64,000 bases of DNA from an uncultured Rhodospirillaceae bacterium (lineage in GTDB: Bacteria > Pseudomonadota > Alphaproteobacteria > UBA8366). A model generated the notes under the pieces. It did not search any database and was not told where the DNA came from. It saw nothing but the letters and a program-made list of their open reading frames with translations. The stretch is from NCBI GenBank assembly GCA_913043025.1, contig CAJWLM010000006.1, positions 1 to 64,000 on the forward strand. The letters are read 5' to 3'. Every line of letters starts with the position of its first letter. Within the stretch, counting starts at the first letter, position 1. Below are positions 1 to 64,000 of the stretch, piece after piece. Both the position numbers and the translations under genes were made by a program.

Positions 1-136
1 ATTTGAGAACAAGCTTGGAGAGCGGTCACCTAATTTTTGATTTTAAAGTAGAGGCACCACCACGTTGAATCACGTAACGCGAGCCATTAGTGTTGCAGAA
101 ATGAATACTCTTGGGCTCATACCGCCAGAATATTAT

Positions 137-772
137 TTACAAATTTATTCCCCCGAGACATGCCATACCCCGTTTAACTGCAGGGCGTTGAGTTAATTTC
201 TTGTACCAACGTTCTACATTAACGAAGTCCTCTAGCTTTGTTTGATGACGTGCATGCCTTTGGACCCATGGGATTATGGCTATATCGGCAACTGAATATT
301 CGCTGCCTGCAACATACTCATTGTTTTCTAAACGCTTGTTCAACACTCCATAAAGCCGATGACATTCGTTGACGTAGCGCCCTACGGCATAGGGTACTTC
401 TTCCTTAGTACCGCCTAGAAAATGGTGAGCTTGGCCAAGCATCGGTCCTACTCCACCCATCTGCCACATTAACCATTCCAAACACATAATCCGTTTCCTT
501 GGATCGGTCGGAATCAATTTACCCTCCTTCTCGCCCAAGTATAATAGGATGGCCCCACTCTCGAAGACGGAAATCGGTTTGCAGCCAGGACCATCATGAT
601 CAACGATTGCAGGTATTCGATTATTGGGGGAAATAGCCAGGAAATCTGAAGCAAACTGTTCTCTTTCCCCTATGTTTATAGCCTTTTCGGTATACGGAAG
701 CTCCAACTCCTCCAACATTATTGATACCTTCCGCCCATTTGGGGTAGCCCATAGATACAAATCGATCGCCAT
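137..772 (-). CDS. Glutathione S-transferase, YfcG/Ure2-like
   Basis: Predicted cytosolic glutathione-dependent disulfide reductase or transferase of 211 residues. The N-terminal thioredoxin-fold half has TPNGRKVSIMLEELELPY near residues 9-25, the NNRIPAIVD cis-Pro region near 50-58 and FESGAILLYL near 70-79, which binds the glutathione gamma-glutamyl group in this family. The C-terminal half is the all-helical GST domain (YVAGSEYSVADIAIIPW). The start at 772 (MAIDLYLW) is chosen over an upstream in-frame codon because it begins exactly where homologues begin, with a weak GGA upstream. The gene is divergent from the DUF1330 gene. Substrate unknown; the subfamily assignment rests on motif resemblance. 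Confidence 0.88.
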   Translation of the reverse strand: MAIDLYLWATPNGRKVSIMLEELELPYTEKAINIGEREQFASDFLAISPNNRIPAIVDHDGPGCKPISVFESGAILLYLGEKEGKLIPTDPRKRIMCLEWLMWQMGGVGPMLGQAHHFLGGTKEEVPYAVGRYVNECHRLYGVLNKRLENNEYVAGSEYSVADIAIIPWVQRHARHQTKLEDFVNVERWYKKLTQRPAVKRGMACLGGINL

Positions 773-904
773 TAAAAAATTTCCATTTCTGCAATTCAAG
801 AGGACCGTTATCACGCCTCTAGTATGTTTCGGCCAGGATGATAAACTACCGTTTTGAAATTTTACCTCTTATATCGATTAACCTCAAAAAGGAGAAATTA
901 CTCC

Positions 905-1192
905 ATGCCGGCTTACGTCATCGCTGATATAACTGTAACAGATTCAGAGCGATATAAGGATTATGCTAAAAAAACGCCAGCAACTATCGAAAAATTCGGT
1001 GGAAAATTTATCGTGCGCGGCGGAGAAATTAAGGTAATAGCTGGAGATTGGAAGCCACAACGGCTTGTAATAATAGAATTTCCTAACATGGCCACACTCA
1101 AAAAATGGTACCAATCAAAGGAATACCAAAAAATTAGCCGTATCCGCGAGGAAGCTTCAACTGGATCTTTTGTTTTTGTAGATGGTGCCTAA
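905..1192 (+). CDS. DUF1330 domain protein
   Basis: Small soluble protein of 95 residues with the DUF1330 pattern, a dimeric alpha/beta-barrel fold: YVIADITVTDSERYKDYAKK at the N-terminus, a GGKFIVRGGE strand and a C-terminal W-Y-x-S-x-E-Y-x-x-I segment (WYQSKEYQKISRIRE). The ATG at 905 is preceded by AGGAG at 890-894, ten bases upstream, which decides against the longer frame beginning at 854. The biochemical function of DUF1330 proteins is unknown. It lies upstream of an MmgE/PrpD gene and may share its transcript, though 121 bases separate them. Confidence 0.85.
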   Translation: MPAYVIADITVTDSERYKDYAKKTPATIEKFGGKFIVRGGEIKVIAGDWKPQRLVIIEFPNMATLKKWYQSKEYQKISRIREEASTGSFVFVDGA

Positions 1193-1313
1193 ATACTTAC
1201 CACTTGGTTGGCTCATCAATAATACCACCAAACGTATAAATTTTTTCCAACGTATTTCTGTTGAACTATGAAATTTTGGTTGTAAAAAAGACTTGCACGG
1301 AGAGAGATAAAAA

Positions 1314-2705
1314 ATGGTCCAAACCCCAACAGAATTATTGGCACGCTTTATCATTGAGTCTCACTATTCTGATATACCCGGCGAGGCCCTAGCTTATGGT
1401 CGTAGTTCTCTGTTGGATGCAAGTGCTGTTGGAATCGCCGGGTCGGCCTCTAAAGGTGCAAAGACACTCAATTCCGTTCTCTTACCTTACTCAAGCACAA
1501 AGGGCGCACGAGTAATCGGAACTGATATGCGCCTACCAGCCCCTTTTGCTGCCATGGCAAATGGCAATACGATTCATGCCGATGATTTTGACGACACACT
1601 GGCTGCCGATCCTATGGCTGATGGTTATCATGGATCGACACATCCCACGGGGCCTCTCCTCTCAACATTGCTCGCACTTATTGATAACAAAAGAACTACT
1701 GGCAAGGATTTCCTTATCGCTTATCACGTTGGCGTGGAAGTGATGGCGAAATTAAACTCAGCTCTAGGTTCGCGTTCTTTCTCTGCCGGTTTTCACCCTA
1801 CTGCTCTCATGAGTGCCTTCGGTTCAGCTGCTTCGGCTGCTAGACTAAAGGGGCTTGACCTGCAAACGACAAAAACCGCCCTTGGTATTGCCGCTAGTCA
1901 TGCTTGTGGCCTAAGGGCGAATTTTGGTTCAATGATGAAACCTTATCATCCTGGCCATGGAGCGATGTCTGGGCTTTTGGCAGTAGAAATGGCTATGGGT
2001 GGATTTACAGCTGCAGCCGATGCTATTGGCGGGGACATAGGATTTCTTAATGCATATGGCGATTCTGCTGATATGGCACCATTGGAAGCGCTGGGTTGTC
2101 CATGGGCCTATTTATCGCCAGGAATGTGGATCAAGCCCTACCCTAGCGGTAATCTAACTCACCCAGGCATGAGTCGTATCGATGAATTTCTGGAAAAAAA
2201 TAACGCTCTAAGAAACGATGTATGCAAATTAGACATTCAAACCAAACAATCAATTTATGACACGCTCATTCATCATCATCCTAAAACCGGCCTGCAAAGT
2301 AAATTTTCGATGGAATTCTGTATCGTAAAAATTTTGATCGATGGAGATCTCGGTCTCAATGATTTTTCTGATGAGGTCGTGCAGCGTCCGGACATTCAAC
2401 ATATGCTTGGGAATACCAAGTACTCCGCTTTTCCAGATTCGGAAAGCAAAGATTTAGGCTATGAGAACTATACCACTTTAATAACCTTTACCCTCAAAGA
2501 TGGGCGCACGTTCACTGAGCGTTCTGACTTTGGCAAAGGTTCAGCGCATGATCCATTTTCTTACGATGAAACAGCAGAAAAAGCACAACGCTGTTCAAAC
2601 TATAGAGACTGGCCTCAAGAAAAATTTATATCGTTGGTTGAGGGCTGGAAACAGATTGATACGGTATCCGACGTAAACGAAATATCACAAAATCTCTTTA
2701 TATAA
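1314..2705 (+). CDS. MmgE/PrpD family protein
   Basis: 463-residue member of the MmgE/PrpD superfamily (2-methylcitrate dehydratase, cis-aconitate decarboxylase and relatives). Visible family blocks are the helical-domain motif GNTIHADDFDDT near residues 82-93, HPTGPLLSTLLAL, and the ANFGSMMKPYHPGHGAMSGLLAVEMA region near 202-228, which lines the active site in PrpD/IRG1 proteins. GGAGAG precedes the ATG. No dedicated 2-methylcitrate synthase or prpB gene is nearby, so methylcitrate is not a safe substrate assignment. It resembles the copy at 55030-56412 more than the one at 4327-5829. Probably a (de)hydratase of a branched or aromatic-acid route; the substrate is inference. Confidence 0.88.
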   Translation: MVQTPTELLARFIIESHYSDIPGEALAYGRSSLLDASAVGIAGSASKGAKTLNSVLLPYSSTKGARVIGTDMRLPAPFAAMANGNTIHADDFDDTLAADPMADGYHGSTHPTGPLLSTLLALIDNKRTTGKDFLIAYHVGVEVMAKLNSALGSRSFSAGFHPTALMSAFGSAASAARLKGLDLQTTKTALGIAASHACGLRANFGSMMKPYHPGHGAMSGLLAVEMAMGGFTAAADAIGGDIGFLNAYGDSADMAPLEALGCPWAYLSPGMWIKPYPSGNLTHPGMSRIDEFLEKNNALRNDVCKLDIQTKQSIYDTLIHHHPKTGLQSKFSMEFCIVKILIDGDLGLNDFSDEVVQRPDIQHMLGNTKYSAFPDSESKDLGYENYTTLITFTLKDGRTFTERSDFGKGSAHDPFSYDETAEKAQRCSNYRDWPQEKFISLVEGWKQIDTVSDVNEISQNLFI

Positions 2706-2834
2706 CGCGTGTCATTATACCGCTTGGCCGCAACAGCCTGCACGACGGCAAACCATGAAAAATTAGTGTATTTGGAATAAAATACTGCCAGTAATTAATT
2801 AAATTTGAAAAGTACACTGTTGAGGATGGTGAAA

Positions 2835-3503
2835 ATGGTATGGGTAGTGATACTTATCGGACTTATGCTTGGATTTTGGTTTTTTCGAAAATACCCGTTG
2901 GCTTTCGCATGTCTCCCCCTCCTCATTATAGCCGTGGCGCTGTCAATCGTGTTTATCGGGGACCACCCAAACACTGCTAAAAAAGAGGAAGAAGGTAAGA
3001 AAGAAAACTTAGCAAGACAGTCGTTCACGAATGATGGGACAATGGACCCTGACATTGAAATAGGCTCCGAATGGAACATTGAACATAGTACTGATCCAGC
3101 TAGTGGACGAAAATATGTAAATGCTTTGTTTATTCACTCTGATGATGGAGAGTGCATGCTTTCGATAAAACCAAAAAGGCTAAACGAAAAGCATACGGAT
3201 ATTAAGTGTAAGCGAATAACATTTAAACCCTATGAGGATATAGAACTACGGTTCGACAATTTATCTGAGGTATACTCGATGGACCTTTATTCGCATGGAG
3301 CCGGAGAAGGAGTTTTTATTCCACAACAACAGATGCCTCTATCTGGGCATCTCAACTACAACAGTTTTCTATCATTTCTCAGTAATGCCTCCGCAATTGC
3401 AATTAGCACACCATCTCTTTCCGGAAAATGGATACGATTTACACTGCCACCTATGCCTATTGAACATATCAATTTTTCTAGTGGTGACTATACTGACAAA
3501 TAA
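2835..3503 (+). CDS. Hypothetical membrane-anchored protein
   Basis: Not recognised. Two closely spaced hydrophobic segments (about residues 1-16 and 21-41) are followed by a lysine/glutamate-rich linker and a soluble domain of about 165 residues containing EIGSEWNIEHS and a C-terminal half rich in Ser and Pro. Two cysteines, in GECMLSI and IKCKRI, could pair. The start at ATG 2835 is chosen because GAGG at 2822-2825 lies nine bases upstream; ATG 2826 and TTG 2805 are in-frame alternatives. It sits between a PrpD-like gene and a DUF1624 gene, with no clear shared operon. The soluble part would be periplasmic if the hairpin inserts with the loop inside. Confidence 0.6.
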   Translation: MVWVVILIGLMLGFWFFRKYPLAFACLPLLIIAVALSIVFIGDHPNTAKKEEEGKKENLARQSFTNDGTMDPDIEIGSEWNIEHSTDPASGRKYVNALFIHSDDGECMLSIKPKRLNEKHTDIKCKRITFKPYEDIELRFDNLSEVYSMDLYSHGAGEGVFIPQQQMPLSGHLNYNSFLSFLSNASAIAISTPSLSGKWIRFTLPPMPIEHINFSSGDYTDK

Positions 3504-3574
3504 GGCGTCAAGCTCAAGAAAAGATATTTCTGAAACACTGTTGCTCAACCCCTTTCCGGTATTAATGCATCGCC

Positions 3575-4321
3575 ATGACAGCAATTCTTTGTGAGCCGCC
3601 CACATCAAACCGAATTGTAATGCTTGACATTCTACGCGGGACTGCTGTCTGGTTTATGATCTTGTATCACTTCGTATGGGATCTCAACGACTTCGAATAT
3701 ATCCAGCTAGAATTGTCCAGCGATCCAATCTGGCTCTCAGCGCGAACCGTGATCCTTTCAATATTTTTATTTGTAGCTGGGGTTTCCATGGTTCTTGCAC
3801 ATGAAGACGGGCGCAACTGGCATGCATTTTGGCGGCGTTGGATTGGAATCACTGGGGGGGCAATGCTAGTTTCATTCGGAACATTATTAGTAATGCCACA
3901 AGTCTACGTCTTTTTTGGCGTACTCCATTGCATAGCTGTAGCAAGCTTCGTTGCACTCCCTTTTCTCAAAGCTAATTTTTTTTTCACCTTTGTGATTGCA
4001 GTGCTGTTTTGCTTTTTGCCAAGCGTTGCCAGTGATCCTTTTTTTAATCGTGACTGGTTACAGTGGATTGGCCTCGTCACTTCCCCTCCTCAGAGTATTG
4101 ATTATGTTCCAATCTTTCCCTGGGCCGGAATAGTACTTCTTGGTGTTGCGTGCTGCCGTTTGCAACGAATGACAGGGGTAATATCAATCAGTGATTGGTG
4201 TCCGAAAAATAACATCTTTAAGATCACTCAGTGGGTGGGACAACATTCCCTCCTAGTATATATTTTGCATCAGCCAGCACTGATAGGAATAATATGGCTG
4301 GTGCATATAACAATGAAGTAA
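3575..4321 (+). CDS. DUF1624 / heparan-alpha-glucosaminide acetyltransferase-like membrane protein
   Basis: 248-residue polytopic inner-membrane protein. The hallmark N-terminal segment is MLDILRGTAVWFMILYHFVWDL (residues 16-37; shown here as the family's LD-x-LRG and YH-x-x-WDL motifs), followed by an FLFVAGVSM helix, W-R-R-W, a long helix run and a final VYILHQP motif. This pattern matches DUF1624, related to the catalytic domain of HGSNAT and to acyltransferase-3-like proteins; it may acetylate an envelope sugar or another acceptor, but no substrate is known. The next PrpD-like gene begins five bases downstream, suggesting translational coupling. Confidence 0.8.
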   Translation: MTAILCEPPTSNRIVMLDILRGTAVWFMILYHFVWDLNDFEYIQLELSSDPIWLSARTVILSIFLFVAGVSMVLAHEDGRNWHAFWRRWIGITGGAMLVSFGTLLVMPQVYVFFGVLHCIAVASFVALPFLKANFFFTFVIAVLFCFLPSVASDPFFNRDWLQWIGLVTSPPQSIDYVPIFPWAGIVLLGVACCRLQRMTGVISISDWCPKNNIFKITQWVGQHSLLVYILHQPALIGIIWLVHITMK

Positions 4322-4326
4322 TAAGC

Positions 4327-5829
4327 ATGCGTGTTTTAAATGTAAATGTATGTCCCACAGGCAACCTGCCAAAATGTGAACAGCTTGCGTGGGCTCTAGC
4401 CGAAACCGCTTCCGATAATGCGCCGATAGATGACGCCGCTGCTGAAATGGCTGCGCTTCGCGTCGTAGATAATATAGGAGTGGCATTAGCTGCGCTGAAC
4501 GCACCCTCGGTAGCTAATGCTCGATCTGAAGCACTAGCGCATCCGCGCTCTGGTGGAGCCACATTATTCGGTTTCGCTAGCTGTGATGCGGTCCATTGCG
4601 AGTGGGCCACATGGGCAAATGCAACCGCTGTTCGAGAACTAGACTTCCATGATAATTTTTATGGAGCAGACGTAGCACATCCTGGCGATACCATGTCCGG
4701 AATACTCGCAGTCGCGCAACAAATGGGGTGTAACGGAGAAGAATTCGTGCGAGGGTTGCTTACGGCCTACGAAGTTCAAATTGCGTTAGCCCATAATATT
4801 CCACTTGCTAAAAATCGGCTTGATCACACTGCTCACATAGTCCCATCAGTAATCTGTGGCATTGGAACAATGCTAGGGCTTGAAACTGAAACTATTTTTC
4901 AAGCCATACAGCATGGTGTTCAAGTCAGCGCAACCACTGGCCAGGGCCGCTGCGGGGAGTTAACTAGCTGGAAAGCGAATGCTCCAGCTCACGCTTCAAT
5001 GCAATCAATCCATGCTGTTGATCGAGCAATGCGCGGTGGATGTAGCCCGGGGTCTATCTACGAGGGTGAATGCGGCTTTATTGCTTCCTACTTGGAGAGT
5101 CGTCCAGAAGGCTACGACGTAATGCTACCTGACAAAGGAGAACCAAAACGCCGCATCCTTGAAACTTATACGAAGGAACATGCAGCGGGTTATCACGGAC
5201 AAGTGCCTATCGACCTTGCTATTAGCATGCGTGAAAAACTCGAACGTATCGATGAAATACGAAGTATAATTCTCCACACAAAACAAAAAACACACAATAT
5301 GATGGGTGCCGGGTCTGGAAACAAATCTAAATGGGATCCTTCAGCTTCGAGAGAAACACTTGATCATAGCGCAATGTATTGCTTTGCTGTAGCACTAGAA
5401 GATGGGGAATGGGATCACAAAAAAAGTTACTCTGCCGAGCGAGCTAATCGACCGAGTACGGTTTCGCTATGGAAGAAAATCACCACAATGGAGGACAGGG
5501 CATGGAATCTTCGGTTTGATGGACGAGAGCCCTTGGAAAAAGACCACGGTGTTCGTGCAGAGGTGGTATATAACGATGGTACGGTGATAGAGTCTGAGAT
5601 GGCTGTACCCAACGCTCACCCACGAGGCCAACGCCCCTTCGGGTATACTGAATATATAAATAAATTTTTGCGCCTTACTGAAGCTGTAATTGCAAAGCCG
5701 GACTCAGACCGGTTTTTAGCATCAATTAATCGCCTCACCTCACTTACCGGCGATGAATTGTGTGATTTCCTGCCCGTAACAATTGCCTCCCATATTAAAA
5801 CCGGGCAGCATAGAGACGGTCTTTTTTAA
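4327..5829 (+). CDS. MmgE/PrpD family protein (PrpD-like)
   Basis: About 500 residues, closer to classical PrpD (2-methylcitrate dehydratase) than the other two family members here: RELDFHDNFYGADVAHPGD near residues 102-120 (the D-F-x-D active-site block), TGQGRCGELTSWKANAPAHAS in the middle and HPRGQ near the C-terminus. The ATG at 4327 was chosen because the longer frame from 4231 runs through the preceding gene; no strong Shine-Dalgarno is visible, and coupling to the upstream stop at 4321 is likely. A hydratase/dehydratase role is predicted; the substrate is not. Confidence 0.85.
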   Translation: MRVLNVNVCPTGNLPKCEQLAWALAETASDNAPIDDAAAEMAALRVVDNIGVALAALNAPSVANARSEALAHPRSGGATLFGFASCDAVHCEWATWANATAVRELDFHDNFYGADVAHPGDTMSGILAVAQQMGCNGEEFVRGLLTAYEVQIALAHNIPLAKNRLDHTAHIVPSVICGIGTMLGLETETIFQAIQHGVQVSATTGQGRCGELTSWKANAPAHASMQSIHAVDRAMRGGCSPGSIYEGECGFIASYLESRPEGYDVMLPDKGEPKRRILETYTKEHAAGYHGQVPIDLAISMREKLERIDEIRSIILHTKQKTHNMMGAGSGNKSKWDPSASRETLDHSAMYCFAVALEDGEWDHKKSYSAERANRPSTVSLWKKITTMEDRAWNLRFDGREPLEKDHGVRAEVVYNDGTVIESEMAVPNAHPRGQRPFGYTEYINKFLRLTEAVIAKPDSDRFLASINRLTSLTGDELCDFLPVTIASHIKTGQHRDGLF

Positions 5830-5877
5830 GAAATACCTATGACGATATATCAACGACCACGCGGGGGAATAAGGTAA

Positions 5878-6672
5878 TTGGGCAAAGTCATAGAAAAGAA
5901 ACCCCTGATATTATGGACTATAATCACATTGATTGTTTGTGCTGTGTTGGCATTAACGATTGATCCTTGGCTGACAAACTCGCTTAAAGTAAAGGTTTCC
6001 GATAGTCATGCTTATTACTGGCGCATCATCACCGACCTCGGACGTGCGGGTACATATATAAGTTTTTCTTTTGTTTGCTTCATTTGCTTTGCGCTAATTG
6101 TACTCAAGAAGAGCCAGTCTGAGTTTGGATGCAGCAGTCATTTTTGTGCAGGCGCAAGGAATTCATTGTTTGTTTTTTACACACTAGTGATTTCAGGTAT
6201 CTCAATAAATATTTTAAAATTTTTAATAGGGCGCCAACGCCCCAAGGCTATGTTTGAGGATGGGATCTATGGCCTGATCCCATTCAATACCAATCACGCG
6301 ATGAATTCCTTCCCATCGGGGCATTCACAAACTGGCTGGGCACTTGCAATGAGCCTCGCTCTGATTTTTCCTCGGGCGACACCATTATTGATCACTTTCG
6401 CCACCTTGGTTGCCATCAGCCGAGTTATGCTAACAGTCCATTTTCTCAGTGATGTCATAGCTGGTGCCCTAATTTCAATAATAACTGCAGTTCTGCTGAA
6501 GCGCCATTTCTTGGATCGTGCTAAGCCTTATAGCATCACGGGAGTAAATGTGACCGATAAGATCGTTAAAAAATATGGGGCTTGGTTAGTGGAAGTCATT
6601 TTCAAAGTCCCATGGATACGCCAACGCAATCCTGAGAATATTAATTTGAGAAGTCCCAAAAAAAAACCCTGA
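5878..6672 (+). CDS. PAP2 family phosphatase
   Basis: 264-residue integral-membrane acid phosphatase of the PAP2 family. All three catalytic motifs are present: K-FLIGRQRPK near residues 112-122, PSGHSQT near 143-149, and SRVMLTVHFLSDV near 181-193. At least five hydrophobic helices surround them. Members act on undecaprenyl pyrophosphate, phosphatidylglycerol phosphate or lipid A; nothing here chooses between them. The frame begins with TTG at 5878 preceded by AAGG, the only start that keeps the first helix. C-terminal 45 residues are basic and probably cytosolic. Confidence 0.87.
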   Translation: MGKVIEKKPLILWTIITLIVCAVLALTIDPWLTNSLKVKVSDSHAYYWRIITDLGRAGTYISFSFVCFICFALIVLKKSQSEFGCSSHFCAGARNSLFVFYTLVISGISINILKFLIGRQRPKAMFEDGIYGLIPFNTNHAMNSFPSGHSQTGWALAMSLALIFPRATPLLITFATLVAISRVMLTVHFLSDVIAGALISIITAVLLKRHFLDRAKPYSITGVNVTDKIVKKYGAWLVEVIFKVPWIRQRNPENINLRSPKKKP

Positions 6673-6716
6673 TAAAATTTAGATAGTCCATTAAACGAAA
6701 CAAAGAGCCTTAATTT

Positions 6717-7616
6717 ATGCAAAAAACTATCACCCTATATGAAAATTTCCGGAGTCTTTTTTACGCTCCATTCTATCTAGCCTTTGAAATTGGCGCTTTT
6801 ATCGAAGAGGGTTTATCCATAGAATTCGGCGAATGTGCAGAACCTGGAAAAGGAGCGAAGGCTTCCGCAGGTCGACACGATGCACTTTCTTGGGGCGGCC
6901 CGATGAGAGCACTCCATTTTCATGACCAAGATCCGTTCTGTGAAATGGTTTGTTTTTGTGAAGTAGTTTGTCGCGATCCATTTTATATTGTAAGCAATAA
7001 AAAAATTAAAGATTTTAAATTAGGCGATCTGCAAAACATTACCCTTGGCAGTTTTAGTGAGGCAGTAACACCTTGGCTCTGCCTTCAGGACGACTGTCGA
7101 CAGGCTGATATTGATCCCGATACTATTGCTCGTATTTCCACTCAAACAGTGTCTCAAAATATAAAGTCTTGGAAAAATAGAAGTATAGGGGCGGTGCAAT
7201 TGCATGAACCATTTACCGAAATTTTGATTAGGGAGGGTGGACACATTTTGTACCAACAAGCGCACAGAGGCGCATGCTCCTACACGAGCCTGTACGCTGA
7301 CCGCTCAATGTTAGATACGAGACCTGATGATATGCAGGCAATAACGAATGCAATGGCTAAATCTCTTGGCTGGGTGCACTGTCATAGTGGGGCAGAAATA
7401 GCCAGCGCGGTTAAACCATTTTTTAGCGAATTCTCAGAAGAAATATTGGCGTCCGCGATTGAACGTTACAAAAAAAATGGCATTTGGAATAAAAATACGC
7501 TGTTAGACGTGGAGGGGTTTGAACGTTTACGTACTGCTTTATTAAGCGGCGGCTTAATCAAGCGCGTAATACCATATGATGAAGTCGTTGATACTCGATT
7601 TGCCACTCAAACTTAG
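6717..7616 (+). CDS. THI5/NMT1-like ABC substrate-binding protein, without visible signal peptide
   Basis: 299 residues. The N-terminus (ENFRSLFYAPFYLAFEIGAFIEEGLSIE) matches the start of mature NMT1/THI5/SsuA-type periplasmic binding proteins: a Y-x-P-x-Y-x-A segment, then E-x-G-x-F-x-x-x-G-L. A central DLQNITLGSF and a C-terminal helix set follow. No hydrophobic export signal precedes this core and no ABC permease or ATPase gene is adjacent, so it may be cytosolic and bind a pyrimidine or aromatic ligand, or may use an upstream start not seen here. Ligand unknown. Confidence 0.7.
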   Translation: MQKTITLYENFRSLFYAPFYLAFEIGAFIEEGLSIEFGECAEPGKGAKASAGRHDALSWGGPMRALHFHDQDPFCEMVCFCEVVCRDPFYIVSNKKIKDFKLGDLQNITLGSFSEAVTPWLCLQDDCRQADIDPDTIARISTQTVSQNIKSWKNRSIGAVQLHEPFTEILIREGGHILYQQAHRGACSYTSLYADRSMLDTRPDDMQAITNAMAKSLGWVHCHSGAEIASAVKPFFSEFSEEILASAIERYKKNGIWNKNTLLDVEGFERLRTALLSGGLIKRVIPYDEVVDTRFATQT

Positions 7617-7640
7617 GGTTTACGTTGGAGGGTTGGTATA

Positions 7641-7991
7641 ATGGGCTGTCCTGTTGTGCACTTTGAGATAAATGCTACTGATCGTAAAGAACTCAAGGAC
7701 TTCTATCAGATTCTTTTTGGTTGGGAAGTTAAAGACAAAAACCCATTGGGTTATGGGCTTATAGATACGAAGTCGGCTGATAAGGGTATTAGTGGTGGAA
7801 TTTTTGAGAATGACAATGCCCCCGGAGTTCTGATGTATATCGAGGTTGATGACCCCGAACAATATCTAGACCGAATAGAGGAGATGGGCGGCGAAGTTAT
7901 TGTCCCAGCAACAAATATTCCGGGAATGCTTACTTTTGCAATTTTCGAAGATCCGCAGGGAAACAAATTGGGTCTAGTTAAAACTAGTTAG
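7641..7991 (+). CDS. VOC family protein (glyoxalase/bleomycin-resistance fold)
   Basis: 116-residue single-domain VOC protein: VVHFEINATDRKELKDFYQ at the start (metal-ligand His at residue 5 region), LFGWEV, GGIFEN, a YIEVDDPEQYLDRIEEMGGEV middle helix and a terminal FAIFEDPQGNKLGLV with the metal-ligand Glu. A GGAGG lies about nine bases upstream of the ATG. It follows the NMT1-like gene by 25 bases and probably shares its transcript. The fold is secure; the reaction (dioxygenase, epimerase, lyase or binding) is not predictable. Confidence 0.87.
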   Translation: MGCPVVHFEINATDRKELKDFYQILFGWEVKDKNPLGYGLIDTKSADKGISGGIFENDNAPGVLMYIEVDDPEQYLDRIEEMGGEVIVPATNIPGMLTFAIFEDPQGNKLGLVKTS

Positions 7992-8248
7992 TTGCCAAAA
8001 AAAAGTCGACGGAATTCATTTACAACACCAATTGAGGTAGGCACATCTGCAATTCGAAAAAACGTTTGCCGATTATACTCTCAAACAAAGATTTACGCTA
8101 ACCCCGAGCATGTCACGACAAAAAAATCCAAAGATGCCTTTTTTAGTGTTTTTAAAGATGTGCCCGATTAGGGATTTTAATTTATATGCGCAACCGTGCT
8201 AATCGTCGTGATGTATGTTAGGTATGTTCACACCATGTAAGGTGATGA

Positions 8249-9691
8249 ATGATGGCTATTAATGAGTATTGCTTTATCGCAGTGGTCAAACGCGATTGTC
8301 CCACTTGTGAGCTTGTGGTGCCAGTGCTAGAGCAGCTTAGGCATACAGTCACTAACATAAAGATTTATTGTCAGGATGACCCCGATTTTCCGTCCATACC
8401 TGGCGGTGTAATTGACGACAGGACCTTGGAGAACAGTTTCAGATTAGGAATCGATATCGTCCCCACCCTTATTGTTACCAAAGGGAAAAGAGAGATCGAT
8501 CGGACTCACGGATGGAACCGAAGCGGCTGGGAACATATAACTGGGATTAAAGGGTTGGGTCTCGCACTGCCGCCAAATCAACCCGGCTGCGGATCCAAAT
8601 CGACCGAACCGGGAGTACATGAAAAACTTCAGGCAAAGTATGGTGAGATTGGATTTGAGTCGCGCAAGATAGAGTTTTCTGAATGGGATGACCCAGTGGA
8701 GCAAGCTTACGATAGGGGCTGGACAGACGGTCTTCCAATAGTCCCCCCAACCGACGACAGGATTCTTCGAATGCTTGCAGGTACAAATCGCTCCCCCAAT
8801 GAGACACTTGGTCTCATGCCCCCAGATTTTAAGGAGTGCACTATTGAAAAGGTTGCGATTAATGCTGTCATGGCAGGGGCCCGTCCTGAGTATATGCCAG
8901 TCATTCTTGCCTCAACAGAAGCAGCACTCAATCCGAAATTTACTCTTCACGGGGTATTATGTACTTTATTTTTTTCTGGCCCGGTAATTATTGTAAATGG
9001 TCCCATAACTAAATCTATTGGCATGAACTGGGGTCATAATGTTTTTGGTCAAGGAAATCGCGCAAACGCCACCATAGGACGCACTTTGCAGCTGGTTGTA
9101 AGGAATGTAGGCGGTGGACGCCCTGGTGAGATTGATCGTGCTGTTTTTGGCAACCCTGGCAAATATACTTTCTGTTTTGCAGAAGATGAAACTGATCCAG
9201 AATGGGAGCCACTTCATATTTCGCGCGGATGCACAGCGGGCTCTAATGCTGTGACACTTCACCACGGTCATGGCACGCAAGCTTTTGCAGATGACACAGC
9301 ACGGTCAGCTGATCAGCTTGCAAAATCACTTTCTATGTCACTGGTCAATGAGTTGCACCCAAAAAAGGTTCAATGCGCTAATGTAATCGTCGCCATTTCG
9401 CCAGAACATTACAAAATCTACAAGAACGATGGGTGGGGGCGTAAAGACATTGAAGATGCATTACACCACTACACCACCCGACCGGGGTCAGATCTTATAA
9501 AAGGAGCACACGGCATTGATGCGGGAATTGACCCTAAATTGGCTGAAGAAATGGTGCCCAAATTCTGGAGGGACCATGGCATCCTTCTTATTCGGGCCGG
9601 AGGAACAGCAGGATTGCAAACGGCCATTATAGGTGGATGGGGTGGTGGTCGTAACCGTAATGAAATCCAGCCTGTGACCCACCAATTTTAA
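8249..9691 (+). CDS. Thioredoxin-like domain fused to a large conserved domain; UGSC-partner protein
   Basis: 480 residues. Residues 8-100 look like a thioredoxin fold: a CPTC motif at 17-20, and VPT (the cis-Pro site) near 71-73. Residues 113-117 hold GCGSK, a short Cys-Gly-Ser echo of the neighbouring UGSC motif. From about 150 on there is a long domain I do not name: EQAYDRGWTDGLPIVPPT, IEKVAINAVMAGARPEYMP, GNRANATIGR, VGGGRPGEIDRA, GNPGKYTFC, and a Gly-rich end (IIGGWGGGRNRNE). The Arg/Asn/Gly-rich blocks suggest a ligand-binding enzyme domain. AAGG precedes the ATG. The selenoprotein starts 25 bases after the stop, so a shared transcript and joint redox work are likely; this is inference. 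Confidence 0.8.
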   Translation: MMAINEYCFIAVVKRDCPTCELVVPVLEQLRHTVTNIKIYCQDDPDFPSIPGGVIDDRTLENSFRLGIDIVPTLIVTKGKREIDRTHGWNRSGWEHITGIKGLGLALPPNQPGCGSKSTEPGVHEKLQAKYGEIGFESRKIEFSEWDDPVEQAYDRGWTDGLPIVPPTDDRILRMLAGTNRSPNETLGLMPPDFKECTIEKVAINAVMAGARPEYMPVILASTEAALNPKFTLHGVLCTLFFSGPVIIVNGPITKSIGMNWGHNVFGQGNRANATIGRTLQLVVRNVGGGRPGEIDRAVFGNPGKYTFCFAEDETDPEWEPLHISRGCTAGSNAVTLHHGHGTQAFADDTARSADQLAKSLSMSLVNELHPKKVQCANVIVAISPEHYKIYKNDGWGRKDIEDALHHYTTRPGSDLIKGAHGIDAGIDPKLAEEMVPKFWRDHGILLIRAGGTAGLQTAIIGGWGGGRNRNEIQPVTHQF

Positions 9692-9716
9692 CTTGTTACA
9701 CAACCATGGAGTAGTC

Positions 9717-10250
9717 ATGCACAAAACGCAATTCCTACGGGATCCTACCAGCGAAGCCTCAACAACGCTGCGTAAACCAACATGTTTTCCAGAAAATATT
9801 GAGAAAAGGACCATCGCGCTTCTGGATATTGCCAAGGAACGGTCCGACGAGTTTCTCGATCATATTGAATCCAAATTTACAGAGAAGGGAATTAAAGTGA
9901 GGCGGTATCGTAAAGCTAGCAATTCAAAAAATGCTGACCTCTTAACCATTCAGTCTATCGTACGCGAAGCGGATATTGTTGTTGAAAGTCTCGCAGATTG
10001 AGGATCTTGCACATCGTGCAGTTTGCATGATTTGAATGCTCTTGATAAGTTAAAGATCCCTGGTTTGCTTGTAGCAACGACTGAGTTTGTATCAGCAGCA
10101 AAGGCGCAAGCGAAATCCCTTGGCTTTGAACCTGCTACGGTATGGGTTGAACACCCTATCCAAAACCGTACCAAAAAAGAATTAAAGATGATTGCGTATA
10201 AAGCTTTCGATTCAATAATTAAAACCCTCCCATATGTCGCAACAGAATGA
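9717..10250 (+). CDS. UGSC-family selenoprotein (in-frame TGA read as selenocysteine)
   Basis: 177 residues when TGA at 9999-10001 is read as Sec95. The frame continues open for 82 codons after the TGA and gives the motif D-U-G-S-C-T-S-C (95-101), the defining UGSC motif of a known bacterial (seleno)protein family with Cys (CGSC) homologues. Before it, VREADIVVESLAD; after it, GLLVATTEFVSAAKAQAKSLGF and WVEHPIQNRT, both typical. Start ATG 9717 has GGAG at 9708-9711. The true stop overlaps the next ATG (ATGA, 10247-10250), as expected of a genuine gene end. A hairpin sits after the TGA. Standard annotation would split this into a 94-residue ORF and a downstream fragment. A redox or reductase-like role with the upstream thioredoxin-like protein is inferred. 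Confidence 0.9.
10013..10031 (+). promoter_or_regulatory. Candidate bacterial SECIS hairpin of the UGSC gene
   Basis: Immediately downstream of TGA 9999-10001, ATCGTGCA (10013-10020) pairs with TGCATGAT (10024-10031) as 8 bp including one G-U, closing a GTT loop at 10021-10023. The loop begins with G and starts 19 nt after the TGA, within the 16-37 nt window usual for bacterial SECIS loops recognised by SelB. The tip TGCA-loop-TGCA resembles that of E. coli fdhF. Seen directly; SelB binding is inferred. Confidence 0.7.
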
Positions 10251-11044
10251 AATCAGATAATATCAATGAAGCGGCGACCATTTTGGAGGAACATCGCCTT
10301 GCTAATACTGCGCTCGACAAGTTAGGTAGCAGTGTACGCCCATTAGATATGGAAGCAGCATACAAAGTTCAGAATAGCCTAAATGATAAACTTAGCCGAA
10401 GCCGCCTGGGCAGCAGGTCCGGCTATAAAATTGGCTGCACCACTCCGATTCTTCGACAGTACATGGATATACACGAGCCCATATATGGCGAAATTTTTAG
10501 TTCTACTATTTTCAGGGACTCAGCAGTTTTGGATTTAGCCGATTATGTCGAATTAGGAATTGAAACAGAAATGGCCGTCCTGTTAGATACTGATCTTCCC
10601 AAGAACGGATATCCCTGCGATTTTGAGCGGATTGCTAACGCTATAGATTCCGTCATGATATCCATAGAGCTTGTTGACGCGAGGTATAAGGATTTCAAGG
10701 CCCTAGATACGCCAACCTTGACAGCCGACAATTTTTTTAATGCTGGTGTCGTCCTAGGTCCACCCATCGCAGACTGGCACAAGCTCGACCTTGCCTCTTT
10801 AGAAGCATTTGTTACACTAAATTCAAAAGAATTAGACTGTGGAAATAGTTCGTTGATTATGGGACATCCACTAAACGCTCTTACATGGCTTGCAAATAAA
10901 CTTTGCGAACAAGGTCACATGCTTAAAGGCGGCAATATTGTCACTTTGGGCTCGATGGTAGTAACTCATTGGGCAAAACCGGGCGATACATTACACCATC
11001 ATATCGCTGGACTTGGATCTGTCTCAGTTACGGTAAAAGGTTAA
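10247..11044 (+). CDS. 2-keto-4-pentenoate hydratase / fumarylacetoacetate hydrolase-family protein
   Basis: 265-residue soluble enzyme of the MhpD/FAH superfamily, expected to hydrate or decarboxylate 2-oxo acids from meta-cleavage routes. Features: GYKIGCTTP near residues 59-67, the metal-binding E-x-E site in VELGIETEMAVLL near 100-112, a IELVDARY near 142-149, and a terminal LKGGNIVTLGSMVVTHWAKPGD. The ATG overlaps the TGA of the selenoprotein by four bases, so translation is coupled and the three genes from 8249 are one unit. The substrate is unknown; a role in aromatic or dicarboxylic acid breakdown is inferred. Confidence 0.85.
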   Translation: MKSDNINEAATILEEHRLANTALDKLGSSVRPLDMEAAYKVQNSLNDKLSRSRLGSRSGYKIGCTTPILRQYMDIHEPIYGEIFSSTIFRDSAVLDLADYVELGIETEMAVLLDTDLPKNGYPCDFERIANAIDSVMISIELVDARYKDFKALDTPTLTADNFFNAGVVLGPPIADWHKLDLASLEAFVTLNSKELDCGNSSLIMGHPLNALTWLANKLCEQGHMLKGGNIVTLGSMVVTHWAKPGDTLHHHIAGLGSVSVTVKG

Positions 11045-11148
11045 TTATCTTTTATGCAGAATTTTTTTTATCAGCGAACCCCTTGCTTAGTTGAAGCCGA
11101 GCGTCTTTATTCTTGTTAACTAACTAAAAAATTACGGAAGGGAAACTC

Positions 11149-11892
11149 ATGTCTTACGAGAGTATGATTGCAGAGATGATAATTCTAGACGGTCACAACA
11201 ATGATCCCATCCAGGCTTATACTGCCCGCCCTATGGGGCCCGGTCCATTCCCTGGAATAGTACTGATACATCATTTGCCAGGATGGGATGAATGGTACCG
11301 CGAAGCAACACGTAAATTTGCACACCACGGCTATGCAGCGATAAGTCCTAATCTTTACGAACGCGCCGGAGAGGGCAGCGCAGAAGATGTTGCTGCCAAG
11401 GTACGTGCGGAAGGGGGCGTTTCAGATGCCCAAATGGTTGGAGACGTAGACGCCGCAATGGACTGGCTTAAATCTCAGCAATTCTCTACAGGTAAAGCAG
11501 CCGTTTTCGGCACGTGTTCTGGCGGCCGCCACGCTGTAATTTATTGTTCAAAAACCGACAAAGCGGATGCATGCCTAGATCTCTGGGGAGGTCGTGTAGT
11601 GATGGATGAAGAGGACCTAAATGAAAAGTTACCTCAAGCTCCTATAGATATGACTGCGGATCTTGACTGTCCTATTCTTGCCTTGTTTGGGAATGAGGAT
11701 CAAGCACCCAGTGCTGAGCAAGTAGATCAACATGAAAAGAAACTTAAGGAACACGGGAAAACCTATGAATTTCACCGGTATGACGGCGCGGGGCACGGTT
11801 TTTTTTACTACAACAGGCCTCTTCACCGAGTTGAACAATGCAATGATGGCTGGGAAAAATTATTCACCTTTGTAAAAAAGCATGTCGGATAA
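11149..11892 (+). CDS. Dienelactone hydrolase family protein
   Basis: 247-residue alpha/beta hydrolase with a cysteine nucleophile: FGTCSGGRHAV around Cys123 (the G-x-C-x-G elbow of dienelactone hydrolases), an acid in ALFGNEDQAPS near residue 186, and a catalytic His in DGAGHGFF near 209. HHLPGWDEWYREATRKFA near residues 41-58 supplies the oxyanion region. Hydrolysis of a lactone or small ester, possibly the step after a ring-cleavage hydratase like the gene upstream, fits the setting. A GGAAGGGAAA stretch precedes the ATG. The DUF6295 gene follows 21 bases after the stop. Confidence 0.88.
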   Translation: MSYESMIAEMIILDGHNNDPIQAYTARPMGPGPFPGIVLIHHLPGWDEWYREATRKFAHHGYAAISPNLYERAGEGSAEDVAAKVRAEGGVSDAQMVGDVDAAMDWLKSQQFSTGKAAVFGTCSGGRHAVIYCSKTDKADACLDLWGGRVVMDEEDLNEKLPQAPIDMTADLDCPILALFGNEDQAPSAEQVDQHEKKLKEHGKTYEFHRYDGAGHGFFYYNRPLHRVEQCNDGWEKLFTFVKKHVG

Positions 11893-11913
11893 ATATTTAG
11901 GGGAACTTTGAAA

Positions 11914-12210
11914 ATGTGCACATCAATACTTGAGTTGGTAGCCTGCGATGGGTCAGGCAAGAGTCCAGAAGGATGGGTCAACCTCACACATGCTGCGATC
12001 TCATATGACCATCCCCATCACGCCATGCTGAATGACGCTGTGACTATAGACTTCGTAAATGAAGGTCTTGGAGCCGGAACTCGCGTGGGTGTTGAGTTGG
12101 ACTTGAAATCAGCCAAAGCACTTTATGAGGCATTGGGGAAAGTGATTGTAGATGTAGAGGAGAATGTAAAGTCACGACCACGCTCTAATGACGTTATGAA
12201 GGCAGCATAA
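11914..12210 (+). CDS. DUF6295 family protein
   Basis: 98 residues starting MCTSILELVACDGSGKS, with a GW-x-N-L-x-x-A core and DHP at about residues 33-35, and a RVGVELDLKSAKALYEAL helix. This matches DUF6295, small proteins of unknown function often beside hydrolase or catabolic genes. Start ATG 11914 has AGGGGA about nine bases upstream; the TTG at 11908 is rejected. It ends a plus-strand run and faces gatB. A small-protein binding role is only a guess. Confidence 0.75.
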   Translation: MCTSILELVACDGSGKSPEGWVNLTHAAISYDHPHHAMLNDAVTIDFVNEGLGAGTRVGVELDLKSAKALYEALGKVIVDVEENVKSRPRSNDVMKAA

Positions 12211-12320
12211 TTTTCCATCGTTTTTCAAGACCTGGAAGTGATTAAGTACACTCCTAGAAAAATTCTCCCTTTGGAGGAAAACGGCAAACTTTTGAAAGAT
12301 TTTTTTGCTACCTTTGGTGC

Positions 12321-13775
12321 CTAATCTTTTAACTTATTGCGAAGTAATTCATTTACCGCTTTTGGATTTGCTTTACCCGCAGTCGCTTGCATTACCTGTC
12401 CGACGAACCAACCTATAGCTTTCGAATTACCGCCTCGAACCTCATCCGCATTTTTCGGGTTTTCCGCAATTATTTTATCTACGATTATTTCGATGGCCCC
12501 AGCATCAGTTATCTGCTTAAGACCCTCTGATTCGACAATTTCATTTGCATCGCTACCCGTTCGCCACATTTTTTCAAAAACTTCCTTTGCCGTCCGCCCA
12601 GATATTGTATTGTTGGTGATCAAATCGATAAGCTCGCCAAGTTTTTTAGCACTAACTGGAGCTTCCTTTAATGTAAGGTCATTTTTTTTAAGGTGGCCGA
12701 ATAATTCACCTGTAATCCAGTTAGCAACTTGTTTTGGGTCACGGTTTTTCGCTACAGAATCAAAGTAATCACCGGTATCACGCTCAGCCACAAGTACACT
12801 CGCATCATAGACACTCAGTCCATAATCAGCGACAAAGCGTTTTTTCCGGATATCTGGAAGCTCAGGGAGATCTGCTTTCAATTCATCGACATATGATTGC
12901 TCCAAATCAAGTGGTAACAAATCTGGATCTGGAAAGTACCGATAGTCATGGGCGTCTTCTTTCGAACGCATTAATCGTGTTTCGTCGCGATCCGGGTCAT
13001 ACAGCCGTGTCTCTTGATCTATTATGTCTCCATTCTCAAGAATTTCAATTTGGCGACGTGCCTCAAAATTGATTGCTTGACGAACGAAACGTAAGGAGTT
13101 CACATTTTTTATCTCACACCGCGTGCCGAGCTTGTCGCCAGGGTTTCGCACCGAAACATTTACGTCTGCTCTCATACTTCCATTCTGCATATTACCATCG
13201 CAAGCCCCGATATAACGGAGTATGGAGCGTAACTTTGCGATATACGCAACAGCTTCATCTGCTGAACTCATGTCTGGCTTCGATACGATCTCCATCAAAG
13301 TTACCCCGGAGCGGTTCAAATCAATGTATGATTTTGTAGGATGAAGATCGTGCAATGATTTTCCTGCATCCTGCTCCAAATGCAGCCGTTCGATCCCGAT
13401 AGTCTTACCACCGCCGTCTGGCAGATCAATTTCAACAGCGCCTTCTCCGACAATGGGTAATTCGTATTGAGAAATCTGATAGCCCTGTGGAAGGTCTGGG
13501 TAAAAATAATTCTTTCGAGCGAATACTGATCTCAAATTTATAATTGCATTGACCGCAAGACCGGTACGCACAGCTTGCCGCACACTTTCTTCATTTAACA
13601 CGGGTAGCATCCCTGGCATCGCGGCATCTACAAAGCTAACCTGTGAGTTTGGTTCCGCACCGAATTCAGCCGTCGCGCCCGAGAAAAGCTTTGATCCAGC
13701 TAAAACCTGGGCGTGGACTTCCAGACCAATGACCACTTCCCACTCATCCTTAGTACCTTTTAATATTTCACCCAT
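12321..13775 (-). CDS. gatB: Asp-tRNA(Asn)/Glu-tRNA(Gln) amidotransferase subunit B
   Basis: 484 residues. Starts in the family's [14 protein letters not shown] block, then [34 protein letters not shown], and the C-terminal YqeY-like tRNA-binding domain ending [20 protein letters not shown]. It transfers ammonia generated by GatA onto misacylated Glu-tRNA(Gln) or Asp-tRNA(Asn) in the cytosol. Read from the minus strand as the third gene of gatC-gatA-gatB, separated from gatA by 193 bases. Full length and unbroken. Confidence 0.97.
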
Positions 13776-13968
13776 TTTAATCTCTAATTATGTTCCGGCG
13801 TGCTAATAACGAATGAAACTGGTATTTAGTATCAATGTTCTCAATTTTGAAAAGTAGTTTCAATTAAATTTACGTTCTCAGGTATATTAAAATATTTGTT
13901 CACCTAAGGCCAAAAAATCCAGCCATTAACCTTCGTGTCCTGAAAAGCAAACAACCATATTTTATGTT

Positions 13969-15441
13969 TCAAGCTGCTAATGTTGGTTTCTCTTTGAAGT
14001 TAGCAGCCAACTCCAATATTCCAGCTCCTCGGAATAATAATTCTTCATCGAATGGCTTAGCTATTAATTGCAAGCCAAGGGGTAAGCCATCTGAAGAAAG
14101 ACCTGCTGGCACCGATATAGCCGGTAGGCCTGCCATACTAGCGGGTACAGTAAAGATATCATTTAAATACATTGCAATCGGATCGTTCATTTTTTCTCCT
14201 TGAACGAATGCAGCACTTGGTGCCGTAGGGGTTAGCAATAGATCGACAGTCTTCCAACTATTCCTAAAATCAGCGGCAATTTTGGTGCGTACCTTCTGAG
14301 CTTTTAAATAATAGGCATCGTAGTAACCTGCAGAAAGGACATAGGTGCCAATCATTATTCTTCGCCGTACTTCCCTCCCAAACCCCTCAGCACGCGTATT
14401 TTCATACATTTCTTGCAGGTCCTTGCCCTCAATACGGATCCCATAACGAACGCCATCATATCGCGCTAAATTTGAGGAGGCCTCGGCCGGAGCTACAATG
14501 TAATAGGTAGGCAAAGCATACTTAGTATGCGGTAGACTTACGTCTACAACCTCCGCTCCAGCCTCTTTAAACCAAGTGATACCTTGATCCCAAATGGATC
14601 GAATTTCCTCCGGCATCCCCTCCAAGAAGTATTCTTTCGGAACACCCACTCGCACACCTTTTACATCCTTCTCAAGAGAGGCTTCGTATTCAGGCACCCC
14701 AATGTCAACACAAGTAGAATCTTTTGCGTCATACCCAGCCATCTCTTCTAGCATAATTGCACTATCTCGCACTGTGCGCGTAAGCGGTCCTGCTTGATCA
14801 AGAGATGAAGCAAAAGCAATCATACCCCAGCGCGAACAACGCCCGTATGTCGGCTTCATACCAACAACACCGCAAAAACTTGCAGGTTGACGAATTGACC
14901 CTCCAGTGTCTGTACCAAGAGCCCCCATGACTGTTCGCGCTGCGACAGCAGCTGCAGACCCACCCGATGATCCACCTGGAACCAACTTCACTTTCGGTTC
15001 ATTGGCACGCTGCCATGGATTTGTCACAGGGCCGTAGTAACTGGTCTCATTTGATGATCCCATAGCAAATTCGTCCATGTTCGTTTTGCCAAGCATCACG
15101 GCGCCCGCATCCCATAGATTTTTAGTGACGGTTGACTCGTAACAAGGTGTAAATCCCGTTAGTATTTTACTCGCAGCGGATGCCATTACGCCGTGGGTGC
15201 AAAATAAGTCTTTTACACCGATTGGAATACCTTCCAGCTTACCTTGGTTGCCCGACAAGCGTTGAGTGTCTGATTCTTTAGCTTTTGACAAAGCCTTTTC
15301 GCAAGTTTCAGTGATAAACAAGTTGAGGCTGGAAGTTGCCTCCATAGCTCTAATATGCGCTTCTGTTAATTCTACCGATGAAATATCTCCAGCATTGAGC
15401 ATATTTCGGGCTTCAGCAATAGTGAGATCAGTTAAGATCAT
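13969..15441 (-). CDS. gatA: Glu-tRNA(Gln)/Asp-tRNA(Asn) amidotransferase subunit A
   Basis: 490-residue glutaminase of the amidase-signature family. The Ser-cisSer-Lys triad is visible: Lys in IPIGVKDLF near residue 77, and the Gly/Ser-rich [13 protein letters not shown] and [16 protein letters not shown] blocks near 154-192. It supplies ammonia from glutamine to GatB. The ATG overlaps the gatC stop by one base (TAATG), so the two are translationally coupled. Normal length for the family. Confidence 0.97.
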
Positions 15442-15728
15442 TATTCGACGACCTTTGGCACGGTAAAAAAATGCTCAACGGCCTCTGGGGCATTAGCAGT
15501 AATTTTCTTGGGATATCCTCCGTCATTCGGATTATCTTTCCGCAATGTTGCTGATGCTTGGACCACAGAGGTCATTGGATCAACGTCATTAGTATCGACT
15601 TTATCTAACTCTTCAATCCAATCAAAAATATTTGATAATTCAGATGCCAGCTCTTCTCTCTCTTCAGCAGAGACCCTTATGCGTGCCAAGTGTGCAATTT
15701 TCTGAATAGTCTTGTGGTCAACACTCAT
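15441..15728 (-). CDS. gatC: Glu-tRNA(Gln)/Asp-tRNA(Asn) amidotransferase subunit C
   Basis: 95-residue GatC, the belt-like peptide that stabilises GatA-Gat[21 protein letters not shown] at the start, [19 protein letters not shown], and the terminal [13 protein letters not shown]. The start at 15728 replaces an upstream in-frame codon because homologues begin at MSVD. First gene of gatCA(B), divergent from ruvX across 85 bases that must hold both promoters. Confidence 0.95.
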
Positions 15729-15813
15729 AATCAACGCAATCCCAAGTAGCAAAATCTAGTGAAGGCTGGCAATCACCCTTGCAAGCATTAATATCAATAC
15801 CGTAAGCTTCGTT

Positions 15814-16305
15814 ATGACAATAGAAAAATTAATCACTTTAGCTAAAAAAAAACCTAAAAATGGTCGTTGGCTTGGTGTTGACCTCGGGTCTAAGACACTA
15901 GGACTAGCTATTACCGATCCAAATTTAATTATTGCAACTCCTTTAAAAACACTTCCGCGAATTAAGTTTTCAAAAGACTTGCCTAATCTCCAAAGAGTGA
16001 TTGTTGAGCACACTGTAAGTAGTTTTGTATTTGGCCTTCCAACTAATATGAACGGCGAAGAAGGTCGGCGTGCTCAAGCAACTCGTGATTTCGTGTCTAA
16101 TTTATCGACACATATAAATCTTCCAGTTGTTTTCTGGGACGAGCGCCTTTCAACCGCTGCGGTTCAAAGATTAATGATTGATGAAGCTAATCTTAGCCGA
16201 CAAAAAAGGGCTCGTTCTGTGGATAAAATGGCAGCGGCTTTTATCTTGCAGGGCGCACTCGATGCGTTAAAAAATCGTATATCAGAGACACAAAATCGCA
16301 ATTAA
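15814..16305 (+). CDS. ruvX: YqgF/RuvX Holliday-junction resolvase-like nuclease
   Basis: 163 residues of RNase H-fold: GRWLGVDLGSKTLGLAITD (first catalytic Asp) near residues 18-36, FGLPTNMNGEEGRRAQATRDF near 74-94, WDERLST near 109-115 and a final VDKMAAAFILQGALD. Members process 16S rRNA 5' ends or resolve junctions. The N-terminus is about 15 residues longer than in some homologues and lysine rich. Upstream of pyrB by 86 bases. Confidence 0.93.
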   Translation: MTIEKLITLAKKKPKNGRWLGVDLGSKTLGLAITDPNLIIATPLKTLPRIKFSKDLPNLQRVIVEHTVSSFVFGLPTNMNGEEGRRAQATRDFVSNLSTHINLPVVFWDERLSTAAVQRLMIDEANLSRQKRARSVDKMAAAFILQGALDALKNRISETQNRN

Positions 16306-16391
16306 GATAAACCCCTGCAATACAAAAATATTGAATTTGAATTTAAAGACCCTTGCCACCTCACCAACTTCGCCGTTATACATTTGTTTTA

Positions 16392-17378
16392 ATGGCCTCA
16401 AAGCGGAAAGCGGTTGAACGTCCGCAAACCCCCCCTGCTCACGCATTTCCCCACAAACATCTTTTGGGGATAGAAGGGCTTAGTCCACAAGAAATTCAAA
16501 TACTATTAGATCTTGCAGATTCTTATGTTGAGCAAAATAGAGCTGAGAACAAAAAAACCGATCTATTGCGTGGGCGCACTCTAATCAATTTATTCTTCGA
16601 GAATTCAACCAGGACTAGAACCTCTTTCGAACTTGCCGGGAAAAGACTCGGTGGAGATACTATCAATATGGCTGTTTCTACTAGTTCCATAAAAAAAGGC
16701 GAGACACTAATTGATACCGCAATGACACTGAATGCAATGCATCCAGATATCTTATGCGTTCGCCATCCACATTCTGGAGCAGTACAGTTACTTTCAGAGA
16801 AGGTAAACTGCTCGGTGGTTAATGGGGGAGACGGCACTCATGAACACCCCACTCAAGCATTACTGGATGCACAAACAATTCGGCGAAGGTACGGGAAAAT
16901 AGAGGGGCTGACCGTAGCGATTTCCGGCGACGTCTTGCACAGCCGTGTCGCACGATCAAATATGTATCTTTTGACCACAATGGGTGCAAAAGTGCGCCTC
17001 GTCGCCCCACCTACGCTCCTCCCCAAAGACGTTGAAAGGTACGGCGTACATGTATTTAACAACCTCGAAGATGGAATCTCTGGTTGTGATATAGTAATGA
17101 TGTTGCGACTTCAAACCGAACGTATGCAGGGTATGTACGTTCCATCGATACGAGAATATTTTCGTTTCTACGGATTAACCAAAGAAAAACTCAATGCCGC
17201 CAACCCTGATGCGCTCGTGATGCACCCCGGGCCTATGAACCGCGGTGTGGAGATCGACAGTGAATTAGCTGACGATATAGATCGATCTCTCATAAGAGAG
17301 CAGGTTGAAATGGGAGTAGCAGTGCGAATGGCTGTATTTGAAGTTTTAACGCGCAACAAAATGAATAAAATTCAATGA
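16392..17378 (+). CDS. pyrB: Aspartate carbamoyltransferase catalytic subunit
   Basis: 328 residues catalysing carbamoyl phosphate plus aspartate to carbamoyl aspartate. Motifs: [21 protein letters not shown] (carbamoyl-phosphate loop), [14 protein letters not shown], and [12 protein letters not shown] near the C-terminus. The start at ATG 16392 ([11 protein letters not shown]) is chosen over a TTG thirteen codons upstream. Its stop overlaps the pyrC start by four bases (ATGA), so the two are co-translated. No pyrI is present; this is the alphaproteobacterial type that pairs with a DHOase-like protein. Confidence 0.96.
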
Positions 17379-18673
17379 GCTTGGGGCCTACCCTATATTT
17401 CAATGTACGTCTTCTCGACCCGGCAACCGGTCTTGATACCATGGGTGCTCTTCTTACTCAGGATGGTATCGTTGTCGATTATGGCGCTGAATTAGAAAAA
17501 AATAGTTTGCCGAGCAAAGCAAAGATGATTGATTGCACAGGTCTATGCCTTTCGCCGGGTTTTATAGATATCCGAGTTCATCTAAGAGAGCCAGGTGAAG
17601 AATATAAAGAAACAATCGAGACCGCTGGTCAGGCAGCAGCCACAGGCGGCGTTACCGCAATGGTATGCCTTCCGAATACCAAACCACCTATTGACGATGT
17701 GTCTGTAGTGGAGTTCATAGCGCGCCGTGCCCGTGAAGCAAAACTCGTGAAGGTTTACACATACGGAACCGTTACTCGCGCTACAGAGGGCGAACAATTA
17801 ACAGAGATGGGGCTTTTGTCTGAAGCCGGTGCTGTAGCCTTCACAGATGGTACGAGGGCAATCTCAAATGCAATGGTGATGAGTCGAGCTCTCAGTTATG
17901 CAAGTGGCTTTGGATTAATCATTGTCCAGCATCCGGAGGAGCCATTCCTTGCTAAAGATGGCGTCATGAATGAAAGCGAGATATCGACACGGCTTGGACT
18001 CCCTGGCATTCCGAATGCCGCCGAGGCGATCATGCTAGAGCGCGATGTCAGGTTAGTCGAAATGACTGGCGGACGTTATCATGCTGCACATATTTCTACT
18101 GCAGATGGCATTGCAATCATCCGCGCCGCAAAGAGCCGAGGTCTGAATATAACATGCGACACAGCACCACATTATTTCTCGCTAAATGAAAATGCAATTG
18201 GCGACTACCGAAGCTTTGCTAAATTATCACCGCCATTGCGTAGCGAGGATGATCGTCTTGCCGTGGTCAGCGCATTGGCTGACGGCACGATTGATATAAT
18301 TGCCAGCGACCACTCACCCCAAGATCAGGAGTCCAAGCGCTTACCATTCATCCAAGCAGAATGTGGTGCTATAGGGTTGGAGACTCTTCTGCCGCTTACG
18401 CTTGAATTAGTTCACAACGGTGAACTTTCATTACTTAAAGCATTAGAGAAAATTACCTCAAAACCAGCGAGCCTCTTTAATTTACCGGGAGGTAAATTGC
18501 AGCGCGGAGCCCCAGCAGATATTGTACTTTTTGACCCTGACAAGCCTTGGGTACTTCGAGAAGAGAAATTTTCTAGCAAATCTAAAAATTCGCCGTATGA
18601 CGGGCGACCCGTCCAAGGAATAGTGCACGAGACTATTGTAGACGGTAGAAGCGTATTCAAATTTTCACCGTAG
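17375..18673 (+). CDS. pyrC: Dihydroorotase-like protein, one zinc-ligand His replaced
   Basis: 432 residues, class I dihydroorotase fold, co-translated with pyrB. The canonical H-x-H zinc motif reads R-V-H in [14 protein letters not shown] near residues 67-80, and the usual DHAPH reads DHSPQ in [12 protein letters not shown] near 308-319. Other ligands look kept: the Asp in FTDG, His in IVQHPEE, and His in YHAAHIS. In related alphaproteobacteria the pyrB-linked copy is likewise degraded, and such proteins may serve to support ATCase while a second dihydroorotase does the chemistry. Whether it is active cannot be told here. Confidence 0.85.
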
Positions 18674-18682
18674 GATCAACCT

Positions 18683-19279
18683 TTGGAATCTCAATTTTTA
18701 TCTTTCTCAATCATTGCTTTGATAAGCTATTTGCTGGGGTCGATCTCATTCGGGTTGATTTTTACAAAACTTGCCGGCCATGGTGACATACGAAAGGTTG
18801 GCTCTGGTAACATTGGCGCAACCAATGTTCTTCGTACGGGTAACAAATTACTTGCGCTTGCAACACTTATCTTCGATGCGGGGAAAGGCTCAGTTGCAGT
18901 GCTTCTAGCAGGGAGTTATGGCAATGACGCTATGGGCGTTGCCGCCGTTACCGTCTTGATCGGTCATATATTTCCTGTTTGGCTAAATTTCGCAGGTGGA
19001 AAAGGCGTTGCAACTGGGGCAGGTATTTTTATTGCCATGTCTTGGCCCGTGGCTGCATGTGCCCTAAGCGCTTGGGTAGTTACGGCTATAATAACACGAT
19101 ATTCGTCGCTCGCAGCCCTAATCGCGGTCGGCCTGACTCCGGTAATCGCTTTTTTATTAGAGCCCAGCTTAATTTCTACGACTGTTCTGCTCGCATTGCT
19201 AATTATATACCGCCACAAAGAAAACATTGAAAGACTTCTGGCCGGCACAGAAAGTAAGATAGGTGCCAGCGAGAACTAA
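18683..19279 (+). CDS. plsY: Glycerol-3-phosphate acyltransferase PlsY
   Basis: 198-residue membrane acyltransferase using acyl phosphate to make lysophosphatidate in phospholipid synthesis. The three conserved loops are present: GSGNIGATNVLRTG near residues 42-55, FAGGKGVATGAG near 101-112, and IYRHKENIERLLAGTE near 173-188. Five to six helices are seen. Starts with TTG at 18683, with AGGA just upstream, nine bases after pyrC. In many relatives dprA follows; it is not found here. Confidence 0.94.
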   Translation: MESQFLSFSIIALISYLLGSISFGLIFTKLAGHGDIRKVGSGNIGATNVLRTGNKLLALATLIFDAGKGSVAVLLAGSYGNDAMGVAAVTVLIGHIFPVWLNFAGGKGVATGAGIFIAMSWPVAACALSAWVVTAIITRYSSLAALIAVGLTPVIAFLLEPSLISTTVLLALLIIYRHKENIERLLAGTESKIGASEN

Positions 19280-19811
19280 AAGAATTACCGCCGTAGGGAA
19301 TACCTTGGTCGAATCATCTCAAGAAATGCCAAAAAAGTATTCCAACTCAAAGAGTAAAGTTCAGACTTTTCCCAAATTTATTCTTGATATAACCTGGTAT
19401 TTTTCCCCTAATCAGTTTTCGATACAAATGCTCTAGTTTTGCGCTTTATACGACCGTAGAGAACTATGATTGATTGTGAAAAAATTGATTGATGGCGCCA
19501 TATTCAAAACAAAATATAATGCCTCGCCTTTTACAGTGTTAGCCTATTCATCGAAGCAGTGACATGCTCAGCTTTAAGGAACAACTATTCAGAATGTTGA
19601 ACCAAATTTTACTTAAATTTGTAAGTAGGCAAAATAATTAGTTGTCTAACCATATGTTTTTTAATAGGTTTTAAGAAATGCTGCTTACTTAGCAAGGCAT
19701 GGCCAAATAGTTATTTTTCCATTCCGTAAATTTTTTCGTGTGCTTTTGGTTGACGAAACGCTTTACCGATGCCACTTCCTAGCGTGTTTACATCTCTAAT
19801 AAAGGTAATCA
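19280..19811 (+). other. 532-bp gap between plsY and topA without a gene
   Basis: No credible ORF on either strand: every frame is interrupted, and nothing resembles DprA, which often lies here in alphaproteobacteria. The stretch is AT-rich with a 10-bp palindrome (ATGGCGCCAT, 19492-19501). A TTGACG at about 19751 could be part of a topA promoter but no good -10 follows at the right distance. Otherwise I see nothing. Confidence 0.6.
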
Positions 19812-22448
19812 ATGGACGTTGTTATTGTTGAATCACCTGCAAAGGCTAAAACCATAAACAAATACCTCGGGGGTAACTTCCGAGTGTTAGCGAGCTATGG
19901 CCACGTCCGAGATCTGCCTGCAAAGGACGGCTCGGTAAAGCCCGAAGACGATTTTTCAATGTCATGGGAAGTGGCAGCAGATTCTAAAAAGAGAGTTGAT
20001 GCTATTGCCGAAGCGCTTGAAGGGGCTGAACATCTATATCTAGCGACAGATCCAGATCGAGAAGGAGAAGCAATCTCGTGGCATGTCCAGGAGGTTTTGG
20101 AACAAAGAAATGCTCTCGAAAATATCATAGTAAAACGAGTAGTATTTCACGAAATCACAAAAACGGCGGTTCTTGATGCGATTGCACACCCCCGTGATGT
20201 CAATCAAGATTTGGTAGAAGCATATCTTGCCCGCCGTGCCTTAGACTATCTCGTTGGATTTACGCTGTCACCAGTCCTCTGGCGTAAATTACCAGGATCG
20301 CGTTCAGCCGGGCGCGTACAGTCAGTAGCCCTACGGTTGATCTGCGAACGAGAATCGGAGATTGAAATATTCAAACCATGCGAATATTGGTCGATAACAG
20401 GCAGCTTTACAACCTCATCCGAAGAAAGATTTGATGCGCGCCTTACCCACTTAAACGGGAATCGCCTAAAACGATTAGATATAACTAGTGAGAAAAGTGC
20501 GGATGAAGCAAAACTCGCTATTGAAAAACGAAATTTCCAAATCGGTGAAATCGAAAGAAAAACCGTGCGCCGCAATCCAGCGCCGCCTTTTACTACTTCA
20601 ACACTGCAACAAGAGGCGAGCCGGAAACTTGGCTTTAGTGCTTCACGCACAATGCAAACAGCCCAAAAACTTTATGAAGGCATTAATATTGACGGAGAAA
20701 CCGTCGGCTTGATCACATATATGCGGACAGACAGTGTGACTTTGAGTAATGATGCAATATCTGCTAGTCGTGAGTTGATTAAAAAAGATTACGGAACTGA
20801 ATACTTACCTGATAGCCCAAGGATCTATAAGACAAAAGCAAAAAATGCTCAGGAAGCTCATGAGGCCATACGCCCTACCAACTTTCTTCGGCGACCCTCC
20901 CAACTAGCCCAATTGCTTGATGGCCCTCAATTCAGACTCTATGAATTGATCTGGACCCGCACCGTAGCCTGCGAAATGGAAAGCGCAGCCTTTGATCAAG
21001 TAGCAGTCGACCTTGCTTGTTCCGACGGAATGGTGACGCTTCGAGCTAACGGATCGGTAATGAGGTTTGATGGTTTCTTGAAACTTTACAAAGAAGGTGA
21101 GGACGATACATCAGGTGAGGATGACTCAGACAGACGCTTACCTTCAATGAAGAAGGGGCAGGCCGTGCAACATCAGGGTGTTGTGAGCATACAGCACTTC
21201 ACCCAGCCACCACCTCGTTACACCGAAGCTAGCTTAGTTAAAAAAATGGAAGAACTCGGCATTGGCCGACCATCAACGTACGCCTCCATCCTCAAGGTAC
21301 TTCAAGACCGAAACTATGTCATTCTGGATAAACGTCGATTTGAGCCTGAAGACAGAGGTCGTGTAGTCACTGCTTTTCTGGCAAATTTTTTTAGACGATA
21401 CGTTGATTATGACTTTACAGCTAATCTTGAAGAACAGTTGGATCACATATCAGGCGGCACGGTAGATTGGAAAAAAGTATTAGAAGATTTCTGGGTAGCC
21501 TTTTCTGTTGCGGTTGATGGCACCAAAGAATTACGCATATCAGATGTACTCGATCGTTTAGACGAGGACCTTGGCCCACATTTTTTTGGAGAAGGTACCG
21601 AAGGTGAAATTGCCCGTAAGTGTCCTGCGTGTGAAGACGGGCGTGTTAACCTTAAAATCGGTAGATATGGAGCCTTTATCGGTTGTAATAATTATCCTAA
21701 TTGCCGATATACCAAGCAACTGGCAGTCGCTGGGAGTGATTCGGAAACCGCTGACGGTGACACAGCAGTTGCAGCTGGCCCAAAACTTCTTGGAATAGAC
21801 CCAGCGACTAACCTTAATGTTACACTTCGCAAAGGTCCCTATGGTTTCTACGTCCAACTCGGTGAAGAATTAGAAAAAGAAAAGGGAAAGAAAGCACCTC
21901 CGAAACCGAAACGTGCATCAGTGCCACGTCATATGGACCCAGCAGCCCTCGATCTTGATGCAGCTTTGGGATTACTTTCGTTGCCGCGTGAGGTTGGCCC
22001 ACACCCAGAGTCAGGACGAATGATTACCGCGGGTATTGGTCGATTTGGACCGTACATCAAACATGGCAGTATTTACGTCTCTTTAAAAGAAGATGATGTC
22101 TTATCAATTGGCCTTAATCGTGCAGTTACATTGTTTGCGGAGGCTCCTAGCAGCGGTGCCCGCGAAATAGGCGACCACCCACGCGATGGTAAGCCGATAA
22201 CAATACGGAAGGGACGATGGGGTCTATATGTTAAACATGGGCGAGTAAATGCGTCTCTTCCTGACACAACAGATCCCGATGTATTGACTATTGAGCAAGC
22301 AGTTTTACTGCTCGACGAACGAGCAAAGAAGGAACCGCAGAAAAAAGCAACCAAGAAAAAAAAGCCGAAAAAGAAAAAATCAAACGCTACTAAAAAACCA
22401 TCTTCTAAAACCGAAGCAAAGTTAGTTAAAAATACGGTCGGACGATAA
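19812..22448 (+). CDS. topA: DNA topoisomerase I
   Basis: 878-residue type IA topoisomerase relaxing negative supercoils. N-terminal Toprim domain VESPAKAKTINKYLG (residues 5-19) with DPDREGEAISWH near 77-88; the active-site Tyr lies in GLITYMRTDSV near residue 303. One four-Cys zinc ribbon (CPACEDG...CNNYPNC) near 604-634, then three repeat-like C-terminal modules (GPYGFYVQLG, GRFGPYIKHG, GRWGLYVKHG) and a Lys-rich tail (KKATKKKKPKKKKS). Followed six bases later by rnr. Confidence 0.97.
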   Translation: MDVVIVESPAKAKTINKYLGGNFRVLASYGHVRDLPAKDGSVKPEDDFSMSWEVAADSKKRVDAIAEALEGAEHLYLATDPDREGEAISWHVQEVLEQRNALENIIVKRVVFHEITKTAVLDAIAHPRDVNQDLVEAYLARRALDYLVGFTLSPVLWRKLPGSRSAGRVQSVALRLICERESEIEIFKPCEYWSITGSFTTSSEERFDARLTHLNGNRLKRLDITSEKSADEAKLAIEKRNFQIGEIERKTVRRNPAPPFTTSTLQQEASRKLGFSASRTMQTAQKLYEGINIDGETVGLITYMRTDSVTLSNDAISASRELIKKDYGTEYLPDSPRIYKTKAKNAQEAHEAIRPTNFLRRPSQLAQLLDGPQFRLYELIWTRTVACEMESAAFDQVAVDLACSDGMVTLRANGSVMRFDGFLKLYKEGEDDTSGEDDSDRRLPSMKKGQAVQHQGVVSIQHFTQPPPRYTEASLVKKMEELGIGRPSTYASILKVLQDRNYVILDKRRFEPEDRGRVVTAFLANFFRRYVDYDFTANLEEQLDHISGGTVDWKKVLEDFWVAFSVAVDGTKELRISDVLDRLDEDLGPHFFGEGTEGEIARKCPACEDGRVNLKIGRYGAFIGCNNYPNCRYTKQLAVAGSDSETADGDTAVAAGPKLLGIDPATNLNVTLRKGPYGFYVQLGEELEKEKGKKAPPKPKRASVPRHMDPAALDLDAALGLLSLPREVGPHPESGRMITAGIGRFGPYIKHGSIYVSLKEDDVLSIGLNRAVTLFAEAPSSGAREIGDHPRDGKPITIRKGRWGLYVKHGRVNASLPDTTDPDVLTIEQAVLLLDERAKKEPQKKATKKKKPKKKKSNATKKPSSKTEAKLVKNTVGR

Positions 22449-22454
22449 TTACAA

Positions 22455-24656
22455 ATGACTGGCCATAATGACTCGCAGCTTCCCACTCGCGATCAAATAC
22501 TCGAATTCATTTTCAATAGCCGTGGCACCGTAGGACGACGAGAAATAGCACGCACCTTCGGCCTTCGAGGGTCTGATAGAAATTGGTTGCGGCAAGAGCT
22601 CAAAAACCTCAGGAAGGAAGGGCTGATTGGCGGCAACCGACGTCGTGCGACAAGACCCGATGAAATTCCGCCTGTCACAGTAATTGATGTGAGCCACATT
22701 GACACTCAAGGAGATGCAATCTGCATTCTCTCAAAACAGGATAAGAGATCGCCGCCAGGCATCATTTACTTATCAACGCGCCCAAATAATCCTATCAGTC
22801 CTGGAATTGGAGACCGTGTTTTAGCCCGATTAAAAAAAATCCACGATGGTAGCTATGAAGCTATACCCATAAGAATTCTTCCGAACAGACCACCAAAAAT
22901 TATTGGTTTAATACATTCAAATAAGAATGGCGCTACCATAAGATCGATCGAGCGGAGCGATCGCCAAGATCTCTTTATAAGAAAAGAAAACATGCTTGAC
23001 GCTACTGACGGCGATTATGTAGTTGCCCAGAGTATTTTTAATACACACCGCGAAGCTCGTATCATAGAGAGACTTGGTGCTGAAGGCGAACCCCATATAG
23101 AAAGCCTTTTAGTGTTGAAGTCAAAAAATGTTCCGATAATTTTCGATGCTGAGACAACGGCGCTTGCAAAATCAAAGACCGTCCCAGAGCTTGGTACCCG
23201 TCGTGACTTTAGGGAAACACAATTCGTAACGATTGACGGACATGATGCACGTGATTTTGACGATGCTGTGTGGGCAGCACCAGATACAGCAAGTGCCAAT
23301 CTTGGCGGCTGGAAACTGCGGATTGCTGTTGCGGATGTCGCCTACTACGTGCAAGAGGGCGATGCACTTGATAAAACGGCCCGCCTGAGGGGCAATTCAG
23401 TTTATTGCCCAGACCGGGTAGTCCCCATGTTGCCCGAAGCCCTATCAAACGGTTTATGCTCCCTCAAACCGAACGAGAATCGTGCTTGCCTTGTAGCTTG
23501 CATAACAATTGATGCCAAAGGCAATATAATTAAAAAGAACTTTGTGCGAGGCCTGATGCGTTCAGTTGCTAGATTGACCTATGAACAAGTTCAATCAGCT
23601 TATGACGGCATTCCCGACGAAAAAACCGGTTCTCTGACAAATAATGTTATAAAGCCCTTATATGGAGCATTTGATGTGCTTAATCGAGCACGCCAAGAAC
23701 GCGGAACCCTCGAATTAGAAATACCAAACAGAAAAATAAAATTTGACAAAGCTGGACACGTCCATGCCATCAACGAGCAGCAACGCCTAGACAGTCACCG
23801 GATGATTGAAGAGTTCATGATAACCGCTAATGTAGCTGCCGCTGAGGTCCTAGAACAAAATTCCGCTCCAGTAATGTATCGTATCCACGAACGCCCAGCA
23901 GCTGATAAAATTGAGTCGCTCGCCGAGGCTGTAAACAACCTTGGTCTAAAATTCATGAAAAATAATACGATCGAACCCCGCTCTTTTTCTTTATTAGTTG
24001 CCAACGCACACAAGAAAAATATTTCAACAATAGTAAATGAAATTGTTCTGCGAACCCAAAGTCAGGCTGTATATAGTCCATTGCGGATCGGTCACTTTGG
24101 ATTAGGTCTGAAAACTTATTGTCACTTCACGTCACCAATTCGACGATACTCAGACATACTAGTTCATCGTTCGTTGATTACGACTCTCAAACTAGGCAGT
24201 GACGGCCATTCGTCTGGATTCGCGCAAAACTATTCCGCCATAGGTGAAGAGATTTCAAAAACCGAACGTAGAGCGATGGCTGTTGAGCGTGAAGTTCAGA
24301 GCCGGCTGATAACGGGTTTTATTGCAGATCGTATTGGTGCAGAGTTCAAAGCACAAATCACAGGGATTACTCGCTTCGGCATATTTGTCCGTTTAAATGA
24401 TACCGGAGCAGAAGGGCTCATTCCAATTGGGACCCTTCCGGGAGATTGGTACAATGTTGACAAAACTGGTCTTAAAATGACAGAGGAAACAACCGGCACC
24501 TACTTTTATCTTGGCGAATCTATCAATGTAAAATTGGTAGAAGCATTGCCAATAACAGGAAGCCTAAAATTTGCTATTGTCACGAAAAACATGGCGGCAT
24601 ACCGCTCCGGAAGGCGGAATTCACGATACAATAGACAACGCAAACGTCGTTATTGA
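22455..24656 (+). CDS. rnr: Ribonuclease R
   Basis: 733-residue 3'-to-5' exoribonuclease of the RNB/RNase II family. Order: N-terminal winged-helix (RREIARTFGLRGSDRNWLRQELKNL, residues 30-54), OB-fold regions, RNB catalytic core with DGHDARDFDDAVWAA near 261-275 (metal-binding Asp cluster), the HFTSPIRRYSDILVHR block near 559, an S1 domain (ITGITRFGIFVRL) and a basic C-tail rich in Arg. Six bases after topA; the two probably form one operon as in many alphaproteobacteria. Confidence 0.96.
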   Translation: MTGHNDSQLPTRDQILEFIFNSRGTVGRREIARTFGLRGSDRNWLRQELKNLRKEGLIGGNRRRATRPDEIPPVTVIDVSHIDTQGDAICILSKQDKRSPPGIIYLSTRPNNPISPGIGDRVLARLKKIHDGSYEAIPIRILPNRPPKIIGLIHSNKNGATIRSIERSDRQDLFIRKENMLDATDGDYVVAQSIFNTHREARIIERLGAEGEPHIESLLVLKSKNVPIIFDAETTALAKSKTVPELGTRRDFRETQFVTIDGHDARDFDDAVWAAPDTASANLGGWKLRIAVADVAYYVQEGDALDKTARLRGNSVYCPDRVVPMLPEALSNGLCSLKPNENRACLVACITIDAKGNIIKKNFVRGLMRSVARLTYEQVQSAYDGIPDEKTGSLTNNVIKPLYGAFDVLNRARQERGTLELEIPNRKIKFDKAGHVHAINEQQRLDSHRMIEEFMITANVAAAEVLEQNSAPVMYRIHERPAADKIESLAEAVNNLGLKFMKNNTIEPRSFSLLVANAHKKNISTIVNEIVLRTQSQAVYSPLRIGHFGLGLKTYCHFTSPIRRYSDILVHRSLITTLKLGSDGHSSGFAQNYSAIGEEISKTERRAMAVEREVQSRLITGFIADRIGAEFKAQITGITRFGIFVRLNDTGAEGLIPIGTLPGDWYNVDKTGLKMTEETTGTYFYLGESINVKLVEALPITGSLKFAIVTKNMAAYRSGRRNSRYNRQRKRRY

Positions 24657-24795
24657 ATTATTTGCCAGTCAAATTTATGTGCTTTAGACTATTACACTTG
24701 GGCTTAAATTATTCACTCGACTGCCACTATATTTTTGTAAGTTCGCGAACATGGGGTCAAGTCCGATTTTGTCCAAAGCATCAGTTGTATGGCTA

Positions 24796-26340
24796 ATGAA
24801 GTGGCGAAGCATAATCTGTATTATTATGCTCACACTTGTTTTGGCAGCATGCGTTACGCAACATAAAGCCGAAATTGACGACGTTCGCGAAAACCGTCTC
24901 CGTATGTTTACTTACACTATCAATGAAATTGATAAGGTATATCTTAAGAAACCACAGTTACAAAAATTAGCAATAGCTGGCCTCGGCGCTCTCCGTCAAA
25001 TTGAGCCGAATTTTTATGTTTTCCAAAAGGGCAATGAATTAATCATTTTCATTGGGAAGACTGAGGCCTACAGAAACAACGCACCCAAAACGCCCGCACA
25101 ATGGGGAACTTATCTTGCCGAAGGACTCAAAAAGGCCTCAATCTTGTCACATCATATTGCACAGGCAGAAGACGAATATATTTTCAAATTATTTTTTACA
25201 AAAATTCTTGATAAACTCGACAAATACTCACGCTATGCTTCCGCAAAAAAAGCTGCTGCCAATAGGGTTAAACGACAAGGTTTCGGTGGTATCGGCGTGC
25301 GGCTCAAGCGTCATTCTGACGGAGCTACGATTGTCAAATTAATTGATGGCCTGCCTGCAGCGCGCTCAGGCATACGCGTCAAAGATGTCATAACAATGGT
25401 CAGTGGAGTCAATATCGCTGGCGCGTCCGTTCAAAGAATACAGGATTTAATAAGAGGGCCACTTAATGTCCCTGTATCACTTAGTGTTCGACGAGAAACA
25501 GATCCTTCGCCAAGACGCTATTTATTAGATCGCACCCGAATCACAACTGAAACGGTCTTTACCATACACCATGAAAATGTCAGCTTCTTACGTGTCGACA
25601 GTTTTAATAGGAAAACGTCAAAACGAATTGAAGAATCGATAGAACAAGCCTTTCGACTCAGAGGCAAAAATCTGCGTGGTATAGTTCTTGACCTCCGTAA
25701 TAATTCCGGCGGTCTTTTCAATGAGGCAGTAAAAATAGCAAACCTATTTTTAGAAAACGGACAGATCGTATCTACCAAAGGAAGACACCGAAAGAGCATC
25801 AAGACTTTCAAAGCGACGGCTGGCGATATCCTTGAGGGGTTGCCCATCATAATTTTGATAAATGGCGCAACAGCATCCTCGGCAGAAATTCTTGCCTCAG
25901 CTCTACAGGATAATGGCCGGGCAGTAGTTGTAGGCTCGTCAAGCTTTGGCAAGGGTACAGTTCAAACCATTTTGCACTTACCAAATAACGGCGAGCTCAT
26001 TCTCACTTGGGCCTTACTTATTGCTCCGTCCGGCTATTCGCTTCAACAACTTGGGGTGTTCCCGTCTATATGCACATCGGGAGGGTTGCCTGCATCGAAG
26101 ATTTTTAAGGCTCTTGACACTGGTAACTTTTTTTCTTTCAAAAAATTTCTAAAAATGCGACGAACGTGGAGTTTGCAAGCCCCTAATAATCAGAAAATAA
26201 TTAAAAAAATGTGTCCGTGGAAACCGGAACTAAAAATAAACACTGATGAACGACTTGCAACCATGATACTAGACGCCAGGACTAAATATTCCCGAGCTAT
26301 AGATCTGGCAAAATTTATATCAATAAATCAGCTACCGTAG
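24796..26340 (+). CDS. S41 family carboxy-terminal processing peptidase, lipoprotein
   Basis: About 514 residues. A lipoprotein signal (MKWRSIICIIMLTLVLAAC) with lipobox LAAC precedes a PDZ domain (GGIGVRLKRHSDGATIVKLI ... RSGIRVKDVITMVSGVNI) and an S41 protease domain with the catalytic Ser in NGATASSAEILASAL and Lys in SSSFGKGTVQ. It is presumably anchored in the envelope and trims periplasmic substrates. The start at 24796 gives a clean signal; ATG 24751 is in frame but would add 15 residues ahead. No strong ribosome site is seen. Upstream of the Nudix gene by 12 bases. Confidence 0.85.
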   Translation: MKWRSIICIIMLTLVLAACVTQHKAEIDDVRENRLRMFTYTINEIDKVYLKKPQLQKLAIAGLGALRQIEPNFYVFQKGNELIIFIGKTEAYRNNAPKTPAQWGTYLAEGLKKASILSHHIAQAEDEYIFKLFFTKILDKLDKYSRYASAKKAAANRVKRQGFGGIGVRLKRHSDGATIVKLIDGLPAARSGIRVKDVITMVSGVNIAGASVQRIQDLIRGPLNVPVSLSVRRETDPSPRRYLLDRTRITTETVFTIHHENVSFLRVDSFNRKTSKRIEESIEQAFRLRGKNLRGIVLDLRNNSGGLFNEAVKIANLFLENGQIVSTKGRHRKSIKTFKATAGDILEGLPIIILINGATASSAEILASALQDNGRAVVVGSSSFGKGTVQTILHLPNNGELILTWALLIAPSGYSLQQLGVFPSICTSGGLPASKIFKALDTGNFFSFKKFLKMRRTWSLQAPNNQKIIKKMCPWKPELKINTDERLATMILDARTKYSRAIDLAKFISINQLP

Positions 26341-26352
26341 GCTAAAGACAAC

Positions 26353-27066
26353 ATGTCGGATAAGAGAATGGAAAACATTTCAAAAGAGCATAACCAAAAG
26401 CCAGCAATACCGCGTGACGCAGCCAGTATCATAGTAGTGCGCGGTAAAAGTCAGAATCCCGATGTCCTTGTGGGAAGAAGACCAAGTACGGCGCGTTTCA
26501 TGCCTAATGTCTGGGTGTTTCCTGGCGGAGCACTTGAAACAGATGATTTTGAACTCAGGACACCTTTCAGCCTTCGTTCTGACGTTTCATCGCGTTTAAC
26601 ACGAACAAGCAAACCGGAGGTAGCGCGCGCGCTGGCTTGGGCTGCGCTACGGGAAATGTATGAAGAAACCGGACTATTTATCGGGCGGAAAAGTTCCTTA
26701 AACACATCACCAAGAGGTGAAGCTCAGTCAGCTTACAATGACTTGGGATTGGCTCCAGACTTATCTGCTCTAGACTACTTGATGCGCGCATGCACACCAG
26801 AATATCAGCCCATTCGTTTCAATACTCGTTTTTTTATCGCTGACGGTTCAGCTGCCAGCGGTGAAATACGTCAAACACCTGAATTAGAGGAAATTTGTTG
26901 GGTGCCACTCGATAATCTAATTAAAATGAAGGTTGCAAGTATCACGGAATTGGTGATTAAGCAGACCCAACTGTATCTGAAAGAGAAACCAGCCCCCAAT
27001 TCTGAACGTAAAATGATGTTTTTCAGCGCAGACATGGACCATAACAGGATTTGGCGTGAGGAGTAA
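26353..27066 (+). CDS. Nudix hydrolase, NUDT7/NUDT19-like
   Basis: 237 residues. The Nudix box is split by an insert: VFPGGALETDDF near residues 55-66 and ALAWAALREMYEETGLFIG near 93-111, with the R-E-x-x-E-E-x-G-L catalytic helix intact. This insertion is typical of the NUDT19-like or RP2-like group, which hydrolyse acyl-CoA or CoA diphosphates. The acidic helix binds divalent metals. Cytosolic. It follows the S41 protease and precedes rpmG, as in several alphaproteobacterial genomes. Substrate assignment is by family only. Confidence 0.87.
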   Translation: MSDKRMENISKEHNQKPAIPRDAASIIVVRGKSQNPDVLVGRRPSTARFMPNVWVFPGGALETDDFELRTPFSLRSDVSSRLTRTSKPEVARALAWAALREMYEETGLFIGRKSSLNTSPRGEAQSAYNDLGLAPDLSALDYLMRACTPEYQPIRFNTRFFIADGSAASGEIRQTPELEEICWVPLDNLIKMKVASITELVIKQTQLYLKEKPAPNSERKMMFFSADMDHNRIWREE

Positions 27067-27162
27067 CTGTGCTGAATTGCCTTGACGTACAAGGAACAGA
27101 AGCGTATCCCGCTAAGCCTGATTATATTGAAGGTCTTTCTGGAACAAGGATGGATAAAAAAA

Positions 27163-27330
27163 ATGGCGAAGTCGGCAACTATTCTTATAAAACTCGAAAG
27201 CACTGCGGATACCGGTTACTATTACGTTACGAAAAAAAATCCCCGTAACCAAACCGAAAAACTCGAATTTCGTAAATACGACCCTGTGGCTCGCAAGCAT
27301 GTCCTTTTCAAAGAAGGTCGTATCAAGTGA
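27163..27330 (+). CDS. rpmG: 50S ribosomal protein L33
   Basis: 55 residues beginning [21 protein letters not shown], then the [21 protein letters not shown] core and VLFKEGRIK end, a standard L33 without the four-Cys zinc variant. The start at 27163 is preceded by AAGGATGG; a longer frame from 27082 is not supported. Confidence 0.96.
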
Positions 27331-27807
27331 CACCGAAGTTTCCCAGATAGTATTCCCCGGGAAAGGGCTTACAGAGATAGCTAAAAACTAGCACTAACAT
27401 TCTTTACCTGGTGGTAGATATATTTTTTCCTTTCAAATTTTTTCAACCGAAGAAACGCTCCTTTTGCAAATAAATGTAAGGGCTTGGCTCTTAATCCTTA
27501 CACTTTACAAACAAACCAAGCCATACTTTGCTAAACTTCTTTTATTAGACCAATCACATTTCAAACATTATTGTTTTCGTACGCGGATTTAGACGCACTC
27601 TCCCAGCCCCATGATTTGCTTAGTACTTTCTATCATTATACATGCAGGGGGTTAACAGCCGCGCCTTAAAGAAATTTAAGAATATATAGCCTTGGGTGTT
27701 CTTTAACGCCAATCAATAAACTCATTGCCTCACGAGTGGGAACCTATTTTTGGCATTCAAACGCAAGTCTCAGTGCAGTAGTGTCTCACTGCAAGAAGGC
27801 AGAGTAT
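27331..27807. other. Gene-free stretch between rpmG and dinB
   Basis: About 480 bases without a supported gene. It holds a palindromic element just after rpmG (TTTCCC at 27339-27344 and GGGAAA at 27359-27364, without a T-run) and an inverted pair GGCTTGG (27481-27487) / CCAAGCC (27516-27522) of unknown meaning. A pleD gene, often near rpmG in relatives, is not here. I see nothing else. Confidence 0.5.
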
Positions 27808-29097
27808 ATGAGTATAATGATGGGCACTAATAGCAACCAAACATCGCTTTGTCGCGAATGTTTTTATCAATTCGATCACAGCATCGATAAGAACTGCAAG
27901 CGATGCCCGGCTTGCGCATCACCGCGTGTTATAACGCATCCTGAACTGAGGTCCCTTACTATTGCCCATGTAGATTGTGATGCATTTTATGCAGCAGTTG
28001 AAAAACGAGATAATCCTGCTCTTGCTAAACGCCCTTTGATAATAGGTGGAGGCAAACGGGGTGTCGTAGCGACTGCTTGCTATCTAGCGCGAGTATATGG
28101 AGTGAGATCAGCCATGCCTATGTTTAAAGCACAAGCTGCTTGTCCCCATGCGGTTATAATAAAACCTAATATGGAAAAATATAAGGCTGTAGCGTCAGAA
28201 ATTAGGCAGTTAATGAGCCATCTTACTCCGTTGGTGCAGCCAATATCTATCGATGAGGCCTTCCTTGACCTAAGCGGCACCGAAAGGGTTCACCGCATGT
28301 CACCTTCCGAATCTATAGCGCGATTAGCTAAGCATATAGAAAATGACACTGGAGTCACTGCTAGCGTGGGCCTGAGTTACAATAAATTTCTCGCTAAGAT
28401 TGCTTCCGACTTGGATAAACCTCGTGGATTCGCAATAATTGGAAAGGCAAATGCTTTGGATTTCCTTGCACCTAAGCCAGTTACTTTGCTTTGGGGTGTT
28501 GGCAGATCCCTAGCTGCCAAACTACGTCGCGATGGGATTTCACAAATTGGACAATTGCAAGAATTATCAGAACGAAAGTTAGTTTCGAGATACGGGGCAA
28601 TTGGGACACGTTTATATCAATTTTCACGAGGTGAGGATGAACGCCTTGTAACCCCTGACCGGGAATCAAAAAGTATCTCTGCTGAAACAACATTTATAAA
28701 TAATATTAATGCTTTTGAAGATTTAGAGCATAGGGTTAACCACCTTTGTGAAAAAGTCTTAACAAAATTAGTTGAAAAAGGTGTCGCTGCTGGATCAGTG
28801 ACCTTAAAGCTTAAGCGTGCTGATTTCTCACTGCTAACCCGCACACGGCGCTTGCAACACCCCACACAACTCCTGGAGTTGTTGCAAAAAACCGCAATAG
28901 ATTTGCTTAAAACGGAGGTTGACGGCACGTATTTTCGGCTTGTCGGGGTCGGGGTCGCAAATCTAACCAAAGAATCTAGAATGGATCCACCAGATCTTTT
29001 CAACAACTTTGTTACTGATGCAGCTCGGATTGACACCGCAATGCATGCTGTCAGAGCTAAATTTGGGAGTACAAAGATACGAAAGGGAAACGATTAA
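27808..29097 (+). CDS. dinB: DNA polymerase IV with N-terminal zinc ribbon
   Basis: 429-residue Y-family translesion polymerase. Residues 15-36 carry C-R-E-C and C-K-R-C-P-A-C, a zinc-ribbon-like head usual in alphaproteobacterial DinB. The catalytic core begins IAHVDCDAFYAAVE (Asp56), with SIDEAFLDLSG near residue 150 and the thumb helix-hairpin-helix and little-finger domains after. The start ATG 27808 has AAGGCAGAG about ten bases upstream; a GTG at 27736 is in frame. It overlaps the end of the eipB-like gene by four bases tail to tail. Confidence 0.93.
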   Translation: MSIMMGTNSNQTSLCRECFYQFDHSIDKNCKRCPACASPRVITHPELRSLTIAHVDCDAFYAAVEKRDNPALAKRPLIIGGGKRGVVATACYLARVYGVRSAMPMFKAQAACPHAVIIKPNMEKYKAVASEIRQLMSHLTPLVQPISIDEAFLDLSGTERVHRMSPSESIARLAKHIENDTGVTASVGLSYNKFLAKIASDLDKPRGFAIIGKANALDFLAPKPVTLLWGVGRSLAAKLRRDGISQIGQLQELSERKLVSRYGAIGTRLYQFSRGEDERLVTPDRESKSISAETTFINNINAFEDLEHRVNHLCEKVLTKLVEKGVAAGSVTLKLKRADFSLLTRTRRLQHPTQLLELLQKTAIDLLKTEVDGTYFRLVGVGVANLTKESRMDPPDLFNNFVTDAARIDTAMHAVRAKFGSTKIRKGND

Positions 29098-29942
29098 CAG
29101 ACTGGTCTTTTCAATCGTGCAAAGGCGACCATATCGCCGCGAAATTTAAACTCGCTGAAATTAAGATATAAAACTGGTGCAACACCGTCGGCTTGATAAA
29201 AAACTTTGTACTCAGCATCTGGCAAAATATCCGCCTTCAAGTCAGCGCTCACTGGAGGAAAAAAGGATAGTTTCATCGGGTATACCGGCTTCGGATCATA
29301 GCCCTTGACTAGTTTCTTTAGCTTTATGGCCTTTTGCTTTGGAAAAAAAATCGCCGTAACCGCAGCAGAACCCGAAAGATCACCTCCATCAAAAACAAGC
29401 TGCCGATCGAACCGTGCTACATTTACTGCTCTTTTTAACAGCAATAAAGTGTGCCGTGACGGAAAGATAGTTCCACGATCTAACAATACTTCCTTACCCT
29501 TGGGATTTTCGTAATAAACGCGGCCAGGGCCTCCGACCTCATCCAAAATAGCCTCACCCGCATACTTTTCGGTTTCTTCACCGTTTGCTCCACGACTTAT
29601 ATTAAATCGGAACCGCAACCCATCTTCAGATTCCCATGTAACCGACATAGCCCGAAATTTTATGATTTTATTTTCCGGATAGGTAAGCGCTAAAAACAGC
29701 CTTTGCTCGCTGGTCCAACCATCACAACGGCGTTTCCAATTATAACTCATAAAACCCTCAGCATGCACGAGTTGGCTGCCAGAAACTACATGTTCTAGAT
29801 CCAACTCATATGCAGCTTCGTGAGGCAATATTTCCTTGGCAATATCACTTAATGGGCCCGCTGCTGCCATGCTGCTATTAAACAGCACCAAGACAAATAA
29901 GATTCCGTTCCTGATTTTTGTTTTAAACCAAAAGAAACCCAT
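29094..29942 (-). CDS. eipB: EipB-family periplasmic protein (DUF1849)
   Basis: 282 residues with an export signal (KTKIRNGILFVLVLFNSSMAAAG). Family signature is YNWKRRCDGWTSEQRLF with Cys73, and a Cys as the very last residue (282), the pair known to form a disulfide in Brucella EipB, a spiral beta-barrel envelope-integrity factor. The PKP block (YDPKPVYPMKLSFFPP) fits DUF1849 too. Convergent with dinB; aspS lies 31 bases upstream. An envelope-stability role is inferred from the family. Confidence 0.87.
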   Translation of the reverse strand: MGFFWFKTKIRNGILFVLVLFNSSMAAAGPLSDIAKEILPHEAAYELDLEHVVSGSQLVHAEGFMSYNWKRRCDGWTSEQRLFLALTYPENKIIKFRAMSVTWESEDGLRFRFNISRGANGEETEKYAGEAILDEVGGPGRVYYENPKGKEVLLDRGTIFPSRHTLLLLKRAVNVARFDRQLVFDGGDLSGSAAVTAIFFPKQKAIKLKKLVKGYDPKPVYPMKLSFFPPVSADLKADILPDAEYKVFYQADGVAPVLYLNFSEFKFRGDMVAFARLKRPVC

Positions 29943-29973
29943 ATGAAAAAATCGCCCTTATAGTTGGCCAATA

Positions 29974-31758
29974 CTAATCATTAATTTTCGGGGGTATTTT
30001 CACTCGCAAATGTAATTCCTCTAGATGCGACTGATCAACAGAATTGGGCGCACCCATCATCAAATCTTGGGCCTGTTGATTCATAGGAAAAGCAACCACT
30101 TCGCGTATATTTGGCTCGTCAGCAAGAAGCATAACGATGCGATCAATTCCAGGAGCAGAGCCACCGTGGGGCGGTGCGCCAAATTTTAAGGCGTTTAGCA
30201 TACCACCAAACCTCTCTTCAACAACGTCAGCCCCGTAACCAGCTATTTCAAATGCTTTGTACATTATTTCTGGCAAGTGGTTTCTTATTGCACCTGAGGA
30301 AAGTTCAATGCCATTACAAACAATGTCATATTGGAACGCTTTAATCTTGAGTGGATCCTTTGTCTCCAATGCTTCCATGCCACCCTGCGGCATAGAAAAG
30401 GGATTATGACTAAATTCAATTTTCCGTGTTGCCTCATCAAACTCATACATCGGGTAATCAACAATCCAACAAAAATCAAATCTCCCCTCCTGAATTAATT
30501 CAAGGGATGTTCCGATTTGGTCCCTAACAAGGCCAGCAAAGCGTGCGGCTTTGTTTGGCTTGTCGCATGTAAAAAATATAGCATCGCCATCTACTAATCC
30601 AAGAGCATCCCTGAGTTCAAGAAGCCGATGATCCTCAAGATTACGAGCAATGGGCCCTTTTCCACCACCTTCAATGAAAATGATGTAGCCAAGCCCAGCT
30701 GCACCCTCTGATTGTGCCCATTCGTTTAATTTATCAAAAAAACTTCGCGGCCTGTCGCCTGCTCCAGGTCCCGGCACGGCCCTGACTACTGCGCCCTTCT
30801 CGATAGCATTTGCAAAGACACTAAAATTTGACCCTCGAAAAGTATCGGTTACATCGACGATAACCAGAGGATTACGCAAATCCGGTTTATCACTACCGTA
30901 TTTCAGAAGAGCCTCATCATAGGGAATACGAGGAAACGGTGTTTTTGTTACAAAACGACCGTCTGCAAATTCTTCAAAAACACCTGCTATAACCGGTTCA
31001 ATTGCCTCAAAAACATCTTCTTGAGTCACAAAAGACATCTCAAAATCTAGCTGATAAAACTCACCAGGAGATCTATCCGCACGCGCATCCTCGTCACGAA
31101 AGCATGGGGCAATCTGAAAATACCGATCGAACCCTGCAACCATAAGCAACTGTTTAAATTGTTGCGGTGCTTGAGGTAAAGCGTAAAACTGGCCTGGGTG
31201 AAGACGGCTTGGAACCAGAAAGTCACGTGCACCCTCCGGAGAGCTGGAAGTAAGTATCGGAGTTTGGAACTCACTAAATCCACTCTCAATCATGCGCCTA
31301 CGTATTGAAGCAATCACAGCCGAACGTAAAACTATGTTACTGTGTAATTCTTCACGCCTTAGATCTAAAAACCGATATTTAAGCCGTATATCCTCGGGGT
31401 AGCCCGCATCCTGATTAACTGGCATCGGTAACAATTCGGCAGACGCCTGTAGTGTGAACTGTTCTATCCAAACTTCAACCTCACCACTAGGAATCATGGC
31501 ATTTATAGTTTCATTTGAGCGTTTTTTGACAGACCCAGTCACTGTAATTACCGATTCAACAGACAAAGACTCAACTTCGGCAAAAATGTTGCTCGAAGAG
31601 TCAATCACACATTGGGTAATTCCATAATGATCGCGCAAATCTATAAACAGCAGATTCCCGTGATCCCGCGTTCGATGAACCCAGCCTGATAAGCGAACCT
31701 TTTGATCAGCATTTGCGATGCGCAACTGATCACAATTGTGTGTACGGTAAAGATGCAT
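29974..31758 (-). CDS. aspS: Aspartyl-tRNA synthetase, bacterial type
   Basis: 594 residues: OB-fold anticodon-binding head ([25 protein letters not shown]), class II motif 2 ([24 protein letters not shown]), a GAD-like insertion, and motif 3 ([26 protein letters not shown]). Beside GatCAB genes in the same region it could be the non-discriminating form that also charges tRNA(Asn), but the discriminating residues were not tested. Start 31758 (MHLYRTHNC) is preferred over 31794. Confidence 0.96.
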
Positions 31759-31814
31759 ATGGGGTATCAAAGTCGCCTCAATAACTCCGGGCAAGGGGCA
31801 TTAATTCTGGCGTC

Positions 31815-31840
31815 TTGTCAAGTTTAACACGTGATATAAT
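31815..31840 (+). promoter_or_regulatory. Possible sigma70-type promoter for rnd
   Basis: TATAAT at 31835-31840 is a full-match -10 element 23 bases ahead of the rnd start. TTGTCA at 31815-31820 is a fair -35, but the spacer is 14 bases rather than about 17, so only the -10 is convincing. It lies in the divergent gap between aspS and rnd. Confidence 0.35.
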
Positions 31841-31863
31841 GCTTTTCATTGACGGAAGATAAA

Positions 31864-33048
31864 ATGAGTGTAGCCTCTCTTAGTATGCCAATTATACCAA
31901 TCACAGATACTGACACACTTGTACTCTTTTGCAAACGTCAAAAAAACGCAAAGTTTCTCACAGTTGACACAGAATTTATGCGCGAGAGGACTTATTATCC
32001 TGTCTTGTGCCTCATCCAGATTGGCGGGCCTGATGAGGCGGCGATTATAGACCCTATGGCCCCTAATATAAACCTTCAACCATTACACGATCTAATGTGC
32101 GATATTTCAATCCTTAAGGTTTTTCATGCCGCACGGCAAGATATGGAAATTTTCTATTATGAAATGGGGGAGTTGCCCTCTCCAATATTTGACACACAGC
32201 TAGCAGCGATGGTGTCAGGATTTGGAGACCAGATTGGCTACGAACCTCTAGTAGCCAGGATCACCGGCGTACGGATGAATAAACAGTCGCGGATCAGTGA
32301 TTGGTCGCGCCGACCACTAACTCCACAACAACTAACCTATGCCCTCGGCGATGTTACCCACCTTAGGCCCGTTTATGAAAAACTGAACAATGGCCTTGTA
32401 GAAAGTGGGCGTAGCCATTGGCTTGACGAGGAGATGGCAGTACTAACAGCAAAAAAGACCTATTCAGCAAATCCGAGTGATGCCTGGCAACGCATCAAGA
32501 GCAGAAATAATGAGCCTCGATTTCTAGCACTTCTACAAGCTGTGTCGGCCTGGAGGGAACGCGAAGCACAAAAACGTGACAAACCCCGCAATCGAATTGC
32601 TCGTGATGACACACTTCTCGATTTAGCCGGCCGGGCCCCCAGTAATTTTGAAGGTCTGAGCCGCACTAGAGGTCTTTCTCCCAATTTTGCTAAAGGCCAA
32701 AGTGGCGAAATCCTCCTTTCAGCAATAGCTGAAGGTCAATCAGTTCCTGAATGCCGAGCTCCTACAAAAATAATTAAACCACCGCTTCCGCCAGGGATTG
32801 GTCCAGTAACCGAGTTGCTAAAAGTAATGCTAAAGCGCTGCAGCGAAGAAACGGGTGTCGCCAGCAAGCTAATAGCTAGCGTTTCAGAATTGGAACAAAT
32901 AGCGGCAGATGATAATGCTGATGTACGTACGCTCAAGGGTTGGCGAAAAAAAATATTTGGAAATCAGGCGCTAGCACTAAAGAGAGGCGAGATTTCAATA
33001 ACCATTGAAAAAAATCTCATTAAAATAATTCCAAAATTTACAGCCTAA
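31864..33048 (+). CDS. rnd: Ribonuclease D
   Basis: 394-residue 3'-exoribonuclease of the DEDD family that matures tRNA 3' ends. FLTVDTEFMRERTYYPVLC (Exo I, D-x-E) near residue 32, KVFHAARQDMEIFYYE (Exo II), FDTQLAAMVSGFGDQIGY, and YALGDVTHLRPVYEKL (Exo III, D..Y) are in place; a HRDC domain follows (KPRNRIARDDTLLDLAG). ATG 31864 has GGAAG five bases upstream, so the TTG at 31849 is rejected. The stop overlaps the next ATG. Confidence 0.95.
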   Translation: MSVASLSMPIIPITDTDTLVLFCKRQKNAKFLTVDTEFMRERTYYPVLCLIQIGGPDEAAIIDPMAPNINLQPLHDLMCDISILKVFHAARQDMEIFYYEMGELPSPIFDTQLAAMVSGFGDQIGYEPLVARITGVRMNKQSRISDWSRRPLTPQQLTYALGDVTHLRPVYEKLNNGLVESGRSHWLDEEMAVLTAKKTYSANPSDAWQRIKSRNNEPRFLALLQAVSAWREREAQKRDKPRNRIARDDTLLDLAGRAPSNFEGLSRTRGLSPNFAKGQSGEILLSAIAEGQSVPECRAPTKIIKPPLPPGIGPVTELLKVMLKRCSEETGVASKLIASVSELEQIAADDNADVRTLKGWRKKIFGNQALALKRGEISITIEKNLIKIIPKFTA

Positions 33049-34058
33049 TGTTTGTAAGATTTTTACCTTTTGTTTTTCTACTTCTTTTTGGTGGAGAGAC
33101 TTTCGCGCGCCAAAACGCAGAACTATTTGAAGTGCCAATAGATTGTAAATTTGGAATCAATTGTGACCTTGTCCTATTTGTTGATCATGACAAATCGACG
33201 AAATGGAGGGACTTTCAATGCGGCAATTTATCTTACAATAACCATCAAGGCACTGATATTCGGCTTCGCAGCATTCAGTTAATGCAACGCGGTGTAGATG
33301 TTCTGGCCGCGGCAAATGGTCGAGTGACTAAAATCCGCCGCGGGCTTCCAGATATTTCTTTTAAGGCCATTGGCCACGATATTATCGTACGACGCGGCCT
33401 CGGCAATGTTGTTGTCATTGATCATGGAAATGGGTGGCGAACGATTTATGCGCATCTCAAGAATGCCAGCATTCGAGTCGCAGCAGGTCAGAAAGTCAAG
33501 GCGGGTAACGTTCTCGGTCAAGTAGGAATGTCTGGCCTTTCCGAATTTCCCCATTTACATTTTGCTGTCCAACGCCGAGGAAAAGTTATCGATCCCTTCT
33601 CCCCCAAAACATCAGATAAAAAAAAATGTGCCATCAAGCAAAAAACTTTGTGGAGCGCGAATGCTAGAGCTCAATTACGCTACAAGAAGGCATTCGTCCT
33701 TCAATCAGGCTTCAGTGATAGCGCCAAATTCAATCGTGTTGCATTGACCTATGGATTAGATATTAAAGACCGGATGGAGCGAAAATCTCCAAACTTTGTG
33801 TTTGCTATTGAGTTTGGCGGTGGGAAGCCCGGAGATGAATATGAAATGAGTTTGGTCTCCCCGAGCGCAAAAATAATAGCTCTCTCAAAGAAAAAAATCT
33901 CCCGGATTACAAATATTAAATTCGACTTTGTAGGCCGTAAGGGCTACGGACGAATATGGCCGAAAGGCATTTACAAAGGAAGATTTGAGCTTTTCCGGAT
34001 CAAAAATGGAATACGACGGAAAATTCTTGAAACCGAACGCACAATAAAAGTTCCGTGA
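33048..34058 (+). CDS. M23 family (LytM-type) metallopeptidase
   Basis: 336 residues. A signal (LPFVFLLLFGGETFA) precedes the LytM domain: NHQGTDIRL with His66 and Asp70, YAHLKNA with His136 and HLHFAV with His169 and His171, all zinc or catalytic residues, so it is likely an active endopeptidase and not an EnvC-like activator. A beta-rich C-terminal half (about residues 200-336) I do not recognise. It starts on the last base of rnd's stop. Likely peptidoglycan remodelling in the periplasm. Confidence 0.9.
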   Translation: MFVRFLPFVFLLLFGGETFARQNAELFEVPIDCKFGINCDLVLFVDHDKSTKWRDFQCGNLSYNNHQGTDIRLRSIQLMQRGVDVLAAANGRVTKIRRGLPDISFKAIGHDIIVRRGLGNVVVIDHGNGWRTIYAHLKNASIRVAAGQKVKAGNVLGQVGMSGLSEFPHLHFAVQRRGKVIDPFSPKTSDKKKCAIKQKTLWSANARAQLRYKKAFVLQSGFSDSAKFNRVALTYGLDIKDRMERKSPNFVFAIEFGGGKPGDEYEMSLVSPSAKIIALSKKKISRITNIKFDFVGRKGYGRIWPKGIYKGRFELFRIKNGIRRKILETERTIKVP

Positions 34059-34060
34059 CT

Positions 34061-34732
34061 TTAGGTCATTTGACGTGCAAGCACTTCCCTAGCAAGAGGC
34101 ACTGTTATTCGACGCTTTTCAATCAGAGCAGCCTCATCCAAAGCAGCAACCAAATTGCTAGCAGCCTCAAAAGTACGTTCCATGCGTGCCATTAAAAACG
34201 TTAGGACTTCAGGATCAACACTCAGCTGACGATCCGTGAATTGCTTTAACATTACAGCACCTACTAATGCATCATCTGGAATGCCAATACCTACTGTTGG
34301 TGCTGCTTGTAACCGCGAACGAAGGTCGGCAAGCCCAATGGCCAAGCGGGCCGGTGGATCCTCAGCTATAATCAGAAGATTGCCTCCTTTTTCAGCTGTG
34401 GTGTTGTATAAATGTAGGAGCGCTAATTCATCAAATGGAGATTTTAAAGAATCAATCAGGACAAAATTCTGTTTCTCTAAGTCGGCCGCTGTCTCAACCG
34501 AAAGGTCTTCCATCTGCAATCTATCTGCTCCCGATCGTGCGCACCAAATATGACCAAGATGGCTTTTACCAGACCCGACTGGACCAAAAATAAACAACGC
34601 AGGAGCGGGCCAATCAGGCCACCGATCTACCCAAGCGACAGCATCTTTATTGCAAGGTGCTACCAGGAAATCGCTGCTGCCAGCGGCAGAACGATATCCG
34701 AAGTCCAGTGGTATCTGAGATATTGGTGTCAA
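34061..34732 (-). CDS. hdaA: HdaA, DnaA-like inactivating factor
   Basis: About 224 residues. DnaA-like AAA+ protein: IPLDFGYRSAAGSSDFLVAP at the start, Walker A GPVGSGKSHLGHIW near residues 52-65, a Walker B-like LIDS, and sensor-like segments to the end. In alphaproteobacteria HdaA binds the sliding clamp to stimulate DnaA-ATP hydrolysis. The TTG at 34732 is preferred because AGGG lies five bases ahead and it starts just after the perM stop; a longer frame to 34828 lies inside perM. This start is a judgement call. Confidence 0.82.
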   Translation of the reverse strand: MTPISQIPLDFGYRSAAGSSDFLVAPCNKDAVAWVDRWPDWPAPALFIFGPVGSGKSHLGHIWCARSGADRLQMEDLSVETAADLEKQNFVLIDSLKSPFDELALLHLYNTTAEKGGNLLIIAEDPPARLAIGLADLRSRLQAAPTVGIGIPDDALVGAVMLKQFTDRQLSVDPEVLTFLMARMERTFEAASNLVAALDEAALIEKRRITVPLAREVLARQMT

Positions 34733-34739
34733 TATAACC

Positions 34740-35828
34740 CTATTGCGGATTCGGAGAATTAGGTTTTTCCGGCAATTCACCAGCATAAAGCCCACTACGT
34801 AAGTAGCAACCGAGAGCAAATCGAACAAGGACGCCTATCACGGCGGCCACTGGCACAGCCAAAAGAATCCCCAAAAAACCAAAAAGCGCGCCGCCGGCCA
34901 TTAATGCAAAAATAATCCAAACAGCGTGCAAACCTACCCGATCACCAACTAGTTTCGGGGTGACAAAGTTGCCCTCCATTATTTGTCCAGAAGCAAACAA
35001 AAGGCCAACTGCCAGTATTGGACCAAATGAGTCAAATTGTGCGATAGCAAGACCTAAGCCCACAAATACTCCCGCCAGCATTCCAAAATACGGAACGAAT
35101 GAAACCATACCCGTACCAAGACCAATAATCAGCCCGAAATCCAGACCGATAATCATGAGCCCTGCTGCGTAAAAAATTCCTAGAAGAAGACAAACCATAA
35201 ATTGGCCGCGCAAGAACCCAGACAGAGTAGTATCTATCAAAAGAATCTGTTCTTGTATTGTTTTCCGATAAGCGGGTGGAAGATATCCATCCACTCGATT
35301 TATAATTTTATCCCAATCTCGGAGTAAATAAAAGGCCACGATGGGCGTTATTGCTACGATAGAAATAACGTTTAGTGCTGTTTCAAGGCCACTAATAAGC
35401 CGAAATATTACACGCCCTGCGATAGCGGCTGCATCTCCAATATATTGGCCAAAAATTTTCTGGATCTCGCCTGCACCATCTCTGTCCAAGTATGCCATCA
35501 AATAGGCTATCACAGGCGTTAGTTTTATCTCTAAAGCACGAATATAACCGGGAACTTTCTCGATGAAATCAGTAATCTGATTGATTAGGAGTGGTGTCAA
35601 AAGTGCAAAAGCCAGTGCAATAATTACAAAGAACACAATAGTGACAGCGATTGATGCCCAAATCCTCGTAAAGTGCCTTTGTTCTAACCAATCGCAAACG
35701 GGATCGAGCAAATATGCCACTGCCATACCAATCACAAAAGGCAATAAAATCCCCCTCAATAGGATAAGCGTACAAACAATACCGACAATAATTAAAAGCC
35801 AAACTAAGCTTTTCTGCTGCAAGGTCAT
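34740..35828 (-). CDS. AI-2E family transporter (PerM-like)
   Basis: 362-residue polytopic permease: helix-rich, with LLPFVIGMAVAYLLDPV near residues 28-44, and the C-terminal IMEGNFVTPKLVGDRVGLHAVWIIFALMAGGALFGFLGIL block near 295-334 that identifies the PF01594 family. Substrates are unsettled; family names (PerM, TqsA) do not prove AI-2 export. Order pgsA-like, perM, hdaA on the minus strand is typical of alphaproteobacteria. Starts six bases after the pgsA-like gene. Confidence 0.93.
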   Translation of the reverse strand: MTLQQKSLVWLLIIVGIVCTLILLRGILLPFVIGMAVAYLLDPVCDWLEQRHFTRIWASIAVTIVFFVIIALAFALLTPLLINQITDFIEKVPGYIRALEIKLTPVIAYLMAYLDRDGAGEIQKIFGQYIGDAAAIAGRVIFRLISGLETALNVISIVAITPIVAFYLLRDWDKIINRVDGYLPPAYRKTIQEQILLIDTTLSGFLRGQFMVCLLLGIFYAAGLMIIGLDFGLIIGLGTGMVSFVPYFGMLAGVFVGLGLAIAQFDSFGPILAVGLLFASGQIMEGNFVTPKLVGDRVGLHAVWIIFALMAGGALFGFLGILLAVPVAAVIGVLVRFALGCYLRSGLYAGELPEKPNSPNPQ

Positions 35829-35833
35829 AAAAT

Positions 35834-36430
35834 TTAATCTCCAAGCTGATTAGGATGACTGCTGCTATCTGTAACATCCTTTTCGGTTGCAGCAACTACG
35901 TAGCGATAAGCATAGCTTACACCAGATGCAAGAGTCGTTGCCGCAACAACACATTCCACGATAGTCAATATTTGTCCATCGTTCATACCAAGACCACCTC
36001 TCGCAAGCACCAGAGCAACCAGTATTATTTGTAGCGCCGTATTAAGCTTTGAAATGAATAGAGGATGCACAATGACCGGGCGCCCTAAAGGCAATGATAG
36101 AAGAACACCGCCAATGATTAAAATGTCCCGAAAAACAACTAGGATTACCAACCAAGCCGAAATTTGACCTTCTATACCGAGTGTAACGAAGCAACTCACT
36201 ATTAAAGCCTTATCCGCCAATGGGTCAATAAAACTTCCGAGCGCACTTGCAGCATCAAAACGTTTCGCAATAAAGCCATCAACAGCATCAGAAATACCAG
36301 CTGCAATAAATATCCAAAGTGCTATTGCCATTTCACCGGATGAGATCAACCAAACTATAAGGGGAACTGCAAACAGCCGTCCTAGCGAAATTAAATTCGG
36401 CAATCGGCGCAATGCGTCATGGAATGCCAT
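35834..36430 (-). CDS. CDP-alcohol phosphatidyltransferase
   Basis: 198-residue membrane enzyme with the CDP-alcohol motif: DAVDGFIAKRFDAASALGSFIDPLADK near residues 47-73, i.e. D-x-x-D-G-x-x-A-(K)R-x8-G-x3-D-x3-D, with all three acidic positions present. This most often makes phosphatidylglycerol phosphate (PgsA) or cardiolipin-type products. Which alcohol is used cannot be read from the sequence. It precedes perM by five bases in the same direction. Confidence 0.88.
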   Translation of the reverse strand: MAFHDALRRLPNLISLGRLFAVPLIVWLISSGEMAIALWIFIAAGISDAVDGFIAKRFDAASALGSFIDPLADKALIVSCFVTLGIEGQISAWLVILVVFRDILIIGGVLLSLPLGRPVIVHPLFISKLNTALQIILVALVLARGGLGMNDGQILTIVECVVAATTLASGVSYAYRYVVAATEKDVTDSSSHPNQLGD

Positions 36431-36451
36431 CGTCTCAAATTTCCCTGTTTA

Positions 36452-37561
36452 TTAATCTAGCCGCTCTACGGTCCATACGTTTCTCCCAGCATAAGCCGAT
36501 AGGCCTAAACCATTTTGCTCCAACGCAACACGTAACTGATCAGTTGCGCCTTGGAACCGAATGCGAATTTCAGTCTCTTGTACTGACATCCGCCTTATCT
36601 CCACGTGCTTAATAGTTGCTACTCGTTTCAACCGTTTCTTAATTTCTAACCAATCGGAAAGTCTTTCTGCAGGCACAAGCGCAGTCACCGTATTATTACT
36701 GCCTCCACTCAATAAGTTTGCCTGTTTCCAATCTTCCTCGAATTGCTGTATTTGCGCCAATACAACTTGTTTCTGAAATTCCGTTGGAGACATCTCAGTC
36801 TGGCTCTCGTAAGCAAAAAGCTTTTCATCTAAAAGACCATTTTTTCCAAAGTTAATCAGTTTAATCTCTACCCGTTGAGCCTCACCTTCCTGAATTGGGC
36901 TAAATTGAGCTATTAAAACTAGGACCCCTCGGGCTTTGTACTTCTCTGACACGGCCCTCAGGCCAGCCAGATCTCTCCCGCTCGCTTGCTCAGCTGAGAT
37001 CAAAGAGATGTCGGAAAGCTCCCTATGGGGTATTACAAGCGGTAACAGTCCATCTGAACGGGCATACTCGCCCCAAATATCAAACCATGGGTTAGGCTCA
37101 TCCCAAAGCAACTGAGTGTCACCTTCGACTAAAATCGGCAAAACAACTAGGGGACGGCTCGCAGTCTCTGCAAATGGGATACCCATTTTTTCTAGGAGCC
37201 CGCGGACAGCCTTTGGTCTGAAACGGACATTTACTTTACCCAAGTAACGACCTCCACCGAATTTTTCATCAGAAACCGAAAAATCTCGGACTAACTCTGT
37301 GACCAACTGATCATTAGCCTTCGGTAGCTTGTCATGATCATATAACATCGTTATGCGTTTTAGGAGCAGTGAGAGTGCTGTTCGCTGCCCGGAAGCTAAA
37401 GCTTTAGCCTTCGCGGTCAACTCACTTGCAGCCTTCTTATTTACCTCAACATTGCGAATCGTGAACACATCAGCCTTCACTGAAGTGTTATTAAGGCTCT
37501 GCAACACCAGAGTAAGGCAGCAAAAACCAAATAAGTTGACAATTTGTAACAGGCGAAACAT
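36452..37561 (-). CDS. DUF2066 domain protein
   Basis: 369 residues with an N-terminal export signal (MFRLLQIVNLFGFCCLTL) and a soluble, mostly beta part: EVNKKAASELTAKAKALASGQ, GRYLGKVNVRFRPKAVRGLL and a C-terminal DQLRVALEQNGLGLS. The pattern is DUF2066, an uncharacterised envelope protein that commonly sits beside purM in proteobacteria. Start at 37561 chosen by the signal peptide; an upstream in-frame codon at 37660 is not needed. Divergent from purM. Confidence 0.82.
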   Translation of the reverse strand: MFRLLQIVNLFGFCCLTLVLQSLNNTSVKADVFTIRNVEVNKKAASELTAKAKALASGQRTALSLLLKRITMLYDHDKLPKANDQLVTELVRDFSVSDEKFGGGRYLGKVNVRFRPKAVRGLLEKMGIPFAETASRPLVVLPILVEGDTQLLWDEPNPWFDIWGEYARSDGLLPLVIPHRELSDISLISAEQASGRDLAGLRAVSEKYKARGVLVLIAQFSPIQEGEAQRVEIKLINFGKNGLLDEKLFAYESQTEMSPTEFQKQVVLAQIQQFEEDWKQANLLSGGSNNTVTALVPAERLSDWLEIKKRLKRVATIKHVEIRRMSVQETEIRIRFQGATDQLRVALEQNGLGLSAYAGRNVWTVERLD

Positions 37562-37622
37562 TAAAATATAAATCCAATTCGATATTTTCGGGTGATGAAC
37601 TGATATAGTAACCAAAAAGAAT

Positions 37623-38726
37623 GTGTTTATTTTATATGTTTTTCGAAGCGAGGACTCCATAGCAACATTAAAATCAAATACTAAACTGACTTATCGTGAT
37701 GCGGGCGTAAACATCGATGCTGGCAATGCATTGATAGAAGCTATTAAACCTCTAGCAGCTCAAACTGCAAGGCCTGGCGCTTCCGGATTGCTCGGTGGGT
37801 TTGGGGGATTATTCGATCTAAAATCTGCTGGGTTTAAGGACCCTATACTTGTCGCTGCCACAGATGGTGTGGGCACTAAGCTCAAAATTGCTATAGCGGC
37901 CAATAAACACGATACTATCGGAATCGACCTCGTCGCGATGTGTGTAAACGATCTAGTGGTACAAGGTGCACAGCCGCTGTTTTTTTTGGATTATTTTGCT
38001 ACCGGCAAGCTTGAAAATAAAATAGTAGAAACGGTGGTTGCTGGTATTGCCGATGGCTGTCAACGAGCAGGATCCGCACTAATTGGCGGGGAAACGGCAG
38101 AAATGCCAGGCCATTATGATAAAAATGACTACGACCTCGCGGGATTTGCTGTTGGCGCTATGGAACGCCATGACGATATTGATGGCAGCAATATAAACGT
38201 TGGAGACATTGTATTGGGCTTGGCCTCCAGTGGTATTCATTCCAATGGTTATTCGTTGGTCCGAAAAATTGTCGATGAAAGCGGGCTTAGCTATTTCGAA
38301 CCAGCACCCTTCAATTCAGGAATTTCGCTGGGTGATGCACTGCTAGAGCCAACAATTATTTACGTTAACGCCATTAAAGTCGCTCGCGAGGTAGGCAACA
38401 TCAAAGGTATTGCGCATATTACTGGTGGCGGATTACTGGAAAACCTTCCACGCATACTACCTGACGGCAAGTGTGCCGTATTAAATCTAAACTCATGGTC
38501 GAAATCACCAGTATTCAGTTGGCTCATTGAAAAGGGCTCAATCGAAATTAGTGAAATGTTGCGTACTTTTAATTGTGGCATCGGAATGGTGATAATAGTT
38601 TCTGCGGACAAGGCTTCTGCAATTTCTGAAGCAATAAAAGCAACTGGCCAACCTGCAACCCCCATAGGTGTTATTGAAAACCGAAATGAGAGAAAACCCG
38701 TTTTAATTCAGGGTAATTGGGCGTGA
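37623..38726 (+). CDS. purM: Phosphoribosylformylglycinamidine cyclo-ligase
   Basis: AIR synthetase of purine synthesis: [14 protein letters not shown] at the start of the core, [30 protein letters not shown] (ATP/substrate loop), [11 protein letters not shown] and [11 protein letters not shown]. The 5' end is uncertain: the only standard in-frame start is GTG 37623, giving a 21-residue leader, while the site expected from GAGG at 37650-37653 is ATA at 37659-37661. See the finding. Co-translated with purN by a 4-base overlap. Confidence 0.93.
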
Positions 38727-39379
38727 CAGATCGATTAAAAGTTGCTGTCCTGGTCTCGGGACATGGTTCAAATTTACAAGCTCTAATTGACGCCTGTCAG
38801 AAGCCCGGTTTTCCTGCGCAAATAGTGCGGGTAATATCAAATGTTAAAGGGGCTTTTGGTATTCAACGAGCATTAAAAGCTGGTATACCTCACTCGGTAA
38901 TAGATCATCTCAAATTTGAAAATCGGACGGATTTCGAAGCGCAAATAAATGATGAGCTCGAATCCTGTAGCGCCGAATTAGTATGTCTCGCTGGATTTAT
39001 GAGGCTTCTAACAGGAAGTTTTGTAAAAAAATGGCGTGGTCGCCTCGTTAACATACACCCGTCGTTACTCCCAGCATTTAAAGGGCTAGACACGCATGCC
39101 CGCGCACTTGCCGCTGGCGTTAAAATAGCGGGTTGCACTATTCACTACGTCAGTCAGGGTATGGATGCGGGGCCAATTATCGCTCAAGCCGCTGTTCCGG
39201 TAATGCCAAATGACAGCGAGGATATCTTAGCAGCACGTATTCTCCAGCAAGAACACATTATATTCCCATTAGCACTTAAAATGATCGCTGAAAGGCGCGT
39301 AAAAATAGAGGACGGACGCGTCCACATCGATGGAATAACACCTAATAACTCTGTAATCATTAGTCCAGTGTTAAATTAA
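38723..39379 (+). CDS. purN: Phosphoribosylglycinamide formyltransferase
   Basis: 218 residues transferring formyl from 10-formyl-THF to [23 protein letters not shown] at the start, a LAGFMRLL core, [20 protein letters not shown] with the catalytic Asn-His, and [23 protein letters not shown] with the catalytic Asp. GTG 38723 overlaps the purM stop (GTGA); a TTG six bases upstream is rejected. Confidence 0.96.
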
Positions 39380-39393
39380 AATAGGTCGAGACG

Positions 39394-39411
39394 TTAACAC
39401 TTGCGTGTTAA
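39394..39411. other. 7-bp inverted repeat after purN
   Basis: TTAACAC (39394-39400) and GTGTTAA (39405-39411) flank TTGC, making a perfect 7-bp hairpin 15 bases past the purN stop and 56 bases ahead of the coxIV-like ATG. There is no T-run, so it is not a clear terminator; an operator or a transcript-stabilising stem is possible. Confidence 0.4.
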
Positions 39412-39466
39412 AGAAACCCGGTATACCTACAGCTAGAAAAAAGAAAAACCAATATAGGATCAGATT

Positions 39467-39601
39467 ATGTCGGGAGAGATGCAGTATAAGCAAGCGCCAA
39501 AAGATCACCTCAAAACCTGGGCGGGCCTCATGAAAGTGTCGGCGTGGACCTGTTCGGGTGTGGTTCTCTTACTAATGGTTCTAGCAATAACGCTGGTTTA
39601 G
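39467..39601 (+). CDS. aa3-type cytochrome c oxidase subunit IV (small)
   Basis: 44 residues: a short polar head with KDHLKTWAGLMKVSAW, then one membrane helix (CSGVVLLLMVLAITLV). This is the pattern of the tiny COX4-type subunit (PF07835-like) peculiar to alphaproteobacterial aa3 oxidases: a His-x-x-x-T-W segment and a single C-terminal helix. AGGA precedes the ATG by nine bases. It lies alone between purN and ndk, away from other cox genes, as is common. Too short for a default ORF call. Confidence 0.82.
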   Translation: MSGEMQYKQAPKDHLKTWAGLMKVSAWTCSGVVLLLMVLAITLV

Positions 39602-39620
39602 CCTTAGTTGCCCAGAACAT

Positions 39621-39649
39621 AAAATCCGCAGGACATTGGCCGATTTTTT
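39621..39649. terminator. Possible bidirectional terminator between coxIV-like gene and ndk
   Basis: AAAATC (39621-39626) pairs with GATTTT (39642-39647), with one C-C mismatch and then a GC/GC extension, followed by a T-run to 39649. It lies between convergent genes, so it could serve both. The stem is A/T-rich and modest. Confidence 0.45.
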
Positions 39650-40070
39650 ACCCAACAATGTCAAGTTCGGAAAAGAAGTAAGTTATCTCGGTCATTGCCG
39701 TTTCTGGTGAATCGGAACCGTGAACGGAATTAGCTTCTATTGACTCGCCAAAGTCCTTTCTGATCGTACCTTCATCTGCATTTGCGGGATTTGTGGCACC
39801 CATAATATCACGATTGGCTAGGATTGCATTTTCTCCCTCTAATACCTGCACCACCACCGGCCCAGAGCACATAAAATCACATAATTCATCAAAAAACGCG
39901 CGTTCCTTGTGAACTGCGTAAAAACCCTCAGCTTGCTTGCGTATCATGTGGATGCGGCGTTGCGCGACGATACGCAAACCAGCCTTTTCGAAACGCGCAT
40001 TAATTTCACCGGTCAAGTTACGACGAGTAGCATCGGGCTTAATTATGGATAGTGTCCGTTCCTGGCCCAT
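39648..40070 (-). CDS. ndk: Nucleoside diphosphate kinase
   Basis: 140 residues: [14 protein letters not shown] at the start, NTP-site residues throughout, and the phosphorylated His in ANSVHGSDS near residue 117. Transfers gamma phosphate among NTPs; cytosolic oligomer. Normal length. Followed by a gap and then holC, both on the minus strand. Confidence 0.97.
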
Positions 40071-40183
40071 TTTAAGTATTCCCCTGTTTTTGACATGTAT
40101 TAACGAAGCCGGCGCCTTATAGACGGCTCCAAGCTTTGCCGCAAGGGTTTGTGTCCAAAATAGTTATATGTTGTTGGATATTT

Positions 40184-40645
40184 TCAGTCACGAACCGTGC
40201 GCTTTTCGGTCCATTTTCCGGAAGGCTCCTGCTGCAAATATACAACTGTATGACCTTCATTTTTAAAGGATGTCCAAGCCTCACGAACTCGTATCAACCC
40301 ATCGGTATCATTACCATCAAAAAGTACACAACACATTTCAAAACTCCCGACACGCTTACTTTCAGCACCGTCAACCAGAAAAAGTACATTTGCATCGTTG
40401 GAGTTTTCATCTTTATGGGTAAGCAAGATTGGCTGCAACTCAGCTTCTTCATCTCCGACCATACCATGAGGCAAAAAACTGCTCGGTTTATAAGTCCACA
40501 ATCGAGAATCAAGCTCTGCCACTCGCTCTAATGAGTCTGTAACTATCAAGGCTCGCCAATTACGCTCTACGACTTTCTCCAATAAAACAGGCAATGCCTT
40601 TTCTAAAGTCATTGAAAGCAGATGATAGAACCGTATTTCGGTCAC
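40184..40645 (-). CDS. holC: DNA polymerase III chi subunit
   Basis: 153 residues of the HolC family: EIRFYHLLSMTLEKALPVLLEKVVER at the start, LDSRLWTYKPSSFLPHGM (W-x-Y-x-P-x-S-F-L-P-H motif) near residues 47-63, and LFDGNDTDGLIRVREAWTSFKNEG. Links the clamp loader to SSB. Follows pepA by 12 bases in the same direction, a usual alphaproteobacterial pair. Confidence 0.93.
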   Translation of the reverse strand: MTEIRFYHLLSMTLEKALPVLLEKVVERNWRALIVTDSLERVAELDSRLWTYKPSSFLPHGMVGDEEAELQPILLTHKDENSNDANVLFLVDGAESKRVGSFEMCCVLFDGNDTDGLIRVREAWTSFKNEGHTVVYLQQEPSGKWTEKRTVRD

Positions 40646-40657
40646 AATTTATAAAGC

Positions 40658-42136
40658 CTATTCGAAGTTATCTTGCACAAATCGATCGAGAAGCCTTACT
40701 CCGTATCCCGTACCTCCTTCTGGGACTGTTGCCGTGGTTTTTTCTGCCCAGGCCATTCCCGCAATATCTAAATGCGCCCATGGTACTCCATTAACAAATC
40801 TCTGTAAAAATTGGGCCGCTGTCGTAGAACCTGCATAGCGTCCCCCAATATTTTTCATATCAGCTATTTTACTATCAATCATCTTATCATAATGACCGCC
40901 GATCTCGCTCAAAGGCATGCGCCAAACTTTTTCCCCGCTCCCTTTTCCAGCAGAGATTAGTTGATTTGAAAGCTCATCATTGTTTGAGAATAGACCACCA
41001 TATTCTTTTGCAAGTGCGACTAAAATAGCACCTGTGAGGGTAGCAAGATCGATCATCAGGCATGGTTTGAATTTTTTCTGACAGTACCATAATGCATCAG
41101 CCAAAACGAGCCTTCCCTCCGCATCAGTATTTAGAATTTCAACAGTCTGACCTGACATCGTAGTTACAACATCTCCAGGCCGTTGCGCATCACCATCAGG
41201 CATATTCTCTACAAGGCCGAGTATACCCACAGCATTAACTTTTGCCTTTCTACCAGCAAGCGCCTTAATGAGGCCTGCCACAGCTCCAGCGCCGCCCATG
41301 TCCCACTTCATATCTGCCATGCCAGCACCAGGCTTGAGTGATATGCCACCTGTATCAAAGGTGACACCTTTGCCAATAAATGCAACAGGCTTTTGAGAGG
41401 CAAGCCCACCATTCCATTGCATCACTGCTAATTGACTTTGCTTGCGTGACCCCTGGCCAACACCAAGCAACGCGCCCATGCCGAGCCTCCTCATCGCGGC
41501 CTCACCCAAGATGTCAACCTTAACGCCAAGCCGCTTTAATTTGCGAACCTCAGCAGCAAATGTAGCCGGATAGAGAATGTTCGGTGGCTCAGTGACCAAA
41601 TCGCGACAAAGAAAAACACCCTCCGCCAGTTTTCCGAGCTTATTAAACTCGCTTCTTGCTTTCGCCTCTCCATTGACGGCAATGATAAGTTTTTTCACTT
41701 TGCTACTGTCTTTTTTTCGATTCGTCTTATATTTGGAAAATGTGTAGCTACGTAATTTGGCTCCATATGCTACATGAGCGGCTGCTTGCGTGGGGTCACT
41801 GCCAAAATCCACCACGATTGTGGCTCGCTGCTGCTTTAGCTTATCGATACTTGCGTAAATGAAACCACCTAAATCTTGTAATTCAGTTTCACTAAGACTT
41901 TGATTCCCCAAACCTACGAACAAAATCATGTCATTCTTTAGACCATGAGGCGCGATGATATCGAGCATTTGATTTTTCTCACCTTTAAAGTGGCTAACAT
42001 CAATAGCCCGTCGCACAGAACCTCCGCTCGCCTTATCTAATGCGGTAACAGATGGGCAAAGACGTGATTTACCCCGAATGCCAAAGACAACAGGACCAGA
42101 TTTTGGTAGGCTCAACTTTGAAAAAGTGATGTTCAT
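40658..42136 (-). CDS. pepA: Leucyl aminopeptidase (M17)
   Basis: 492 residues. Two-zinc M17 catalytic domain: AFIGKGVTFDTGGISLKPG, MKWDMGGAGAVAG and the signature NTDAEGRLVLADAL, which carries metal ligands. Start at 42136 (MNITFSKL) is chosen over an in-frame upstream codon at 42199. Cytosolic peptide trimming; in some bacteria PepA also binds DNA. Divergent from lptF. Confidence 0.96.
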   Translation of the reverse strand: MNITFSKLSLPKSGPVVFGIRGKSRLCPSVTALDKASGGSVRRAIDVSHFKGEKNQMLDIIAPHGLKNDMILFVGLGNQSLSETELQDLGGFIYASIDKLKQQRATIVVDFGSDPTQAAAHVAYGAKLRSYTFSKYKTNRKKDSSKVKKLIIAVNGEAKARSEFNKLGKLAEGVFLCRDLVTEPPNILYPATFAAEVRKLKRLGVKVDILGEAAMRRLGMGALLGVGQGSRKQSQLAVMQWNGGLASQKPVAFIGKGVTFDTGGISLKPGAGMADMKWDMGGAGAVAGLIKALAGRKAKVNAVGILGLVENMPDGDAQRPGDVVTTMSGQTVEILNTDAEGRLVLADALWYCQKKFKPCLMIDLATLTGAILVALAKEYGGLFSNNDELSNQLISAGKGSGEKVWRMPLSEIGGHYDKMIDSKIADMKNIGGRYAGSTTAAQFLQRFVNGVPWAHLDIAGMAWAEKTTATVPEGGTGYGVRLLDRFVQDNFE

Positions 42137-42265
42137 TGTGGTAGTCCAATCAATTAAAATATGTTTATGCTGCAGTGAAGGCACTGCCCTTACGATCATA
42201 TCTTATGATATGCCTTCATGAGGAGTAAGTAAGTATCTCAAAAAAGTTGTGAATAGGAAGTGAAC

Positions 42266-43396
42266 TTGAAAAGCCTTGGCAACTATATCTCAAAACAGAT
42301 AGTTGGTATCACTATTGTGTTCCTTTTAGTGCTCATTTTTGCTGTCTTTCTTACACAATCTCTGCGTATCATTGACTGGACCCTAAATAGAGGATTAAAT
42401 TTTTCTACTTTCCTAACCATGGCAAGCTTACAAATGCCATTTTTTTTGGTTGTTCTATTCCCCGTAGCGCCATGTTTTTCGACTCTTTTTGTCTACAGTA
42501 AGATGATTACCGACAGTGAGCTAATCGTTATGCGAGCTGCTGGAATTGGTAATTGGGCTTTAGCACGCCCCGGCTTAACCGTCGGCTTTGTGATGATGGC
42601 GCTTACTTTTATTCTTAATCTTTATGTACAGCCCGCTAGTTTTAGGGAGTACAAGTCACGCGAACATGAATTCCGAAACGAATTAGCCTCTGTAGCTCTT
42701 CAAGAGGGTATTTTCAATGATATTCGGAAAGATATAACCGTGTATGTACGAGAGCGTGATAAAGACGGCCAGCTGTATGGCATAATGTTGCATGACAACC
42801 GAAAACAAGATCATCCAGAAACAATGATGGCGGAAAAGGGAGCCTTAGTAGATACAGATAAAGGCCCGCGAATAATTCTTGTCAACGGAATACGTCAGAC
42901 CGTAAATTATGAACAAAATAAATCACCAGACACCCTAGAGTTTGATCGTTGGACGGTGGAATTACCAAGCCGTCAACAGAGTGCATCACGGTCACGCGAA
43001 CCAGCAGAACGATTTTTAAACGAATTATTTTTTGAAACCAATGATGGAAGATATAAAAATTTACGTTACAGGTCAGAGATGTTTGCCGAGGGGCATAATC
43101 GGCTCGCCACTGGATTTTTACCGCTTACATTCTGTGCGTTAGCGCTGGCCATTCTTCTGAATGGAAGCTTTAATCGCCGCGGCCACACTATTCTAATAGT
43201 CAGGGCTTTGGGTGGTGTTTTTGTAGTCTTATTTTCAAGTATAGCACTTAAGAACTACGCTGTGACTCACCAGTGGCTTTTGCCATTGATGTATTTCAAT
43301 TCTATTGTTCCCCTTTTAATTGCCCTTTATATAATCTTGAAACCGAGTCGCTTTCCCCCACCGCGGCAATACGACATTTCAAACACTAACGTCTGA
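42266..43396 (+). CDS. lptF: LPS export ABC transporter permease LptF
   Basis: 376-residue permease of the LptBFG complex: two N-terminal helices with the YISKQIVGIT and LTQSLRIIDWTLNRG segments, a VMRAAGIGNW coupling region for LptB, a beta-jellyroll periplasmic domain and C-terminal helices (LPLTFCALALAILLNG). Starts at TTG 42266 with AGGAAG five bases upstream. Its end overlaps the convergent GT-C-like gene by 11 bases, and lptG lies 2.4 kb downstream, not adjacent. Confidence 0.93.
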   Translation: MKSLGNYISKQIVGITIVFLLVLIFAVFLTQSLRIIDWTLNRGLNFSTFLTMASLQMPFFLVVLFPVAPCFSTLFVYSKMITDSELIVMRAAGIGNWALARPGLTVGFVMMALTFILNLYVQPASFREYKSREHEFRNELASVALQEGIFNDIRKDITVYVRERDKDGQLYGIMLHDNRKQDHPETMMAEKGALVDTDKGPRIILVNGIRQTVNYEQNKSPDTLEFDRWTVELPSRQQSASRSREPAERFLNELFFETNDGRYKNLRYRSEMFAEGHNRLATGFLPLTFCALALAILLNGSFNRRGHTILIVRALGGVFVVLFSSIALKNYAVTHQWLLPLMYFNSIVPLLIALYIILKPSRFPPPRQYDISNTNV

Positions 43397-45305
43397 TGTC
43401 ACAACGTAAATTTTTGATATTTTTGTGGTAACTACTCAGAAAGCGGCGTTTCGGCCAGTCCCATGATTTTACAATTGCCCAATTTCCATTGCGTCGCGTC
43501 AGGAGAAAGGATTTATTTTCGGGTAATTTCATTGCGAAATATCGCTCTAATTCGCCGCTACCACATATGGACCACACCATTGGAGGTGATGGATATTCCT
43601 TGTTCAGATCGGTTTTAATAATCGACAAGCTAGGAGCTGGAGCAACAGAAATATCTGATCGAAACCTGTTTGCAAAATACTGCATCACGGTGGCATAATC
43701 ACCGATATCCCCGGGAATATGAACCAAAACTCTTGACCCAAAAGGAACGCTTGCGCCTAGTTCGTGGCCTATGGAACGTAAGTAAGGCTTTGGTTGTTGC
43801 CTATCAAAACGCAAATATGGAGCCGTCACAATCGGCATCAACATTGCTATTGTTATAATAATACGCGGTAGGGCTGTGCTCTGTACAAACGTTTTAATGA
43901 AGGGCGTTGTCAAATAATTCTGAAAGAACAAACGGGAAAGGCCATAAATTACAACTGCATAACCAAAATATCCGATAAATGTATTATAACGCCAATAACT
44001 TGATGCCCCAGTGCTGGCGTGACCGGTCCAATGAGCGAAATAGAGAAAAAACAGAACTCCATTCCAACCTATGAAAATAACCGCTGCTAAAATCGCAAGC
44101 CGGTCAAACGAGGTTTTGGGCCTAAATAATTTAATGCCTGCCAAAACTGTAAGAATGCTCATAATTCCAAAATAGCCCGCCTTTTTTACCGCATTTGCCC
44201 AAAAGGAGCTCAAAATAGCTGGAATGTTTTGGAATTGCCATTGCTCGAAAGGTAACAAAGTTGCCTCGTGCAGGTGGGCATCAGAGGATACGAAATTACG
44301 CCAGAGGAGATATGATAATAAAGCAGGACTAATCAATATTGGTGATAGTCTGAGAAGTCTCCGAAAACGCGGAAATGCGCCCTTACCTAGCAAAAGCAGA
44401 GCCATGCCCATACATAGTATGATAAATATAATGATGTTTGGTTGCTTTAAATTAATAAAAAGAAGTGAAATTAAACTAAATTGAACTACCAAGGGTTTTA
44501 TACGGGCATTGTTTGCTCGGACACTCTCAGTCAGTTGCCAAGCAGTAATCCCTAGAAAAGCGAGCGCAACACTCGTTGCAGTGTCCGGGTTCGCCATTAG
44601 TACTATTTTTCGCACAAAAATAGGGTTTGCGTATGTAGCAAGGATTAATGCCAAAGCAGCCAACAGCCAACCAATGCGAACTGGCTTTTTGTTACATCCG
44701 CCTGTCTTGGCGAATTGGATCAAATTGGCTAATAAAATTGCGAAAAGAATTACTAGACCAAAATTTATTACGTTACCTGCACTCTCCGCCATCCCTCCTG
44801 CCAAAACAGAGACAAAGTGAAGCGCAAATGTGTGATTATAGGGAAATCCTGTGTAAGCAGAGAGCGACTGGGGCAAACCTGGTCTAGGAAAAGTACCGTA
44901 ATCTACTAAATATATGACATTGTAAAGCCAGTGGCTTAAGACATCCACCTCAGACGGATATTTTGCTGAAACAATAAGTAGAAATGGAAGTCCGAGGACC
45001 AAGATACGCCACGGCTTCACTGTCAATAATTCAATCTCATGTCGTTTTAAAAAAACAATACTCCCGAAAGAAACCAAAATTAATGCCCAAACGACATTCG
45101 AGAGATTTATCGTACTAAGTGTTGCAACCCCCGTGTACATAAGGCTTCCAATACCCCAGCCCATCAATAGCGTAGACCCACCTAAAACACACTCAGAGCT
45201 TATTGAACGACCAATGATACTCATAACCAAGCTTGCAAGGAAAACTGAAAACAAACCTATGGTCTGTTCTTGAGATGGCAAAACCTCAATTAATAAATCA
45301 ATCAT
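43386..45305 (-). CDS. Polytopic membrane protein, GT-C glycosyltransferase-like
   Basis: 639 residues with about a dozen hydrophobic segments and one C-terminal soluble tail of about 130. The first large loop has SEVDVLSHWLYN near residues 117-128, an acidic site in the place used by GT-C lipid-linked sugar transferases. Typical of envelope polysaccharide or O-antigen polymerase/transferases; I do not assign a substrate. It is inserted between lptF and lptG on the opposite strand. Confidence 0.6.
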   Translation of the reverse strand: MIDLLIEVLPSQEQTIGLFSVFLASLVMSIIGRSISSECVLGGSTLLMGWGIGSLMYTGVATLSTINLSNVVWALILVSFGSIVFLKRHEIELLTVKPWRILVLGLPFLLIVSAKYPSEVDVLSHWLYNVIYLVDYGTFPRPGLPQSLSAYTGFPYNHTFALHFVSVLAGGMAESAGNVINFGLVILFAILLANLIQFAKTGGCNKKPVRIGWLLAALALILATYANPIFVRKIVLMANPDTATSVALAFLGITAWQLTESVRANNARIKPLVVQFSLISLLFINLKQPNIIIFIILCMGMALLLLGKGAFPRFRRLLRLSPILISPALLSYLLWRNFVSSDAHLHEATLLPFEQWQFQNIPAILSSFWANAVKKAGYFGIMSILTVLAGIKLFRPKTSFDRLAILAAVIFIGWNGVLFFLYFAHWTGHASTGASSYWRYNTFIGYFGYAVVIYGLSRLFFQNYLTTPFIKTFVQSTALPRIIITIAMLMPIVTAPYLRFDRQQPKPYLRSIGHELGASVPFGSRVLVHIPGDIGDYATVMQYFANRFRSDISVAPAPSLSIIKTDLNKEYPSPPMVWSICGSGELERYFAMKLPENKSFLLTRRNGNWAIVKSWDWPKRRFLSSYHKNIKNLRCDIRR

Positions 45306-45786
45306 TTAGATAAAATTCCGATAGCCAGTGATTTTGAAACTAAAGTAGGTGTAAATGCAGATAACACAATCAAACCGAAAGCGTAAACGCAATCAGACAC
45401 AAAAAACATTGAAATCAAAATACTCTTTGAAGTGGTTACAAAATTTTAATTACTTTTTGAAATATAACTCCAACAAGATTGGTGAAGAACAAAGTTTGCG
45501 AAGAACAATTTCAAATAAAATGAAGAAAAGGCTTTCAAAAGTATCTTAAACAAGGGTAAAAAGTAGCGCGAATAGTGATAATTGAAGAAAAATAAAAAGA
45601 ACGTAACAGGATGAGCACCATACGCTTACTCGCGAGCCAGCGAGCAAGTCGCTATTTTGCGTATCGGCATACTTTGAGGCACCTTCAATGCGGTGGCTTG
45701 ATTATCCGATTCGTGCTTGATGCGGCTATTAAAGTTATTTCGTACCCAAATGACCACGCCAGTACACCTGGCATAGTTGCGAGGAC
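45306..45786. other. AT-rich region between GT-C-like gene and lptG
   Basis: About 480 bases. It holds a 64-codon Lys/Arg/Asn-rich open frame (45355-45549, plus), with a weak AGG before the ATG, of composition unlike its neighbours and no recognisable domain; I doubt it is a gene. A nested hairpin is at 45620-45664 (ATACGC / GCGTAT outside; CTCGC / GCGAG inside) ahead of lptG. Nothing else is clear. Confidence 0.45.
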
Positions 45787-46887
45787 GTGCAATTGCGGCT
45801 GTCACTAACACTTTCAAAATATTTTTCGCGCCAATTTCTTTTTTGGTTCGGAAGTGTATTTCTTGGGTTCGCATGTATCGCCTTGGTTCTCGACACCGTA
45901 GAATTGATGCGTCGAGCATCCGGAAAAGTAGACGCGACTATGGATGTAGTTCTGAAGATGGGTTTGTTAAAATTACCATTTATGATCCATTCTTTGTTGC
46001 CGTTTATCGTATTATTTGGAGCGCTTTTGGCATTCTGGCGCCTTGCTCGAACAAATGAAGTGGTAGTCGCTCGCGCCGCTGGAATTTCGGTATGGCAATT
46101 TCTCCTGCCGGCCGTTTTTATTACTTTCGTAGTGGGTGTATTTGAAATAGGCGGCTTCAATCCATTCGCATCAGCTATGCTGTCCAAATATGAAGCATAT
46201 GAGGCGCAATTCTTAAAAAGGCGCACCAGTATGCTCGCAGTTTCAAAAAATGGGCTTTGGCTTCGCCAAGCAGATGGGCGTTATCAATCGGTAATTCATG
46301 CCCAACGTATAACGAATTCGACCATGGACCTGCATGATGTAATAATCTTTCGATTTGAGGGAAAAGACCGGTTTGCAGAACGCATTGATGCTGAAAAAGC
46401 ACGGCTTGAAAAAGGTTATTGGCAACTTGAGAACGCTTGGATCTCTGCCCCGCTCGCTCAAGCACAGTTTCGGAAGCGGCACCAAGTTCGAACGAATCTC
46501 ACTTTAACTAAAATTCAAGAGAGTTTTGCCTCTCCAGAGACCATGTCTTCGTGGGATTTGCCAGAATTCATCGGCACTTTGGAGGCCGCAGGATTTTCTG
46601 GGCATCGGCATTTACTTCATTTTCATTCACTTCTTGCCTATCCATTTCTTCTTTGTGCAATGGTACTGATTGCCGCCAGTTTTACCTTAAGGGTGCATCG
46701 TCGTACTGGCGCAAGCTTTGCCATAATTGGAAGTATCGTTCTTTGTTTTGTAATTTATTTTATGTCTGACGTAGTTCATGCACTCGGCATATCTGCCACC
46801 ATTCCGGCAACTCTTGCTGCTTGGACCCCTGCGTGTGTTTCAATCATGATCGGACTTGCAATGTTATTTCATCTGGAGGATGGATGA
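45787..46887 (+). CDS. lptG: LPS export ABC transporter permease LptG
   Basis: 366-residue partner of LptF: LSKYFSRQFLFWFGSVFLG first helix, ALLAFWRLARTNEVVVARAAGIS (LptB coupling helix) near residues 79-101, jellyroll middle, and C-terminal helices ending in SDVVHALG and LAAWTPACVSIMIG. Start GTG 45787 or TTG 45793 (GAGG at 45781-45784 favours the latter by spacing). The lptD ATG overlaps its stop. Confidence 0.93.
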   Translation: MQLRLSLTLSKYFSRQFLFWFGSVFLGFACIALVLDTVELMRRASGKVDATMDVVLKMGLLKLPFMIHSLLPFIVLFGALLAFWRLARTNEVVVARAAGISVWQFLLPAVFITFVVGVFEIGGFNPFASAMLSKYEAYEAQFLKRRTSMLAVSKNGLWLRQADGRYQSVIHAQRITNSTMDLHDVIIFRFEGKDRFAERIDAEKARLEKGYWQLENAWISAPLAQAQFRKRHQVRTNLTLTKIQESFASPETMSSWDLPEFIGTLEAAGFSGHRHLLHFHSLLAYPFLLCAMVLIAASFTLRVHRRTGASFAIIGSIVLCFVIYFMSDVVHALGISATIPATLAAWTPACVSIMIGLAMLFHLEDG

Positions 46888-49112
46888 TGTGCAAGGGGAC
46901 TTTAAAGGGTTGGTTTTTTGTGGCCGTTTTGATGGTTGCATCATCGATAACAGTTGCACAGCAACCAACAACCTACAACCTGCAAAATAGAGTTAACGCA
47001 ATCGGGTCTCAGCAAGGTGGCAAAATATTAATCACTGCCGACGAAGTGAATTATGATGAAGAACTAGGTTCAATTCTAGCTCGTGGTAATGTTGAAATTG
47101 CTCAAGGTGAGCGCTTGCTCACGGCTGATTCTATTAGCTACAATCAGAAGTCTGATACTGTAAGTGCGTCTGGAAATGTTTCACTACTCGAACCCTCAGG
47201 GGAAGTCCTTTTTGCCGAATATATTGAACTTACCGACGATTTTAAAAATGGTATAGTTAGAGAACTTCGTATTTTATTGGCCGATAAGAGTCGGTTCGCT
47301 GCTGCTGAAGGAACAAGGCGTGACGGCAATAGAACTGTGATGCGTCGAGCAGTATACTCACCCTGCGAGCCTTGCAAGGACGATCCCAATAAGGCACTCG
47401 TTTGGCAACTCAAAGCGGAAAAAATCGTCCATGACCAATCTGATCAAGAGATAACCTACCGTAACGCCTTCCTCGAGCTTTTTGGGGTGCCAGTGGCTTA
47501 TTCACCCTATTTTTCGCATCCAGATCCCACTGTCTATCGCCGAAGTGGTTTCCTTACACCAAACTTTGGCTTAGGAGGAAACCTTGATGGGTTTTTACAA
47601 ACACCTTTTTTCTTAGTACTTGACGATAACAAAGATATGACGATCTCACCAATTTACACAGTGAATGAAGGATTAGTTTTTAACGGCGAATATCGACATA
47701 GGTTTAATAAGGGTGAACTTTATTTAGCGGGTAGTGCCACTGAGGCCGACCGCAAAGAAGGGGATCCATCCAACCCACAAACAAAAGAAAATGAATTTCG
47801 AGGACATATTGAAGCTTTCGGACGTTACGATATAAATGACACTTGGCGCATGGGAATGGATATTGAGCGGAGTACCGACCGCTCATACCTACGCCGCTTT
47901 AATTTTTTCAAACCCGAAGGAAATTCGCTTAAACAGCATATGTATATCGAGGGATTTAGACACCGAAACTACGCTTCAGTAAATTTTTATTCTTTCCAAG
48001 ACTTGCGCTCAAGCAAAGAGGGACAAAACGAACAACCTTTTGTAGCTCCGATTATTGATTACAAGCACGTTGGTGAGGCCGATTCTTGGGGCGGGCGCTC
48101 CACTCTTGATGCAAATTTTCGTTTTCTTGGCCGGGGTGATGGGCCAACTGGGCAACGATTTTCTGCGCAGCCAGGATATGGACTCTCGCGGACCTCAGAT
48201 ATCGGATTTGTATCTCGGGTAAATCTAGATATGCAAATGGATCTTTACAATACTGATCAGATTTCGGACCCAAAAGTTAACTCCACTTCATCAGACGGCT
48301 TTGAATATCGGCTTATGCCCCGGTTATATGCAGATTGGAGATTTCCATTTGTTTTAGCGACTGACACAACTTCACAGTTAGTTGAACCCCTTATTGGGCT
48401 CGTAGCAACGCGGAATGGTGGAAACTCAAACAAGATTCCGGATGAAGATAGCAGTGTTTTTGAAGAAGATGATACCAATCTCTTGAGCATAGATAGACTG
48501 CCGGGGCTTGATCGCGTCGAGAGTGGGCAACGCCTAATATATGGTGCTAAATATGGTCTATTCGGCCGGCAATTTGGCCAGAATAGTATTTTCATTGGTC
48601 AAACTTTCAGAATTTCAGAAGATGATGACCTAGCTGCGAATAGCGGAATTAACCAAGGACTCTCCGACTTAGTGGGGCGGGTCGATATTAAACCGCACGA
48701 ATACATTGACCTTTTGTACAGATTTCGGATTAATCATATGGATCTAACGCCTTTGCGTAATGAGTTCTCATTCAACGTTGGCCCAAAAGCCTTTCAGATT
48801 TCAGGAGATTACATTTATGTTGATAACGGAACGGGTGCCGGCTCATCATCAAAGCGTGAAGAATTAAAGACTGCGGTTATTTCGCAGATCAGTCAATTCT
48901 GGTCAATACGCGCATCTACTCATAGAGATTTAACCAAAGATGGCGGATCGCTCAGCCACTCTGCGAGCCTTAGGTACACAGATGAGTGTATAACGTTCAA
49001 CATGATAGGCAGACGTAGCTTTTTCCGAGACGCCGATGTACGCCCGTCAACTTCTTTATTGTTTAGAGTTATATTCAAGAACTTGGGACAGGTTTCGACT
49101 AACGCAGGATGA
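46887..49112 (+). CDS. lptD: LPS assembly outer-membrane protein LptD
   Basis: About 741 residues. Export signal (GWFFVAVLMVASSITVA), an OstA-like jellyroll (LITADEVNYDEELGSILARGNVEIAQGE), the YSPCEPCKDD segment with conserved Cys, and a long beta-barrel ending near the C-terminus. It inserts LPS delivered from LptA. ATG 46887 has GGAGG seven bases upstream and overlaps the lptG stop by one base. LptE was not seen in the window. Confidence 0.94.
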   Translation: MCKGTLKGWFFVAVLMVASSITVAQQPTTYNLQNRVNAIGSQQGGKILITADEVNYDEELGSILARGNVEIAQGERLLTADSISYNQKSDTVSASGNVSLLEPSGEVLFAEYIELTDDFKNGIVRELRILLADKSRFAAAEGTRRDGNRTVMRRAVYSPCEPCKDDPNKALVWQLKAEKIVHDQSDQEITYRNAFLELFGVPVAYSPYFSHPDPTVYRRSGFLTPNFGLGGNLDGFLQTPFFLVLDDNKDMTISPIYTVNEGLVFNGEYRHRFNKGELYLAGSATEADRKEGDPSNPQTKENEFRGHIEAFGRYDINDTWRMGMDIERSTDRSYLRRFNFFKPEGNSLKQHMYIEGFRHRNYASVNFYSFQDLRSSKEGQNEQPFVAPIIDYKHVGEADSWGGRSTLDANFRFLGRGDGPTGQRFSAQPGYGLSRTSDIGFVSRVNLDMQMDLYNTDQISDPKVNSTSSDGFEYRLMPRLYADWRFPFVLATDTTSQLVEPLIGLVATRNGGNSNKIPDEDSSVFEEDDTNLLSIDRLPGLDRVESGQRLIYGAKYGLFGRQFGQNSIFIGQTFRISEDDDLAANSGINQGLSDLVGRVDIKPHEYIDLLYRFRINHMDLTPLRNEFSFNVGPKAFQISGDYIYVDNGTGAGSSSKREELKTAVISQISQFWSIRASTHRDLTKDGGSLSHSASLRYTDECITFNMIGRRSFFRDADVRPSTSLLFRVIFKNLGQVSTNAG

Positions 49113-49116
49113 CGCC

Positions 49117-50442
49117 ATGGCGTATTCTCAAATTAAATCTCTACCAGTTATAAGCTTTTTTCAGCTTATCAAACAGCAACTCTTCAAAATAACGATTGCT
49201 GCACTGATTGGTATAACTTGCGCTATTACCTCACCCTACACGCATGCCAACGAAGTGTTACGTATACGTGCAATTGTCAATGACGATGTGATCTCATTTT
49301 ACGATCTTTTTCAAAGAGTCCGTCTCTTGATCATGACAAGTGCGATTCCCGATTCTCCCGATAACCGAAGAAGACTTGCACCCCAAGTTCTTCGGGCAAT
49401 GATCGACGAAAAGCTGCGCATGCAAGAAGCGACCAGATTAAACATTCGGGTACCGACAAGTCGTGTGGATCGACAGATATCCTTACTTGAGAAACGCAAT
49501 AATCTGCCGAGTGGGGGCATACCACAATTGCTTGATCAAGCGAACATAGGGCATGGTGTTTTACGTGATAAATTGAGGGGTGAACTGGCATGGCAGTCTA
49601 TTGTTCGTCGTCGTCTCATAAGGCAAGTGAATGTGAGTAACGAGGAAATAGAGGATGAATTTCGTCGCCTAAAATCAATTCAACACTTACCTAAATATAA
49701 GGTTTCCGAAATTTTTCTCTCTATCGATAATCCCGACCAAGAAGGTCAGGTTTTAGACGTGGCGCGCAGACTTCTAGGACAATTAGATGAAGGAGCTAAA
49801 TTCAATTTGATCGCGAGAGAGTTTTCCCAAAGTTCAAGTGCGGCAACTGGTGGAAATCTCGGAACTGTGTCAAAAGGTCAGCTTGATCCAAAGCTCGAGA
49901 AAGCGCTAGATGCATTAGATATAGGCGGATTAGCCGGTCCCCTTCGCACCCTATCCGGTTTTTATATTTTGAAATTACACGAGCGCATTTCACCTACCAC
50001 AAATCAAAACGAAACGGTTATGGCGTTGGTCTCACAGCTACTTTTACCTTTAAAAGCGGAAGCAAAAAAAGCAGAGATTGATTCGCAAGAAAATATTGCT
50101 GCGCAAATTCGAGAAACCACGACATCGTGTGAGCACCTTTACGAGAGCGGGCGCGCGCTCGGTTCACCTCAGTCAGGCAGCCTTGGAAAAATAAATATTG
50201 AAGATTTACCCTCGGTCATTTCAAAAGTAATCAGAGATCTACCAGCCAATAAGGTAAGCCCGACTATCCGAGTTGCTGAGGGGCTACTGCTAATGATGGT
50301 TTGCGAATGGGACAAACCCAAATCCAGCCTTCCGCCAAAAAAAGAAGTTAGGGCGCGCTTGGGTGACCGCCAACTAAATCTACTCATGCAACGGTACATG
50401 CGCGACTTGAGGCGCACAGCATTTATTGACCTGCGCGGCTGA
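49117..50442 (+). CDS. surA: Peptidyl-prolyl isomerase / periplasmic chaperone SurA
   Basis: 441 residues: signal (LFKITIAALIGITCAITSPYTHA), N-terminal SurA chaperone region, one clear parvulin PpiC domain (VSEIFLSI ... GGNLGTVSKGQLDPKLEKALDAL), and a weaker second PPIase-like part at the C-terminus. ATG 49117 with AGGA upstream; the longer frame lies in lptD. pdxA starts on the last base of its stop. Confidence 0.93.
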   Translation: MAYSQIKSLPVISFFQLIKQQLFKITIAALIGITCAITSPYTHANEVLRIRAIVNDDVISFYDLFQRVRLLIMTSAIPDSPDNRRRLAPQVLRAMIDEKLRMQEATRLNIRVPTSRVDRQISLLEKRNNLPSGGIPQLLDQANIGHGVLRDKLRGELAWQSIVRRRLIRQVNVSNEEIEDEFRRLKSIQHLPKYKVSEIFLSIDNPDQEGQVLDVARRLLGQLDEGAKFNLIAREFSQSSSAATGGNLGTVSKGQLDPKLEKALDALDIGGLAGPLRTLSGFYILKLHERISPTTNQNETVMALVSQLLLPLKAEAKKAEIDSQENIAAQIRETTTSCEHLYESGRALGSPQSGSLGKINIEDLPSVISKVIRDLPANKVSPTIRVAEGLLLMMVCEWDKPKSSLPPKKEVRARLGDRQLNLLMQRYMRDLRRTAFIDLRG

Positions 50443-51449
50443 TGACCAATTTAGCACCAATTGCAATGACTATGGGGGAGCCGGCTGGAATCGGCGGAGA
50501 AATAACTTTGAAGGCGTGGGCTAATAAGGATGGAGGCCCGCTGCCACCATTCTTTACAATCGACGACCCTACGCGATTGCAAAAGATTGCACGAGATCTA
50601 CAGTGGTCAATCGATGTAATTCCCATCACGGACCCTGCTGCAACAGCAGATGTATTTAGATTAGGCCTTCCAGTATTACCACTCAAGCTACCAGCACAGG
50701 TCAAGTCTGGAGAGCCAGACCCGGCCAATGCCACGAGTGTGGTCGCTGCCATAGATAAGGCTGTGAATTTAGTTACCAAAGGTTCTGCTTCGGCAATCGT
50801 AACAAACCCAATACATAAAAACATACTTTATGAAAATGGATTTGGTCATCCTGGACATACGGAATATCTGGCAAAACTTGCGGGTGAAAACAGGTCAGCA
50901 ATGATGCTAGCCTGCCCCGGTTTACGAACAGTACCTGTCACAACCCATCTATCACTGAGTAATGCCATCCGAACCCTTACCACTAAAAACATTATTGAAA
51001 TTAGCCACATTACTATTTCATCGCTTAAACAAGACTTCGGTATCGAAATACCGCGAATCGCGATAGCTGCTCTTAACCCGCACGGTGGCGAAAAGGGCCG
51101 ATTGGGTTCGGAAGAATATGAAATTATACAACCCGCAATAGATGAACTAAAGGGGCAAGGCGCAAATGTCACTGGTCCGGCACCTGCAGATACGTTATTT
51201 CACGCTGAAGCACGGGAAAACTACGATGCAGTGATTTGCATGTATCATGACCAAGCGCTGATCCCGCTCAAAACTATCGATTTCGTTGGGGGAGTTAACA
51301 TCACAATGGGTTTGCCGTTTGTGCGGACCTCACCTGATCATGGCACAGCCTTTGAAATATCGGGTTTAGGCATCGCTGACGAAACTAGCCTTGTTTCTGC
51401 TTTAAGAATGGCCGCCGATATTGCAAATCGACGCCTAAACAAACGTTAA
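50442..51449 (+). CDS. pdxA: 4-hydroxythreonine-4-phosphate dehydrogenase
   Basis: 335 residues of the pyridoxine route: TMGEPAGIGGEITLKAW at the start, ALNPHGGEKGRLGSEE (metal/NAD region), and YHDQALIPLKTIDFVGGVNI then TSPDHGTAFEISG. The conserved His residues are in place. Order surA-pdxA-ksgA is standard in proteobacteria. Confidence 0.97.
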   Translation: MTNLAPIAMTMGEPAGIGGEITLKAWANKDGGPLPPFFTIDDPTRLQKIARDLQWSIDVIPITDPAATADVFRLGLPVLPLKLPAQVKSGEPDPANATSVVAAIDKAVNLVTKGSASAIVTNPIHKNILYENGFGHPGHTEYLAKLAGENRSAMMLACPGLRTVPVTTHLSLSNAIRTLTTKNIIEISHITISSLKQDFGIEIPRIAIAALNPHGGEKGRLGSEEYEIIQPAIDELKGQGANVTGPAPADTLFHAEARENYDAVICMYHDQALIPLKTIDFVGGVNITMGLPFVRTSPDHGTAFEISGLGIADETSLVSALRMAADIANRRLNKR

Positions 51450-51462
51450 ATGCTCAAGTAAA

Positions 51463-52329
51463 ATGACCATTAAAACTCATTTCGAAACACTTCCGCCGAT
51501 ACGGGAAATCATCTCTACCCACAACTTGAAAACGAGAAAAACACTCGGCCAACATTTTCTACTCGATTTGAACCTTACCGACAGAATAGCTCGTTGTGCC
51601 GGGAATATATCGGACGGAACGGTTTTCGAAATTGGCCCAGGGCCGGGTAGTTTGACCCGCTCCCTGCTTAAGGCGGGTGCCCGCCATGTGATTGCTATTG
51701 AGCGTGATCCAAGATGTATAACTGCATTAACTGGCTTAGTAGATGCTGCAGCCGGTCGGCTCAAAGTAGTAGAGGGAGATGCCCAACATATTGATCTAAC
51801 GGAGCTCGCCCCCCCTCCACGTCGAATAGTTGCCAATTTACCTTACAATATATCGACTGTTCTGCTAACAAGTTGGATTTCTAAGGGCAATGCCTTTAAA
51901 AACATGACCTTGATGTTTCAAAATGAAGTTGCAAGGCGTATCGTAGCCGACCCGGGCACGAAAGTGTACGGGCGTCTATCTGTGGTTTGTAATTGGCGAG
52001 CTAACACTGATTTCCTTTTCAAAATACCGGCTCGCGCCTTTACGCCCCCACCAAAAGTAAGCTCCGCATTAGTATCGATCAAACCTTACACAAGCTTATC
52101 TGATACCGTAGAGCTCTCGGACCTCGAAATGGTCACCGCTGCCGCTTTTGGACAAAGACGCAAAATGTTGCGAAGTTCTCTAAAAACCCTCGATTGCAAC
52201 ACATTGACCCTTTTGGACTCAGCCCGAATAGACCCTACAAAGCGAGCAGAGGAATTAACGATTGACGATTATACGCGCCTTGCCGAAGGGTTTAGCCACC
52301 TTCGCAAAGCCGCTTTACGAAAGCACTAA
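51463..52329 (+). CDS. ksgA: 16S rRNA (adenine1518/1519-N6)-dimethyltransferase
   Basis: 288 residues: GQHFLLDLNLTDRIARCAG, FEIGPGPGSLTRSLLKAG (SAM motif I), AIERDPRC, and IVANLPYNIST (catalytic N-L-P-Y). Dimethylates the helix 45 adenosines. The last 38 bases overlap the convergent gmk gene. Confidence 0.97.
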   Translation: MTIKTHFETLPPIREIISTHNLKTRKTLGQHFLLDLNLTDRIARCAGNISDGTVFEIGPGPGSLTRSLLKAGARHVIAIERDPRCITALTGLVDAAAGRLKVVEGDAQHIDLTELAPPPRRIVANLPYNISTVLLTSWISKGNAFKNMTLMFQNEVARRIVADPGTKVYGRLSVVCNWRANTDFLFKIPARAFTPPPKVSSALVSIKPYTSLSDTVELSDLEMVTAAAFGQRRKMLRSSLKTLDCNTLTLLDSARIDPTKRAEELTIDDYTRLAEGFSHLRKAALRKH

Positions 52330-52933
52330 GGCCGATCATTCGACGACGTTTCAAGCGTTCGGCTGCAAGAATAGCCATAATGTTTACAATACTTTCACCT
52401 AAATGATTGTTAATGAATACATAATCATATTCGGCGTAATGGCTTAACTCGGCTGCAGCTTTTGCCATTCTCTTGGCTACAATATCCGATGGATCCTGGG
52501 CTCGACTGTAAAGGCGGCGTTCAAGCTCGGAGTGGCTCGGGGGCAGTATAAAAACGCTTACAACGTCATCAGGTGCCTTTTCAACAAGCTGTTGCGTCCC
52601 CTGCCAATCAATATCGAACAGAATGTCAGTGCCATTTGTCAGAGCATTCATAACTGGTTCTGATGGCGTTCCATAGTAATGATCAAAAACCTTCGCACTC
52701 TCAAGAAATGCTCCATTGTTGCGCATTATATTAAACTCAGTTTTTTTGACGAAGTGATAATCCACCCCACTAACTTCGCCGGGACGTTTACGACGCGTTG
52801 TTGCTGAGACAGACATCTCTATCGATTGATCGCGACTGAGAATCTCGCGGGCGATAGTTGTTTTTCCAGCACCAGACGGTGAGGATAAAACAAGCATCAA
52901 GCCACGGCGCTGAAGCCCCAATTCATTAATCAA
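52292..52933 (-). CDS. gmk: Guanylate kinase
   Basis: 213 residues: LVLSSPSGAGKTTIAREIL (P-loop), TTRRKRPGEVSGVDYHFV, ILFDIDWQGTQQL and the lid region after. Phosphorylates GMP to GDP. yicC lies five bases upstream, same strand; tail overlaps ksgA tail to tail. Confidence 0.97.
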   Translation of the reverse strand: MINELGLQRRGLMLVLSSPSGAGKTTIAREILSRDQSIEMSVSATTRRKRPGEVSGVDYHFVKKTEFNIMRNNGAFLESAKVFDHYYGTPSEPVMNALTNGTDILFDIDWQGTQQLVEKAPDDVVSVFILPPSHSELERRLYSRAQDPSDIVAKRMAKAAAELSHYAEYDYVFINNHLGESIVNIMAILAAERLKRRRMIGLSAFVKRLCEGG

Positions 52934-52938
52934 CTATC

Positions 52939-53826
52939 CTACTCCACATTTTGAACCTGTTCGCGAAATTGCTCTATCAAAGCCTTCATTTCAAGCCCGT
53001 GCTTTGTTAACTCTGTATCGTTTGCTTTTGAACAAATTGTATTAGCTTCACGATTAAATTCCTGACACAAAAAATCCAAACGCCGCCCTTTGGGATCACA
53101 CTCCTTTAGCAGCTCTTTTGAGGCAGCCACGTGCGATCGGAGGCGGTCCAATTCTTCAGTAATGTCAGACTTAACTGCAATTAGTGCAAGTTCTTGTAAT
53201 AAACGCTCTTCTGAAAGCGGAGGTTGCGCTTTTAAAATATTGCCGAGCTGAACTTGCAACCGTTCACTTTTATCTTGCCCCCTTCGAACCAAAATAATTT
53301 CAGTGGCATCAATACAATCTGAAATGCCTTGCAGCTGCCGCTGCAATACTTTTGCTAATTTTTCACCCTCTACTACCCGGTCGTGTTTTAATGTATCGAG
53401 TGCTTTCGCAAGTGATTCAATAATTTTAGCAATCCGCACCCCTTTTTCTTTCTCATCTTCAGCCTCTTCCCATTTTTCAACAACTCCACGCACACCAAGT
53501 AAAGCCTCGATATTCACCTTTTCACAGTGCCCCCTTTCTTGCACTGTCTCCACTAACTCATGCAAAAGTGTATGGTTTATGTGAAACTTATTTTGGATCT
53601 CAACTGCCTGTGACTGCGCAACCGTAAGTGCTACATTTAATGATCCACGTTTAAATCGATATTGAGCTTCCCGACGCACCTTCGGCTCAAGGCGATCATA
53701 TCCACTTGGCAATCGGACACGAATATCCAGGGATTTGTTATTCACGCTTTTTATTTCCCAGCACCAGGTCCAATTATCGTAATCACATTCTGCGCGGCCA
53801 AATCCAGTCATAGATGAAACGGTCAA
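52939..53826 (-). CDS. YicC/YloC family endoribonuclease
   Basis: 295 residues: SSMTGFGRAECDYDNWTWCWEIKSVN at the start and the C-terminal DFLCQEFNREANTICSKANDTELTKHGLEMKALIEQFREQVQN, the DUF1732 signature. Members are metal-dependent RNases that act on small RNA or mRNA. Paired with gmk. Confidence 0.92.
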   Translation of the reverse strand: MTVSSMTGFGRAECDYDNWTWCWEIKSVNNKSLDIRVRLPSGYDRLEPKVRREAQYRFKRGSLNVALTVAQSQAVEIQNKFHINHTLLHELVETVQERGHCEKVNIEALLGVRGVVEKWEEAEDEKEKGVRIAKIIESLAKALDTLKHDRVVEGEKLAKVLQRQLQGISDCIDATEIILVRRGQDKSERLQVQLGNILKAQPPLSEERLLQELALIAVKSDITEELDRLRSHVAASKELLKECDPKGRRLDFLCQEFNREANTICSKANDTELTKHGLEMKALIEQFREQVQNVE

Positions 53827-53915
53827 GGTATTCCCTTTCCGAAATTATTAATATAGTGACGTTGCCTTAAACTAACCGACCAGCGTTAAAGTTCAAACTG
53901 TGCTAGTGTGTAAAT

Positions 53916-54683
53916 ATGACTAAACATCCTTCATCAGTGTTAATTACAGGTGCTTCGAGTGGAATTGGTGAGGCACTCGCTATGGTTTATGCAGGTAAAA
54001 CAAAAAATTTGGCTATAAATGGACGTGATGCAAATAGGCTCAAGATGGTAGAGGCGGCCTGCAAACATAAAGAAGCATCTATCAATTGCAGAACGGTTGA
54101 TGTAGTGGACCAAAATGGAATGAGACAGTGGATCGAAACGATAGATGATTCTGCACCACTTGACTTAGTTATCGCCAACGCAGGCATTTCTGCCGGTTCC
54201 GGCTCCAGTGGCGAAACCGATCGGCAAGCACGAGAGATATTCTCAATCAATTTTGAGGGCATGCTAAATACAATCCATCCTGCAATCGACCGTATGAGGC
54301 AGCGCGAAAAAGGGCAGATTGCCATTATGAGCTCCCTCGCCGGGTTTCGTGGCCTGCCAGGAGCACCAGCTTATAGCGCGTCTAAAGCGGCTGCACGTAC
54401 TTACGGTGAAGCTTTGCGCGGTGCCCTTCAAAGACATAAGATAAATGTGTCGGTAGTATGCCCTGGATTTGTTCATACTAGAATGACGGCGAGAAATCAG
54501 TTCCCTATGCCTTTAATAATGGATGCTGAACGTGCAGCTTTGATTATCTACCGAGGCTTGCAAGGTAATAAGCCCATGATTGCATTTCCGATGGCGAGCC
54601 ATTTTCTAAGTTGGTTCATGGGCATCCTACCCAACCGGTTGACCGACCCTATAATGAATGCAATGCCAAACAAATATGATTGA
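53916..54683 (+). CDS. Short-chain dehydrogenase/reductase
   Basis: 255-residue SDR with TGASSGIGEAL near residues 11-21, IANAGISAGS, the Ser in IMSSLAGFRG and Y-S-A-S-K near residues 152-156, so a complete Ser-Tyr-Lys triad. Probably NADP(H)-dependent; substrate unknown. Its stop lies four bases from the end of the convergent SelW-like gene. Confidence 0.9.
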   Translation: MTKHPSSVLITGASSGIGEALAMVYAGKTKNLAINGRDANRLKMVEAACKHKEASINCRTVDVVDQNGMRQWIETIDDSAPLDLVIANAGISAGSGSSGETDRQAREIFSINFEGMLNTIHPAIDRMRQREKGQIAIMSSLAGFRGLPGAPAYSASKAAARTYGEALRGALQRHKINVSVVCPGFVHTRMTARNQFPMPLIMDAERAALIIYRGLQGNKPMIAFPMASHFLSWFMGILPNRLTDPIMNAMPNKYD

Positions 54684-54687
54684 GAGA

Positions 54688-54903
54688 CTATACACCCAGC
54701 TCATTTAAATGTTCCTCAGTCGGAAAATAACCGGTCTTAGAGATGCTAAAACGCAATTCTTGATCAATAAACACATCAAAGATACCACCGGTACCTTCTT
54801 GCAATGATACAGTAGCTCCGAATTTTTCAGTTAGGTAGTCTCTCACACGGAAAGCCTCTCGCTCATAACCTCAGGAATTACAAAAAACTATTAAAACGTT
54901 CAA
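54688..54903 (-). CDS. SelW/Rdx-family selenoprotein, CxxU (in-frame TGA)
   Basis: 71 residues when TGA at 54873-54871 is read as Sec11. Start TTG 54903 has GAGGG at 54915-54911, seven bases upstream. MNVLIVFCNSU carries the CxxU redox motif (Cys8, Sec11); after it come FGATVSLQEGTGGIFDVFID and LRFSISKTGYFPTEE, the family's G-x-G-G-x-F-x-V and F-S-K-x-x-G-x-F-P features. The frame is open for 60 codons after the TGA and ends beside the neighbouring SDR. A typical ORF search would miss it because of the short length and TGA. A glutathione- or thioredoxin-like redox role is inferred from the family. Confidence 0.88.
54848..54861 (-). promoter_or_regulatory. Weak SECIS-like hairpin of the SelW gene
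   Basis: On the minus strand, positions +10 to +23 after the TGA can pair as C-G, G-C, G-C, A-U, G-U with one bulged A, closing a GCU loop at +16 to +18 (54855-54853), with G first. It fits the distance rule but is short; computed folding would be needed. Confidence 0.4.
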
Positions 54904-54934
54904 GTGCAGACCCTCATAAAGTAAATATGAAAAC

Positions 54935-54950
54935 GCCGAACATCTTCGGC
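54935..54950. other. 6-bp hairpin near the SelW start
   Basis: GCCGAA (54935-54940) and TTCGGC (54945-54950) flank CATC, a perfect hairpin 31 bases ahead of the SelW TTG (minus strand). No T-run follows on either strand. It could be a protein-binding site or part of the leader. Confidence 0.35.
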
Positions 54951-55029
54951 CAAAACAACCATACTTCTATCGGAAAGTTACTCACGATGTTAATATCCTG
55001 CCAAACTTGATAGGTAAAGAAAGAATATT

Positions 55030-56412
55030 ATGGAAACTGCAGCTACAACTTCTAGCCAACGATACGGACTTACGGAACAATTAGCGCACTGGAGCAGTGA
55101 GCTGACGCTTGAGCAGGTGCCGGAGAGTGCTCAAATAAATGCAAAACACTGCCTGCTAGACTGGCTAGGAGTCACCCTTGCTGGCGCCCAGGACGAGTTA
55201 GTGGGCATTCTGCATGACACGGCAAACATGGAGGGCCTCGGAACCCAAGCGAGCCTAATCGGCCAAGGACAAACCGCCTCTGCGAGTCAAGCTGCTCTAA
55301 TTAATGGTGCTGCCGGGCACGCTCTTGATTACGATGATGTTGTGCGTATTTTTCGTGGCCACCCTACTGCTCCTGTGGCACCGTCAGTGCTTGCGATCGC
55401 TGAGCGCGACGGTTGTTCAGGGGCAGATCTTATGCTTGCCTTAATTGCGGGTATCGAGGTTGAGTCCCGCATTGGTGGTTACATGGGCGACCCACATTAC
55501 CTGAAGGGGTGGCATGCAACTGGCACAACAGGACACTTTGGCTCAGCTGCTGGTGTCTCAAAACTGCTGAAATTAGACGCAGCAACCACCGCAAATGCGC
55601 TTGGCATTGCAGGCACACAGGCCGCCGGCCTTAAAGCCAATTTTGGAACTATGTGCAAACCACTCCATGCAGGTAAAGCAGCCATGAATGGACTATTGTC
55701 AGCTGAATGGGCAAAACGCGGTTTTACCTCACGCCATAATATTGTCGAGCGCGTCGATGGGTTTGGTGAAAACTTTGGGGGGGAATGCAATGTGGATACA
55801 GCGCTAGAAGGACTCGGTGAAAAGTTTCACCTTACAGATTTACTCTTCAAATATCATGCCGCTTGTTATGGTGTACACTCACCCATTGAGTGTGCGAAAC
55901 GAATTTCTAAGAACCCAGCTTTCAACACCGAAAAGGTTGTAAAGATAGAGGTTCGGCACGCCGCACGTCTTAAAGGTATGTGTGATCAGCCAAAGCCAGA
56001 AACAGGGCTGGAGATCAAGTTTAGCCTATATATGACGACCGCCATGGCGTTGTCTGGTTTGGATACAGGAAGGCTTGACGTTTATAGTCCCATAACAGCT
56101 AAGAAAGCAGATTTGATAAAGCTTCGCGATAAAGTAACATTAATAGCTGAGGACACTTTTACGCCTAACCAATCAGAAGTAATTGTTCATCAAGATGACG
56201 GGACTGTAATCAGAGAGACCGATGATCTTGCTAAACCCAACCGCGACCTGTCGAGCCAATGGGATAAATTGTCCTCGAAATTTCGAGCTCTCACCGTACC
56301 TTTGGTCGGTGAAAAAAATGCCGAAACTACTATCGCCTCGGTATGGAACCTTGAGGATCAAACATCTTTATCATCCGTTATTTCCCCTATAGAAGGCGTG
56401 ATTGCTAATTAA
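55030..56412 (+). CDS. MmgE/PrpD family protein
   Basis: 460 residues, MmgE/PrpD fold: INGAAGHALDYDDVVRI near residues 95-111, HATGTTGHFGSAAG near 163-176, KANFGTMCKPLHAGKAAMNGLL near 203-224 and SPITAKKAD later. Closely akin to the 1314-2705 product. Starts at ATG 55030 with AAAGAA upstream. A hydratase or dehydratase is predicted; substrate not known. Followed by a 270-base AT-rich gap. Confidence 0.88.
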   Translation: METAATTSSQRYGLTEQLAHWSSELTLEQVPESAQINAKHCLLDWLGVTLAGAQDELVGILHDTANMEGLGTQASLIGQGQTASASQAALINGAAGHALDYDDVVRIFRGHPTAPVAPSVLAIAERDGCSGADLMLALIAGIEVESRIGGYMGDPHYLKGWHATGTTGHFGSAAGVSKLLKLDAATTANALGIAGTQAAGLKANFGTMCKPLHAGKAAMNGLLSAEWAKRGFTSRHNIVERVDGFGENFGGECNVDTALEGLGEKFHLTDLLFKYHAACYGVHSPIECAKRISKNPAFNTEKVVKIEVRHAARLKGMCDQPKPETGLEIKFSLYMTTAMALSGLDTGRLDVYSPITAKKADLIKLRDKVTLIAEDTFTPNQSEVIVHQDDGTVIRETDDLAKPNRDLSSQWDKLSSKFRALTVPLVGEKNAETTIASVWNLEDQTSLSSVISPIEGVIAN

Positions 56413-56610
56413 TGAAACGTAGATGAATGAATAATAAGATCGCATTTATCAACCATAAAATCAGAATAAATTAAGTAATATTCAAATTATAGGAATAAAT
56501 ATTTCGATGGTTGCTATATATAGTATGTTTTACTGTAGTAATTACCACCAATAGACCAATATGTATTTGCAAATGTTAACTTCCATGTTACCTTATCTCC
56601 GTAACGATTG

Positions 56611-56624
56611 AAATCGCGCGATTT
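56611..56624. promoter_or_regulatory. 14-bp perfect palindrome upstream of the PAP2 gene
   Basis: AAATCGCGCGATTT is a self-complementary site 59-72 bases ahead of the PAP2 start, in an otherwise AT-rich gap. GTTAC/GTAAC (56587-56591, 56601-56605) lies just before it. A regulator-binding site is plausible; no known motif is claimed. Confidence 0.4.
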
Positions 56625-56682
56625 TGCGTATTAAAAAAATAAATGAGTGCCATAAATCAGGTACAAAGCGTCGGAGCCCAAT

Positions 56683-57510
56683 GTGTCGGCAGTATCCTCA
56701 ACCGACAATAATTGTCTTACACAAACCCGCGTTCAGCGAGTGCTCTCTGCTTTGCTGGCTGCGGGCTTTGGGTTGGCATTCTTATTTGTTTCCTTCCCCG
56801 AAATTGATCTATGGATCTCGAAGGCATTTTTCATTGAGCCCACTATCTTTGCGCTGACTCACTCTGAGGAGCGCCTTGCTATAATCGGATACCTCAGACA
56901 AACGGGCTTCGCAATAACGCGGATCACGATGATTGGGCTTTTTGTACTCATTGTCTCCGCATACTTGTTTCGTCGTTCTCGTCTTTGGCAACATCGCAAG
57001 AAATTGCTGTACGTCTTCTTTTGTTTTGCATTAGCTCCTGGGCTATTCGTAAGTGTCGTTTTGAAAGAGAATTGGGGTCGCGCACGGCCGGCGCACATTG
57101 CAGAGTTTGGGGGTAAAATGGAGTACACTCCGCCAATGATGCGAGCCAATCAATGTAGTGGGAATTGTTCGTTCCCGTCTGGAGAAGCATCTTTCGCCTT
57201 TTGTTTTTTAGCTTTCGCCATGATTGCAGGTCGGCGACCATTATGGATTAAGCTAGCACTTGGGTATGGAGTTTTTTTTGCTGTTCTAAGGGTCGCAGAG
57301 GGCGGGCACTTTACAAGCGACGTGGTGTTTTCTGCCCTTATCTCACTCATAACATGCCTTACTCTTTATCGTTTTATGTTTGAAAACGCATACAGATACG
57401 CGCAAATTTCGACCTGGGCGCTGAACCGAACACCTACAAAACTTAGATCGATAATAACAGATCGTGTGTCTGCTTCTGATTCTGCCAGAGAAAACGAACA
57501 AGACAGTTGA
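56683..57510 (+). CDS. PAP2 family phosphatase, lipid A-type candidate
   Basis: 275 residues, six or so helices. Motif 1 is KENWGRARPAH near residues 127-137, motif 2 reads FPSGEASFAF (Glu in place of the usual His) near 164-173, motif 3 RVAEGGHFTSDV near 204-215. The SGE-A variant recurs in some alphaproteobacterial PAP2 proteins as far as I recall. The GTG start has GGAG six bases upstream. Next to a PagL-like gene, so a lipid A phosphatase is a reasonable guess. Confidence 0.82.
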   Translation: MSAVSSTDNNCLTQTRVQRVLSALLAAGFGLAFLFVSFPEIDLWISKAFFIEPTIFALTHSEERLAIIGYLRQTGFAITRITMIGLFVLIVSAYLFRRSRLWQHRKKLLYVFFCFALAPGLFVSVVLKENWGRARPAHIAEFGGKMEYTPPMMRANQCSGNCSFPSGEASFAFCFLAFAMIAGRRPLWIKLALGYGVFFAVLRVAEGGHFTSDVVFSALISLITCLTLYRFMFENAYRYAQISTWALNRTPTKLRSIITDRVSASDSARENEQDS

Positions 57511-57623
57511 GAGACTCAAACGCATAGAAAAACCAATATTGACGCCGATATAAGTCACACACACCGATACGGTAAAACTGGAGCGGATAATCCAATTTCA
57601 GCTCCTAGAAGCGGGAACTAGAT

Positions 57624-58229
57624 ATGGAAAAATGGTGCCACATAAAAAAAATAAGTTTGTCTTTCGCGCTAGTGCTTCTATTAAATTTCACGGGGACATC
57701 AGAATCCCGTGCTCAAGACCCTGCTGTTTACTACATTGCCGGTGCTGCTCTCGCTACTGTTCTGCCCGGGTTTGTGTTTGATCTACCTCAGCCAGACTCA
57801 AAACAGGCCTTTACCAAACTCAGTGCTAGTCAATTTGATGCTGTGGATGATGAAAATAAGGCTTACGATTTTAGTTTAGAATTCCAGCCCGGTTGGACAT
57901 GGGCAAGAGTAAAACCCCTTGTTGGTATAACCGGCAATACAGATGGTAGCTTTTATGGCTGGCTTGCGGCATCTCATGACTTTCATATAACTCGCCATTT
58001 TGTAATCAACTTTAATATTGGTCCCGCATTTTACATAGGAGGGGACAAAGCCAAAAACCTTGGCTCAGCCGGTGTTTTGAGGTCAGGCTTTGAAGTTGGA
58101 TATAGATTCGATAATGCCATGAGAATCACTGGAAGTTTCCACCACATGTCGCACGGAAAGCTACTCAACCCAGACACTAATCCCGGGACAGAGATGATAG
58201 GCATAAATTTTAGTGTTCCAATTAATTAG
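57624..58229 (+). CDS. PagL-like acyloxyacyl hydrolase (lipid A deacylase family)
   Basis: 201 residues: a signal peptide ending SRA, then an 8-strand outer-membrane barrel. The end contains FHHMSHGKLL ... NPGTEMIG, matching the PagL H-x-S-(N/H) and N-P-G-x-E catalytic positions, although the His-to-Glu spacing is longer by two residues than in P. aeruginosa PagL. Predicted to remove a 3-O-acyl chain from lipid A. Same strand as the PAP2 gene, 113 bases downstream. Confidence 0.78.
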   Translation: MEKWCHIKKISLSFALVLLLNFTGTSESRAQDPAVYYIAGAALATVLPGFVFDLPQPDSKQAFTKLSASQFDAVDDENKAYDFSLEFQPGWTWARVKPLVGITGNTDGSFYGWLAASHDFHITRHFVINFNIGPAFYIGGDKAKNLGSAGVLRSGFEVGYRFDNAMRITGSFHHMSHGKLLNPDTNPGTEMIGINFSVPIN

Positions 58230-58339
58230 GACAGAATGATTAACCTGAGGCTTCAGCGTGCGATTATCTTTGAAATGTTTGCTTAGGGCGAGCGAGCGAT
58301 TGCCTAGATAGCACCTTTGGCTATACCGCATGACCCAAC

Positions 58340-58654
58340 TCAAGTGCCCGGCACCATTAAATCAACAAACGGGGCGTATTGCTGCCCGGCATGACTGTCT
58401 GAATCACGGATATCACCTTGAAAACATGGCCTTGGAATAGAGATTTTGAACGCGTAACAGTTGTCAACCTCAAAAAACTGCACTTGGTTTTCTGACATTT
58501 GATAAATCTCAGAAACCATTCTCCTATTTAGTATTCCAGTCTTTTTAACTAATTCGTAAGTTTCAGAGTCCGCGAACATAATATCTATCGTCATTACAAA
58601 TGGCCCAGCATTCTTTGATCGTACTAACTTCGCTAATTCCCCAATTGTCTTCAT
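58340..58654 (-). CDS. DUF4387 family protein
   Basis: 104 residues: ELAKLVRSKNAGPFVMTIDIMF at the start, IPRPCFQGDIRDSDSHAGQQYAPFVDLMVP at the end, which is the DUF4387 pattern. Members are usually encoded next to AtuA-type genes, as here (10 bases after it). Function unknown; probably a partner of the AtuA-like protein. Confidence 0.85.
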   Translation of the reverse strand: MKTIGELAKLVRSKNAGPFVMTIDIMFADSETYELVKKTGILNRRMVSEIYQMSENQVQFFEVDNCYAFKISIPRPCFQGDIRDSDSHAGQQYAPFVDLMVPGT

Positions 58655-58664
58655 GCGACATCTC

Positions 58665-60047
58665 CTAATTTACATTCATGTATTCAATCGGAAACATCTC
58701 GTAAGGATCCACAGGCTCCAACACATGGTTAACATTAAACCTATATACTGCGCCGCGCTCTATATGAGCTGGGCTATAGGTGCAAGCAAGTCCAGTTATT
58801 AACCCACTCCATTCAGGGATGGGTTCATGCAAAATTTTGTGGCGTGCTATCGTGGCAATCGATGTTGCAATCTCTTGACTTGATGCGGTTGCCTCTAAGA
58901 TCAGACAAACTTCATGCGAAGTCAGTTCTTTTTGTGGTTCTAAAGGACCCATGACACCATTTTTACCGTATATTCGGATATTCAATACGTAATCATCACT
59001 AGTGATAGTATCGCCATAAACATCAGTGATCCGCTTGTGAATATTGGCTTCGCCTGTTTCTAACCAGCTATCAAGCTGACGCAATATGTATGGATCTCGC
59101 ACCCCCCCTATAACAATAGTCTGATATCCAACCTTTTCCGCCCCTTCCAATTTTACCGTGTATCTTGCTGCCGGCGCAAATCCAGACTTGGATACTCTCA
59201 CACACCTATCGTTTAGTGCCTCATAAACGGATGTCGACAAATCCATTGTCCCGCTGGACTCTACGAGGCGAAATGGATCAGCATTCTCATAGAGACTATG
59301 AGAGGCGACGCTCTGTGGAGTGCAGCGGAGGTCTTGGTCCAACGGTTCAACATCAAAGTGGTCGCCACGGCATGTGGCAAAGAGGCTGTCCGCGGTTTTG
59401 CGCATTTCCACAGATGCCGCACCACACTCAAGAATTTTTGCAGCATGCCAAGCAATACCAGCAGGAATGCCCTCTCGCACAGGTATGCCGGCGTAGATCG
59501 CACAGTCGCTAGAACGACCTGTTAAAACAACCTCTGCCCCATTATCAAGCGCTTTTAAAAATGGCTCCTCGCCCATCATGCCAACTATACGTTCGGCTTT
59601 GTCTATAGTTTCTTCATCAAACATCGGAGCGGGATCGAGTGGCTTAATGCGACCCTGCCTAAAACACTTTTTAAGGAAGTTCTTGTCTTGTTCAGCATGA
59701 ATCACGGCAAGCGGAAATTTAAGGCCCTCCTCTTCCGCTATTTCCAGCAATATCTCCTTTGCCGTAGCAACATGAGGATGACCACCAGAGGTACCTGCCG
59801 TGCCAAGGAGTAATGGTATTTTTTCTTTTTGCGCAGCTAATAACATCAATCGCATATCCCGTTTGATGGATGATCTCCCGAAAGCAGTTTCACCTGAACC
59901 AAGTGGATATGGTCCTGGGTCCGTCGACCCACCATCACAACCGATGAAATGTGGCTTCTTTCCAATACCTTCTTCAAGAGACTCAGCTCTAAATCCTGCG
60001 CCGCAAACGCCTGACCCTGCAAGAATCCTTACTTCCGTCGAAACCAT
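58665..60047 (-). CDS. AtuA-like acyclic terpene utilisation family protein (DUF1446)
   Basis: 460 residues. VRILAGSGVCGAGF, IGCDGGSTDPGPYPLGSG near residues 35-52 and LLGTAGTSGGHPHVATAKEIL near 80-100 are the DUF1446/AtuA family blocks. In Pseudomonas, AtuA belongs to the citronellol/geranyl-CoA route; here no geranyl-CoA carboxylase genes are present, so the substrate is open. GGAGG lies about nine bases upstream. Pairs with DUF4387. Confidence 0.85.
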   Translation of the reverse strand: MVSTEVRILAGSGVCGAGFRAESLEEGIGKKPHFIGCDGGSTDPGPYPLGSGETAFGRSSIKRDMRLMLLAAQKEKIPLLLGTAGTSGGHPHVATAKEILLEIAEEEGLKFPLAVIHAEQDKNFLKKCFRQGRIKPLDPAPMFDEETIDKAERIVGMMGEEPFLKALDNGAEVVLTGRSSDCAIYAGIPVREGIPAGIAWHAAKILECGAASVEMRKTADSLFATCRGDHFDVEPLDQDLRCTPQSVASHSLYENADPFRLVESSGTMDLSTSVYEALNDRCVRVSKSGFAPAARYTVKLEGAEKVGYQTIVIGGVRDPYILRQLDSWLETGEANIHKRITDVYGDTITSDDYVLNIRIYGKNGVMGPLEPQKELTSHEVCLILEATASSQEIATSIATIARHKILHEPIPEWSGLITGLACTYSPAHIERGAVYRFNVNHVLEPVDPYEMFPIEYMNVN

Positions 60048-60286
60048 AATAAAATTCCTCCAACCAAATGCAAATAAGCCCAGACCTATAATAAATCGTT
60101 CCGAATTTCGTCACTATAGCTGGTGAATAAACCAGTTAATAGCCGAATTCATTAAGACAATCCTTTTAAACTTGTGAGATGACACGAAGATCTCCGCTTA
60201 AATCAGGAGCTTTTTAATGTTCAATTTTTTTTTTCAAAGTAGCTCAAAAAAATAGCTTACTTGGGATATACCTAACCGTTCAATTT

Positions 60287-61027
60287 TCAAAATAATGCCA
60301 AGCCATCTACCACGATCAGCTTTAAGCCCAGGGCCAAAAGAATTATCCTGAAAAGCATCAGGAATATCCGTTCATTAATTTTATCCAGCGCTAAGCGGCC
60401 AACGCGAGTACCAACGATGACTGCCGGGATCATGCAAAGCACAGCTATACCGTAAGATTGATAACTAAATCCTATAAATGTGAACCCTGCTATTTTGGCA
60501 ATATTTGAGACAACCCCAAAAAATCCAAGCGTCGCCACTATATTTTCTTTTTTCAAATCCTTTCGAATTACAAACACCCCAAGAATAGGGGCGATTGCAC
60601 CTACAATCATATTCAAGATGCCAGCCGCAAACCCCACCGGAAAGAAACTCCATAACGGAAGTTCATTATCCCCAAGCCAACCCTTCCTCCCACTCACCAA
60701 AGACAGAAGAACAAAAACACCGATTAGTATTTGAACAATTGCGGTTGAGAGCCCTTGGAATAACCATATTCCCAAAGCAGCACCAAAGGGTAACGGCAGG
60801 GCAAAGCGAATAATTATCGGCCAAGACATGTGGCGCCATAAAAGCCAACAGCGTGTTAAATTTGAAACTAGATGCACGGCCCCGTGAACCGGGATTGCAG
60901 CTGCTGGCGGCATAAACTGCAACATGATCGCCATTAGTGCTGCCCCCCCACCTGACCCCGCAACAGCAGTAAGGGCAGACGTAAAAAATGCCGCTATTGA
61001 TAGTATGGCAACGTCAGGAATTTGCAT
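60287..61027 (-). CDS. TSUP (TauE/SafE) family permease
   Basis: 246 residues, about eight helices: TAVAGSGGGAALMAIMLQFMPP near residues 20-41 and a second-half copy GFAAGILNMIVGAIAPILGVF near 134-154, the two-repeat pattern of TauE/SafE. Likely exports sulfite, sulfoacetate or an organic acid; not decidable. Runs in the same direction as AtuA and DUF4387, 239 bases upstream of AtuA. Confidence 0.85.
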   Translation of the reverse strand: MQIPDVAILSIAAFFTSALTAVAGSGGGAALMAIMLQFMPPAAAIPVHGAVHLVSNLTRCWLLWRHMSWPIIIRFALPLPFGAALGIWLFQGLSTAIVQILIGVFVLLSLVSGRKGWLGDNELPLWSFFPVGFAAGILNMIVGAIAPILGVFVIRKDLKKENIVATLGFFGVVSNIAKIAGFTFIGFSYQSYGIAVLCMIPAVIVGTRVGRLALDKINERIFLMLFRIILLALGLKLIVVDGLALF

Positions 61028-61166
61028 AAGTTGCTTTTCAAATTAAAACTAGACTTGTTCGTAGCATTTTTGAATAAGCGCAAGAATTGTTGAATCAAAA
61101 TGTGGCAGATCAAACTTTTCACCTCCGAATCGAGAGACAAACTGCACCTACCCTACTTGTAACTTT

Positions 61167-61565
61167 CTATTTAGTTGCTTCCTGCAAAAATCTTCCTGTT
61201 GGAGCAATTTCAGCAATCGTTCCACCCGGCGCCCGAAACTTGACCGGAATCACACCGGGAGCAGTGATGATTTCGTACCCACGCGCTCTCAACTCTTCAA
61301 TTCCAGTTTCCAAGTTGTCTACCTCAAATCCTATATGGTGAATGCATGGCTTGTCACCAGCAGCCAATGCTTCCTTTGTTTTGCTGCCTTTATCGTATTG
61401 AAGTATTGAAAGATCAATATGTCCATCCGTCAAATGACACGACCAATGTTCACGATGATGCTCACTGCGAACCTCCTTCATTCCAAGGACACCCTCGTAA
61501 AAATCACGCGCCTCTTCAATATCATCGACACGCACAGCAATATGAGCAATACGCATAGCACACAT
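61167..61565 (-). CDS. VOC family protein
   Basis: 132 residues of the glyoxalase/dioxygenase fold: MRIAHIAVRVDDIEEARDFYEGVLGM, HLTDGHIDLSILQY, HHIGFEVDNLETGIEELRARGYEI and a final PGGTIAEIAPTG. Metal-ligand His and Glu residues sit at the start of strands. GGAA precedes the ATG. 20 bases downstream of the SDR at 61586. Function beyond the fold unknown. Confidence 0.86.
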   Translation of the reverse strand: MCAMRIAHIAVRVDDIEEARDFYEGVLGMKEVRSEHHREHWSCHLTDGHIDLSILQYDKGSKTKEALAAGDKPCIHHIGFEVDNLETGIEELRARGYEIITAPGVIPVKFRAPGGTIAEIAPTGRFLQEATK

Positions 61566-61585
61566 TCCGAATTTCCTTCTTTTGG

Positions 61586-62374
61586 TTAGTGAGGCATTAA
61601 AGCTGCCCCATTAAGTTGTATAGTCTGGCCAGAAATATATCGCGAAAATGGGCCCACTAAAAAGCGAACCAATTCTGCCATGTCTTCTGGCGTACCCCTT
61701 CGTTGAAGAGGTATGCCCAAATCTGCGTGGGCCGGCTCTATCTCGCCGGAGCTTCCTACACGCTCTGTATCGAACCGGCCAACCACTGCAATATTACAAG
61801 TTATGTTATGCTCCCCGAGATCACGAGCCATTCCCCGCACCATGCCTGCCATTCCACACTTGACAGCAGACTTATGAGCTCCCATCGGCCCCGCAGAGTA
61901 AGAGCTCATCCCATGAATACCAACAACCGAACCACCGCCACGCTTGATAATATAAGGCACAGTGGCCATTGACATCCGAAAGCTGCCATCGAGCGCAACT
62001 TCTCTGAGTTCTTCCCAGTCCTCAAATGTGAGCTCAGTAAAATATTTTTTTGTCCGAATAGCCGCATTATTTACTAGGATGTCTATTCCACCAAAAGCAC
62101 TGACTGTTTCAGCAACTATTTTCTCAACATCACTTTCCTTAGTTATGTCAGCTAATATTGGAATTGCACGCCCCCCACCCTTTTCAATTTCATGGGCAAC
62201 CTCCTCGCAAAGATCTCGCGCTGACACAGCATTAATAGCAACTGCGGCGCCCGCATTCGCCAACTCGATTGCTATACGCCTCCCAATGTTTCGAGCACTA
62301 CCAGTAATTATAGCAACCTTGCCTTCAAGCTCGCTATTTCGATCAATTTTCGAGGTCTTGACGTCCTGAAACAT
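61586..62374 (-). CDS. SDR family protein lacking the catalytic Ser and Tyr
   Basis: 262 residues. The cofactor motif TGSARNIGRRIA and VNNAAI are normal, but where FabG-type SDRs have Ser and Tyr-x-x-x-Lys the sequence reads HGMSS with Gly at the Ser position and HKSAVK with Lys in place of Tyr; the following Lys remains. Same variation in the copy at the window's end. It could be a ligand-binding or non-classical reductase. Substrate unknown. Confidence 0.85.
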   Translation of the reverse strand: MFQDVKTSKIDRNSELEGKVAIITGSARNIGRRIAIELANAGAAVAINAVSARDLCEEVAHEIEKGGGRAIPILADITKESDVEKIVAETVSAFGGIDILVNNAAIRTKKYFTELTFEDWEELREVALDGSFRMSMATVPYIIKRGGGSVVGIHGMSSYSAGPMGAHKSAVKCGMAGMVRGMARDLGEHNITCNIAVVGRFDTERVGSSGEIEPAHADLGIPLQRRGTPEDMAELVRFLVGPFSRYISGQTIQLNGAALMPH

Positions 62375-62639
62375 ATGCCCTCCAGAATTTCATTCCCCAA
62401 AGATAAATGATTCCATTACATTTAGACAGGAAGTTTAGAAAATGAATAGAATAACAGAAGCTGTTTTTTATCAGCTTACTTTTTTGTTGGTGTATCAGCG
62501 AGGAAAAAAACACACCTTTCCGCTAATTGTTTACTCCTCTACGCTCTAGTTTTAATCGGCTTTCATTAGGGCCCGTGGGGTTAACGGTGCGAAAAACATG
62601 AATCAAGGCTGATCGGTGCTCATCTATTACACCGTAAAG

Positions 62640-63614
62640 TTATTTCAAAAGTGCTGTTGCCAATGCTTCCGCGCTCATAAAGGCGGCCTCCACCCTCCCC
62701 TTGATGCACCAATCTCCACAAAATGCTAGTTTACTGACAGGATCCAAAAAATATTTTTGGCCCGCTACTTTTGAGGTGCCAGCGTAACGCCACCGATGGA
62801 GTGACCGGTGCGACGCTGCCCATCCATCAATTCCAGATATTTTTTTTAATTCCTCTAACAATAAATCTTCAATTTGGGACGTCTCTGCATTAAGCAGTTT
62901 GTCGCCCCAATCGCCTGTTGATTGGACTACCAATGAAGTATTACCTGGACGCGCGGGCTTGGAACTGTCTAACCCAATCCAACCAACAGGAGAATTGCTA
63001 ACAATTGCGCCCTCCCAATCAATATCGACAGGATCATGAAAGCCAAGCATAAGGGTACTGCAGCCACGCATTTGAACACTTGCCAAGCCTTCCCTAAGCG
63101 TTGTCTCAGTGGTGAAAAGATCATGATTCTGAGGCGCAGGAATAGTCGAAATAAGTAAATCGAATGGACCTTCTTCAATACCGTTAGCAACATTTACAAA
63201 CCAACCTTGCGCACCATAGCGGCAAGTTTGAACATCAGCATCACACCTTACTTCAAGATCTCGAGCAAGATACTGGCAGAGAGAATTCATAGATGGCGTA
63301 CCAACATAAACAACTTCTTGTCGTTCTTTGTACTTAAGTGGATTACCCCCGTCGAAGGCCATGAAACGAGCATCCCAAGGCCTAATAATTCCATCCAGAA
63401 GGGCTTTATGTAAAAAATTTCGGAATTCAGCACCACGAATAGTGAAATACTGCGTGCCATGGTCGAATTGAAATTCATCGGAGTGCCTTGTTGACATGCG
63501 CCCACCCGGCCTCCAGGATTTTTCATATAAACGCACATCAAATGTGCTCTTTAGAAATTGAGCGAGTGTCAAGCCTGTGATACCCGCACCAATTATCGCT
63601 ATTTTCCCTTTCAT
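62640..63614 (-). CDS. NAD(P)/FAD-dependent, renalase-like protein
   Basis: 324 residues. IAIIGAGITGLTLAQFL (GxGxxG, FAD site) at the start, GGRMSTRHSDEFQFDHGTQYF near residues 42-62, and a terminal LAFCGDWCIKGRVEAAFMSAEALA. This resembles renalase-type flavoproteins that oxidise alpha-dihydroNAD(P). Cytosolic. Runs in the same direction as the incomplete SDR upstream by 9 bases, perhaps one operon. Confidence 0.82.
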   Translation of the reverse strand: MKGKIAIIGAGITGLTLAQFLKSTFDVRLYEKSWRPGGRMSTRHSDEFQFDHGTQYFTIRGAEFRNFLHKALLDGIIRPWDARFMAFDGGNPLKYKERQEVVYVGTPSMNSLCQYLARDLEVRCDADVQTCRYGAQGWFVNVANGIEEGPFDLLISTIPAPQNHDLFTTETTLREGLASVQMRGCSTLMLGFHDPVDIDWEGAIVSNSPVGWIGLDSSKPARPGNTSLVVQSTGDWGDKLLNAETSQIEDLLLEELKKISGIDGWAASHRSLHRWRYAGTSKVAGQKYFLDPVSKLAFCGDWCIKGRVEAAFMSAEALATALLK

Positions 63615-63623
63615 TTTTTTTCC

Positions 63624-64000
63624 CTAAAGATTCATATATGCGCCGCCATTCGAGTGAATGGTCTGGCCAGTGATGTAGCTCGCTTTTGGCCCGACGACAA
63701 ATCTTATAAGATTAGCCATATCTTGAGGCACACCTCTGCGGCCGAGCGGAACATCACAATCAACCAGCTGACGCCCTGATGATGATGATGGGTTACCGTC
63801 CCGAATGGTATCATAATGCCCAACTACGACCTGGTTCGCTCGTATGTTATAGGGAGCCAAGTCAATTGCTAAACCGCGAATAAAAGCATTCAGCCCCATC
63901 TTAGCCGCCATAACATGACTACGCCCCTTTACTCCTTGCAGCGAACTCATACCTCCAACCCCAACGAAACACCCCCCACCCCTCAGTTTCATCGAGGGTA
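63624..64000 (-). CDS. SDR family protein, incomplete at window edge
   Basis: C-terminal part of an SDR; the frame stays open to base 64000, so the N-terminus is outside. Visible part: GGCFVGVGGMSS, SHVMAAKMGLNAF and IRANQVVVGHYDT. At the catalytic Tyr position Val is found, and Gly at the Ser position, with Lys kept, like the paralogue at 61586. It ends QTIHSNGGAYMNL. Confidence 0.82.
   Translation of the reverse strand, partial: PSMKLRGGGCFVGVGGMSSLQGVKGRSHVMAAKMGLNAFIRGLAIDLAPYNIRANQVVVGHYDTIRDGNPSSSSGRQLVDCDVPLGRRGVPQDMANLIRFVVGPKASYITGQTIHSNGGAYMNL

Follow-up and report, generated by a model that had tools for sequence, protein, structure and literature searches.

A 64,000-nucleotide stretch of DNA, here called the window, carries on its minus strand what we consider, at a probability of roughly 95%, to be a functional single-gene selenoprotein of the Rdx/SelW-like type, in which UGA would be read as selenocysteine (Sec); this reading combines sequence comparison with a structural model. 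The preliminary description had reported a SelW-like selenoprotein frame of 71 residues with a CxxU motif, a GTGG-x-F core and FP near its end. This observation was confirmed by the translation of positions 54903-54688 (minus strand), which reads LNVLIVFCNSUGYEREAFRVRDYLTEKFGATVSLQEGTGGIFDVFIDQELRFSISKTGYFPTEEHLNELGV*. The features of the locus are compiled in Table 1.

Table 1. Features of the putative selenoprotein locus and its flanking genes (window coordinates).
Feature	Position	Strand	Remarks
Rdx/SelW-like selenoprotein gene (predicted)	54688..54903	-	begins with TTG; 71 codons followed by TAG
UGA codon for Sec11 (putative)	54873-54871	-	C8-N-S-U11 motif; sole TGA inside the frame
SECIS apical stem-loop (putative)	54840..54854	-	stem 54854-54850 with 54844-54840; loop CGUGU 54849-54845
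GAGGG, Shine-Dalgarno-like sequence	54911..54915	-	7 nt before TTG; AGGGG at the corresponding site of the sister genome
Short-chain dehydrogenase (SDR) gene	53916..54683	+	convergent; PF00106, 146 bits; its end and the selenoprotein stop lie 4 nt apart
MmgE/PrpD family gene	55030..56412	+	divergent; PF03972, 220 bits

The Rdx similarity on which the preliminary description had staked its case was clear both by profile and by predicted fold. Profile searches gave 51.4 bits for the Pfam family PF10262 (Rdx; cut-off 22.6) and 39.4 bits for TIGR02174 (SelT/SelW/SelH; cut-off 34.2), both above the cut-offs, and in the 3.08-Mb genome this frame was the only Rdx match (E 1.6e-10, one internal TGA). 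The best-scoring NCBIfam model was NF041051 (SelTWH_Campy), which matched 35 of 35 homologues tested with E up to 0.001, yet the window protein, at 52.2 bits, stayed below its equivalog cut-off of 88 bits. An AlphaFold2 model calculated from 35 aligned sequences, the window protein and 34 locus proteins (U given as C), reached a pLDDT of 93.1. The single-sequence model was poor (pLDDT 68.7), and a fold search with that model was meaningless. Best fold matches to the alignment-based model were the SelW-related structures 2ojl, 2p0g, 2obk, 2fa8 and 2oka (Z 12.8-13.2, rmsd 1.0-1.2, 71 residues aligned), followed by MIEN1 (Z 9.2), mouse SelW (Z 8.7) and, lower, thioredoxins (Z 6-7). The protein is thus predicted to adopt a thioredoxin-like fold of the SelW type. 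The CxxU motif follows the first strand (residues 2-8 in the predicted model), and its columns C8-N-S-U11 were invariant in alignments A2 and A4.

The host possesses the complete machinery for Sec synthesis and insertion, the lack of which the preliminary description had named as a ground against its proposal. The genes selA (579 bits) and selB (442 bits) and a tRNA-Sec with the anticodon TCA (71 bits) lie consecutively on contig C4 (G000:C4:29084-32685), and selD (309 bits) was found on contig C2, fused to an N-terminal oxidoreductase domain. This SelD fusion protein carries Cys rather than Sec.

Conservation of the UGA was analysed in two sets of homologues. The first comprised 98 genomes, the host and its relatives, with 22 Rdx genes, of which 18 have TGA at the Sec position and 4 have Cys. 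The second consisted of named GTDB genomes, searched via the narrow alignment A3, as a 21-row alignment offered no sufficiently conserved pattern; here TGA stood at the Sec11 codon in 80 of 80 loci, these being the best 80 of 109 relatives. Carriers of the TGA form included Reyranella soli, Reyranella massiliensis, Enhydrobacter aerosaccus and Vineibacter terrae. The sets overlap in some contigs and together provide 85 distinct sequences. All 85 distinct close homologues retain the in-frame TGA and none has Cys, where the GTDB part again represents the best 80 of 109 relatives; Cys forms were detectable in that part, one scan pattern spelling Cys and the other being blind to position 11. A match to selA was present in 17 of the 18 genomes with a TGA-type Rdx gene as compared to 9 of the 80 other genomes (Fisher p 1.1e-11, uncorrected for shared ancestry), and the TGA-type genome without it, G053, is 77% complete. 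The comparison with Cys versions proposed in the preliminary description yielded the four Cys-type genes in relatives, which encode CxxC followed by RW or NW and a longer C-terminal tail. The identity of their products to the window protein is 17-33%, and selA was found in 0 of the 4 genomes that carry them. A search for related loci with the window protein alone found none, nor did a search of viral contigs.

Directly downstream of the UGA, nearly all homologues can form a stem-loop of the form CYYUC-CGUGY-GAGRG starting 16 nt after this codon. Among 17 distinct sequences, 98.8% of the cells for its five pairs held standard pairs, and in two of the five pairs both partners had changed (CG/UA; UA/GC, as seen in G003 and G007). 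The covariation score was reached by none of 500 shuffles and by no slide. Because the hairpin sits in coding sequence, the use of synonymous codons is of particular importance: the Arg codon in the loop was CGT in 78 of 84 sequences, whereas CGT accounted for 39 of the 362 Arg codons in the remainder of these genes. The published bacterial SECIS model specifies a loop of 3-9 nt, a stem of 4-16 bp, a G among the first two loop nucleotides, a UGA-to-loop distance of 16-37 nt and a minimum free energy of at most -7.5 kcal/mol (PMC13188914). The window hairpin fits this geometry: its stem has 5 bp, and its 5-nt loop CGUGU carries G at the second position and lies 21 nt after the UGA. The chief weakness of the selenoprotein case is the stability of this hairpin, which contains one U-G pair. 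Its 26-nt core reached -3.7 kcal/mol, and the 51 nt from the UGA reached -5.4 kcal/mol, short of the published threshold; neither was better than shuffled sequences. A stretch of 71 nt from the window gave -9.5 kcal/mol, but in a different fold. The 26-nt core of relatives reached values down to -11.1 kcal/mol, and the weak hairpin is common to the window gene and its sister in the same genus.

Two explanations in which the UGA does not encode Sec were rejected. If the locus were a degraded Rdx pseudogene, the TGA would be a true premature stop and the remainder a relic, as the non-ATG start and the weak predicted hairpin in this genome might suggest. This is highly unlikely, as the TGA occurs precisely at the redox Sec/Cys position in the 85 distinct sequences, the gene contains no other stop or frameshift, and the sister-species protein is 86% identical with base changes mostly at third positions (4, 5 and 12 by codon position). 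Even less credible is a reading of UGA as Trp or Cys through an altered genetic code or a leaky tRNA, for which nothing speaks except the open frame. TGA is an ordinary stop in 12 of the 37 window ORFs of at least 250 aa, which points to selective recoding at Sec11 rather than to a changed code; the full selA/B/C/D set and the covarying hairpin likewise argue for Sec.

A further alternative accepts the frame and places its start elsewhere, at CTG 54909 or another unusual upstream codon, which would result in a slightly longer protein. Upstream of the TTG, 21 further codons of the frame are indeed free of stops, and the CTG precedes the TTG by two codons. The sister species, however, has TGG in place of this CTG, and a gap of one base that separates the DNA of the two species upstream of the TTG, the only gap between the window gene and the sister DNA, shifts the frame there. 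Moreover, nearly all of the 85 distinct homologues begin at the equivalent residue (78 with ATG, 2 with GTG, 2 with TTG); the other 3 had no start codon within the stretch examined and have an ATG a few residues farther upstream. A different start is therefore very improbable, and the sequence comparison favours UUG at 54903 as the probable translation start. The TTG and the GAGGG ahead of it (54915-54911) were present as the preliminary description had stated, and its claim that an ATG is missing was borne out, as no in-frame ATG, GTG or TTG occurs from the nearest upstream stop down to the TTG. Among the distinct homologues, a TTG start was restricted to the own genus, where it is kept in the sister species (G002) together with a purine-rich stretch before it.

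For the selenoprotein reading, the following mechanism can be proposed. Ribosomes would start at UUG (54903), and SelB with Sec-tRNA(UCA) would bind the stem-loop 16 nt downstream of the UGA, inside the coding sequence, so that codon 11 would be read as Sec before termination at UAG. The product would be a minimal thioredoxin-like protein. A CxxU motif on such a fold implies a selenenyl-sulfide redox switch, and the Cys8/Sec11 pair could form this bond reversibly; the most likely role would therefore be that of a small thiol/selenol oxidoreductase or a redox-dependent binding protein. Its reduction might be accomplished by glutathione- or thioredoxin-type donors. An interaction of SelW with glutathione is mentioned, as earlier work, in a passage of PMC1088965. 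A 2026 review describes most such selenoproteins of prokaryotes as still largely uncharacterised in function (PMC13188914); Reyranella and other culturable carriers would therefore be useful for studying SelW-like biology. One can speculate, at rather long odds, that this clade of alphaproteobacterial SelW-like proteins uses Sec without a Cys counterpart for a task beyond the reach of cysteine, in connection with a selenium-rich way of life that includes a UGSC selenoprotein, selenoneine and a selenium transporter.

The closest known systems are bacterial SelW-like selenoproteins (PF10262; TIGR02174), with which the window protein shares CxxU, the predicted thioredoxin-like fold, a GxGGxF core and a putative SECIS within the coding sequence. 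What sets it apart is the UUG start of its genus and a hairpin whose folding energy falls short of the published limit. Bacterial SelW-related proteins of the Cys type, for example Atu0228 (PDB 2fa8), have the same fold (rmsd 1.1-1.2 over ~70 residues), and animal SELENOW and MIEN1 share the Rdx fold at 18-25% identity; the eukaryotic SECIS sits in the 3′ UTR. Descriptions of SelW-like selenoproteins in bacteria go back to at least 2005, and a new gene of this kind is therefore ordinary, though worth annotating. The SelW-like family ranks among the most abundant selenoprotein families known in prokaryotes (PMC1088965, PMC2398784). Our results indicate that a short gene combining a recoded stop with a rare start codon is real and that comparative evidence can validate such cases; they reveal the Sec form of the SelW-like family as widespread in alphaproteobacteria and extend the genome annotation by a likely redox protein.

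Gene context provided few clues to function. Profile matches on either side corroborated the position between an SDR and a PrpD gene that the preliminary description had given, and the selenoprotein gene is stand-alone. Within the same family, genera g1 and g4 retain the order YicC - SDR - selenoprotein - MmgE/PrpD (window 52939-56412), which does not extend beyond them. As the gene stands alone and its neighbours differ between lineages, no partner could be named from context. A consensus search for a sigma-70-like promoter and an Rfam search of the region (E up to 1) gave no match. The minus strand contains two terminator-like sites, the first at 54950-54935 upstream of the gene and the second within the gene itself. 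Farther along the window, DUF4387 and AtuA-family genes are adjacent on the minus strand (58340-60047).

Additional selenium-related genes were observed in the genome. A second selenoprotein, of the UGSC family, is encoded about 1.8 kb after tRNA-Sec, adjoining the selA-selB-selC cluster (L043:10481-11029, plus strand; contig C4, about 34480-35028), with an in-frame TGA in the UGSC motif and 149.5 bits to NF041046 (cut-off 125). Between tRNA-Sec and this gene lies an ORF for a 380-residue protein (L043:9320-10462) with no NCBIfam match, possibly linked to UGSC function. A cluster on contig C2 (L044:1839-9439) contains genes for selenoneine biosynthesis, encoding SenA (NF041186, 470 bits) and SenB (TIGR04348, 385 bits), which adjoin the SelD-oxidoreductase fusion. 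Next in this cluster comes an ABC transporter of the PhnCDE-like type, which may be a selenium transporter; its binding protein scored 362 bits against TIGR04553, the putative selenate-binding family.
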